A stretch of 47,897 nucleotides of DNA from an uncultured bacterium (GTDB taxonomy: Bacteria > Patescibacteriota > Minisyncoccia > Phycocordibacterales > UBA9973). Below the pieces are notes generated by a model. It ran no database searches and was not told the origin of the DNA. It saw nothing but the letters and a program-made list of their open reading frames with translations. The stretch lies in the NCBI GenBank assembly GCA_903869825.1, contig CAIQAL010000026.1:1-47897 (forward strand), written 5' to 3'. Positions 1 to 47,897 of the stretch are shown one piece after another. The first letter of the stretch is position 1. Each line of letters begins with the position of its first letter. The position numbers and the translations under genes were made by a program.

Positions 1-242
1 ATTTCATAAATAACAGCAACTAAAAAAAATAAAATTACAGAAGAAAAAAAAGCACTATATAAATATTGTATTCCATCAAATTCACGTCCTGTTGGATGAT
101 AGATAGATACTAATATGAAAATTAATGTAATAAAAAAAACAAAAGTACATATTGATAATATTACATAAAAAACTAAACGGCTCATTATTTTCTTTTCGTT
201 AATTATTAAATTATCATTGCTAATTTCTGTTATATTTTCCAT
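1..242 (-). CDS. Partial hypothetical membrane protein, truncated by the left window edge
   Basis: Reverse-strand ATG at 242..240 opens MENITEISNDNLIINEKKIMSRLVFYVILSICTFVFFITLIFILVSIYHPTGREFDGIQYLYSAFFSSVILFFLVAVIYE with no stop to position 1; two hydrophobic segments; TATAAT 6 nt upstream. Not in the supplied ORF track. Confidence 0.6.
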   Translation of the reverse strand, partial: MENITEISNDNLIINEKKIMSRLVFYVILSICTFVFFITLIFILVSIYHPTGREFDGIQYLYSAFFSSVILFFLVAVIYE

Positions 243-248
243 ATTATA

Positions 249-254
249 ATTATA
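249..254 (-). promoter_or_regulatory. -10 element (TATAAT) 6 nt upstream of the ATG at 242
   Basis: Reverse strand reads AGTTATAAT-TATAAT-ATG; spacer 243..248. Confidence 0.45.
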
Positions 255-308
255 ACTTATTGTCATATAATTTTAAAACCTTAAATCCTCTTATATTCTC
301 TACAATCT

Positions 309-337
309 GGTTCCAATGGCATCCCACTTGGGTCACA
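309..337. repeat. 29-bp direct repeat copy 1, GGTTCCAATGGCATCCCACTTGGGTCACA
   Basis: Identical to 1151..1179 by direct reading. Confidence 0.9.
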
Positions 338-373
338 GATTGCTAGATTCTTTCATAAAATGCTTAGCGTTTA

Positions 374-1099
374 TTATTTTTCTTTCAATTTTTTTCTAAA
401 GTCAAATATTCTACTTTCTGCTTGTGAAGAATTGTAGTCTTTGTAAATTTCTATATCTTTTTGTTTTGGTATAAAAAAATGAAATTGCCTCTTCTGTGTA
501 TCAAAAAAAACTTTTGTATCATGACCTGCAAGTTTAGGACCCGTCGCCACATCAGGGTAAAATCCAAGCACGGGTGTTAAAGTCTCTCGTAAATTAAGGA
601 TAGAACTTTCATATTCTTTTAAGTCATCATTGTCATTGTTTCCACCAAAAACCAAGGAATCAATCGTTCCTTCTTCACACATGGAAACAAATTCTTTTAC
701 TTGTCGTGACAAAGTTTCTAAAAAAATTTTATCATTTTTTATGGCGTCCGTTTCCTGGTGTGTTAGGATTGAAATATTCTCACCAGTTTCTTTATCTGTG
801 CCAACCAAAACCACCCCAGTGCAATTTAGATATTTTTCCGAAAATTTGTTTTGTTCATTAATCTCAGAAATAGACCAATTCCCATCTTTATTACTCAGGA
901 TGTGGTTTTTTGCATAATATTCCGTCTTTCCACGCCACTTTATGTCTTGTGAATTCTTTTTTAATTTCTCAGTTCTCCCTGACAGATCATCATAGTTTAG
1001 AACATCATATATATCTAAACAAATTTGAATTGAATGCATTCCTTCTTTTAAGTGTTTAAACTTTTCCTTATTTAAAATGTGAAATTTTTCCATTTTCAT
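374..1099 (-). CDS. Hypothetical protein (241 aa)
   Basis: Complete ORF with ATG; TGGTATAAT 6 nt upstream of the start; no recognised family. Confidence 0.65.
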   Translation of the reverse strand: MKMEKFHILNKEKFKHLKEGMHSIQICLDIYDVLNYDDLSGRTEKLKKNSQDIKWRGKTEYYAKNHILSNKDGNWSISEINEQNKFSEKYLNCTGVVLVGTDKETGENISILTHQETDAIKNDKIFLETLSRQVKEFVSMCEEGTIDSLVFGGNNDNDDLKEYESSILNLRETLTPVLGFYPDVATGPKLAGHDTKVFFDTQKRQFHFFIPKQKDIEIYKDYNSSQAESRIFDFRKKLKEK

Positions 1100-1105
1100 G
1101 ATTAG

Positions 1106-1114
1106 ATTATACCA
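1106..1114 (-). promoter_or_regulatory. Extended -10 (TGgTATAAT) 6 nt upstream of the ATG at 1099
   Basis: Reverse strand TTGGTATAATCTAATCATG. Confidence 0.6.
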
Positions 1115-1150
1115 AAATTAATAAAAAAGTCTTTAATTGACTATAAATGA

Positions 1151-1179
1151 GGTTCCAATGGCATCCCACTTGGGTCACA
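1151..1179. repeat. 29-bp direct repeat copy 2
   Basis: Identical to 309..337. Confidence 0.9.
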
Positions 1180-1195
1180 CAGGGTCGCAGGCCTA

Positions 1196-1204
1196 TGTTA
1201 TAAT
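1196..1204 (+). promoter_or_regulatory. Extended -10 (TGtTATAAT) 6 nt upstream of the ATG at 1211
   Basis: CTATGTTATAATTCATTTATG. Confidence 0.6.
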
Positions 1205-1210
1205 TCATTT

Positions 1211-1600
1211 ATGCTACTAAAAATCGTATGCAATTTTTTTGCTGGGATTGTTGTCGGGTTTGTTTTGGAGTTTCTGTTTCGTTCAATAGAACACAAAAGA
1301 GTAGTTATCCCAAAATTGATAGACATCCAAATGTACGCTTTGATAGGAGCATTTCTGGTTTTTATCTACTACCTCAATATAAATATAATTTATAAATTAG
1401 CACTTATCTTTATCATTCCCACCTGCGTCGAATTTTTGACTGGGTATATTTATCTAAAAATATTCAGAGTCAATCTCTGGAATTATGCTCATCAAAAATA
1501 TAACTTCTTAGGGCTTGTATGTCCTTTATTTTCTTTTTTCTGGTTTATCATTTCTATTGCTTATTATTTCTTTGTCTTACCCAATATTTTAAATTTTTAG
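1211..1600 (+). CDS. Integral membrane protein, putative ABC-transporter permease (CmpB-like, PF06541-like)
   Basis: Four or more TM segments; C-terminal motif NLWNYAHQKYNFLGLVCPLFSFFW resembles the W.Y....FN..G.IC...S..W signature of that family. Confidence 0.55.
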   Translation: MLLKIVCNFFAGIVVGFVLEFLFRSIEHKRVVIPKLIDIQMYALIGAFLVFIYYLNINIIYKLALIFIIPTCVEFLTGYIYLKIFRVNLWNYAHQKYNFLGLVCPLFSFFWFIISIAYYFFVLPNILNF

Positions 1601-1606
1601 CAAGGA

Positions 1607-2296
1607 TTACTCCCCTATCTCAAGGATTACGATTCGGTGATCGGAAAATTTATCTTTCAAATCAGAGGCTAAAGTTACAGCTGAATTTAAAATATTTTTG
1701 GTAATGATGTAGTCCAATCTTTTGTTTATCGTAGTGTTAGTATTAATTTCAAGTAAATCAATATAGTCGTTTTCTTTTATTCCGAAATACGGAGGGGCAT
1801 TATTCTCAAAATTAAAATCTCCGGCAATAATTTTTTTATCCGCTAGATTTTCAATCCGATTGTATATCTCATTCAATTGATTTGTTCGTATTTGCTGATA
1901 GTGTTTGTGAGTATAGGCATTGGCAGAAAGTAGATGGGTATTGGTGATAATGTATTTTTCATTTTTCACATTTACTGTGGCATATTGGAATGCTTTGCCG
2001 TAGAGTTTATCCAAAATTGCAAAGGAAAATAAATTTCCTTGCTTATTGAATGTCTTTCCAACACTACCCTCAAGTGGGTACTTAGACAACATTAAAAGAT
2101 TTTTATAATAGTGTGAATGAGGATAAAAACGGAACAAAAATTCGGTTAGAAAATCTGCATCTTTTTTGAAGAAAATTTCTTGCAAACAAACGATATCAGG
2201 TTTTAGGTCAAAGATTATTCCACAAATGAAAACCAACCTTATTTTTCTCGTTGCAGACCAAGGTGCTAAATAACAATTCCAGGACAAGATTTTCAT
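1607..2296 (-). CDS. Endonuclease/exonuclease/phosphatase (EEP) family protein
   Basis: MKILSWNCYL..., DIVCLQEIF, NTHLLSA, AGDFNFE, RLDYIIT, SDHRIVILEI motifs. Confidence 0.85.
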   Translation of the reverse strand: MKILSWNCYLAPWSATRKIRLVFICGIIFDLKPDIVCLQEIFFKKDADFLTEFLFRFYPHSHYYKNLLMLSKYPLEGSVGKTFNKQGNLFSFAILDKLYGKAFQYATVNVKNEKYIITNTHLLSANAYTHKHYQQIRTNQLNEIYNRIENLADKKIIAGDFNFENNAPPYFGIKENDYIDLLEINTNTTINKRLDYIITKNILNSAVTLASDLKDKFSDHRIVILEIGE

Positions 2297-2302
2297 ATAG
2301 GT

Positions 2303-2311
2303 ATTATAACA
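2303..2311 (-). promoter_or_regulatory. Extended -10 (TGtTATAAT) 6 nt upstream of the ATG at 2296
   Basis: Reverse strand AATGTTATAATACCTATATGAAA. Confidence 0.6.
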
Positions 2312-2426
2312 TTAAACCATATTTTCCAATCTCAATTTACCGAACACAAAAATGAAATAAACATTTTAAACAATGGTAATTATTCTTTTAGAAAGTAGGG
2401 TAACTTTGAGCTAGCAACATCCTTTT

Positions 2427-2453
2427 TTGCTTCGCACCAGTCCCGTGAAGCAA
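2427..2453. other. Inverted repeat / hairpin upstream of the surface protein gene
   Basis: TTGCTTC (2427-2433) pairs with GAAGCAA (2447-2453). Confidence 0.4.
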
Positions 2454-2488
2454 GGCGTTTGGTATTATTAATTAATCAATTATTAAAA

Positions 2489-4040
2489 ATGAAAAAAATT
2501 ATTATATCACTTAGCTCACTGGCTCTTATCACAATGCTCTCCCTGACAGGATTTAACGGAACGAAAATTGTGCAAGCAGCTACTCCCATTTTGACTAATA
2601 TCTCAGTTACCCCAGCTGCTCCAATAATAAACACTGGTGGAACGGTACAATTAACAGCTACTCCGCTTGATCAAAATGGCCAGCCGTTTGTAGGAGCCAC
2701 AGTAACATTTTCTTCTAGCGACACGAGCATCGCCACGGTAAATTCGAGCACCGGGCTTGTACCAGGTGTTGCAGTCGGTTCTGCCGGAATTGATGCAGTA
2801 GCAGAAGCCGGAGGAATAACGGTTGGGGCTGCATCATTGGTGACTGTTGAAAATACAGCGACTCCAGTTCTCACAAGTGTCATCGTTACACCAGACTCAT
2901 CTTCAATCGCAGCTGGTGGAACAGTCCAGCTAAGTGCTTCTCCAAAAGATGAGAATGGATTGGCCTTTAGCGTAGCAACGACTACGTTTGCATCCAATAA
3001 TACTGCTTTTGCGACAGTGGATAGTTCTACCGGACTCGTGACCGGAGTTGCCGTCGGAACTGCAACAATCACTGCCACTTCAGTTAGTGGAAGTACTACT
3101 GTCACTGGCACTGCGACGGTTGCGGTGACGACTGGTGGTGGCGGAGGTAGTGGAAACATGCCACCCGTTATTTCCGGAATAACAGCTCCAACAGTTCTCA
3201 ATGTTGGACAAAACCGGAACTTGGTCAATAATAGCGTCAGATCCACAAAACGGAAGTCTCACCTATTCTGTTAACTGGGGAGATAATGCTCCAGCCCCGC
3301 TCGCAACGCTCTCCCCAATTCAGACAACGACCTTCACACATTCCTATGAAACTGCGGGAAATTACACTATCACGTTCACTGTTACAGATAGTCTCGGGCT
3401 TACTGCCACCTCAACAGTTACAGTCGAAATCGGTAGCGGAAACGGCGGAGGAGGTGGATCAGACATAGGAATGATTAGTGGCAAAACTTACAACGACTTA
3501 AATGGAAATGAAATGAAAGACGCTGTCGAACCGGGCATCGCTGGATTTACGATTAATCTCTACAATGTTCCTGATTGGTCCGGACCAAATAATGTTGCTC
3601 CGATTATGACAACCACTACTGATGCTTCAGGAAATTATTCCTTTAGCGGTCTAGCCGACGGAACCTACAGTATCGAAGAAATAAATATGGCTCCCTGGCA
3701 TCAAGATACTGCTGACTACTCCCCGGTTGTTATTTCAAATGGCGAGGTAATAACCAATATGGACTTTGCTAATTCGCAAGTTGATACAACAACAATAAGT
3801 AGTGGTGGTGGAAGAAGAGGCTTCTTCTTTAATCAAGGGAAAGAAAGCAGTAATAATCAGAAAACGACTACTCATAGTCAGAGTGTCTCCACTGCCACAA
3901 CAAGCGATAATAGTGTTGTAGTTGCAGCAGCAGACAACAACTCTCCAGTAGGAAGTAGTGTTGCTTCCGGCAGAGATAGTGGCCGTGGAAATAGCGGACG
4001 AAACAATGGTTATGGTAACGGAAAGGGTCGTGGCCATTAA
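2489..4040 (+). pseudogene. Secreted surface protein with BIG2-like Ig repeats, a PKD-like domain and an SdrD_B/Cna-B-like domain; single-base frameshift near 3210-3213
   Basis: ORFs 2459..3274 and 3201..4040 join into one protein (…TVLNVGQ|TGTWSIIASDPQNGSLTYSVNWGDNA…) if one A is removed from AAAA at 3210-3213; signal peptide MKKIIISLSSLALITMLSLTGF; SGKTYNDLNGNEMKDAVEPGIAGFTINLYN. Confidence 0.75.
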
Positions 4041-4094
4041 TAAAAATAATTCTTGAAATTGTAACTTGAAAAAATAAATATTGGCACTTGTAAG

Positions 4095-4124
4095 AACCAC
4101 CCGCAAAATGGGTGGTTGGTTTTT
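4095..4124 (+). terminator. Intrinsic terminator
   Basis: AACCACCC-gcaaaat-GGGTGGTT followed by GGTTTTT. Confidence 0.75.
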
Positions 4125-4153
4125 GTCAATTTGAAAACAAACCAAAAATTTTG

Positions 4154-4159
4154 TATAAT
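4154..4159 (+). promoter_or_regulatory. -10 (TATAAT) 9 nt upstream of the ATG at 4169
   Basis: TTTTGTATAATCAAAAATACATG. Confidence 0.5.
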
Positions 4160-4168
4160 CAAAAATAC

Positions 4169-4939
4169 ATGGAAAATACTCAAAAAGTTCAAATTGTAAT
4201 CTTGGCTGCCGGTAAAGGAACAAGGATGAAATCGGAAGACCCGAAAGCATTAGCAATGCTCTCAGGAAAACCATTACTGGAGCACATTCTTGATACTGTA
4301 GAGAGTCTCCATTTCGAACTCAAACCAGTGATTGTGGTTGGATACAAAAAAGAAAGAATTTTTGAAATATTTGGTACTGGCCATAACTACGCTCACCAAG
4401 CAGAACAACTTGGAACCGGTCACGCTCTCCGCAACGCCAAAAACAATACCGCAAAAGATCACAAAATTGTTTTTGTTATTTCAAACGATCAACCATTAAT
4501 TTCAAAAGAAACAATCCTAAAAATCATAAAGATTCACCAAGAAAAAAAAGCGGTTATCACGATGGGTACGATTATTTTACCTGATTTTAAAGAATGGCGC
4601 CAAGGAGCCTACTATTTAGGTAGAGTAATGCGAGATGAAAATGGAAAAGTAATTGGGATTACCGAATACAAGGATGCCACTGAAAAAGAACGGGAAATTA
4701 AAGAAATCAACCCAGCCATTTACGCATTTGACGCAGACTGGCTTTGGAAAAATATCGACAAGATAAAAAACAAAAACGTAGCCAAAGAATATTATTTGAC
4801 CGATTTGATAAAATTAGCCTGCCAAGAAAAGAAATTAGTCGAAGCTGTTCCTGTCGAAAATATTTTAGAAATTTTCCAGCCAAATTCAAATGAAGAACTT
4901 TCCACTTTGGAACACCTGCTTGAAACAAAATTTTTTTAA
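4169..4939 (+). CDS. Sugar-phosphate nucleotidyltransferase, GlmU N-terminal-like (no left-handed beta-helix acetyltransferase domain)
   Basis: [36 protein letters not shown] motifs; start moved from 4112 to the internal ATG. Confidence 0.85.
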
Positions 4940-4999
4940 GAATGTATTTATATAAAGTAGATTATAATTAATTTCCCCAAAAGGGATAGAAAAAAAAAT

Positions 5000-6223
5000 A
5001 TGAACAATCCGTTTCAGAATGCACTCACTCAGTTAAACAAGGTCGCAACCGTAAAAAACTTTGGTGAAAAATTATTTACCGAACTTTCGCAACCAGACCG
5101 CGATGTCCGTGTTTCAATCCCGGTGAGTATGGACGACGGTTCTCTCCGAATCTTCGAAGGATACCGGGTGGAATACAATAATGTTTTAGGACCCTACAAA
5201 GGAGGAATCCGCTACCACCAAGACACCGAAATCAACGAGGTAAAGGCACTCGCCTTCTGGATGACAATCAAATGCGCCGTAGCAGGAATTCCGATGGGTG
5301 GAGGAAAAGGTGGAATCACCGTTGATCCGAAAAGCCTTTCCAAGGCCGAACTTGAGAAACTATCCCGAGGTTGGGTAAAAAAATTAGCTGATATTTTGGG
5401 ACCAAAGAAAGACGTGCCGGCACCAGACGTAAATACCACCCCCGAGATAATGGATTGGATGAGCGACGAATTTGAAAAAATTACTGGCGATAAAACAAGA
5501 GCAACTTTTACCGGAAAACCAATTGAGAAAGGCGGTTCGGAAGGGCGTGGTCCTGCCACCGGTCTTGGTGGATTTTATGTTTTGAACTCTCTTCGAGCAC
5601 AGCTAGGACTGCCGGAAAAATGTAAGGTGGTGGTACAAGGTTTCGGGAACGTCGGACTAAATGCAGCAGAAATTTTTATTGCCCACGGTCACTCTGTTAT
5701 TGCAATCTCCGATTCGAAAGGCGGAGTATACAACGAGAGCGGTCTTGATTTGGAGAAACTTAAAGAACATAAAAAAAGTACCGGCATGCTTGCTGGCTTT
5801 CCAGGGAGTAAAGATATTACGAATGAAGAACTTTTGGAAACTAAATGCGATTTGTTAATACCGGCTGCTTTTGAAAATCAGATCACCGAGAAAAATGCCG
5901 AAAAAATTAGTACAAAAGTAATTTTGGAATTGGCAAACGGTCCGGTCACTCCTGAGGCTGATGATGTTTTATTTGAAAAAGGAATCGCGATAATCCCCGA
6001 TGTTTTGGCAAACTCTGGTGGAGTTACTGTTTCCTATTTTGAATGGGATCAAAATCTAAAGGGTGAACATTGGACCGAAAAAGAAGTTTTCGACAAATTG
6101 TTTAAGAAAATGAATGACTCAGCTCAAGAAACACATAAGAGAGGAAAAGAATACTCTACCGACCTACGCCGCGGAGCCTTTATTTTGGCACTTGAAAGAA
6201 TCAAAGAAAAAATGCAGTTTTAA
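5000..6223 (+). CDS. gdhA: Glu/Leu/Phe/Val dehydrogenase (glutamate dehydrogenase)
   Basis: GPYKGGIRYH, MGGGKGGI, PAPDVNT, VVQGFGNVG motifs; full length. Confidence 0.92.
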   Translation: MNNPFQNALTQLNKVATVKNFGEKLFTELSQPDRDVRVSIPVSMDDGSLRIFEGYRVEYNNVLGPYKGGIRYHQDTEINEVKALAFWMTIKCAVAGIPMGGGKGGITVDPKSLSKAELEKLSRGWVKKLADILGPKKDVPAPDVNTTPEIMDWMSDEFEKITGDKTRATFTGKPIEKGGSEGRGPATGLGGFYVLNSLRAQLGLPEKCKVVVQGFGNVGLNAAEIFIAHGHSVIAISDSKGGVYNESGLDLEKLKEHKKSTGMLAGFPGSKDITNEELLETKCDLLIPAAFENQITEKNAEKISTKVILELANGPVTPEADDVLFEKGIAIIPDVLANSGGVTVSYFEWDQNLKGEHWTEKEVFDKLFKKMNDSAQETHKRGKEYSTDLRRGAFILALERIKEKMQF

Positions 6224-6228
6224 TTTTG

Positions 6229-6301
6229 TGCGCGATACAGGATTCGAACCTGTGACCTACCCCACGTCAAGGGGTCGCTCTACCAACTGAGCTAACCGCG
6301 C
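6229..6301 (-). tRNA. tRNA-Val (anticodon GAC)
   Basis: Reverse strand GCGCGGTTAGCTCAGTTGGTAGAGCGACCCCTTGACGTGGGGTAGGTCACAGGTTCGAATCCTGTATCGCGC folds as a cloverleaf; loop TTGACGT. Confidence 0.93.
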
Positions 6302-6341
6302 ATAATATTTCGTTACCTACCAAAACAGCTAACCGCACGTA

Positions 6342-6758
6342 CTATTTCTTATTTTTTCGTTTAAATAATTTTTGAGCTACAAAAAAAATAACAACTACTC
6401 CAAGGAAAATTCCTGTCCCATAAATAAAATTGGTACTAAAAAAAGATGGATGCAATTTTTTTTCAATGCTTCTAACATAGGTCGGATTGATAACAAGTCG
6501 AGTCGCTCCATCTTTAGTAACATAATATGGCACGGTTACTGTATTACCATCATTAGATGCAGTGATATCATACCTGGTCGCACTGCCAAGTTTAAATTGA
6601 ATTTCCCCAGCACTATTTGTAACCCCGGAAGCATCTGATGGTTTTATAGAAACATGAGCTCCCTCGGTTGGATTACTTTTACTATCAAGTACAACCACTG
6701 TAAGCGTCGCTGACTGGTTTAGCACCGTGTCGTTTTTTATGTTTGTGGAATTTTCCAT
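6342..6758 (-). CDS. Ig-like/carboxypeptidase-regulatory-like domain protein with a C-terminal TM anchor
   Basis: TLTVVVLDSKSNPTEGAHVSIKPSDASGVTNSAGEIQFKL; C-terminal GTGIFLGVVVIFFVAQKLFKRKNKK. Confidence 0.7.
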   Translation of the reverse strand: MENSTNIKNDTVLNQSATLTVVVLDSKSNPTEGAHVSIKPSDASGVTNSAGEIQFKLGSATRYDITASNDGNTVTVPYYVTKDGATRLVINPTYVRSIEKKLHPSFFSTNFIYGTGIFLGVVVIFFVAQKLFKRKNKK

Positions 6759-6768
6759 TTGTTTTTAG

Positions 6769-6777
6769 ATTATAGCA
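6769..6777 (-). promoter_or_regulatory. Extended -10 (TGcTATAAT) 10 nt upstream of the ATG at 6758
   Basis: Reverse strand AATGCTATAATCTAAAAACAAATG. Confidence 0.5.
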
Positions 6778-6800
6778 TTATAATTAATAATACTAAACTA

Positions 6801-9800
6801 TTAAATTTTTCGCTTTATTTTAGGAGGCAATATTTTCTCTTGGGGGATTTCTATTTCTTCTTTTTTCTTTCGACGACGTCGAAGATACAATATGACTCCC
6901 CCCAAAATGATAGCCATGGTACCAACTAAAGTAATAACATATAACATTATTTTTTTATCTTTATTAGCAATTTTCATCTCCGGGAAAATTGGAATTTTGG
7001 GATTTTCAATCGGCGTAGCTCTAGCTTCATTTTTATTCATTCCGATATCAGGAATTGTTGAATTAGAATTAGTCAAAATATTTGAATTCCCAGGTGAAAC
7101 TTTTTTCACATTCTTGCCCAATTTTGTATTTTTAATATTTTCTTTTCCTTTAGTCAAATTATCAGTCGCCTGTTCTACTGGTGGTATTTGAATTAGGTTT
7201 GGGTTTGGAATTTGAGGTAATCCTGGATTAATATAAACTCCTCCTCCTCCACTGCCGCCGCCACTCGGTGGAACAACATTCGGTGGTAAAGTCGCGTTCG
7301 TCGCATTCACCACACTCTGTCCAATCGCATTCACTGCACTGACTCGAAAATCATAAGTCAGATTATTGGTCAACCCAGTCACTGTCGCACTAATCGCTGT
7401 CGAGGTGCCATCAGCAAAAACTAACCAATTGGAATCTGTCGCCAATTTGTATTCAATCACATAATCGGTAATCGGACTGCCCCCATCATTGGTCGGAGCA
7501 ATCCAAGAGAGAGCAACTTGTTCATCTCCCGGCACTGCTGAAACTCCCGTCGGGGCATCAGGAACGGTAACCGGAGTCACTTCATTGGAAGGTGCAGAAG
7601 AAATACTGGTTCCGATAATATTGGTTGCTTGCACGGTAAAATTATAAGTAATGCCATTTGTTAAACCAAGAACGACGATCGGAGAAGCACTGCCAGTACC
7701 GATAATTCCTCCCGGATTGGAAGTGACAACATAACCTGTGATGGGACTGCCCCCATTAAAGGCTGGTACCGTAAAAGAAACACTGGCTTGCGTATTGCTT
7801 GCTGTAGCTGTGCCAATAGTCGGAGGATCTGGAAAGGTTGCCACCGCAGTAAATGATTGAAAAGCGCTGGATGATTCTGAACCATATAAAACTTTAATAT
7901 GGAAAAAATAGTTTCCAGGAATTAATACATCTGAATTTATCGTTTCATAATAATCATGCCCTGGTTGAATAAGCGTTGCACCTGATCCACTAGAGACATC
8001 ATCTCCCCCACCACACAGATTTAATTCTCCATCCGTAACACAGTATGAATAATGATATTCGTATTGGCTGGAACCTTCATTTTTTATATGTATTTGCGTC
8101 CCAATACTTGCAACCGTTAAATCAGGGAAACCTTCAATCGACACATGAGCTGGCTCACCTGGAGTAGCAGTAGTGGTTGCACTTGGAATACTTTGACCAA
8201 TAATATTTACCGCTCGCACTCTAAAATCATACGAAGCGCCATTGGACAAACCCGTCACTATGGCAGTCGTATTAATATTTGTGCCCTCAGCAAAAACTGC
8301 CCAAGTGCCGCCAACGGTTAATTGATATTCAATAATATAATCCATGACAGCAGAACCCCCGGTCTCAATCGGAGCGGACCAAGACAAACCGACACTACTT
8401 CCCAAAACAGTGGAAGCAAGATTGATTGGCGGACCTGGTTCGGTAGATAGCTTGACTGAATTTGAAGGTGATGATGCTGGCCCCGTTCCTACTGCATTCG
8501 TGGCCGTCACTGTAAATGTATAAGTATTGCCATTGGTCAAACCCGTCACCACGATTGGCGAAGCATTGCCCGTGGCAAAATGACCATCATTTGAAGTAAC
8601 AACGTAGCTAGTAATCGGAGTTCCTCCGTCAAAAGCAGGCGCAGAAAAAGAAACTGTTGCTTGTTTATTTCCTTCCACCGCCGAGACTGTCGTCGGCGCA
8701 TTTGGCACTGTCACCGGAGTAACCGCAACAGAAGGATCCGACGGAGCGCTGTCTCCTACTGCGTTGGTAGCAACCACTCGAAAAGTATAAGCTGTGCCAT
8801 TGGCCAAACCCGTCACCACAATCGGAGAAGCATTCCCCGTCGCCGTGTGATTATCTGGACTGGAAGTGACTGTATAACCATTGATAGTACTTCCGCCATT
8901 AAATCCTGGAGGAGTAAAAACAACTGAGACTTGCGCATTACTTGGAGTGGCAATACCGATCGTCGGTGCATCCGGCACCGTTACCGGCATAGCATTCGTT
9001 TCCACACTTGGACTCCCTGGACCGACATCGTTTACTGTTCGAATTCTAAAATCATAGGATGAACCATTTAGAAGTCCAATCACCGTCGCTGATGGCAGAG
9101 GAGAAATAGGATGAGCAGAAATTAACCAATCCAAACTACTAGAAAGTTTGTATTCAACAACATAGTCGGTAATTGGTGAACCGCCATTCCAGAGAGGGGG
9201 CGTCCAAGATAAATCAACTTTCGCATTTCCAGCGAGAGCAATTGGTAAAATCGGCGCATCGGGAATAGTGGCTGGTGTCACTGAGTTAGATGAATCGGAA
9301 TCAGGACCAGTACCAGCAGCATTAGTTGCTTTAACCGTAAAAGTATACGCAGTGCCATTGGTAAGTCCACTCACCACAATCGGAGAAGTGCCACCTATCC
9401 CTGTATGATTATCCGGGTTGGAAGTGACAGTGTAATTGGTAATGGTAGAACCACCATTGGAAATTGGAGGAATAAAAGCAACCGAAGCTTGCAAATTACC
9501 TCGCAGGGCTGTGCCAATAATCGGTGCGCCAGGAATGGTGATCGGAATAGCCGTCGCGGGAATACTTGGATCACTTGACCCTGCAATATTTACCGCTTTG
9601 ATTCTGAAATCATAAGACAAACCATTGGTGAGTCCAGTCACAATCGCTGAAGGCACAACAGAAGCATCATGGTCAAAAGTGGACCAATTCACGAGTTCAC
9701 TTGAAAGTTTAAATTGAACTACATAATCCGTAATCGGTGAACCGCCATCAAAAGCCGGTGCAGTCCAAGCTAAAGAAATTCGAGCATCACCGACCGTTGT

Positions 9801-12800
9801 CAAAACGGTCGTCGGCACATTTGGAACCGTTCTCGGTTTTACTGGAGTTGAAGTTTCCGAGGCCAAACTATTGCCCACGATATTCGTGGCAAATACAGTG
9901 AAAGTATATTCCGTGCCATTCGTCAATCCGCCAACTATAACCGGCGAAGCACTTCCGGAATTACTAAAACTTCCAGGTGTAGAAGTTGCCGTGTAACTCG
10001 TAATCGGACTGCCACCATTAGAAACTGAAGCTATGAAAGCCACCGAGACTTGCGCATTGCCAGGTATTGGTGTTCCGATAATAGGCGCACTCGGAACAGT
10101 CATCGGCGTTGCAATTGCCGTCCCGCTTGCCGGCCCTTGTCCGACTCCGTTCACAGCCGAAACTCGAAAATCATAAGACAAACCATTTGTCAGTCCCGTC
10201 ACCGTCGCCGTCGTAGAAGAAGAAGCAGAATGAGCAAAATTTGCCCAAGAGCCACCTGTAGTTAATTGAAATCCAATAGTATAATCCGTAATCGCGTTTC
10301 CACCGTCCCCCGGTGCCGTCCAAGTCAAAACCACTTGCGTGTCACCATGGGTTGCAATTAAATTAGTCGGCGCATCAGGAAGATTAGCAAACATCCAACC
10401 ATTATTATTTCCTCCATTAGTAGAATTACTAGCAAAAAAACTTGCTCCCCCTGAAGCCGTGGAATAAGTGAGAGAGTTGTAATTTACATTTACTGTCCCA
10501 CTTGACTTTGAAAGTGTCCAAGGGTTTGTACCAGAAACAACACTCCAATTTATTAAATTACCATTTGTGCCATTAGCGACTAGACTTGCCGAAGACCCAA
10601 GAGTAATTGTTTTACCTCCTGTCACTCTAATTATGTTTGGAGCAGCTATTGTAAATGTTCCATTAATTATTACGTTTCCGATAAATGCAATAGTAGAAGT
10701 GCTTGAAGCTTTACCTGAAATATTAAGATTCAAAATAGTATTACCACCAAAATTTAAACTTCTAGTTAAAGTAGTGGTATCTGTAATAAGAACAATCGTT
10801 GAACTAGCTCCACTGATAGTTGTAGAGGCAGTAGAAAAGTCAACAGAAGTTATTGTTCCATTTGCTGCAAGAGTTTGAGTTCCATTTCCCAAAATTATTC
10901 CTTTTGTTTCTGTCCCTAATAAATTTAAGTAACCAAAAGTATTGCTTGTATTATTCAAATCAAGTGTTCCATTATAAATTCTTAAACCACCATAACCGGA
11001 ATTAAATATTGTATTTCTTTGCCATGTATAAGTAGCATTATAAGAAAAAAATAAAGGACTAAATGCAATAGCAGCTGATGGATTTCCAAAATCAACAGTA
11101 TAAGAATTACCATCTCTTCCTCTAAAATAAATTCCATAAGTACTTCCAACATTCCATTGAACTGCATTTGGCATTGTCAAACTTCCAAAAATTTCAGCAA
11201 AAAAACTTGGTCTATCAAATGTAAAACTAGAAGCTTTAATACCAGAAAAATCTATATTTTTACCCAAACGTACTTGATCGTCAGTTATAGTTGTAGAATT
11301 AACGACAGAATCGCTAACAAAAAAAACATTATCTTGTGCTAATGGAGAATCTACTCCAGAAAGAGAGGCCCCACTAGTAGAATCTATATGCCAAGGATTT
11401 GTTCCAGTATAAGCGGACCAATATTTTGTACTACTAGTAGTAGTTTTCCAATATAAATTCCTTGAAGGACTAAAAGTAATATTACTTCCAGCTGCATTTC
11501 CAGCATCTCCTGAACCTCCTGCAATTCCGGATAAATCAATTAGTGAAGCAAACCCAATATCCATAAAATCTACTCTTTGCATTGAAGTTGTGGCCCCAGA
11601 ATTTAAAGTAATTGTTCTCCGAGTACCTAGTGTATTTGATTGAATTAATAGTCTATACCTATTGTCAGCACCACCTTTTAAAGTTAGAGTTCCGGTGCTA
11701 TCAATAGTTTGATTGGCTCCTAAACTTAAAATCATTGTCTGCAAAGTTTTTGATGAACCATCAAAAGAGAGGTTATGAAAAGTATTTGTACCTAATATTG
11801 TGTGTGAATTAGTTGCTGTTAATCCAGTAAAATTAATTGTCCCATTAAAAATGTGGTTTCCTCCATCAAAGGTATTATAGGAGGTGTTTAAACTTAAATT
11901 TATTGTTGATCCCGTTGTAATTAAAGTCATATTGGGACTGAAACCAACTGAAGGTGTCCTATTTCCTCCCGAAAAACTTATCGTTGAATTTGTCATGTTA
12001 AAAGTTCCACCAGAAACAGTCGTGTAGTCAAAACTTTGTCCACTAACATTAACTGTTTTCCCATTAGTTGAAACTGTTCCTCCTGTCATTGTCGCCCTCT
12101 CACCAAATCTCCAATATTGGTTAAGAGTTAAATTGTCTTGTAAGGTGATATCACCTCCTGTTAAATTAAAGACAAAGTAACTTGGTGTTTGCCCAGCAGT
12201 CGTAATTGTTCTCCCTATCGAATTTCCACTAAAATTTACAACCAAACCAACAGCTTGAGTAAAAGACATTGTTGATGATAAGATCATACTTCCATAGATA
12301 TAGAATGGAGTAGCAACTGCAACTCCATATAAAGAACCAGTAAACCCAGTACAGTCCAAATTATTCGCCGTTGAATTTGTTCCGTCTACTGTCACTGCCA
12401 CCGCACCACTATTTGCATCAAGATAAGCATCTATGGCAGAGGTAGGCACTGACTGACCTCCTGTACCTCCTGAAGTCGCCGCCCAATGGGTTGTATCAGA
12501 CCAATTTCCTGCACCACCTACCCAAAATCTTGCAGTCTGAAAAGTCCAACCAGTATTATTGCCCCCATTGGTTGAAGCATGAGCAATAAAACTCGCTCCA
12601 CCTGAGGCAGTCGAATAAGTGAAAGAATTATAATTTACATTCACTGTTCCGCCTGACTTTGAAAGTGTCCAAGGGTTTGTACCAGAAACAACACTCCAAT
12701 TTATTAAATTACCATTTGTGCCATTAGCGACTAGACTTGCCGAAGACCCAAGAGTAATAGTTTTACCCCCTGTTACTCGGATTATATTAGGAGAAGAAAT

Positions 12801-14762
12801 GCTTAGAATGCCGTTAATAGTTACATTTTCATTAAATTGCCAAGTAGCAGTCGAAGTGGATTTACCTGAAAATGTCAAATTGTTTAGTGTTATTGCTCCA
12901 GCTAGAGATCTTATCCCTGTGGTAGCATCTCCCCCCAGTTCAACAGTTGAATTCTGAGCATTTAAAACCCCTGAAACATAACTAAAAACAGTATCCCCTC
13001 CTGCTGTTCTTAATGTTTTCCATGTTCCTGAACCCATGTTAACTGTCGCCCCACTAAAACTAAATCCATAACTATTACTGGTAAGATTTTTGTTATTAGC
13101 ATTAAAGGTTCCAGCATTAAAACCAATAGCATAATAAAAAGTAATATCATCTTGTAAGGTCATACTTCCACCGTAGTTATAAAAAGATATAATTCCATTT
13201 AACAATTTTCCGCCACTTGTCAGAGTATGCGTCCCTCTCCCATAAAAATTATAACTACTAGTCATAACATTACTCGTCTGAACTGCTCCAAAAGACAAAG
13301 ACCCCATTATATAAACATATGTAGGCATAAGGGTGTCATACCAAATTGGATTGTTGGTAATATTAGTCGAAGTAATATCTGTACCAAGATCTGGCTGATC
13401 TATTTTAATATTTGTTCCCGTAGCCCTGATAGAACTTGCGTTAAAAATTATATTGTCTTGCAATAGGGGGCTATCAACTCCTGTTAATTGTGTCCCTGTT
13501 CCACCGCTTCCTGTCCACCATGAATTTATATTTGGTGAACCAGTGTTGTTGTAAGCTGAGTAATAAAATGATTGATTAGCTATTGCGTTTGGTGAATACC
13601 AATAAAGAGTTCGAGGAGAGTTAAATGTTATATTATTATTTCCACCCATATCTCCACTTCCACCCATAATTCCTGATAAATCAATTGCTGATCCAAAACC
13701 AATGTCTCTGAAATCTACTCTTTGCATAGAAGTTGTAACTCCAGTACCTAAGGTGATAGTTCTTCGAGCACCAAGAGTCAGTGAAGTAACTAAAATTCGA
13801 TATCGGTTATCAGCCCCACCTTTCAACGTTAAATTTCCACCGTTTGAAATATTTAAACCAAAAACTTGGCCACCAATTCCTAAAATAAGTGAATCTCCTA
13901 CAACAGTTCCGGTCCGATTGAAATTATTAACACTCATAGAATAATCTATACCAAAAGAGCCTGAACCTGTGGCGTTTATGTTATTATAAACGGGGGATGT
14001 AAAATTATTGCCAAAAATTCTCATATTAGAACCAGTAAAATTTAAAGTGGAATTTGTAGCAGCAAAAGGCGATATTGCATTATTACAAGCATACCAATAC
14101 CCACCGCTTGCTACTAAATTTATCGTCGAATTAGAAATGTCTAATCCTCGACTATTAGTAAAACAAGTATTAAAAGCACCCCAAGTATGAGTAAAAGCAC
14201 CAGTAATTAAAGTTCCCATATTTAAAGTCACAATAGATGATGTCCTTGTTGTTATTGCATCACCAACCGTAAATGTCTGCCCTGAACCATTGAAAGTCAA
14301 AGCTCCAAGTGTATTTCCTGCAGTAATCAAAGTTCCAGTTGCAAGAATTGCAAGTTCTGCTGTGTCACCACCTGCCACAAATTTTCCAGCCGCTAATGTT
14401 ACACTTCCAGATACAGATAGTTTCATGGCATTGGTAATGGTTAAAGTCCCGGCAGAACCTGTCATATTCAAAGTCTTTGTCACGGATGTAGTAGTATTAA
14501 CTGTCACATTTCCTGAACTTGCGTTAAAAATTACATCATCAAATGCAGTCGGGGCGAGAGTGTCCGCAATGCCATTCGGAGTACTACTCCAGGTAACATC
14601 AGACGACCAATTCCCTCCAACAGATCGTGCGTATTTTGTCGTACCAGCCGCATGGCCTGCTCGGAAACAAACAAAAGTAACAAGTATTAACGTAAAAACA
14701 AAGAAAATTCTTGAAAAGATTTTCCTTTTTCTTTCCTTATTTTTGCCAAATAAAATAGGCAT
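6801..14762 (-). CDS. Giant cell-surface protein (2653 aa): signal peptide, beta-solenoid-like repeats, about ten FN3 domains, Gly-rich linker, C-terminal TM plus basic tail
   Basis: N-terminal KIFSRIFFVFTLILVTFVCFRAGHAA; repeated …TGLTNG.SYDFRV.AVN..G… FN3 units; C-terminal IMLYVITLVGTMAIILGGVILYLRRRRKKKEE. Confidence 0.9.
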   Translation of the reverse strand: MPILFGKNKERKRKIFSRIFFVFTLILVTFVCFRAGHAAGTTKYARSVGGNWSSDVTWSSTPNGIADTLAPTAFDDVIFNASSGNVTVNTTTSVTKTLNMTGSAGTLTITNAMKLSVSGSVTLAAGKFVAGGDTAELAILATGTLITAGNTLGALTFNGSGQTFTVGDAITTRTSSIVTLNMGTLITGAFTHTWGAFNTCFTNSRGLDISNSTINLVASGGYWYACNNAISPFAATNSTLNFTGSNMRIFGNNFTSPVYNNINATGSGSFGIDYSMSVNNFNRTGTVVGDSLILGIGGQVFGLNISNGGNLTLKGGADNRYRILVTSLTLGARRTITLGTGVTTSMQRVDFRDIGFGSAIDLSGIMGGSGDMGGNNNITFNSPRTLYWYSPNAIANQSFYYSAYNNTGSPNINSWWTGSGGTGTQLTGVDSPLLQDNIIFNASSIRATGTNIKIDQPDLGTDITSTNITNNPIWYDTLMPTYVYIMGSLSFGAVQTSNVMTSSYNFYGRGTHTLTSGGKLLNGIISFYNYGGSMTLQDDITFYYAIGFNAGTFNANNKNLTSNSYGFSFSGATVNMGSGTWKTLRTAGGDTVFSYVSGVLNAQNSTVELGGDATTGIRSLAGAITLNNLTFSGKSTSTATWQFNENVTINGILSISSPNIIRVTGGKTITLGSSASLVANGTNGNLINWSVVSGTNPWTLSKSGGTVNVNYNSFTYSTASGGASFIAHASTNGGNNTGWTFQTARFWVGGAGNWSDTTHWAATSGGTGGQSVPTSAIDAYLDANSGAVAVTVDGTNSTANNLDCTGFTGSLYGVAVATPFYIYGSMILSSTMSFTQAVGLVVNFSGNSIGRTITTAGQTPSYFVFNLTGGDITLQDNLTLNQYWRFGERATMTGGTVSTNGKTVNVSGQSFDYTTVSGGTFNMTNSTISFSGGNRTPSVGFSPNMTLITTGSTINLSLNTSYNTFDGGNHIFNGTINFTGLTATNSHTILGTNTFHNLSFDGSSKTLQTMILSLGANQTIDSTGTLTLKGGADNRYRLLIQSNTLGTRRTITLNSGATTSMQRVDFMDIGFASLIDLSGIAGGSGDAGNAAGSNITFSPSRNLYWKTTTSSTKYWSAYTGTNPWHIDSTSGASLSGVDSPLAQDNVFFVSDSVVNSTTITDDQVRLGKNIDFSGIKASSFTFDRPSFFAEIFGSLTMPNAVQWNVGSTYGIYFRGRDGNSYTVDFGNPSAAIAFSPLFFSYNATYTWQRNTIFNSGYGGLRIYNGTLDLNNTSNTFGYLNLLGTETKGIILGNGTQTLAANGTITSVDFSTASTTISGASSTIVLITDTTTLTRSLNFGGNTILNLNISGKASSTSTIAFIGNVIINGTFTIAAPNIIRVTGGKTITLGSSASLVANGTNGNLINWSVVSGTNPWTLSKSSGTVNVNYNSLTYSTASGGASFFASNSTNGGNNNGWMFANLPDAPTNLIATHGDTQVVLTWTAPGDGGNAITDYTIGFQLTTGGSWANFAHSASSSTTATVTGLTNGLSYDFRVSAVNGVGQGPASGTAIATPMTVPSAPIIGTPIPGNAQVSVAFIASVSNGGSPITSYTATSTPGSFSNSGSASPVIVGGLTNGTEYTFTVFATNIVGNSLASETSTPVKPRTVPNVPTTVLTTVGDARISLAWTAPAFDGGSPITDYVVQFKLSSELVNWSTFDHDASVVPSAIVTGLTNGLSYDFRIKAVNIAGSSDPSIPATAIPITIPGAPIIGTALRGNLQASVAFIPPISNGGSTITNYTVTSNPDNHTGIGGTSPIVVSGLTNGTAYTFTVKATNAAGTGPDSDSSNSVTPATIPDAPILPIALAGNAKVDLSWTPPLWNGGSPITDYVVEYKLSSSLDWLISAHPISPLPSATVIGLLNGSSYDFRIRTVNDVGPGSPSVETNAMPVTVPDAPTIGIATPSNAQVSVVFTPPGFNGGSTINGYTVTSSPDNHTATGNASPIVVTGLANGTAYTFRVVATNAVGDSAPSDPSVAVTPVTVPNAPTTVSAVEGNKQATVSFSAPAFDGGTPITSYVVTSNDGHFATGNASPIVVTGLTNGNTYTFTVTATNAVGTGPASSPSNSVKLSTEPGPPINLASTVLGSSVGLSWSAPIETGGSAVMDYIIEYQLTVGGTWAVFAEGTNINTTAIVTGLSNGASYDFRVRAVNIIGQSIPSATTTATPGEPAHVSIEGFPDLTVASIGTQIHIKNEGSSQYEYHYSYCVTDGELNLCGGGDDVSSGSGATLIQPGHDYYETINSDVLIPGNYFFHIKVLYGSESSSAFQSFTAVATFPDPPTIGTATASNTQASVSFTVPAFNGGSPITGYVVTSNPGGIIGTGSASPIVVLGLTNGITYNFTVQATNIIGTSISSAPSNEVTPVTVPDAPTGVSAVPGDEQVALSWIAPTNDGGSPITDYVIEYKLATDSNWLVFADGTSTAISATVTGLTNNLTYDFRVSAVNAIGQSVVNATNATLPPNVVPPSGGGSGGGGVYINPGLPQIPNPNLIQIPPVEQATDNLTKGKENIKNTKLGKNVKKVSPGNSNILTNSNSTIPDIGMNKNEARATPIENPKIPIFPEMKIANKDKKIMLYVITLVGTMAIILGGVILYLRRRRKKKEEIEIPQEKILPPKIKRKI
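10503..10607. repeat. 105-bp perfect internal repeat copy A
   Basis: Identical to 12654..12758 (TGACTTTGAAAGTGTCC…CAAGAGTAAT). Confidence 0.88.
12654..12758. repeat. 105-bp perfect internal repeat copy B
   Basis: Identical to 10503..10607, offset 2151 bp. Confidence 0.88.
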
Positions 14763-14770
14763 TCGAATTA

Positions 14771-14779
14771 ATTATAACA
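14771..14779 (-). promoter_or_regulatory. Extended -10 (TGtTATAAT) 8 nt upstream of the giant gene ATG
   Basis: Reverse strand ATATGTTATAATTAATTCGAATG. Confidence 0.55.
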
Positions 14780-14843
14780 TATTTTTATTCGTAAAATGAA
14801 AAAATAGTGGTAATTTTTTTTCAAATAAGCTAAATTACTTAAT

Positions 14844-16025
14844 ATGAAAATATTGAGCATTGAAACATCTTGCGATGAGACAGGCGTAAGTATATTGGGG
14901 TGTTCCGGCGGATTAAACAATTCGTCTTTTCAGATCCTTGCCGACAGTTTGAATTCTCAAATAAAAATCCACGTCCCTTTCGGCGGAGTCTTCCCTGCCC
15001 TTGCTAAAAGAGAACACTTAAAGAATTTACCAATCCTGCTCGACAAAACTTTAAAGAAAGCCCACTTGGATAAAAAGAAAAAACCGGTTGATGCTATTGC
15101 CGTCACATACGGCCCTGGACTTGAGCCAGCTCTTTGGACCGGAATTGTGTTTGCCAAAGAACTTTCAAAAAAATGGGATGTCCCACTTGTTCCAGTTAAC
15201 CATATGGAAGGCCATATCGTTTCCGTCTTTGGAGAAAACAAGAAAAAATTCAAAATAAATTTACCAAAGAATAATTTCCCAATTCTTTCCCTCCTCGTTT
15301 CTGGTGGTCATACAGAACTCGTATTATCAAAAACCTGGCGAGATTATAAAATCATCGGGGAAACTTTAGACGACGCAGCTGGTGAAGCTTTTGACAAGGT
15401 CGCCCGAATGCTCGGACTTCCATATCCCGGTGGACCTGAAATTTCAAAATTGGCAGAGAGTTTAAGAGGCAAAGAAAAACAAGATTCAGAGGGGGTTTCG
15501 AGCGCGTCGGCGCGAGAACTTCAGCAATTTTCTAGCAATAAAATTGCGTACCCGAAGAAGCTTGGTTTTTCTTTACCTAGACCAATGATATACAGCAAAA
15601 ATTTTGACTTTTCTTTTTCTGGATTAAAAACTGCGGTACTTTATTTAATAAGAGATTTAAAAGAAAAAGATTCCAACATTTTACAAAATGAAAAAATAAA
15701 ACAAATGATTGCGAAAGAATTCGAAGATGCAGTCGTAGAAACCTTGGTCCACAAAACAAGAAAAGCAATCGAAAAATACGGTGCCAAAACTTTGATTGTG
15801 GCTGGCGGAGTTTCGGGAAATAAATATCTAAAAAAAGAAATTTCCGTCTTAGGCGGATCCGCCTCTGGCGGAAAAAAAATCAAAGTATTGTTCCCTTCCA
15901 AAAAATTAGCTACCGATAACTCGGTGATGATCGGAATAGTGGGATATTTAAAATTTTTAGAAAAAGGAATGAAAGGAACACCTCACTCAAAAATAAAAGC
16001 CGAAGGAAACCTTCGATTTAATTAA
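14844..16025 (+). CDS. tsaD: tRNA N6-adenosine threonylcarbamoyltransferase TsaD
   Basis: SIETSCDETGVSI, VNHMEGH, LVSGGHTELV, FSFSGLKTAV, VAGGVSGN motifs. Confidence 0.95.
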   Translation: MKILSIETSCDETGVSILGCSGGLNNSSFQILADSLNSQIKIHVPFGGVFPALAKREHLKNLPILLDKTLKKAHLDKKKKPVDAIAVTYGPGLEPALWTGIVFAKELSKKWDVPLVPVNHMEGHIVSVFGENKKKFKINLPKNNFPILSLLVSGGHTELVLSKTWRDYKIIGETLDDAAGEAFDKVARMLGLPYPGGPEISKLAESLRGKEKQDSEGVSSASARELQQFSSNKIAYPKKLGFSLPRPMIYSKNFDFSFSGLKTAVLYLIRDLKEKDSNILQNEKIKQMIAKEFEDAVVETLVHKTRKAIEKYGAKTLIVAGGVSGNKYLKKEISVLGGSASGGKKIKVLFPSKKLATDNSVMIGIVGYLKFLEKGMKGTPHSKIKAEGNLRFN

Positions 16026-16042
16026 AAAATTGGCAAATTTTT

Positions 16043-16072
16043 AGCGCAGATCCGAAATATCGAATCTGCGCT
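16043..16072. other. Strong inverted repeat between convergent genes (possible terminator without a clear T tract)
   Basis: AGCGCAGAT…ATCTGCGCT, with inner CG/CG pairing. Confidence 0.5.
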
Positions 16073-16103
16073 GGTTTGTGTCTCGAATCTCTCGAGGCTT
16101 GGA

Positions 16104-16442
16104 TTATTTGAACTCGATCATGTGATCCGGAGGAAGGGCAGCTATTTGCGCGGGGCTCATTCCAGCAGTAAAGTCTGCTGCAATGATTGGAGCAAGCTGC
16201 ATAGCGTTTGCAAGTTCGTCTCCTGTTAAGGTTTCGATTTCTGCACCCGGCCACGTAGCAAGATCATGCACCCATTCTTTTACATTGAGATATTTCCCTC
16301 TTTCGGTTTCGTGTTTGAAGAAGAATCTTCCACCAAGAGAGTTCATGGCAAAAAAGAATTCCTTACCATTAATTTCAATGCAACACAGCAGGTTACCCTT
16401 GTTGGTCCTGATGGCTTTTCCATGAAGTTCTGATTTCGGCAT
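16104..16442 (-). CDS. Hypothetical protein (112 aa)
   Basis: Complete ORF with a plausible soluble protein composition; no recognised family. Confidence 0.55.
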   Translation of the reverse strand: MPKSELHGKAIRTNKGNLLCCIEINGKEFFFAMNSLGGRFFFKHETERGKYLNVKEWVHDLATWPGAEIETLTGDELANAMQLAPIIAADFTAGMSPAQIAALPPDHMIEFK

Positions 16443-16579
16443 AACGGTAAAATTTAGGATTTTATGAATTTTTCTGGAATATTTCCCTCAAACGTATAGC
16501 TAACGCAAGGTACTTATTCTGGGTATAGTATAGCAAATTTTGGGGACTTTGTCAAGTGCCTAAAAAAGCCTTTAAAATG

Positions 16580-16585
16580 TATAAT
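16580..16585 (+). promoter_or_regulatory. -10 (TATAAT) 6 nt upstream of the ATG at 16592
   Basis: AAAATGTATAATATTTTTATG. Confidence 0.55.
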
Positions 16586-16591
16586 ATTTTT

Positions 16592-17542
16592 ATGCCAATC
16601 ACTAAAATAATCATTCCAGTCAGGGCTCAGCCTGATACCATCTTGGCCATATATTTACTGAAGTATTTTGGCACCAAAAAATACCCAGGGATAATGGAAG
16701 CAAAAATCTACAAGGACCCAAACGCCGGTTCGGTTAAAACAAACGAAGAACATATCCAAGCGGGAGAAATATTGATTGATGTAGGGACAGGACCTTATAA
16801 CCACCATGGGAAAAAAAATCAAACAACTGCTTCCCTCTTGGTGGCCCAAGATTTAGGAATAGATCGAGACCCATCTCTCTCAAAACTTCTTAGGTATACC
16901 GAAAGAGACGACAAATTTGGACTTGGAACAATTTCAAAAGACCCACTCGATAAAACATTCGGACTTTCGGGTTTGGTTTCTTCGATGAATAAAGAATACC
17001 CCGACGATCCAGATAAGGTTGTAAATACTATTATCCCCCTACTGGACGCACACTACTTACAAGAAAACAGAAGAATCGTGGAACTACCAAAAATATTTGA
17101 TGAACTTTCTAAAAACGGCAAAATAAAAGAAGTGAAGCTTCAGGACTTTAAAGCCATCCTGGTAGAATCCGACAATGTGAGTTTGCCCGGATTTTTACGC
17201 GCTCAAGCCGGAGGACAATATGATATTGTAGTTCAAAAAAGAAGTAGTGGACACGTGAACATTTTGTCCCGTCCACAGAAAAACAGAGAAAAGATTTTAT
17301 TGGAAAGATTAGCAGCTGTCATCCGCACCAGTGAGATTTATTCTGAAACAGGCAAGGAATCTGAGAAGACTTACGAAGAACTTTCGGCTCCGGGAAAAAT
17401 AAACGAAGTTCCAAATTGGTACTATGACCCGGCAACCAATTCAATCCAAAACGGAGGAATAAGTATTGACTCTACTCCCCCTACCAAAATACCTTGGGAA
17501 CATTTTTCTGAAATTATCAAGATCGCTTTTGAAAAAAACTAA
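16592..17542 (+). CDS. Putative MYG1/DHH-like metal-dependent hydrolase
   Basis: DTILAIYLLKYFG…ILIDVGTGPYNHHGKKNQTTASLLVAQDLG resembles the MYG1-type D-x-G…HH core; start moved from 16556. Confidence 0.45.
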   Translation: MPITKIIIPVRAQPDTILAIYLLKYFGTKKYPGIMEAKIYKDPNAGSVKTNEEHIQAGEILIDVGTGPYNHHGKKNQTTASLLVAQDLGIDRDPSLSKLLRYTERDDKFGLGTISKDPLDKTFGLSGLVSSMNKEYPDDPDKVVNTIIPLLDAHYLQENRRIVELPKIFDELSKNGKIKEVKLQDFKAILVESDNVSLPGFLRAQAGGQYDIVVQKRSSGHVNILSRPQKNREKILLERLAAVIRTSEIYSETGKESEKTYEELSAPGKINEVPNWYYDPATNSIQNGGISIDSTPPTKIPWEHFSEIIKIAFEKN

Positions 17543-17597
17543 AATCCGTCCCCGAATTTTCTTTTTTTGAAAAATATCATTAAAAATGATAAGATAA

Positions 17598-19760
17598 ATG
17601 GGTATGGACGAGAAATTACTTAAGCCCTACGACCCTAAAAAAACAGAAGAAAGAATATACAAACTTTGGGAAGAAAGTGGATTCTTTAACCCGGACGTTA
17701 GTATTGAAAAAGGCATTACCAAGCCTGATGCCCCGTATTTCTCAATTGTCCTTCCCCCACCAAACGTAACTGGTAATTTACATACCGGACACGCTCTCAC
17801 TTTAATAATCGAAGACATAATGGTCCGCTATGCCCGTATGCAAGGTAAAAATACTCTATGGCTCCCAGGCACGGATCATGCTGCTATCGCGACCCAAACC
17901 AAGGTTGAAAAACTTTTGGAAAAAGAAGGACTGAAAAGAAAAGAAATGGGCCGAGAAGAATTTATGAAGCGAGTTGAAAAATTTGCCCAGGACTCACATG
18001 ACACTATTGTGAACCAATGCAAAAAAATGGGCGCTTCGCTTGATTGGTCCCGAGAAGCTTTTACTTTGGACGAAAAAAGAAATCTTGCCGTTCGCACTGC
18101 TTTCAAACAAATGTATGACGATGGACTTATCTACCGCGGACACCGCATTGTAAACTGGGACCCGAAAGGTCAAACGGTTATTTCAGATGACGAAATAGTT
18201 TACGAAGAAAAGAAAAACAAATTTTATACTTTTAAATACGGCCCTTTTGAAATAAGCACAGCCAGACCAGAAACAAAATTCGGCGATAAATACGTGGTAA
18301 TGCACCCGGATGATAAAAGATACCAGAAATGGAATCACGGAGACAAAATGACGGTTGAATGGATAAACGGACCGATAGAAGCAACCGTTATCAAAGATGA
18401 GATGATCGATATGGAATTCGGCACCGGAGTGATGACCATTACACCCTGGCATTCGCACGAAGACTTTGCCTTAGCTGAAAAATATAAACTCGAGAAAGAA
18501 CAAATCATCGATAAATACGGGAAACTGCTTCCGGTTGCGAATGAATTTGCCGGAATGAAAATTACTGAGGCTCGAGAAAAAATAGTTGATAAATTAAAAG
18601 AAAAAGGATTGGTTGTTTCGATTGATGAAAACTACGTGAACCGAGTAGCGACCGCTGAGCGCTCAGGAGGAATCATTGAACCGCAAATAATGGAGCAATG
18701 GTTTATTGACGTGAATAAAAAAATTCCAAGCCGAAGTGATAAAAGCTTGAAAGAGCTCATGCTCGAGCCGGTCCGCGATGGAAAAATAAAAATCTTGCCA
18801 AATCACTTTGAAAAAGTGTATTTCAACTGGATTGAAAACTTACGTGATTGGTGTATTTCGAGACAGATTTGGTATGGGCATAGAATTCCTGTGTGGTACA
18901 AAGACAAGGAAGTTTATTGTGGCCTGGAAGCTCCAAAAGAAAAAGGCTGGACTCAAGACGAAGATACCCTTGATACTTGGTTCTCATCAGGACTTTGGAC
19001 TTTTTCCACACTTGGCTGGCCAGAAAAAACAGAAGACTTGGAAAAATACCACCCAACCACAGTACTTGAAACAGGTCACGATCTTATTTTCTTTTGGATT
19101 GCCCGCATGATCTTAATGTCCGAATATTTGCTGGGAGAAATTCCATTCGAAAATGTTTACTTCCATGGGATGGTTCGCACTGCCGATGGCAAAAAAATGT
19201 CTAAGTCTATGGGTGAAAAAGCAGTTGACCCACTAACCATTATTGCTAAATTCGGCAACGACGCCCTGCGTATGGCGATGATTATCGGGAACACTCCAGG
19301 AAACGACTTGAAACTGAATGAAAACGACATCCGAGGTTATGGGAAATTTACCAACAAAATCTGGAATGCTTCCCGTTTTATTTTAGAAAAAACAAGTGAT
19401 CTTGATATTAATAAAATTCCACCGCTTGATGAAGAAGATACAATATCTCAAAAAGAGCTGATTGATTTAATAAAAGAAATTTCAAAAGAAATGAACGAGT
19501 TCCGATATTCCCTTGTGGCCGAAAAACTTTATCATTATTTCTGGCACACTTTTGCCGATATCTTGATTGAGCGATCAAAAGAGAAAATTTTAAAAAATAA
19601 CAATGCCGAATCCGCAAAAACATTGCTCTACTTGCAACTAAATATCCTTTTGAAAGTGCTTCATCCTTTCATTCCCTTTGTCACCGAAGAAATCTGGTCA
19701 ATGATACCTACTAAGAATAAAAGATTATTACTAGTTGAGAGTTGGCCAAACTATGAATAA
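17598..19760 (+). CDS. valS: Valyl-tRNA synthetase (short form)
   Basis: PPPNVTGNLHTGHAL, STARPET, NLRDWCISRQIWYGHRIPVWY, TWFSSGLWTFSTLGWPE, KMSKSMG motifs; the ATG at 17604 is an alternative start. Confidence 0.94.
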   Translation: MGMDEKLLKPYDPKKTEERIYKLWEESGFFNPDVSIEKGITKPDAPYFSIVLPPPNVTGNLHTGHALTLIIEDIMVRYARMQGKNTLWLPGTDHAAIATQTKVEKLLEKEGLKRKEMGREEFMKRVEKFAQDSHDTIVNQCKKMGASLDWSREAFTLDEKRNLAVRTAFKQMYDDGLIYRGHRIVNWDPKGQTVISDDEIVYEEKKNKFYTFKYGPFEISTARPETKFGDKYVVMHPDDKRYQKWNHGDKMTVEWINGPIEATVIKDEMIDMEFGTGVMTITPWHSHEDFALAEKYKLEKEQIIDKYGKLLPVANEFAGMKITEAREKIVDKLKEKGLVVSIDENYVNRVATAERSGGIIEPQIMEQWFIDVNKKIPSRSDKSLKELMLEPVRDGKIKILPNHFEKVYFNWIENLRDWCISRQIWYGHRIPVWYKDKEVYCGLEAPKEKGWTQDEDTLDTWFSSGLWTFSTLGWPEKTEDLEKYHPTTVLETGHDLIFFWIARMILMSEYLLGEIPFENVYFHGMVRTADGKKMSKSMGEKAVDPLTIIAKFGNDALRMAMIIGNTPGNDLKLNENDIRGYGKFTNKIWNASRFILEKTSDLDINKIPPLDEEDTISQKELIDLIKEISKEMNEFRYSLVAEKLYHYFWHTFADILIERSKEKILKNNNAESAKTLLYLQLNILLKVLHPFIPFVTEEIWSMIPTKNKRLLLVESWPNYE

Positions 19761-20466
19761 TCTATTACACAATCCAAAAGTTCTTGTTATCGCTGTACTA
19801 GAAGGAATTATCCCTGCCCTTTTGTGGCTATGGTTCTGGCTAAACGAAGACAGAGAAGACCCGGAACCTACAGGACTGGTCACTTTTTGTTTTATTATTG
19901 GGATGACTTTGGTTTTTTTTGCTGTACCACTTCAACAATTTATCCAGAAAGTCATCAGTTCCGGCAATTTGCAAATTATCCTCTGGGCAAGCATTGAGGA
20001 AATTTTAAAATATCTGGCAGTAATATTACTATTATACAAAACAAAATACCTTCACAAGCCAATCGACTGGCCAATATTTTTAATAACCGTCGCACTTGGT
20101 TTTGCTGCCTTTGAAAACATACTGTTTTTAATAAAGCCACTTCTTCTTAACGAGTCAACCATTAGTCTTATGACTGGGAATCTTAGGTTCTTGGGTTCAA
20201 CCCTCCTTCACGCTGTTTCAAGCGGGATAATCGGGATTTCAGTTGGCTTGTCTTTCTATATGGGAGCGTTAAATAAGAAAGTCTATCTTTTGGTTGGAAT
20301 AATATTAGCTGTCGCCTTGCATAGTAGCTTTAATTTTTTTATAATGAACAATAACGGAAGTGATTTTCTAAAAGTATTCGCTTTCTTGTGGGTCGCAACA
20401 ATTATCAATTTACTACTATTTGAAAAAATTAGAAGAATAAGTAGTGCAAATTTAATAACCAATTAA
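19753..20466 (+). CDS. PrsW-family glutamic-type intramembrane protease
   Basis: Multi-TM; EEILK, FAAFEN, HAVSSG and HSSFN motifs; start ATG 19753 overlaps the valS end. Confidence 0.8.
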   Translation: MNNLLHNPKVLVIAVLEGIIPALLWLWFWLNEDREDPEPTGLVTFCFIIGMTLVFFAVPLQQFIQKVISSGNLQIILWASIEEILKYLAVILLLYKTKYLHKPIDWPIFLITVALGFAAFENILFLIKPLLLNESTISLMTGNLRFLGSTLLHAVSSGIIGISVGLSFYMGALNKKVYLLVGIILAVALHSSFNFFIMNNNGSDFLKVFAFLWVATIINLLLFEKIRRISSANLITN

Positions 20467-20471
20467 TTTAT

Positions 20472-20936
20472 ATGACAGAAACTAAAAAAAGAAGTTTTTT
20501 TGAAAGATTAACGGGCAATATAAAAGCGGAAGAAGAAGTGGAAGAAACAAGAAGGCTTCCGGTGAAGGGTGATAAAAAAGAAAACTGGATTGAAGAAGAA
20601 AATGAAGAAGCGGAACTCACTGTGGACGTTTACCAGACTCCGGGTGAGCTTGTCGTTCAAACTATGGTAGCCGGAGTACGACCAGAAGATTTGGAGTTAA
20701 CTATCTCTCGAGACATGATAACTATCCGAGGGAAAAGAGAAGAATCAAGAAGTATCAATGAAGAAAATTTCTTCACTAAAGAATTATACTGGGGAGCATT
20801 TTCCAGGACCGTTCTTCTTCCAGCCGAAATCGATCCAGAAGAATCAGAAGCGACTGAAAAACACGGACTCCTAACCGTCCGACTTCCAAAGATAGACAAA
20901 GACCGAAAAACAAGTGTGAAAGTAAAATCAATCTAA
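20472..20936 (+). CDS. Hsp20/alpha-crystallin family small heat shock protein
   Basis: VDVYQTPGELVVQTMVAGVRPEDLELTIS…GAFSRTVLLPAEID…HGLLTVRLPK. Confidence 0.92.
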   Translation: MTETKKRSFFERLTGNIKAEEEVEETRRLPVKGDKKENWIEEENEEAELTVDVYQTPGELVVQTMVAGVRPEDLELTISRDMITIRGKREESRSINEENFFTKELYWGAFSRTVLLPAEIDPEESEATEKHGLLTVRLPKIDKDRKTSVKVKSI

Positions 20937-20940
20937 TCTG

Positions 20941-20969
20941 AAAAATCCCGCTTCCGGCGGGATTTTTTT
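20941..20969 (+). terminator. Intrinsic terminator after hsp20
   Basis: AAAAATCCCGC-ttccg-GCGGGATTTTTTT. Confidence 0.9.
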
Positions 20970-20975
20970 CTTTTG

Positions 20976-21048
20976 TGCCGAGGACCAGACTTGAACTGGT
21001 GACATCTCCCTCTTCAGGGGAGCGCTCTACCAACTGAGCTACCTCGGC
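20976..21048 (-). tRNA. tRNA-Phe (anticodon GAA)
   Basis: GCCGAGGTAGCTCAGTTGGTAGAGCGCTCCCCTGAAGAGGGAGATGTCACCAGTTCAAGTCTGGTCCTCGGCA; loop CTGAAGA. Confidence 0.94.
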
Positions 21049-21072
21049 ATTGGTTATTTCATTTCAAAAAAA

Positions 21073-21363
21073 TTATTTCGGGGTGATTTTATAATTATTC
21101 AATAATCCTCCAATTGAATTAAAATCTAAACTATTTGTATTTTTAGTTGAACCGGAAACTTGGTTATAAAGACTCACCATTTTATTTACATATGGCTGTA
21201 GGAGATAAAATGCCCCTACGCTCGCTCCAATCAGGATAAACCAATAAATACCTCGCATAATATTTGCCCACACTTGTGCTTTCCATAATTTATGGAGCAA
21301 TTTATTATTCTCCCTTGTAAGTTCAAGTGTTTCCTTGAGAACTTGTTCGGATTGTGAATCCAT
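21073..21363 (-). CDS. Small hypothetical membrane protein
   Basis: N-terminal coiled-coil-like segment then TM WFILIGASVGAFYLLQPY. Confidence 0.55.
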   Translation of the reverse strand: MDSQSEQVLKETLELTRENNKLLHKLWKAQVWANIMRGIYWFILIGASVGAFYLLQPYVNKMVSLYNQVSGSTKNTNSLDFNSIGGLLNNYKITPK

Positions 21364-21436
21364 ATTATTACTTTATCATAAAGTCTTATTAAATCCAATT
21401 TTCTTATAGCTTTTTATGTGTTATCTTATAGATATT

Positions 21437-21508
21437 GCCCTCATAGTTCAATGGATAGAACAGTTCCGTCCTAAGGAGTAGATCCCCGTTCGATTCGGGG
21501 TGAGGGCA
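21437..21508 (+). tRNA. tRNA-Arg (anticodon CCT)
   Basis: GCCCTCATAGTTCAATGGATAGAACAGTTCCGTCCTAAGGAGTAGATCCCCGTTCGATTCGGGGTGAGGGCA; loop GTCCTAA. Confidence 0.92.
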
Positions 21509-21513
21509 CAAAT

Positions 21514-22326
21514 TTATTTTATTTCACAATGGTTTTTGAGCATCTTAATGTCGTCTGGTGACGGAATAAGCCCATCACCAGAATTTAAATAATACATTAT
21601 GGAATTTGGATCTTCCGAATGATCTAAAGAAAGAGCATGGCCGAGTTCGTGGGCTAAAACTCTAACCAAATTATCCTTATCTTTAAATTGATAGATGTCT
21701 ATTTCCTCGCCGTCCTTGCTGCTTTTGTAAATCCCTTCTTCAAATTCATTTCCCAACCCTTGGTCAATTTTGTTATATTCTGACACTTTGTTGTTTACGG
21801 CCATTCCACTTTTATTTAGTTCATTTGCTAAATTATTCAACTCATCTACTTTTTGATTGAATGCACTTACTTCCGACTCGTTTGAGAGATCAATAGTATT
21901 TTTATTTTTTAAATAATCGGCTTTCAATTTATCATACTCAGCTTTCATTTTTTCGTATGAGCTTTTATTAGTATCGATCACTGAATCTAGTTCGTTTAAT
22001 TTTTGAGTACTATCCTGTCTTGCATCATATACCAAATTTATTTTCAAATCTTCCGTTTTAAATTTCTGATCCGATTCATTTAGAAACAATTGCTTGCCGA
22101 TTGCATTATCCCAGATTTTTTCCGCTTTTTCGATTGAAACAAGAAATTCGTCTTTTGAAACTCCAAAACGATCATCATAGATACCTATTTGGTAAGGAAT
22201 AGTAAAATCACACGGAAATAATTTATCCCGGAGGTTGCGATATTCCTTTTTGATTGCAACCTGAAAGACAAAAACAAATGCCCCTAAAACCAAAAGGGCA
22301 CCTATGTTTTTGAAAACATTTTTCAT
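21514..22326 (-). CDS. Membrane-anchored matrixin-like (M10) zinc metalloprotease
   Basis: HELGHALSLDHSEDPNSIMYY (HExGHxLGLxH-type plus Met turn); N-terminal TM; coiled-coil insert. Confidence 0.82.
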   Translation of the reverse strand: MKNVFKNIGALLVLGAFVFVFQVAIKKEYRNLRDKLFPCDFTIPYQIGIYDDRFGVSKDEFLVSIEKAEKIWDNAIGKQLFLNESDQKFKTEDLKINLVYDARQDSTQKLNELDSVIDTNKSSYEKMKAEYDKLKADYLKNKNTIDLSNESEVSAFNQKVDELNNLANELNKSGMAVNNKVSEYNKIDQGLGNEFEEGIYKSSKDGEEIDIYQFKDKDNLVRVLAHELGHALSLDHSEDPNSIMYYLNSGDGLIPSPDDIKMLKNHCEIK

Positions 22327-22335
22327 TTAATAATT

Positions 22336-22572
22336 TTAAACCAGTCCTAACATTTTAGCCACCGCTGGCTTATTGAAACCCACGGCCCAATCGCCATCTA
22401 TCACTATTACCGGCACGCCCAACTGACTAGTAAGGTCTACCATTTCTTTTCTTTTAGCCAAATCGCTTGCTACATTGTATTCGGTGTAAGCAATATTATT
22501 TGCATTAAAAAAGTCTTTGGCCATGTGACAAAAGTGGCACGTTGGGGTTGAGTATATTTCTACTTTTTTCAT
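22336..22572 (-). CDS. Glutaredoxin-like protein
   Basis: MKKVEIYSTPTCHFCHMAKDFF…GVPVIVIDGDWAVGFN. Confidence 0.85.
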   Translation of the reverse strand: MKKVEIYSTPTCHFCHMAKDFFNANNIAYTEYNVASDLAKRKEMVDLTSQLGVPVIVIDGDWAVGFNKPAVAKMLGLV

Positions 22573-22631
22573 ATATTTTTTTTATACTGACAGTTAACTA
22601 TTAATGGTCCTATCTTTCTATTATAGCATGC

Positions 22632-22660
22632 TTGTCAAGCGTCAAAAATAACGCTATATT
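22632..22660 (+). promoter_or_regulatory. Sigma70-type promoter upstream of tRNA-Gly
   Basis: TTGTCA-17 nt-TATATT. Confidence 0.65.
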
Positions 22661-22727
22661 AAGGGTATTGTGGTCGTGTAGTTTACCTAGGTAGATTTAT
22701 TTTGTAGTAAGGGTATATAAGTTTTCA

Positions 22728-22798
22728 GCGGTCGTAGTTTAGTGGTAGAACTGGTGCTTCCCAAGCATCAGGCGGGAGTTCGATTCTCCCCGGCCGCA
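22728..22798 (+). tRNA. tRNA-Gly (anticodon CCC)
   Basis: GCGGTCGTAGTTTAGTGGTAGAACTGGTGCTTCCCAAGCATCAGGCGGGAGTTCGATTCTCCCCGGCCGCA; loop TTCCCAA. Confidence 0.92.
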
Positions 22799-22840
22799 CT
22801 AACTAACTAATAGTATTACAATAATCTAATTGATTTATTT

Positions 22841-25255
22841 TTATTTCATCCCTCCTAGCGCAAGAATTGTTTTGATAACCGTATCAGGATTAAGCGACAT
22901 ACTTTCGATGCCTTCATCCAACAAGAATTTCGCAAAGTCAGGATAATCGCTTGGTGCTTGTCCACAGATACCGATATACTTTCCTTTCGCTTTACATTTG
23001 TGAATAATTTCAGCAATCAATTTTTTTACCGAAGGATTGTTTGCGTCGGCAATATGAGTGACAATACCAGAATCGCGGTCAATGCCAAGAGTAAGCTGGG
23101 TTAAATCGTTTGAGCCGATAGACATTCCATCAAAAACTTCCAGGAATTCATCCGCTAATAAAATATTGGATGGAATTTCACACATTACGTACACCTTCAA
23201 AGTATTATCTTTTGCACGGTCTAATCCGAACTCTCTCATCGTATCAATCACTTGTTTCCCTTCTTCCGGAGTTCGGCAGAATGGAATCATTGGAATGACA
23301 TTCGTGAGCCCCATATCTTCTCGGACACGTTTCATCGCCTTCACTTCAAGCCCGAATGCTTCTTTAAATTTTGGATCATAATATCGAGACGCTCCACGCC
23401 AACCAATCATCGGGTTTTCTTCTTTTGGTTCGTAAGCCGCACCACCGAGTAAGGTACAATATTCGTTCGTTTTGAAATCGGAGAAACGAATTATGACATC
23501 GTGTGGATACAAAGTTGACCCAATTTTTGCAATTCCAAGAGCCAATTGATCTACATAATAATCGGCTTTATTCTCATAACCATAAGTCTCTTTTTCGATC
23601 ATTTCTACTATTTTTTTGGTTTCGGGATTTTTATCTTCTTTCAGTTTTTTGAAATCAAGCAATGCATTCGGGTGAATTTTTATATGAGAAGCAATGATAA
23701 ATTCGAGTCGGCCAAGCCCCACTCCTTGAACCGGTAAAGCATGATTTTGGAAGGCTTCATCAGGAGAACCGATGTTGACCATTATTTTTACGGAAAGTTC
23801 GGGTAACTTATCGAGCTTATGCTCCAAAACTTCAAATGGTAAAATACCAGCATAGACATTCCCAACTTCACCGGATGCGCAATCTACAGTCACTTCTTGT
23901 CCGTTTTTTAGTGTTTTTGTAGCATTACCCGAACCAACGATACACGGAATTCCAAGCTCTCGAGAAACAATTGCAGCATGCGAAGTTCGTCCGCCTTTGT
24001 CGGTCACGATCGCACTCGCTATTTTCATAATTGGTTCCCAATCCGGGTCGGTAATCTCGGTTACCAAGACTTCACCTTTTTCAAATTTAGAGATTTCTTT
24101 GGCGGTCTTCAATATTCGCACCTTTCCCGCGCCAATTTTCCCACCTACTGAGATTCCAGTCGTAATCACCTCCGACTTTTTCCCTAGTTTGTATTCTTTT
24201 AAAACATTTTTATCCTTTCCAGCTTGCACTGTCTCGGGACGGGCTTGCACAATAAATAATTCTTGCGTCCTACCATCTTTTGCCCATTCAATATCCATCG
24301 GTTGATAGTGTCCAACTTTTTTGGAAAAATATTTTTCTATTTCAAGGCACCACTTAGCAAGCTTAATCACCTCTTCGTCAGTTAAACAATATTTTTCGCT
24401 ATCTGCTTTCGGTACATTTACTTGTTTCGTACCTTCACCTTTTTTGTAAACAAGTTTTATGTTTTTCTTTCCGAGTTTTTTGGAAATGATAGATTTGTGC
24501 CCATTCTCGAGAGTTGGTTTAAAAATTACGAATTCATCTGGAATCACAATTCCTTGCACGATAAATTCTCCCAAACCACAAATACCGTTAATTTCAATCA
24601 CTTTATCAAAACCCGTTTCTGTGTCAATAGTAAAAGCAACTCCAGAAACAGATTCGTCTGAACGAACCATGTGTTGTATCCCTACCGAAAGTGCTGCATC
24701 AAAATGAGAAAAACCTTTGTCCACCCGGTAAGAGATTGCTCGGTCAGTAAAGAGCGAAGCAATACATTTTCGGGAAGATAGAAGTACATCTTTAATCCCT
24801 CGAACATTCAGGTATGTTTCTTGTTGCCCGGCAAAGGATGCTCCTGGTAAATCTTCGGCAGTGGCACTTGAACGTACTGCGACATCAACGTTTTTACCAA
24901 ACTTTTCTTCAAATTTGGCGTAAGATTCCACAATCGTGTCGTGCAAAAGAGGTGGAAATTCTTTTTTCAAAATTGCCTCACGAACTTTTTTGCCGTGGGC
25001 TTGTAAATTCTTAATACTTTTAGTATCCAAATCAGCAAAAATTCTTTCAATTTCTTTATCCAAGCCCGTCTTTTCAAAGAAATATCGGTAAGCATCGGCA
25101 GTCAAAGCAAATCCATTTGGAATATTTACTCCGAGTGGCACTAAATTCGAAAACATTTCTCCTAGTGCTGCATTTTTCCCCCCAACAATCGGCACATCTT
25201 TAATTCCGACTTCGTTATACCACTTTACAAAATTCTCCTTTTTTTCTTCTATCAT
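22841..25255 (-). CDS. ppsA: Phosphoenolpyruvate synthase
   Basis: VGGKNAALGEM, SSATAEDLPGASFAGQQETYLNV, VTDKGGRTSHAAIVSRELGIPCIVGS, GQAPSDYP motifs. Confidence 0.94.
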   Translation of the reverse strand: MIEEKKENFVKWYNEVGIKDVPIVGGKNAALGEMFSNLVPLGVNIPNGFALTADAYRYFFEKTGLDKEIERIFADLDTKSIKNLQAHGKKVREAILKKEFPPLLHDTIVESYAKFEEKFGKNVDVAVRSSATAEDLPGASFAGQQETYLNVRGIKDVLLSSRKCIASLFTDRAISYRVDKGFSHFDAALSVGIQHMVRSDESVSGVAFTIDTETGFDKVIEINGICGLGEFIVQGIVIPDEFVIFKPTLENGHKSIISKKLGKKNIKLVYKKGEGTKQVNVPKADSEKYCLTDEEVIKLAKWCLEIEKYFSKKVGHYQPMDIEWAKDGRTQELFIVQARPETVQAGKDKNVLKEYKLGKKSEVITTGISVGGKIGAGKVRILKTAKEISKFEKGEVLVTEITDPDWEPIMKIASAIVTDKGGRTSHAAIVSRELGIPCIVGSGNATKTLKNGQEVTVDCASGEVGNVYAGILPFEVLEHKLDKLPELSVKIMVNIGSPDEAFQNHALPVQGVGLGRLEFIIASHIKIHPNALLDFKKLKEDKNPETKKIVEMIEKETYGYENKADYYVDQLALGIAKIGSTLYPHDVIIRFSDFKTNEYCTLLGGAAYEPKEENPMIGWRGASRYYDPKFKEAFGLEVKAMKRVREDMGLTNVIPMIPFCRTPEEGKQVIDTMREFGLDRAKDNTLKVYVMCEIPSNILLADEFLEVFDGMSIGSNDLTQLTLGIDRDSGIVTHIADANNPSVKKLIAEIIHKCKAKGKYIGICGQAPSDYPDFAKFLLDEGIESMSLNPDTVIKTILALGGMK

Positions 25256-25308
25256 AATTGTTAAAATTTATACCTTAAAATAATAATAAGCTACTTTTGC
25301 TTATGCAT

Positions 25309-25317
25309 ATTATAGCA
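25309..25317 (-). promoter_or_regulatory. Extended -10 (TGcTATAAT) upstream of ppsA
   Basis: Reverse strand ATATGCTATAATATG. Confidence 0.5.
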
Positions 25318-25321
25318 TATT

Positions 25322-26539
25322 TTATATTTTCGAAATCTCTATCAATCTTTGATATTTTACCATCCTTTCAGGCTTGACGGGTGAGCCTGATTTTAAACCA
25401 TAACAACCGAAAGCGTAGGCGAGGTCGGCGATAAAATCATCGTCTGTTTCTCCGCTGCGGTGACTCACAATGAGTTCAATATCATTTTCTCGAGCAAGAC
25501 GCATGGTTTCAAGAGTCTCAGACAATGTTCCAATTTGATTTGGTTTAATAATCATTCCGTTAACGCTTTTTTTATCGATTGCTTCCCGTAAAAGAATTTT
25601 ATTAGTAACAGTTAAATCATCCCCCACTACTATCAAGCCATCCTGGTCTTCTTTTAATTTAGCAAAGCTTTCAAAGTCCACTTCATCAAACGGATCTTCA
25701 ATAGAAATCAAATCAAATTCTTTAATTAACGAGTCATAAATATTTGCTAGTTCTTCTTTTGGAATTTCTTTACAATCCACTTTATACATTCCATTTTGAT
25801 AAAAAGAAGAACTTGCCACATCAAGCGCTAAACGTACTTTATTTTCAAAGCCATTCATTTTTAAAGCTTTACTCAGATATTCTAATGGCTTTCTAATGTC
25901 ACTGATTTTGGGAGCATACCCACCTTCATCTCCAAGGACTAATGAATCTTCACCAAACTCTCCCATAATTATTTCCCTTAAAGAATTTTGAATTTTAATT
26001 CCAATCTCGACTGCTTCACGTATATCTTCAGTATTTGAAACAGCATGATACTCCTGAAAAGCCAAATCATTTTTTGCGTGTTTTCCTCCATTAATCAAAT
26101 TCATATACAAGTGCGGTGTCCGTCTGGATGGCTTTATCTCTGCCAAGGTTCGCAAGTGCTCATACACTTCTACCCCAGAAACTTTGGCGGCGACTTTCGC
26201 CACTGCGACAGAAACTCCAATCATGCTATTTCCCCCCAGGTTGTCTTTATTTTTTGTACTATCAAGCGCAAGCATGATTCGATCAATTTCCATTTGATTT
26301 AATACATCCATACCTATTAAAGCCGGAGCAATTATATTATTTACTTTATCAATCGCAAATTTCACTCCCTTGCCATCAAGGTCTCTCAGTTCATGTGCTT
26401 CATTGATCCCGGTTGATGCGCCAGAAGGAACGGAAAAACTATCTGCCAAACCTCCGACAAAAACCGTGACTCTCAAAGTTGGGTTCCCTCGTGAATCTTT
26501 TATCTCTTCTGCCAAAATTTTGGTTATTTTATTTTCCAT
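25322..26539 (-). CDS. eno: Enolase
   Basis: DSRGNPTLRV, PSGASTG, LGDEGGYAP, SIEDPFDE, SHRSGETDD motifs. Confidence 0.95.
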   Translation of the reverse strand: MENKITKILAEEIKDSRGNPTLRVTVFVGGLADSFSVPSGASTGINEAHELRDLDGKGVKFAIDKVNNIIAPALIGMDVLNQMEIDRIMLALDSTKNKDNLGGNSMIGVSVAVAKVAAKVSGVEVYEHLRTLAEIKPSRRTPHLYMNLINGGKHAKNDLAFQEYHAVSNTEDIREAVEIGIKIQNSLREIIMGEFGEDSLVLGDEGGYAPKISDIRKPLEYLSKALKMNGFENKVRLALDVASSSFYQNGMYKVDCKEIPKEELANIYDSLIKEFDLISIEDPFDEVDFESFAKLKEDQDGLIVVGDDLTVTNKILLREAIDKKSVNGMIIKPNQIGTLSETLETMRLARENDIELIVSHRSGETDDDFIADLAYAFGCYGLKSGSPVKPERMVKYQRLIEISKI

Positions 26540-26564
26540 ATATAAATATATTTTACACTAAAAG

Positions 26565-28268
26565 CTAATAAACCTCTTGTTGGTAACATGAGACACAAAA
26601 AATTATTTCCTTTCTGTCAGGACCAAAGGCAGTGTTTATCTCTTTCTGACACTTAGGACAATTCCTTTTCCATAGCTGCATTGGGTTAAGCCGTGAAAAA
26701 TGAGAAATTGATCGACACTTAGGACAATTATGAGGAATAGGTATATTCATTTTCTTTAATAAAGAAAATTCCAAAACACCAATTTTGTATCCCCGTTTGC
26801 AATTCTCACATTCTAAAACTTCATCTATAACTGTTTCCGGAGTATCAAAAATTTTATCAGGTAAATCTTTTGATAAAATAGTGGTCTCATATTCCGCTTG
26901 TTCTCCGTCATACCAACTATAACCTTCCTTTAGTGCTTCCTCTTTTGTTTTAGGAAAGAATCTCATAGAATCTGTTTCATTGTACCCAAACATGCTGATA
27001 TTATAAGGAAAAAATTCTCCATAACTCCAGATACGCCCTTCTTTGTCTATAAAAGGATTTTTTTTCATATCTTCAATTATTTGTGATTTTAGTTTTTCAT
27101 ATTCTTCTTTACCGTATTCCTTGTTTAGGATAGAATATTTTTTTCTTTTCAAACTTACACAACCAAAACAATCTTTTGCTGAAGTCGCCCACATACAATA
27201 TTCTGTATTATAAGTATCGGGATAACCACTAAAAGAAAATTTTATATTACTTGCTTTTTCTCCGGTTGAATGTGCTTCATAAATCAATTCCACATTTGCT
27301 CCCCAACCGGAATAATCATAACAATCTTTTGTTGTTGGCACGGTTACAAATTGACAGTACCGAGAGTTTTCAACATTAGTGCATAAATACAAATCTTTAG
27401 AATTTTTTGACTCAAATACATATTCACCCGTGATGTTTAAGTTCAAGGAATTCCCAGTATATTCTCGGTAGGGTTTGTTAAACCAAAAAGTTTTTGCTTT
27501 CCCCTTTAAACTCTGGATACCTTGCCACGACTCAAGCCCAAGTTCTTTTGCTTTTATTGAATATTCTTCCTTAGAATACTTAACATTAAAAATACTGTTG
27601 GACGCTCCCCGAAGATTTACACAACCAATGCAATTTGCACAATTGTAACAATTGCGAGAAAACCATATATTTGTGCAGGCATCGCATTCTTCAGAAAAAA
27701 ATGTACCGTAGCATTTATTTATTCCAATAGATTCATAGCAAAGTTCCGATTCCCTGGCGCGCATGCAATCTGAAGAATCTTTAAATTTAAAAAGAATGGA
27801 AGAGTGAGCTATGTTTTCACAGTAGTCAGCCCAAAAAGTAAGATAACAATTTCGGAGCCAAGTTGCTCCGTTACAATATTCCGAATTTATCATACTTGGA
27901 CCAAGGGTTTCAGTGGCCACCCAAGGAACATTCCGTGAAAGTTCATAAAGTTGATCAAAAAATGTGCGTTTGGGATTGTAATCCATAGCATATTCAGTTC
28001 CATCCCAATCATCAGCCCACCAACACTTTGAACAAAGTACAGAAACAGGATTATCTTTGTTATACATTGATAAAATCTTTCTGTTGCATTTATTGCAATT
28101 GCGCCAATAAACTGTCCAAACATTTTTGGAAGCATTTCTCCTGATTATCCTACATTCCGGACACCAGGTCGGCGGAGGAACCTTTATTTTTTGGTAAAAG
28201 CCAAAATCTTCCGGTTCGATAATAAAATCAGATTTGCAGTTTTGACATACGACATTTTTATTTTCCAT
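26565..28268 (-). CDS. Cys-rich zinc-ribbon protein of unknown function (paralog 1)
   Basis: Repeated CxxC motifs at both ends and a central Cys/Asn-rich repetitive region; ends CYQQEVY. Confidence 0.85.
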   Translation of the reverse strand: MENKNVVCQNCKSDFIIEPEDFGFYQKIKVPPPTWCPECRIIRRNASKNVWTVYWRNCNKCNRKILSMYNKDNPVSVLCSKCWWADDWDGTEYAMDYNPKRTFFDQLYELSRNVPWVATETLGPSMINSEYCNGATWLRNCYLTFWADYCENIAHSSILFKFKDSSDCMRARESELCYESIGINKCYGTFFSEECDACTNIWFSRNCYNCANCIGCVNLRGASNSIFNVKYSKEEYSIKAKELGLESWQGIQSLKGKAKTFWFNKPYREYTGNSLNLNITGEYVFESKNSKDLYLCTNVENSRYCQFVTVPTTKDCYDYSGWGANVELIYEAHSTGEKASNIKFSFSGYPDTYNTEYCMWATSAKDCFGCVSLKRKKYSILNKEYGKEEYEKLKSQIIEDMKKNPFIDKEGRIWSYGEFFPYNISMFGYNETDSMRFFPKTKEEALKEGYSWYDGEQAEYETTILSKDLPDKIFDTPETVIDEVLECENCKRGYKIGVLEFSLLKKMNIPIPHNCPKCRSISHFSRLNPMQLWKRNCPKCQKEINTAFGPDRKEIIFCVSCYQQEVY

Positions 28269-28269
28269 T

Positions 28270-29187
28270 TTATAAATACTGTTTTATTTTTGTGGCCGAA
28301 TCTTGAAACTTTATTTTTTCCGCTTCAGTCAGTTCAATGGGCCAAGGTTTTACAATTCCACTTGCCCCGACAACTGCCGTAGACCCAAGACAAACATCGC
28401 TCACTCCATTCCAATCTTTCAAACGACTGGATACCGGTAAAATTTTATTTTGGTCAAGAATAAGTGCTTCAACTATATCTGCCACCACCATAGCGATTCC
28501 ATAATAAGTTGCGCCTTTATCTTTAATGATTTCGTAAACTTCGTTTTTCACTTCATCGGCAATTTTAATCATTTCTTCTTCTTTTAAAATTTCCTTAATT
28601 GGCTTCCCTCCTATACTTACAGTACTCCAAGCGACAAATTCACTATCGCCATGCTCTCCTAGAACAAAGCCTTCTACTTGTTTACTGTCAACATCAAAAC
28701 GCTTGGCCAAATTTGAACGAAGCCGCGCAGTATCCAAACCTGTCCCGGTGCCGAATACTTGATTCTTTGGTAGTCCGGAAATTTCTTGGACTAAGTATGT
28801 GATAACATCCACCGGATTACTGACTACCACAATTATGGCAGAAGACTTTATTTCTCCAACTTCCTTAAAAATAGAGATCGTGATTGCTTTATTTTTCGCC
28901 ACCAAGTCTAATCTTGTTTCTCCAGGTTTCTGGGCCACTCCGGCGGTCAAAATTATTATATCTGCGTCTTTTACATCTTTATAATCTCCAGCTTTTACCC
29001 CTCCAGTTTCTGAGAAAGACATAGCATCCGACATATCCAAGGATTCTCCTTCTTCTTTTTCTTTGTTTACGTCAACTAAAACAATTTCGGCTGTTAAATT
29101 TTTGATCATCAAGGAGTATGCTGTAGTGGCCCCCACCGCTCCAGCTCCAATAACCGCTATTTTTTGTTTTAATTTTTCATTTTCCAT
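28270..29187 (-). CDS. ldh: L-lactate dehydrogenase
   Basis: GAGAVGATTAYSL, AGVAQKPGETRLDLV (Gln at the substrate-specificity position), GEHGDSE; start moved from 29217 to the ATG 7 nt after TGTTATAAT. Confidence 0.88.
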   Translation of the reverse strand: MENEKLKQKIAVIGAGAVGATTAYSLMIKNLTAEIVLVDVNKEKEEGESLDMSDAMSFSETGGVKAGDYKDVKDADIIILTAGVAQKPGETRLDLVAKNKAITISIFKEVGEIKSSAIIVVVSNPVDVITYLVQEISGLPKNQVFGTGTGLDTARLRSNLAKRFDVDSKQVEGFVLGEHGDSEFVAWSTVSIGGKPIKEILKEEEMIKIADEVKNEVYEIIKDKGATYYGIAMVVADIVEALILDQNKILPVSSRLKDWNGVSDVCLGSTAVVGASGIVKPWPIELTEAEKIKFQDSATKIKQYL

Positions 29188-29194
29188 ATCCATA

Positions 29195-29203
29195 ATTATA
29201 ACA
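29195..29203 (-). promoter_or_regulatory. Extended -10 (TGtTATAAT) 7 nt upstream of the revised ldh ATG
   Basis: Reverse strand AATGTTATAATTATGGATATGGAAAATG. Confidence 0.55.
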
Positions 29204-29434
29204 TTATTTAATATCAATAAAAATAAGCTTATGGGGATGGTGGTGGCCGTTCACGATTCGCACTTTCCCAGTTTGAACCTTAAAATACTGAGCCAGTATT
29301 GCAATAATTTTGTCGTTCGCCGTATTTCTCTCAGCCTTTTCTTTAACTGAAATTATAAAATGGTCAACGGACTTTTTAAGAATGCTTTCTTTTTTTACTC
29401 CTGTTTTAGCAACTACCTTAATGTAAAATCCCAT
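29204..29434 (-). CDS. DUF167 (YggU-like) family protein
   Basis: VVAKTGVKKESI…VKEKAERNTANDKIIAILAQYFKV…VRIVNGHHHPHKLIFI. Confidence 0.8.
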   Translation of the reverse strand: MGFYIKVVAKTGVKKESILKKSVDHFIISVKEKAERNTANDKIIAILAQYFKVQTGKVRIVNGHHHPHKLIFIDIK

Positions 29435-29435
29435 T

Positions 29436-29810
29436 TTATTTGAAAATATTTTTAAGCCAGGATAAAAAGCCATTCTCGGGCTGGGGTACGGATGCTGTTT
29501 TATTTTTATCGTCTACAATTACTATCAATTGCTCTCCTTCTTTGGCCAAACCAAAATTTTGTCGAATAACTTCCTCCTTTCCTTTGTCAGTATTTAACTT
29601 TTCAATGTCAGATGACAGTTGTGCTTTTCTTTTTTCTAAATCAGTAATTTTAGCTTCTTCCGATTTTCTATTTTTATAGGTATCTTCCAGTTTTCCGATT
29701 AGACCAAAAACATTCCAAGCAAAAAGTAGTAATAAAATAAATAGTAGAGTCAAAACAAGTTTTGAGTGCAAATAATATTTCCAACCTTTTTTTTCTTGAA
29801 AATTACGCAT
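29436..29810 (-). CDS. FtsB/DivIC-like septum formation initiator
   Basis: N-terminal TM then coiled coil; EEVIRQNFGLAKEGEQLIVI. Confidence 0.82.
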   Translation of the reverse strand: MRNFQEKKGWKYYLHSKLVLTLLFILLLLFAWNVFGLIGKLEDTYKNRKSEEAKITDLEKRKAQLSSDIEKLNTDKGKEEVIRQNFGLAKEGEQLIVIVDDKNKTASVPQPENGFLSWLKNIFK

Positions 29811-29829
29811 AATATGCTAAGATAATAAC

Positions 29830-29943
29830 ATGCTTTTCGATAAAAAACATCAAAAAAAGATACGGATCGTTTGGTCAGTTTTGGTCGTTCTCATCATCGT
29901 CAGTATGATCTTACTGTACTCCCCGATTTTCAAGCTAAAATAA
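29830..29943 (+). CDS. 37-aa single-TM microprotein
   Basis: ATG…TAA encoding MLFDKKHQKKIRIVWSVLVVLIIVSMILLYSPIFKLK; basic N-terminus then TM; below the ORF-track cut-off. Confidence 0.6.
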   Translation: MLFDKKHQKKIRIVWSVLVVLIIVSMILLYSPIFKLK

Positions 29944-29944
29944 T

Positions 29945-31765
29945 TTATTTTTTGTCATTCCGCATCATTTTCAGGAATACGTCTTGAGTGATGTTTACTT
30001 TGGCGTTCTCTTTCATCTTTGCTTTTCCTCTTTTTTGTTTTTCAAGAAGTTTCTTTTTTCGGCTAACGTCACCACCGCCCACAACCTTTGAACCATGCAT
30101 CAAAACGTCTTTTCTGAAGGCTGAAACTGATTCGGAAGCGATAATTCTCCCAAGGGCTCTGCCTTGGATTTTGAAAGGAAATTGCTGTCTCGGAATTATG
30201 CTCTTTAATCGGTCCACTTGAGTATGCGCTTCTTCTTCAACTCTTCTGCGGGCAACCACTCTGCAAAATGCCATCATAACTTCATCCGCCACAACAATAT
30301 CTAACCGAACAACATCCGCTTCTTTATATTCCCCAATTTCATAAGAAATGGACCCATAACCAGAAGTAATACTTTTTAAATCATCAAAAAAATTTCGCAT
30401 CAATTCTCGAAGAGGCATTTCCAAATTTATGGCAGAACGATTATCCCCAAAGTTTTCGGTCGAGTGCACAATCGCTTCGTGGTCAAACAAAAAAGGCATC
30501 AAAACACTAGAATATGATTGCGGGGTAATAATTTTTACTTTTACCCAAGGCTCATAGACTTTAGCGACTTGACCGTCTTCCGGGAAAAAGTGAGGTGAGT
30601 AAATTATCACTTCTTTATGATTATTCAAAATAACTTTATAAGTAATGGAGGGCATCGTCACGATTAAGTGAAGTCCGAATTCTCTTCGCAATCGCTCAGT
30701 AATTATTTCCAAGTGAAGCATCCCAAGAAAACCACAACGATAACCTTTCCCGAGCGTCCCGGAAGATTCTTCTTCATAAGAAAATGCGGAGTCAGACAAT
30801 CGTAACCTTCCAAGCGCTAGTTTCAAATTGGCAAAATCATCTGCATCTTCCGGGTAAACAGATGCCCAAACAACCGGTTTCGGTTTCATATAGCCCGGCA
30901 AAGCCTCCGCTGGATTTTTACTGAAAGTTATCGTATCCCCGACCGAAGCAATCCCCGGTTTTTTAATTCCAGTCACCACGTAACCAATCTCTCCGGCATC
31001 AATTGAATCTTTCGAAGTTTCTTCCGGATGAAAGATTCCTACTTCAAGTGCAATAAATTTTTCTCCCGAAACCGAAAACAAAAGTGAATCACCTTTCTTA
31101 ATGTGCCCATCAAATACCCGGACATACACTATCACTCCTCTGTGACTATCGTATTTGAAATCAAAAACCAAAGCTTGAGTACTATCTTTGTTTTTTTGTT
31201 CCTCTTTCGCTATAGGGGGTGGAATCAATTTAATAACTTCAGAAAGAAGATGTTCCACTCCTTCCCCTGTTTTTCCGGACACTTCCAAAACACTGTCCGG
31301 ATCAATATCAATAAGAAGAGCCACCTCCATTTTTACTTCATCCACCCGAGCAAGTGGTGAATCAATTTTTGATAAAACTGGAATTATCACTAGACCACTT
31401 TCACGCGCCATTTCAAGAGTAGTCAGGGTTTGTGCCTGAACTCCTTGAGTAGCATCAACCAGTAATATTGAGCCCTCTACAGCCTTTAAAGCCCGAGAAA
31501 CTTCGTACGAGAAATCTATATGCCCCGGGGTATCAATAAGGTTTAAAACGTATTTTTGAGCGTTTAAAGTATGCTCCATCCGCACTGGCTGCATTTTGAT
31601 AGTAATCCCCCTTTCCCGTTCAAGTTCCATTGAGTCTAAAAATTGATCCCGCATTTTTCGAGCTTCTATCGTATGGGTAACTTCAAGCATTCGGTCAGCC
31701 AAAGTAGACTTCCCGTGGTCAATGTGCGCAATAATTGAAAAATTCCTAATATATTTTAGGTCCAT
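29945..31765 (-). CDS. lepA: Elongation factor 4 (LepA)
   Basis: NFSIIAHIDHGKSTLADR, LIDTPGHIDF, C-terminal QDVFLKMMRNDKK. Confidence 0.96.
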   Translation of the reverse strand: MDLKYIRNFSIIAHIDHGKSTLADRMLEVTHTIEARKMRDQFLDSMELERERGITIKMQPVRMEHTLNAQKYVLNLIDTPGHIDFSYEVSRALKAVEGSILLVDATQGVQAQTLTTLEMARESGLVIIPVLSKIDSPLARVDEVKMEVALLIDIDPDSVLEVSGKTGEGVEHLLSEVIKLIPPPIAKEEQKNKDSTQALVFDFKYDSHRGVIVYVRVFDGHIKKGDSLLFSVSGEKFIALEVGIFHPEETSKDSIDAGEIGYVVTGIKKPGIASVGDTITFSKNPAEALPGYMKPKPVVWASVYPEDADDFANLKLALGRLRLSDSAFSYEEESSGTLGKGYRCGFLGMLHLEIITERLRREFGLHLIVTMPSITYKVILNNHKEVIIYSPHFFPEDGQVAKVYEPWVKVKIITPQSYSSVLMPFLFDHEAIVHSTENFGDNRSAINLEMPLRELMRNFFDDLKSITSGYGSISYEIGEYKEADVVRLDIVVADEVMMAFCRVVARRRVEEEAHTQVDRLKSIIPRQQFPFKIQGRALGRIIASESVSAFRKDVLMHGSKVVGGGDVSRKKKLLEKQKRGKAKMKENAKVNITQDVFLKMMRNDKK

Positions 31766-31809
31766 TGTTTCTTCATACTAGCAAAAAATCCTCCAAAATA
31801 AAAGTAAAA

Positions 31810-33525
31810 TCAGTAAACTTCCTGCTGATAACAACGTTCACAATAAATAATCTCAGATCGTTCTGGTGAATAGGAAGTTTCAAATTCATTAGTACATCCT
31901 TTTTTCATACATTTTCTGTGCCAGAGTTTTAGAGGATTCCTAAATTTAAGTCTTTGATAATGTCGACAATTCGGGCAATACCTGGGAAGTGGTAAACTTT
32001 TTTGTTTATAGAATTGTAGTTCATTGGGGACAATTTTATAAGCTGTTGTACACTGATAAACCTGAGCACCTTCATTTGGACAAGCAATTATTTCATTCAA
32101 AACATTCTCCGTAACATTATTAATATCATCTGGTAAATCACTACTCTTGGTAGTTATGTTGTATTCTCTTTTTTCTCTTTTTTTCCAATTGTAACCTTTT
32201 GAATTTGCTTCTCCTTCGGAGATTGAGAAAAAATCATTTGCATTTGTTTCATTGTATCCAAATGGCGACAGCTCAAATGGAAAAAATTCTCCATATTTAT
32301 ATAATCTTCCATTTTTATCAACATAAGGCATGTCATTCATGTGTTTTTTTATTTTACTAACCATCTCAAAATATTTTTCTTTCGAATATCTTTTATTTAA
32401 AATACAATACTCAGCATTATGTATGCCAAAACATCCAAAACAATTCGAACAATTTCTCATTATCCCCGAATATTCACAATCAGTACAAGTAAGAGTGATA
32501 TAGCAAAAGAAATTTTTATATGAACTTATACTGGCTGCCAAAGTTTCATAAGTCAGTTCAGAATTTCTCCCACCTCCAGATACATCATAGGAATCTTTTT
32601 CTCCTTGGGTAGCACGAAAACTATAAGCAATATCTTCCGAATCCCAGACATCAAAAGAAGCTTTAATGTTCTTTGAATTTTTTATATTATCCCCTTCTGC
32701 TAATTTTGAATTTATTATTAAAGAATATCTGTGGATAGTATCATTTTTAATCAATTTATTATAATCGCTTAATGCCTGAGACATCCCTGAATGGGAATTT
32801 AAGTGAAGATTTGATACCTGTTTTTTGTATTCTTCTTCGGAAAGTTTTTGATTTTTAAATACATATTTTTGATTCCTTAAATTGGATGAAAGACAGCAAT
32901 TCTGACAATTACTGCAATCAAATAAAAAATATGAATCAATACAATCAGAAGACCTTACTGAATAATGAGTATTGTAATTTAAATCGCTATCAACATTATT
33001 TGAGCACCCATCGATTTTAAAGGAAGAATATGAATCTATGCTGTTTTTTGACTTTTCGATTGTTTCCGAATACATTATGTCTTCACAATTTATTGCCGAA
33101 TACGCCAAGTAAACATTCCGATTATCCACTGAGTAATTTGAAAAATCAGAGTTAACAAAATTACCCGAACGGTATTGAAAAACCCTTGGGGCATCATCCA
33201 GTAGTTCCTTAAGCTGAACAAAAAATGGTTTAGAAAAATCATAATCCTTTCCTGAACGATATTGATCCCAGTTATCTCCATTCCAACAATCATTGCAATA
33301 AACATCAGGACCATCGGCATACATACTAATCAAAAGTTTTTTACACAAACCACATTCTCTTTTATAGAGTGACCTGACGTTTCTCCAACACAACCGACGA
33401 ATACTTCGGCATTCCGGACAAAAGGTCGGTGGTGGCACTTTTATTTTTTCGTAAAATTTAAAATCATCCGATCCGATATTAAAATTATTTTTACAATTTT
33501 GACAAACCCTGGTTTCTGGATTCAT
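31810..33525 (-). CDS. Cys-rich zinc-ribbon protein of unknown function (paralog 2)
   Basis: Same architecture as 26565..28268; ends CYQQEVY. Confidence 0.85.
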   Translation of the reverse strand: MNPETRVCQNCKNNFNIGSDDFKFYEKIKVPPPTFCPECRSIRRLCWRNVRSLYKRECGLCKKLLISMYADGPDVYCNDCWNGDNWDQYRSGKDYDFSKPFFVQLKELLDDAPRVFQYRSGNFVNSDFSNYSVDNRNVYLAYSAINCEDIMYSETIEKSKNSIDSYSSFKIDGCSNNVDSDLNYNTHYSVRSSDCIDSYFLFDCSNCQNCCLSSNLRNQKYVFKNQKLSEEEYKKQVSNLHLNSHSGMSQALSDYNKLIKNDTIHRYSLIINSKLAEGDNIKNSKNIKASFDVWDSEDIAYSFRATQGEKDSYDVSGGGRNSELTYETLAASISSYKNFFCYITLTCTDCEYSGIMRNCSNCFGCFGIHNAEYCILNKRYSKEKYFEMVSKIKKHMNDMPYVDKNGRLYKYGEFFPFELSPFGYNETNANDFFSISEGEANSKGYNWKKREKREYNITTKSSDLPDDINNVTENVLNEIIACPNEGAQVYQCTTAYKIVPNELQFYKQKSLPLPRYCPNCRHYQRLKFRNPLKLWHRKCMKKGCTNEFETSYSPERSEIIYCERCYQQEVY

Positions 33526-33536
33526 ATAATTTTATA

Positions 33537-35297
33537 TTAATCTAAAAATCCGCCAGTCTGATGATTCCATAAGTCGGCATAAAAACCTTTTTTCCTTAAT
33601 AATTGTTTATGAGTTCCCTCTTCCACAATTTTGCCATGATCGAGAACAACAATCCTATCCATTTTTTGAATAGTGGAAAGTCGATGGGCAATAACTATTG
33701 CAGTCTTACCTTCCATTAATTTATTGAAAGCATCTTGAATATAAGATTCACTGATACTATCAAGAGAACTAGTCGCTTCGTCTAACAAAAGAATCGGTGA
33801 AGGTTTCAACATCGCACGGGCAATAGCCACTCTTTGACGCTCCCCGCCCGAAAGTTTAATTCCACGCTCCCCCACCAATGTTTCGTAACCCATATGCAGT
33901 TCCGAAATAAACTCGTCGGCGTGAGCTTTTTTTGCTACTTCAATTACTTCCTCATCCGTTGCGGTTGGCAAACTATAAGCAATGTTTTCTTTAATACTTC
34001 GGTGAAAAAGAACTGGCTCTTGAGAAATAAAGGAAATGCTTTGTCGCAAATCATCTTGTTTCATTTTTCTTATATCTTGTCCATCAATCAAAATACTACC
34101 AGAACAAACATCAACGAAACGCAAAAGTAATTTGGTGATAGTAGTTTTTCCGGAACCGGAATGCCCAACTAGTCCAATTTTTTCTCCCGGTTTTATTTTC
34201 AGCGAAAAGTTTTCAAATACATCTGTTCCCTTGTCATAGTCAAAACAAACATTTTTGAACTCTATTCCTCCGTCCTTGATATTACAAATTTCCGGGTTTG
34301 GAAAATCAAGAATGTCAGGGGTTTTTCTAAATATTTCAACCATTTCTTCCATATCGGAAACCGCCTCGGTAAATCGGGACATCGCCCGCCCTAAATCCCA
34401 AAAATATCCTCCAATCATTATTGTGTAACTTTGAACCAGTAAAAACATTCCAACCGATATCTGTCCCGTAAGCCAAAGATGGGCCGTCATAATGGCCGCC
34501 AATATTTGAACAATAATCATTATAAAACCCTGAATGGCATTTTGTTTGTTCCCAAAAACCCAGGCTCGAAGCTGAAGAACGTAAGCGCCATGAGTTACTT
34601 TTTTAAAACCAGCAATTTCCCTTTCTATCGCTGAGGATGACTTAATCGATAATACATTTGTAATAGTATCAGCCAAATAACCGGTTATTTTTGAATCGGC
34701 TGCAGAGCGAGCAAGGTCGTATTCAATTTTCTTTTTTGACATTAAGACAATGATAAAAATATAAACGACGGACATTACCACAAAAATCAGTGCAATCACG
34801 CGAGCTTGCAAATAAAATACAACAAACATCCCAGTAAATGCGATGAAAGTGTTCCAAAAATTATCCACCAAAATATCGTGCATCAATTCAAAAGCGCGAA
34901 CAAATTTCCTTGATTTGTTTACCAAAGCTCCAGAAAAATTATCGGCAAAAAATGAATACGAATGTTCCTGGATTTTAGCATAAGAAAGGTCATGTAAATC
35001 CCGGATTGAGGAAGCCTGAAATTTTGAAACCATAAATTGTCCTATCCTCGCCGCTCCCCAACCGGCAAAAAGTGCAATAGCGATCAAAATAACATAATGA
35101 AAAAGAGAAGGGGCAAGTGTTGCTTTTTCAACTCCAGCACTGGATATTAGGTCTATAATTTTTTTATAAAGAAGTGGACTATATATTCCAGAAATCAAAA
35201 CTCTTGCGGCATAAAAAAAGAAAATGGCCCAAAATTGCCACTTATATTTCATCACCGTAGGCCAAATATACGAAATTGTACTTTTAAAATTATACAT
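33537..35297 (-). CDS. ABC transporter, fused permease/ATPase (MsbA-like exporter)
   Basis: Walker A GLVGHSGSGKTT, LSGGERQR signature, LLLDEATSSLD, six-TM domain. Confidence 0.93.
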   Translation of the reverse strand: MYNFKSTISYIWPTVMKYKWQFWAIFFFYAARVLISGIYSPLLYKKIIDLISSAGVEKATLAPSLFHYVILIAIALFAGWGAARIGQFMVSKFQASSIRDLHDLSYAKIQEHSYSFFADNFSGALVNKSRKFVRAFELMHDILVDNFWNTFIAFTGMFVVFYLQARVIALIFVVMSVVYIFIIVLMSKKKIEYDLARSAADSKITGYLADTITNVLSIKSSSAIEREIAGFKKVTHGAYVLQLRAWVFGNKQNAIQGFIMIIVQILAAIMTAHLWLTGQISVGMFLLVQSYTIMIGGYFWDLGRAMSRFTEAVSDMEEMVEIFRKTPDILDFPNPEICNIKDGGIEFKNVCFDYDKGTDVFENFSLKIKPGEKIGLVGHSGSGKTTITKLLLRFVDVCSGSILIDGQDIRKMKQDDLRQSISFISQEPVLFHRSIKENIAYSLPTATDEEVIEVAKKAHADEFISELHMGYETLVGERGIKLSGGERQRVAIARAMLKPSPILLLDEATSSLDSISESYIQDAFNKLMEGKTAIVIAHRLSTIQKMDRIVVLDHGKIVEEGTHKQLLRKKGFYADLWNHQTGGFLD

Positions 35298-35369
35298 AAT
35301 CTCTATTTATGTGAGTTTTTTCATTATACCACACAAATAGCCTAGTATTAAAGGACCAACTACCCTCTT

Positions 35370-37049
35370 TTATAGTTCCTCTTGAGAAGGAACAATAACC
35401 CTTACCTTCCAGAACTTTGTTTTAAGAGTCTTAACTAAATCACTCAACTCCTCATTCTTCAAAAAGTGCAGTACCAAAACTCCGGCAAAAATTCCAAACA
35501 TCCCCGAGACAAACCCTTGAAAAAATATTCCCAAGAATGACTCAGTGTCAAAAATAGGAGAAAAAATATTCAAGCTCAAATATGCGACTATTCCTATGAA
35601 AAAAGATGCTCCTAAGCTTTGGAAAAATGTTTTTGCAATAAATGGCTCTCCCTCCATAAAATCTCTTTTGACATAAAGCCAATGCAGAATAAAATTAAAA
35701 ATGGTTCCGACAGAATATGCAAGTGGAAGCATCAGAACTTCTGTTCCTTTTACGTCGATTACTTTTAACATTGACTCAATAAAATATCTAAAATATGTAA
35801 CATCTTCGAAAATGTGAATAAAAACATAGGATAAAATAATTATTAAAACGGAAGAGAGAAGATTAATAATAAGAGGACGCCTTGTTTCTCCTTTCGCATA
35901 ATATGTGCGAGACAAAAGTCCAATCATCCCTTGGGCTAAAATTGAAAGAGAAAATATTGCAAGTGACGCCGCCACTAGACGAGTATTGTCCCAAGAAAAA
36001 GAACCGGTACCCAAAATCACTCGAACGATTTGCGCCCGTAAAACAATAAAAAGAAAAGTTATCGGCAAGGACCAGAAAATTATCTGTCTAGCCGCAGATT
36101 TTAAATGATTTTTAAATTCAGTCATATTCCCTCCAGAAAAACATTTGGCCAAGGTTGGGAAAGCCGCAACAGCATAAGAGACACCAATGATATTTAAGGG
36201 AACGGTCTGCAAATTATAAGAAAAATTAAAGATAGAGATTGAACCCCCTTTCAAAAATGAAGCAAGGGCTATAATTGAAATAAGCGCTATGTTATTAAAA
36301 GAAAGACCTAAAGTTCTTGGAAGTGAAATTAGAATTGCTTGTTTAATGTCTTTGAAATTTATCTTTAGAGAAAACTTCGGAGTAAAACCACATGACGATG
36401 CAGCAATAACTTGAATCAAAAAATGCATCAAGGCCCCGAATGCAACCCCCATTGCGAGCCCATATATTCCAAAAATCGGGTAAAGAAAGATAACTCCAAT
36501 AATTATTCCTGCATTATAAAAAATCGGACTCAAGGAATAAATAAAAAATTTATGGAAAAGCTGGGTAACTGTTCCAAAAAGATTCGAAAGACCCATTAAG
36601 ATTGGGGATAAAAGCATTATCCGTGACAATATAATTACCTTTTGTTGCATAAGCGGACTAAATCCGGGAGCGATGAAAGAAGCCAGATATGGCATTAATA
36701 AAAATGCCAGAGCTGAAACCAAAATCATCGTAAGAAAAAAAACGGTAAAAATATCATTTAAAAACTTTCTTGATTCAGGTGTCACATTTCCTTTATCCAT
36801 ACGAGCCACAATGAAAGGAATTAGCACCGTGATTGAAGCAAGCGAAGCAATAGAAATATAAATCAAATCAGGAACCCTAAAAGCTGCATAATAGGCATCA
36901 AGTGGAGCAGAAGGACCGATAAAATGAGCGATCGAACGATCCCGAAAGAGAGCTAAAATTTGAGAAAGCAAAGTAAAAAATCCAAGTAAGAGTGCAGCCT
37001 GATTCACATTACCAAACTCCTTATTAAAAATTCTTAAAATTTTATTCAT
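35370..37049 (-). CDS. murJ: Lipid II flippase MurJ
   Basis: MVIN/MurJ-type multi-TM; LLGFFTLLSQILALFRDRSIAHFIGPSAPLDAYYAAFRVPDLIY. Confidence 0.92.
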   Translation of the reverse strand: MNKILRIFNKEFGNVNQAALLLGFFTLLSQILALFRDRSIAHFIGPSAPLDAYYAAFRVPDLIYISIASLASITVLIPFIVARMDKGNVTPESRKFLNDIFTVFFLTMILVSALAFLLMPYLASFIAPGFSPLMQQKVIILSRIMLLSPILMGLSNLFGTVTQLFHKFFIYSLSPIFYNAGIIIGVIFLYPIFGIYGLAMGVAFGALMHFLIQVIAASSCGFTPKFSLKINFKDIKQAILISLPRTLGLSFNNIALISIIALASFLKGGSISIFNFSYNLQTVPLNIIGVSYAVAAFPTLAKCFSGGNMTEFKNHLKSAARQIIFWSLPITFLFIVLRAQIVRVILGTGSFSWDNTRLVAASLAIFSLSILAQGMIGLLSRTYYAKGETRRPLIINLLSSVLIIILSYVFIHIFEDVTYFRYFIESMLKVIDVKGTEVLMLPLAYSVGTIFNFILHWLYVKRDFMEGEPFIAKTFFQSLGASFFIGIVAYLSLNIFSPIFDTESFLGIFFQGFVSGMFGIFAGVLVLHFLKNEELSDLVKTLKTKFWKVRVIVPSQEEL

Positions 37050-37059
37050 TCAACGTCTA

Positions 37060-40002
37060 CTATACAACAATATTTACAAGCTTATTTTTTACATAAATTA
37101 TTTTTTTTATTTCCTTGCCTTCCGTAAACTTCAATACCGATTCGTTAGCCAAAGCTCTTTTTTTGATGTCTTCTTCTTTTTCGTCACTTGGAACAAAAAT
37201 TTCTGCTCTAACCTTGCTGTTAACTTGCAGAATAATTTTTAATTCACTATCAATCAGCAATCTTTCGTCCCACTTTGGCCACTTGGACAAATTAATACTG
37301 CTTTTTTCTCCTAAGTTATGCCAAAGTTCTTCGGTACAATGCGGAGCAAAGGGAGCCAAAATCTGTAAGAATTTTTTATAATCTTCTTTCTCCACAGATT
37401 TGTTTTTTTCCATCTCGGAAGCCATTATCATCATCGCGGAAATCGCAGTATTAAAACGCATTGCCTCGATATCTTCAGAAACTTTTTTGATGGTTTTATG
37501 TAAAAGTTTCTCAAGCGGAGCAGGAGAAAAATTCAAGGAGCCGTGTCGGTCCCCTGTCCTCTTGTCTCCGAGGGCGAAGGCGGGAGAATTTTTATTCTGC
37601 TCCGCGACGCTCATTCCTACTCTCCAAACTTTTTCGACAAACCTGCGAGAGCCGATAATGCTTTCAGTACTCCAAACCACCGCATCTTCGAACGGACCCA
37701 TAAACATTTCATAGATTCGAAGGGTATCCGCACCATAAGTTTTAACTATACTATCTGGATTAATAACATTCCCGAGTGATTTCGACATTTTAACTCCCCC
37801 TTCACCTAAAATCATCCCATGGCTTGTGCGCTTCAAGTAAGGTTCTACTGTTGGGACAAGTTTTAAATCGTATAAAAATTTATGCCAGAATCGTGAGTAT
37901 AATAAGTGTAATGTTGTATGTTCCATTCCCCCGTTATACCAATTTACCCCGCCGTGGCGTGGGTCACTTCCAAGCCAGTATTTTAAATTTTTCTTGCTGG
38001 CAAATTCTTTTTTATTTTTTGGGTCTGTATACCGGAGATAATACCAAGAACTTCCAGCCCAGTTTGGCATAGTGTCTGTTTCCCTCTTAGCTTTACCGCC
38101 ACACTTTGGACATTTTACATTTACCCATTTTGAAATTCCAGCAAGTGGTGATTCCCCCGTGTCTGTCGGCTTGTAACTTTTTACTTGTGGTAATTTTACC
38201 GGTAAATCTTTTTCTTTTACTGGAACAAATCCACACTTTGGACAATTCACAACAGGAATTGGTTCTCCCCAATATCGTTGTCTAGAAAATATCCAATCGC
38301 GTAACTTAAACTTCGTTACCATTTTCCCACCGACAAATTTGGTTATTTCTTTTATTGCTTCTTTACTTCCCTGCCAGTTAAATTTCCCAGAATTTATCAA
38401 AATTCCATAATCCAGGACTGCGAGACCACCTTCATAAAAATATTTCCAGATCATTTTGTCGTCAGGAATATTCACAGTTTTTTCTACATCTGCAAATGGA
38501 ACCCATTTAATTTCATGGGAATCTTTTGTAAAATACTCATCCTCTTCTATCTCTACTTTTTCTTCACTCAATAAGTCAAATACCAAAGTATGAACGTGTG
38601 CCACCCTATTTACATCCTTATGTGCAGCATAAAATTCTGCTTGTACTTCAAGTGGAATTTTTTCTACAAACTTAATATTTGTGTAGCCAGTCTCTTCCCT
38701 GATTTCTCTTATGGCGGTCTCTATTTCTGATTCACCATTTTCTATGCCTCCGATAATAAAATTCTTCGGACTTAAGTCACCCCATTTTTCTCCTTTTAAA
38801 AATTCAATTAGAACTGTTTTATCTTTTTGATTTCTTAAAATAATGTGCACTACTTCCCTTTTTGTATTATCTTTCCCAAGTCTCGGAGGATTGTTGGTGT
38901 CAAAATTATAAGGCATGACTACCTGTCTAATCGGCAACTTATATTTTTTCGCAAATTCGAAATCTCGTTCATCGTGCGCTGGCACTGCCATCACTGCTCC
39001 AGTACCATAACCTACTAAAACATAATCAGCAATGTAAATTTGAATTTCTTCGTTGTTAGCAGGATTTACGGCTTTTATTCCTTTCAGTTCAATTCCAGTT
39101 TTTTCTTTTCCTTCGGCATTTCTTTCAAGTTCCGATTCTTTTTTAACTTTCTCAATATATTTTTCAACTTCTTCCCAATTTGTAATTTGAGATTTTAATC
39201 TTTGAATCAATTCATGCTCTGGTGCTAGCACAACATACGTCACACCGAAAAGTGTATCGGCTCTAGTTGTAAAAACTTTTATCTTATCTTTTAAATTTTT
39301 AATTCCAAATTCAATTTCACTTCCTTCAGATTTTCCAATCCAATTTTTCTGGGATGCTTTTACTCTCTCTGGATAATTCACAAGATCAATGTCTTTATCA
39401 AGTCTTTCAGCGTACTTTGTAATTCCAAGCATCCATTGTTCTTTTTCTCTTTTTTCAGTTGGCGTCCCGCAACGTTCACATTTCCCATCCACGACTTCTT
39501 CATTTGCCAGTCCGATTTTGTCTTTTGGGCACCAATTAATAGTTGTCTTTGATTTATATGCTAATCCTTTTTTTAAGAACTGCAAAAAAATCCATTGAGT
39601 CCACTTGTAGTACCCTGGATCCGTTGTATTTACTTCTCGGGACCAATCAAAAGAAAAGCCAATTTCTTTGAGTTGCCTCCTAAATGTGTCCGTATTTTTT
39701 TTAGTAACCAGCGCCGGCTTCTTCCCAGTTTTAAGAGCATAGTTTTCGGTAGGTAAACCGAAGGCGTCCCAACCAATCGGGTATAACACATTATACCCTT
39801 CCATCCGGCGTTTACGAGAGATAATATCCATCGCGGTGTTACTGCGAATATGCCCAACATGGAGTCCATCCCCTGATGGATACGGGAACTCAATTAAGGA
39901 ATAAAATTTCTTTCCTTTTCCATCCTTGGCCTGGTAAATCTTTTTTTTATCCCACTCCGCTTGCCACTTTTTTTCTATTTTTTTATGATCGTAATTTTTC
40001 AT
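37060..40002 (-). CDS. leuS: Leucyl-tRNA synthetase with an inserted Nudix domain
   Basis: FPYPSGDGLHVGHIRSNTAMD, KMSKSLGNVINPD, Nudix box GGIENGESEIETAIREIREETGY between VPAHDERDFEFAKKYKLPIRQVV and GILINSGKFNWQGS. Confidence 0.95.
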   Translation of the reverse strand: MKNYDHKKIEKKWQAEWDKKKIYQAKDGKGKKFYSLIEFPYPSGDGLHVGHIRSNTAMDIISRKRRMEGYNVLYPIGWDAFGLPTENYALKTGKKPALVTKKNTDTFRRQLKEIGFSFDWSREVNTTDPGYYKWTQWIFLQFLKKGLAYKSKTTINWCPKDKIGLANEEVVDGKCERCGTPTEKREKEQWMLGITKYAERLDKDIDLVNYPERVKASQKNWIGKSEGSEIEFGIKNLKDKIKVFTTRADTLFGVTYVVLAPEHELIQRLKSQITNWEEVEKYIEKVKKESELERNAEGKEKTGIELKGIKAVNPANNEEIQIYIADYVLVGYGTGAVMAVPAHDERDFEFAKKYKLPIRQVVMPYNFDTNNPPRLGKDNTKREVVHIILRNQKDKTVLIEFLKGEKWGDLSPKNFIIGGIENGESEIETAIREIREETGYTNIKFVEKIPLEVQAEFYAAHKDVNRVAHVHTLVFDLLSEEKVEIEEDEYFTKDSHEIKWVPFADVEKTVNIPDDKMIWKYFYEGGLAVLDYGILINSGKFNWQGSKEAIKEITKFVGGKMVTKFKLRDWIFSRQRYWGEPIPVVNCPKCGFVPVKEKDLPVKLPQVKSYKPTDTGESPLAGISKWVNVKCPKCGGKAKRETDTMPNWAGSSWYYLRYTDPKNKKEFASKKNLKYWLGSDPRHGGVNWYNGGMEHTTLHLLYSRFWHKFLYDLKLVPTVEPYLKRTSHGMILGEGGVKMSKSLGNVINPDSIVKTYGADTLRIYEMFMGPFEDAVVWSTESIIGSRRFVEKVWRVGMSVAEQNKNSPAFALGDKRTGDRHGSLNFSPAPLEKLLHKTIKKVSEDIEAMRFNTAISAMMIMASEMEKNKSVEKEDYKKFLQILAPFAPHCTEELWHNLGEKSSINLSKWPKWDERLLIDSELKIILQVNSKVRAEIFVPSDEKEEDIKKRALANESVLKFTEGKEIKKIIYVKNKLVNIVV
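37515..37605. repeat. Large inverted repeat inside leuS (palindromic insertion candidate)
   Basis: GCGGAGCAG (37515-37523)/CTGCTCCGC (37597-37605) and AAAAATTC (37527-37534)/GAATTTTT (37586-37593). Confidence 0.8.
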
Positions 40003-40552
40003 CGCTTATTTTATTTCCAAACTTTTTTATAGCCAACCAAATCAAAACACCGAGCGCAATAGCAAGAATTAAAACTTTAATTATATTATCCGCCACAGAC
40101 CAATACCGGATTGATGCAATAATGAACGACAATACTCCACCCCAAGAAAACCCGATTGCCACAATTTCATTTGGCACAAAAGCCCCAATAAGAAAAGAGA
40201 TTATTCCTAAAACAACAAGCAAAATAAAAACATTTCTTTGATAAACTTTTTGGGCCTGATTAAATTCTTGTTGCTTGGTAAAGTTTGGGTCACAATAATT
40301 TGTTGCAACTGTTGGGGCAGAATACATATCTCTTGGAACAGCCGGGGCCAACGCACCTTGGTTCCATTGCCCCCCTACAGAAAGACATGCTTCTTTCGTG
40401 GTAATAGGTTCTACAATCTGCGTGAGTGGAAAATAAATATTATAGTCTGGTTCCTTGTAAAAAAGGGATATTGTGTAATTAAAAAATAAGTTTAAAACAA
40501 TAACAATCCCAATAATGAGCGCCCATTTCAAAAATTTTGGCTTTGTTTCCAT
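39983..40552 (-). CDS. Hypothetical multi-TM membrane protein
   Basis: About four TM segments; start moved from 40588 to METKPKFLKWALI, 6 nt after TGCTATAAT. Confidence 0.6.
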   Translation of the reverse strand: METKPKFLKWALIIGIVIVLNLFFNYTISLFYKEPDYNIYFPLTQIVEPITTKEACLSVGGQWNQGALAPAVPRDMYSAPTVATNYCDPNFTKQQEFNQAQKVYQRNVFILLVVLGIISFLIGAFVPNEIVAIGFSWGGVLSFIIASIRYWSVADNIIKVLILAIALGVLIWLAIKKFGNKISDEKLRS

Positions 40553-40558
40553 TTCGTT

Positions 40559-40567
40559 ATTATAGCA
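40559..40567 (-). promoter_or_regulatory. Extended -10 (TGcTATAAT) 6 nt upstream of the ATG at 40552
   Basis: Reverse strand GTTGCTATAATAACGAAATGGAAAC. Confidence 0.6.
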
Positions 40568-40645
40568 ACAAGAGAGGAATATAAACAAGTTTTTTGTTTA
40601 ATATCCAAACTCGTTGCTATGTAGTACTCTATATAGCCAAAATTG

Positions 40646-40654
40646 TGCTATAAT
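40646..40654 (+). promoter_or_regulatory. Extended -10 (TGcTATAAT) upstream of the DUF1003-like gene
   Basis: AATTGTGCTATAATAAAATT; implies a leader of about 60 nt. Confidence 0.5.
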
Positions 40655-40720
40655 AAAATTAACAAATAAGAAGTCGCGGAGTTTTTTGTTTGTGAAAATT
40701 TTTAGAATATTTAACTTAAA

Positions 40721-41173
40721 ATGACAAAAAAAGAGCATAAACAAAAAATTGGCCGTATCTCAAATAAATTCATTAGCTGGATTGGCTCACGAGGGTCTCT
40801 GGCGGTTCATACCATATTCTTTACAGTGATGATAGCCCTAGCCTTTTCAGATGTTGGTTTCGATAAAGTGATGTTGGTCCTGACAACTATAGTTTCATTG
40901 GAAGCTATTTATCTTTCAATTTTTATTCAAATGACTGTTAATAAGCATCAGGAAGAATTGGAAGAAGTTTCAGAAGATATTGATGAAATTCAGAAGGATG
41001 TGGATGAGATTCAGGAAGATGTGGATGAAATTCAGAAGGATGTGGATGAGATTCAGGAAGATGTGGAAGAGATTGAAGAAGACAAGCCAAAAGAATTATA
41101 CAAAAAAATCGAAAAAAACTTACAGGAACTTTTGAACGAAGTATCTGAATTGAAAAAACTAGACAAAAACTAA
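40721..41173 (+). CDS. DUF1003-like membrane protein with a C-terminal heptad-repeat coiled coil
   Basis: Two TM segments; FISWIGSRGSLAVHTIFFTV…LTTIVSLEAIYLSIFIQMTVNKHQEE; then (DEIQ[KE]DV)x4. Confidence 0.7.
   Translation: MTKKEHKQKIGRISNKFISWIGSRGSLAVHTIFFTVMIALAFSDVGFDKVMLVLTTIVSLEAIYLSIFIQMTVNKHQEELEEVSEDIDEIQKDVDEIQEDVDEIQKDVDEIQEDVEEIEEDKPKELYKKIEKNLQELLNEVSELKKLDKN
40982..41065 (+). repeat. Tandem repeat, 42-bp unit x2 (21-bp subunit x4)
   Basis: GATGAAATTCAGAAGGATGTGGATGAGATTCAGGAAGATGTG repeated exactly twice. Confidence 0.92.
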
Positions 41174-42051
41174 TTCTTTTCCCATACCACCGTATTGGCA
41201 AGAGGAATCATTCGATTTTTTGTTTTTTCATTTATGCACAATTCTCCGACTTCAATTTTGCCAGACAGTCCCTGCATTGCCTCCTCTATTGCGTAGCCAA
41301 GTGGCAAGGAAGATGAGTCAATAGAATATGAAGTCAATATTACAAGTATAGGGTCAGAACTCAAAACTTTCCGGACTGCTTGAAGTAATTTAGGTAAATC
41401 ATTTTCAATTTTCCAAGTTTCCCCTTTGGGCCCTCTCCCGAATTTTGGAGGATCCATGATAACCGCGTCATATTTATTCCCCCGTTTTGCTTCTCTTTCT
41501 AGAAATTTTAAAGCATCATCGACAATAACTCGCATCGGGAGTTCGGACATCCCTGCAAGTTTTTGATTTTCTTTTGCCCATTTAATACTTTCTTTTGAAG
41601 CATCAAGGTGAGTGACTTCCGCTCCGGCTCGTAAGGCAAACAAACTAGCAACTCCAGTATAACCAAACAGATTTAAAAATTTAATCTTCCTCCCGGAATT
41701 TTTAATATCATTTTCAATAAGTTCCCAATGACTAGCTTGTTCTGGAAAAAATCCAAGATGTCGGAACGACGTTGGCTTAGCGTAAAATTTTATTCCAAGA
41801 TAATCCATTTCAAATTGATCTATCTTTTGTGACATTTTCCATCCTTTTTTTGCCCCATCCTTTGTGCTAAAAAACTTGCCATCAGCCTTTTCCCAACCAT
41901 TTCCCAAAAGAGTCTTTTTCCAAAAAGCCGTCTCGTAAGGTCGAACAAAAGTATACTTACCAAAACGCTCAAGTTTTTCTCCTGCTCCCGTATCAAGCAT
42001 CTCGTAGTCTTTCCAATTTTTGGAATAAAAAGTTTTTATTTGATTTTCCAT
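41170..42051 (-). CDS. Class I SAM-dependent rRNA methyltransferase (RlmI/YccW-like)
   Basis: LNLFGYTGVASLFALRAGAEVTHLDASKESIKWAKEN…DAVIMDPPKFGRGPKGE. Confidence 0.85.
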   Translation of the reverse strand: MENQIKTFYSKNWKDYEMLDTGAGEKLERFGKYTFVRPYETAFWKKTLLGNGWEKADGKFFSTKDGAKKGWKMSQKIDQFEMDYLGIKFYAKPTSFRHLGFFPEQASHWELIENDIKNSGRKIKFLNLFGYTGVASLFALRAGAEVTHLDASKESIKWAKENQKLAGMSELPMRVIVDDALKFLEREAKRGNKYDAVIMDPPKFGRGPKGETWKIENDLPKLLQAVRKVLSSDPILVILTSYSIDSSSLPLGYAIEEAMQGLSGKIEVGELCINEKTKNRMIPLANTVVWEKN

Positions 42052-42566
42052 TATTTGATTGTACCACGGAGGGTCTTTATCTCCCCATTTTTATTAAGTT
42101 TAATAAGGGTTGATGGCTTCCTTTTTAATGTTCCGGCAGGGTAAAAAAAATCAACAGATAAGCCGAAGTATTTCTTTGCTTCTTTAATATTTTCTGCTGG
42201 TTTTAGTCCTTCTGGATTTGCTGATGGTGCAACCAGTGGTCCGGTTTTTTTTAAAATTTCAATAAGTGATTTTTTGGCTGGCAACCTGAAAGCAATCTCT
42301 CCAAGGACAATGCTGACTTTCCCCGGCCAAAATTTATCTAGTGTTTTGCGTTCTAGTGGATTAATTTTCAGTTTGAATTTCTTCAAATCAGCAACTGAAG
42401 AGATAAGAACAATCAATTTCTTTTTTTTATTTCTTTTTTTTATTTTGTAAATTCTTTTTATCGCATCATTCGAAAAAGCACTTCCAACCAAGCCATAAAT
42501 GGTGTCGGTTGGCATTACTCCGACTCCCCCTTTTTTTAAAATTTTAATTGCTTCTTTAATCTGCAT
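42051..42566 (-). CDS. tsaC: Sua5/YrdC/TsaC-family threonylcarbamoyl-AMP synthase
   Basis: GVMPTDTIYGLVGSAFS…IYKIKKRN…PLVAPSANPEG…PSTLIKL. Confidence 0.85.
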   Translation of the reverse strand: MQIKEAIKILKKGGVGVMPTDTIYGLVGSAFSNDAIKRIYKIKKRNKKKKLIVLISSVADLKKFKLKINPLERKTLDKFWPGKVSIVLGEIAFRLPAKKSLIEILKKTGPLVAPSANPEGLKPAENIKEAKKYFGLSVDFFYPAGTLKRKPSTLIKLNKNGEIKTLRGTIK

Positions 42567-43326
42567 ATTGTTTTATTGCTTCATAATATTCCTGGTTCAG
42601 TCCCCCAAGTCGGAAGATAGTAGCCACCTTGAAATTATTTTCTTTCATAAATTTCAAATCTTTCCCCAAATCCTTTGCAGAAAGAATCGGTTCATTACCT
42701 AAAATTCCTATTGCAATTGTTCCAAGCCCTAGCTCAACTTCCGGGTTAATTTCCTTTTTGACTTTTAAGATTATATTTTCTGTTGTTTTTAACGCCATTT
42801 TTGGAATCATGCTGGTGTAGAACATAATGCAAGATTTGTGCCCGTATTTTTTGTTATCATACGAAATCCCTATTTTTCTATATAATTTCAATATGACAAA
42901 GCTTGGTGCCGCATATTCTGCTGTTGTGATATCTATCTCCAACGACAAAGCATCTTCAAAAAACTTTTTGATTATTTTTTTATTTCTGTAGATTTTGAAT
43001 ATGTTTTTCACATACAGCCCAGCTTGCTTGGGCATAGGCAACTCCAAATCAATTAGAACTTTGAGTGGTTCTCCTGCAGATTTTAAATCTTGAAAGAGAT
43101 TTTTCAAATCACTAGTATTAGAAAAAGGTGAAATCCAATAAGTATTTGGCAAGATTGGCCAGTAAGCAACCTCAATCTTTGGATTAATTTCTTCCAGCCT
43201 TTTTTTAAAAACAGAAAATTCTTTTATCGAGTGAGCAGCAACGAAAACAGTCGAGGGAAAATCAAGGAATTTTGCCTTGGCCAAGTTTTCTTCGATTGGA
43301 AATTCTTCAAAAAAATTTATACGCAT
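42556..43326 (-). CDS. Conserved-looking hypothetical protein, possibly TIM-barrel-like
   Basis: Complete ORF in a tight operon; alternating beta-like/alpha-like pattern; no family assigned. Confidence 0.6.
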   Translation of the reverse strand: MRINFFEEFPIEENLAKAKFLDFPSTVFVAAHSIKEFSVFKKRLEEINPKIEVAYWPILPNTYWISPFSNTSDLKNLFQDLKSAGEPLKVLIDLELPMPKQAGLYVKNIFKIYRNKKIIKKFFEDALSLEIDITTAEYAAPSFVILKLYRKIGISYDNKKYGHKSCIMFYTSMIPKMALKTTENIILKVKKEINPEVELGLGTIAIGILGNEPILSAKDLGKDLKFMKENNFKVATIFRLGGLNQEYYEAIKQYAD

Positions 43327-43331
43327 AAAAT

Positions 43332-44444
43332 TTATACTGCAATTTTAGTTCGATAGACTCCCTGGAAATAAGAAGCAGCCGGAAGAACACAACACAAAAG
43401 AATTATTATTGTAAATCCAATCTTTGCGGAAGCAGTAAAGTGATAAACTAAAAATACCACGAGCAAAGTAAAAATGTAACCAGAATTTAAGAAAAGTTCC
43501 CGGAGAGCCATTGTCTTTGACACTCCAACCTCTTTATAATAATCCAAATTGAAAGTAAGCCAAAAAGGATTTGCTAGATTCATGCAAAGACTTGAAATTC
43601 CTGCGAATAACCCCCAGTAATAAATATTTTTAATGAATGGCAAAGGTAAAAAACTGAGAACCGCAAGTGAGGTAAATAAATAAAAAAATACTTTTCTGTT
43701 TTTTATTTTGTCAGATATATATCCGTTTAGGACTGATGCAATCCCTGCCACGATTGCCAAATATCCAAAAAAATTACCAAATTCTCTTGGTGTTTTTAAG
43801 AAGAAAAGACTAAAAATTGGAACCAATGAATAATTTATTCTGGAAGTTGCTCCTTGAAAAAAAGTCGCCCAATTAAATTTAATTTTCGAAAAATCTTCTC
43901 TTAAATTAAGATTCCACTCAAAGTCAGGCAAGAATTTCAAAAGCATTATAGGAATAAGATAAGTACAAAAACCGACCAAAAACATAACCTCAAAACCAAA
44001 TTTTTCCGCAATAATTCCGGTTAGAGGTTGTAAAGTCAACCCAATAATGGGGGTAATCAAAAAGTACATCCCACTATTTGTCCCCCTTTTGTTTTCACTG
44101 CTAAAAATAAAAAACATCGCATTGCAGGGAATCCAAAAGAAAATCACATTCAATCCCGAAAAAATCGCCGAGAGATAAAGCTGCCCCGGATTCCAGATTT
44201 TTATCAAAACCAAAACTATCAGCATGCTCGAGATAATCCCGTAAAACATTGCTCGTTTGGCACTCATTTTTATTTTAGGTAAAAAAACTATCCCAACTAG
44301 CGCTGTCAGATATGTAATCAAACCATAATCAATCAAATCAGAAAAACCAAAACCTTTTTGATAAAGCCAAAAAATAATGAGCGTCTGCGACAAATACATT
44401 GCCGCCATATAAGTAAAAAAGAATGCGTAAATACGTTTAAACAT
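43332..44444 (-). CDS. Major facilitator superfamily transporter
   Basis: About 12 hydrophobic segments; MFS-like halves. Confidence 0.75.
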   Translation of the reverse strand: MFKRIYAFFFTYMAAMYLSQTLIIFWLYQKGFGFSDLIDYGLITYLTALVGIVFLPKIKMSAKRAMFYGIISSMLIVLVLIKIWNPGQLYLSAIFSGLNVIFFWIPCNAMFFIFSSENKRGTNSGMYFLITPIIGLTLQPLTGIIAEKFGFEVMFLVGFCTYLIPIMLLKFLPDFEWNLNLREDFSKIKFNWATFFQGATSRINYSLVPIFSLFFLKTPREFGNFFGYLAIVAGIASVLNGYISDKIKNRKVFFYLFTSLAVLSFLPLPFIKNIYYWGLFAGISSLCMNLANPFWLTFNLDYYKEVGVSKTMALRELFLNSGYIFTLLVVFLVYHFTASAKIGFTIIILLCCVLPAASYFQGVYRTKIAV

Positions 44445-44448
44445 AAAA

Positions 44449-45456
44449 TTAAATCTTAAATTCTATAACGTCGCCATCTTTAACAATATAATCTTTCCCA
44501 ACAGTTGCGATCAATCCTTTCGCTTTAGCATTGGCATAGCTTCCGGCATCGAGTAGGTTTTGCCAATTGATCACTTCTGCCCTAATAAATTTGTCTTTAA
44601 AATCAGTATGAATAGCCATACCAGCCACCGGTGCTGTGGAACCTATCTTTATAGTCCAAGCTCGGGTTTCATCTTCTCCAGTAGTTAAAAAAGTTTCTAA
44701 TCCTAAAAGCTCATAACTTCTCTTGATTAATTCATCAAAGCCTCGCTCAAAAACAGGGTCAACCTTTACAGAAAGGCCTGGTAAGCCTGCCCCGCCAAAG
44801 GCGGGGTTAAATTCCACATTTTCGGTTGCTTCTGAAATATTCAAAACATAGAGCATCGGTTTTAAAGTAAGCAAACTCAAGGACTTAATTTTAAATTTTT
44901 CGTCTTCGGTCAAGTTTGCATCAAAACCCATTCTTCCTTCTTCCAAAACTTTTTCCAATTTTTTCAAAATTATTTCTTCAGCGATAGCTTCTTTCTCCCC
45001 TTTTTTAACTTCCCTCCCTAAACTCACAAGCCTTTTTGAAACAATTTCCATATCGGCTAAAACCAATTCTAAATTTATAACTCCGACATCCTGCATTGGG
45101 TCAACTTTGTTGGCTACGTGAATTACCGAATTATCTTCAAAGGTTCGAACCACATGTGCAATCGCATCCACTTCCCGGATATTGGTCAAGAATTTATTTC
45201 CTAATCCTTCTCCTTTCGAAGCTCCAGCCACGAGTCCGGCAATATCCACGAACTCTATTACTGCTGGAATAGTTTTTTTTGATTTTGAAAAGTCTGAAAG
45301 TATTTGAACTCGTTCATCGGGCACCGGAACAATTCCAACCGAGGGGTCAATAGTGCAAAACGGATAATTTTCAGCTGGAACCGACTTCTTGGTTAAAGCA
45401 TTAAAAAGCGTGGATTTCCCGACGTTCGGCAGACCTACAATACCGATTGAAGGCAT
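44449..45456 (-). CDS. ychF: Redox-regulated ATPase YchF
   Basis: [53 protein letters not shown]-like C-terminus. Confidence 0.94.
44774..44806. repeat. G+C-rich palindromic element inside ychF
   Basis: CCCCGCC-aaa-GGCGGGG (44790-44806) adjoining AGGC…GCCT (44774-44788). Confidence 0.75.
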
Positions 45457-45462
45457 GAATTG

Positions 45463-45471
45463 ATATTAACA
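45463..45471 (-). promoter_or_regulatory. Extended -10 (TGtTAATAT) 6 nt upstream of the ychF ATG
   Basis: Reverse strand CGTGTTAATATCAATTCATG. Confidence 0.5.
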
Positions 45472-45492
45472 CGAGACTTTAAAATACAAAAA

Positions 45493-47897
45493 TTACTTAT
45501 TTATCACCATTCTAGTAATTTTACCAAAGTACCCCATTGCTGGTTTGATATTTTTTGATATTTGAAAATTAATTAAAGCATTCTTTGTTTTTTCTCCAAA
45601 TTTACCATCCGCTTTATCTTTGAGATACCCATTTGAGATTAGTATCTTCTGGAGTTCTGTGACTCCGTTCCCCTTAGAACCAATTTTTAAATCTTTCTTA
45701 AAATTGTAAGTTTGAACACCTAAGACACTACCGGTTTCAAAGGTTCCTAAATCTGGGGATGAATCGCTAAAGTTGATACCGGAGCTTGACTCTGTACCAC
45801 CTGTTCGAGATGAAGTCACGGAATATCCAGTGATAGCAGATCCTTTATTTGAGGCTGGAGATGTGAACGATACTATGCCTGTGACATTACTTGCTGAAGC
45901 TTTCACTCCAGTTGGTGCTGCTGGAAGATTAGTTCCAACATAAACCCACTTGAAAGCATCAGCTAAAACATAACCGTTTGCTTTGTTGGTAATTAATAAA
46001 TCAGAATTTACTCCAGAATTATAATTAAAAGTTCCAATAAGATTCCACTGGCCATAATTAGTATTTTGATTAATCGTCCCATTATATATTCCATCTGAAG
46101 AGTTGACGGTCAAAGGAACATTTGTAGCCTCGGTATACTGAGAAGAGGATGATCCGTGCCAGCCATGCCATTCATATAATTTATATTGTCCATCAACATT
46201 AATTTTTGGAGTAAAAGTAGCCGTGGCTGTCGCATTAGTAGAGTTCCCTGCTACATAAGACCCAATCGGGACTTCAGAATCAACGGCGGCCGTTGTCCAC
46301 ATCCGATTATTTATTTGACTTGATGACTCTGTGCTGAAACCAGTTAAAACAGCCGCATTGCTTCCGGCACTAGTTGGAACAATTGAATTATCAACAATAA
46401 TATCAGAAACTACAGCTAAATTTGGTTGCTTAACAAGAATTATTCCATCTCCAATATGTTGGGTAACCGTACAGGCGTTTCCTGAATCATCTATACAACT
46501 AGGTGATGTCGAAATTAATGTAACACTATCAAATAATTGTCCATTATTTTGCACTGGATCTTGATTCCCTTTGAATCGATAATAAGTTCCGGCACACTCA
46601 GAATAGCTTTGCAGCTGAGCTGAGGTTACGGTAACACTGGCATTTGTAGGATTAACAATTGAAGCTCCATTATCGAAACATCTTATCCAAGCTCCATTGC
46701 TCAAACTATGAGAAGAGCCCTTAGGCCAACCTAAAGCTACATCAAATTCATCATAGTAATTACTCCAATGATGATTCTGTAAATCACCAGTAATAAAATA
46801 ATCGTCGTTCAGTAAAGCAACACCTAATAAAAATCTCAAAGCTCTAAAATTTGCTTTAGCAACACCATTTGGAGCATTGCCTTTATCAATAAATAAATCA
46901 CCGGAAACATAATTTATTCTTGGTAATGGTCCACTTGATTCCCACTGGCTTATAAGTGAGGGCCAACCAGAAAAGGCCGCAGGTCCGTTCCAGAACATGT
47001 TCTCCCAACCAGAACCATTCGAATATAAAATACTCATATTTTCAGCAATTGTCCACCAAGTAATTAATTTCGCATTACGATTGCCAAATTTTTGTAAATA
47101 TTGTTGTCTTAGTAAATCTCGAGCATGATCTTGTCCAATCCACCACTGTGATTTAACCCAGGCATTTCGTTCAGTTGAGGTATTTCCTTTACTAACTTCA
47201 CTTCGATCATTAAGACCATTTCTGTCCAAATCTATATCCGGAGCAAAGACTGAATAAATATCGGGCCAGCTGCCATCACTATTTATTCCATCGAAAATAT
47301 CCCAGTTTGTCGTTTCTGCATAGACTCTTGCAAGGGCTTCAGCATAAGTCTCATTATTAACAGCAAAGCCATTAACTGTCCCCGTATATCTACCACAATA
47401 ATTACTAATATCAACATAATAATGCGAACCATACATTATGTAAGAACCAGTACTACTTCTAAGTCTCCACTCCGCCGGAATCATTGAATTTGGGGGCATA
47501 TAATTAAAATTGAAAAATTTGGCTCCAGCGTTCCAATCATTAGTTGCTAAAATATAAATATTTGGATTCATTGCCCGTAATTCAGATAAAACCCTAGCAT
47601 CAGAGGAGCTCTGTCCAACATTATTTGTTTGGGCCTCAATGACCAAATCAAATTTACTAAGCCAATCAGACGTACCACCAGCCCATTGAAAAGCACCAAT
47701 TCTAGGGTATGAATTATTAACTATTCTAATAGGATCACCCGTTGGATTTGTTTCAACTGGTGTCACTGCACTTGAAGCACTTGAAGCCGGACCTTGCCCT
47801 GCCACATTTGTTGCTTTCACTGTGAAAGTATATGAGGTGCCATTAGTAAGTCCAGTGATGGAATGAGAAAGTGAAGTCGCTCCAGCATTTGCATCTG
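45493..47897 (-). CDS. Surface protein, 5' truncated by the window: FN3, GHL15-like putative glycoside hydrolase, golvesin-like domain, FN3, C-terminal peptidoglycan-binding domain
   Basis: Frame stays open to 47897 (…DANAGATSLSHSITGLTNGTSYTFTVKATNVAGQG); YPRIGAFQWAGGTSDWLSKFDLVIEAQ; DGQYKLYEWHGWH…YVLADAFKWVYVG; C-terminal LKIGSKGNGVTELQKILISNGYLKDKADGKFGEKTKNALINFQ. Confidence 0.8.
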   Translation of the reverse strand, partial: DANAGATSLSHSITGLTNGTSYTFTVKATNVAGQGPASSASSAVTPVETNPTGDPIRIVNNSYPRIGAFQWAGGTSDWLSKFDLVIEAQTNNVGQSSSDARVLSELRAMNPNIYILATNDWNAGAKFFNFNYMPPNSMIPAEWRLRSSTGSYIMYGSHYYVDISNYCGRYTGTVNGFAVNNETYAEALARVYAETTNWDIFDGINSDGSWPDIYSVFAPDIDLDRNGLNDRSEVSKGNTSTERNAWVKSQWWIGQDHARDLLRQQYLQKFGNRNAKLITWWTIAENMSILYSNGSGWENMFWNGPAAFSGWPSLISQWESSGPLPRINYVSGDLFIDKGNAPNGVAKANFRALRFLLGVALLNDDYFITGDLQNHHWSNYYDEFDVALGWPKGSSHSLSNGAWIRCFDNGASIVNPTNASVTVTSAQLQSYSECAGTYYRFKGNQDPVQNNGQLFDSVTLISTSPSCIDDSGNACTVTQHIGDGIILVKQPNLAVVSDIIVDNSIVPTSAGSNAAVLTGFSTESSSQINNRMWTTAAVDSEVPIGSYVAGNSTNATATATFTPKINVDGQYKLYEWHGWHGSSSSQYTEATNVPLTVNSSDGIYNGTINQNTNYGQWNLIGTFNYNSGVNSDLLITNKANGYVLADAFKWVYVGTNLPAAPTGVKASASNVTGIVSFTSPASNKGSAITGYSVTSSRTGGTESSSGINFSDSSPDLGTFETGSVLGVQTYNFKKDLKIGSKGNGVTELQKILISNGYLKDKADGKFGEKTKNALINFQISKNIKPAMGYFGKITRMVINK

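What the first reader, a model, noticed from the sequence alone, without database searches (positions are those of the whole stretch)
26565..28268. N- and C-terminal zinc modules of the Cys-rich proteins look like internal duplicates
Within paralog 1, FGFYQKIKVPPPTWCPECRIIRRNASKNVWTVYWRNCNKC parallels FSLLKKMNIPIPHNCPKCRSISHFSRLNPMQLWKRNCPKC. In paralog 2, FYEKIKVPPPTFCPECRSIRRLCWRNVRSLYKREC parallels FYKQKSLPLPRYCPNCRHYQRLKFRNPLKLWHRKC. The same module caps both ends of the repetitive core, as expected for a duplicated cap/anchor domain around a solenoid.
Basis: seen in the sequence. Interest (0 to 1): 0.6.

Follow-up and report, generated by a model that had tools for sequence, protein, structure and literature searches.

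The report
Twin zinc caps on bacterial solenoid
Both ends of a large protein family in tiny Patescibacteria carry the same double zinc-finger module, also found as a separate small neighbouring gene in relatives, and the cysteine-lined middle is a doubled repeat too; the function of the whole family is unknown.

Summary
The N- and C-terminal ~85-residue modules of the Cys-rich proteins are homologous over their whole length (profile-profile 99.7%, E about 1e-26; E about 1e-16 with all Cys masked; controls with shuffled columns or unrelated zinc sites score far lower). Each is a tandem of two treble clefs, Pfam zf_Tbcl plus zf_Tbcl_2.

The core is itself a homologous pair (E about 1e-36), so the plan is cap-core-core-cap. 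AlphaFold2 models P1 well (pLDDT 91, pTM 0.91) as a beta-solenoid between two caps of the same secondary structure. In the first core 99% of cysteines fall on every third residue, the in-out-out pattern of beetle antifreeze proteins.

In related genomes cap and core are separate adjacent genes, before or after each other, or half-fused. All N-caps form one clade and all C-caps another, so both copies predate the family's radiation. Internal duplication and fusion of two sister cap genes cannot be told apart.

The window's genome has 16 copies (about 3.5% of it, three with broken frames); close relatives have 0 to 23. Function is inferred only: a cytosolic zinc-capped scaffold with a variable surface.

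The parts
26565..28268 (-). P1 gene, 567 aa, cap-core-core-cap protein; 2 bp after an LDH-like gene and 25 bp before enolase, all on the same strand
28011..28259 (-). P1 N-cap (aa 4-86): zf_Tbcl-type treble clef (C8,C11,C36,C39) plus second treble clef (C58,C61,C79,C82)
   Evidence: hmmscan zf_Tbcl 18.9 bits, 24.5 bits in genome search; hhalign to C-cap E 9e-26; N site 1 complete in 135/136, site 2 in 66/136
27534..27935 (-). P1 core repeat K1 (about aa 112-245), beta-solenoid with small inward residue every third position, ending in CxxCxxCxxC and a SKEEY motif
   Evidence: AF2 strands every 6 residues; 99.2% of Cys in one phase mod 3; homologous to K2
27054..27479 (-). P1 core repeat K2 (about aa 264-405)
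   Evidence: hhalign to K1 E 3.7e-36, 128 columns; K1 and K2 each a clade
26568..26819 (-). P1 C-cap (aa 484-567): C487,C490,C515,C518 plus C537,C540,C558,C561
   Evidence: zf_Tbcl_2 20.1 bits, below cut-off; AF2 of the C-cap alone pLDDT 93; site 2 complete in 132/136
31810..33525 (-). P2 gene, 571 aa, same architecture, 39% identical to P1
33274..33516 (-). P2 N-cap (aa 4-84)
   Evidence: zf_Tbcl 14.5 bits, below cut-off; within-P2 blastp to C-cap E 2e-12
31813..32085 (-). P2 C-cap (aa 481-571)

Best explanation
SHOWN by sequence: these are paralogs of a Paceibacteria (Parcubacteria) protein family built cap-core-core-cap. Both caps descend from one ancestral double treble-clef module (zf_Tbcl + zf_Tbcl_2) and both cores from one ancestral repeat. 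PREDICTED: the cores form a beta-solenoid whose interior is lined every third residue by Cys/Ser/Ala/Val, and each cap is a small zinc-stabilised domain. INFERRED from phylogeny and split genes: the cap was first a separate subunit encoded next to a core-core gene, and was captured at both ends (or captured once and copied) before the family radiated. INFERRED function: a cytosolic scaffold or adaptor. The zinc caps stabilise and terminate the solenoid and probably carry the conserved contacts (protein or nucleic acid), while the outward solenoid faces, which differ most among copies, bind variable partners. The family is accessory and spreads by tandem duplication.
For: N-C homology with controls. 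K1-K2 homology. N-caps one clade 98/97, C-caps one clade 99/99, generic stand-alones apart 100/99, split caps in between. N-C score 133 exceeds N-S 87 and C-S 102. Stand-alone cap genes directly beside uncapped K-K genes: L147/L156 and L185 (cap first), L160-L162 (cap last), L157 and L171 (K-K-cap plus a lone cap). Stand-alones are PF13451+PF23477 above cut-off. AF2 pLDDT 91.4, pTM 0.91. In-out-out lattice. No room for a signal peptide: first zinc ligand at residue 8, invariant in 136. K1 outward positions more variable than inward ones or caps (2.35 against 2.03 and 1.6-1.8 bits). Tandem arrays and 0-23 copies per genome within one genus.
Against: No experiment, no annotated homologue and no solved structure bears on function. 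The core lattice might be mere packing. Two caps per protein do not require a scaffold role. Cap trees rest on 82 columns; N+C as one clade is not recovered when split caps are added (not rejected, p-AU 0.25). Zinc binding itself is inferred from eight conserved cysteines. P1's own caps score below the Pfam cut-offs in hmmscan.
Confidence: 0.62

Rival explanations
1. The two caps were acquired by separate fusions of two already distinct sister cap genes onto a core-core gene, not by copying one end to the other inside one gene.
For: Cap genes occur upstream of the core in some genomes and downstream in others, and L157/L171 have one fused and one free cap that differ from each other. The fused C-terminal cap of L157/L171 groups with the N-caps (90/96) and split caps lie between N and C.
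Against: N and C profiles are closer to each other than either is to generic stand-alones, and in the first tree N+C is one side of a branch at 99/96. The data do not reject N+C as a clade when split caps are added (p-AU 0.25).
Confidence: 0.45
2. The caps are nucleic-acid binders: basic treble clefs (CPECRxxRRxxxRNExxLYKR) hold RNA or DNA and the solenoid is a spacer between two grips.
For: C-caps carry a median net charge of +4 and an Arg-rich helix after the second CxxC in both caps; treble clefs commonly bind nucleic acids (general knowledge).
Against: N-caps are near neutral (median +1) and the whole protein is slightly acidic (median -3). No significant fold match to any nucleic-acid complex (all E > 0.05).
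Confidence: 0.25
3. Thiol or metal store: the protein is about 6% Cys and the Cys-lined solenoid plus four zinc sites hold metal or buffer redox.
For: Up to 16 cap Cys plus many core Cys; a CutA-like gene lies at 7 loci (identified by eye).
Against: Most core Cys alternate with Ser, Ala or Val between family members, as expected for small buried residues and not for metal ligands. Only the last coil of K1 (207-216) and C370/C379 are near invariant. N-cap site 2 is lost in about half of the proteins.
Confidence: 0.12
4. The similarity is convergence of zinc knuckles.
For: CxxC fingers recur often.
Against: E 2e-17 with every Cys masked; full-length match; same secondary structure order; cross-matches of first finger to second finger are not significant.
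Confidence: 0.01

Closest known systems
zf_Tbcl (PF13451) and zf_Tbcl_2 (PF23477), probable treble clef domains
   Same: Each cap is these two domains in this order; stand-alone relatives in Patescibacteria hit both above cut-off; the C-cap of an own-genome paralog passes PF13451 at 29.2 bits.
   Different: Known models describe single small domains. Here the pair occurs twice, at the two ends of a solenoid, and the N-copy often lacks the second zinc site.
Beetle hyperactive antifreeze proteins (TmAFP, 1EZG; TCTxSxNCxxAx, PMC8038014)
   Different: Cytosolic, no regular Thr ranks (Thr 1-5%), Cys not invariant, no recognisable sequence relationship, zinc caps; coil length 12 is inferred, not shown.
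Hexapeptide left-handed beta-helix proteins (LpxA, LpxD, GlmU, gamma carbonic anhydrase)
   Same: Best Foldseek matches of the whole model, all beta-solenoids with short strands.
   Different: All matches are insignificant (E > 0.001, prob < 0.4, TM about 0.1); inward period 3, not the hexapeptide pattern.
LIM domains (for example CRP1, 1B8T)
   Same: The second treble clef of the caps aligns weakly with LIM (PDB E 0.0024; 7 of 78 caps match Pfam LIM).
   Different: Only about 30 residues; no LIM architecture.

Membership tests
zf_Tbcl (PF13451) | Score above the curated cut-off of 24 bits | tested here: inconclusive
   P1 N-cap 18.9 bits in hmmscan and 24.5 in the genome search; C-cap of the C1:6117-7769 paralog 29.2; stand-alones 33.6-85 bits
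zf_Tbcl (PF13451) | CxxC...CPxCR treble-clef core over the model length | tested here: met
   N site 1 complete in 135/136 and C site 1 in 122/136; hits span model 2-46 of 48; 43 of 78 caps match at E <= 0.01
zf_Tbcl_2 (PF23477) | Score above the curated cut-off of 27 bits | tested here: not met
   P1 C-cap 16.1-20.1 bits; the stand-alone cap of L147 passes with 40.3, so P1 is a divergent relative by profile comparison only
TmAFP-type antifreeze beta-helix | Inward residue every third position | tested here: met
   99.2% of K1 Cys and 78% small residues in one phase; charged 0.9% against 27-30%
TmAFP-type antifreeze beta-helix | Thr ranks (TxT) on one face | tested here: not met
   Thr 1-5% in each phase, at most 8% at any position mod 12
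TmAFP-type antifreeze beta-helix | 12-residue coil | tested here: inconclusive
   DSSP strands every 6 residues and hydropathy peak near 12, but no 12-periodicity of Cys itself
Pentapeptide-repeat proteins | Five-residue periodicity | tested here: not met
   Power at period 5 is 0.003-0.007 against 0.24-0.33 at period 3
Hexapeptide left-handed beta-helix | Significant fold match to LpxA/GlmU type structures | tested here: not met
   No match with E <= 0.001; best prob below 0.4 and TM about 0.1

The most novel reading that the evidence does not exclude
An undescribed, Paceibacteria-centred family of cytosolic zinc-capped solenoids with a Cys-lined, every-third-residue interior (a beetle-antifreeze-like coil in bacteria), in which a once separate cap subunit was captured at both ends of a doubled core, and which expands to more than 20 diversifying copies in genomes of 0.6-0.8 Mb as a repertoire of recognition scaffolds.
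Probability: 0.3. Interest if true: 0.72.

Novelty: new variant of a known kind. Interest (0 to 1): 0.5.

Why it matters
Patescibacteria have minimal genomes, yet this one spends about 3.5% of its sequence on one uncharacterised family whose copy number runs from 0 to 23 within a genus. Knowing that it is a cap-core-core-cap fusion of two smaller proteins gives it testable parts: the isolated cap, the uncapped core of the split genomes, and the full protein. The core has no Pfam, NCBIfam or PDB match, so one structure would settle a fold now known only by prediction. The set of split, half-fused and fused genes is also a rare visible series of intermediates in the making of a large symmetric protein.

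Tried and rejected
Convergent zinc knuckles: rejected by Cys-masked and column-shuffled controls. Viral origin: 1 partial hit in IMG/VR and none in 50,697 phage records. Known defence system: none in PADLOC. Secreted protein: no room for a signal peptide. Pentapeptide or hexapeptide repeat: periodicity test. Functional link to VirD4/TraD-like ATPases: they flank family genes in 19 of 80 loci and in the own genome, but the own locus reads grpE-family-family-dnaK-ATPase-family-ATPase-dnaJ (names by eye), so it may be conserved synteny of one cluster; not used as evidence. Literature searches for the family found nothing; many journals are not held. The lead from memory that GenBank calls such proteins 'caib/baif family protein' could not be tested. 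3D superposition of the caps could not be done (no coordinates).

Full report
WHAT IS THERE. P1 (window 26565-28268, minus strand, 567 aa) and P2 (31810-33525, minus, 571 aa) are 39% identical paralogs. The genome (774 kb, 38 contigs, 98.7% complete) holds 16 copies: 13 intact and 3 with a broken frame (C16:67.8-69.4 kb, C1:53.4-55.1 kb, C1:37.5-39.1 kb). At about 1.7 kb each this is roughly 3.5% of the genome.

THE OBSERVATION. Profiles of the first ~90 and last ~90 residues were compared. On 13 own-genome paralogs hhalign gives 99.6%, E 5.7e-24, 91 columns. With all Cys masked E is 8.6e-16, with Cys and Pro masked 6e-13. The reversed profile gives a score of 17.5 against 134, 200 column shuffles reach at most 23, and 200 shuffles that leave the Cys columns in place reach at most 21. 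On 136 full-length relatives E is 9e-26, masked 2e-17. Within single proteins blastp of N against C is significant in 12 of 13, the best being P1 at E 5.6e-17. LeuRS zinc sites do not match. First finger matches first finger (E 5e-20) and second matches second (E 3.5e-13); cross-pairs do not match. So each module is two different fingers in fixed order, and the pair as a whole was duplicated. In three divergent paralogs (L013, L015, L016) the similarity appears to extend upstream of the first Cys (by eye; alignment).

Core segment K1 (P1 about 96-258) and K2 (262-412) match each other with E 3.7e-36, 4e-32 when Cys are masked. N or C against K1 or K2 gives nothing. The protein is therefore cap-core-core-cap. 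In K1 (128-219), across 136 sequences, 99.2% of cysteines lie in one phase modulo 3. That phase is 35% Cys and 78% small residues with 0.9% charge, against 0.1% Cys and 27-30% charge elsewhere (permutation of columns, 0 of 20,000). This is the in-out-out pattern of beetle antifreeze proteins (PMC8038014). AlphaFold2 on the 136-sequence alignment gives pLDDT 91.4 and pTM 0.91, with strands about every 6 residues in the core. The cap elements run E4-7, E14-17, H19-28, H37-46, E54-57, E64-67, H80-83 at the N end and two short strands, H498-507, H516-525, E533-536, E543-546, H559-566 at the C end. The C-cap alone folds the same way (pLDDT 93). Foldseek finds no significant match in PDB for the whole or the cap, and none in BFVD for the whole (E > 0.001). 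Two phage 'zinc-ribbon' proteins do match the model over 41-44 residues at 0.5-0.7 A.

WHERE THE CAP COMES FROM. Many Patescibacteria have 90-140 aa stand-alone proteins that match both caps over their full length. They are PF13451 + PF23477 above cut-off, and all 26 taken into the tree keep eight Cys. Some genomes have the same parts as neighbouring genes. L147/L156 and L185 have a cap gene followed by a core-core gene. L160, L161 and L162 have a core-core gene followed by a cap gene. L157 and L171 have a core-core-cap gene followed by a lone cap gene. In a tree of 68 caps, C-caps form a clade (99/99), N-caps form a clade (98/97), generic stand-alones are apart (100/99) and split-form caps fall between; the fused cap of L157/L171 is nearest to the N-caps (90/96). 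K1 and K2 are each a clade (96/92, 98/95) with the split-form cores outside. Thus both duplications are older than the radiation of the fused family. Whether the second cap was copied within the gene or joined as a second cap gene is not resolved (p-AU 0.25 for N+C exclusive, 82 columns).

THE COPIES HAVE DIVERGED. C-cap site 2 is complete in 132 of 136, N-cap site 2 in 66 of 136 (all four ligands kept, or nearly all lost), N site 1 in 135, C site 1 in 122. The N-cap may have shifted from zinc-dependent to zinc-independent folding of its second finger.

DISTRIBUTION. The 80 best are from Nomura-, Staskawicz-, Lipton-, Jorgensen-, Sung-, Moran-, Harrison- and Magasanikbacteria or unnamed Patescibacteria, plus one 'Burkholderiales' bin that is probably mis-binned. 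Many are in head-to-tail arrays of up to 5-6 copies per 9.7 kb, some overlapping by a few bases. Within the window's own genus complete genomes carry 0, 1, 5, 8, 9, 13, 13, 18, 19 and 23 matches. The family is accessory and turns over fast.

FUNCTION (INFERRED). The first zinc ligand is residue 8, so there is no signal peptide and the protein is most likely cytosolic. Caps and the core ends (CxxCxxCxxC and the SKEEY motif) are the most conserved; K1 outward positions and K2 vary most. The simplest reading is a rigid zinc-capped scaffold with a variable surface. Rivals are nucleic-acid binding by the caps and a thiol or metal store; each is listed with what would refute it. Neighbours do not decide: P1 lies between LDH-like and enolase genes and P2 between an ABC transporter and lepA in this window (gene names by eye, except Pfam for ABC and MurJ). 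Elsewhere VirD4-like ATPases, DnaJ, GrpE, L19 and RluD-like genes recur, which may be synteny alone.

VERDICT. Observation confirmed; interpretation partly supported and extended. Known domain pair, new arrangement, core without any library model.

Noticed in passing
G000 C1:66008-71388 (L186 9425-15087): A VirD4/TraD-like ATPase with a C-terminal zf_Tbcl_2-like finger, a family gene and a second such ATPase stand in a row between dnaK and dnaJ; similar ATPases flank family genes at 19 of 80 foreign loci.
   Followed up: partly
L145 455-1165, L146 591-1280: Proteins of about 235 aa with a single core repeat, a different N-terminal domain and no zinc cap, in two other Patescibacteria.
   Followed up: partly
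G000 C16:67791-69430, C1:53408-55113, C1:37515-39147: Three family copies with broken frames; pseudogenes or assembly errors.
   Followed up: no
L026, L046, L060, L063, L077, L094, L099: A CutA-like gene (identified by eye) near family genes at seven loci.
   Followed up: no
L025 (JAMPXW010000001.1): A 277-kb contig titled Burkholderiales that carries family genes beside RluD- and L19-like genes as in Nomurabacteria; probably a mis-binned Patescibacteria contig.
   Followed up: no
window 6801-14762, minus: A 2653-aa open reading frame, unusually long for a 0.77-Mb genome; not examined.
   Followed up: no
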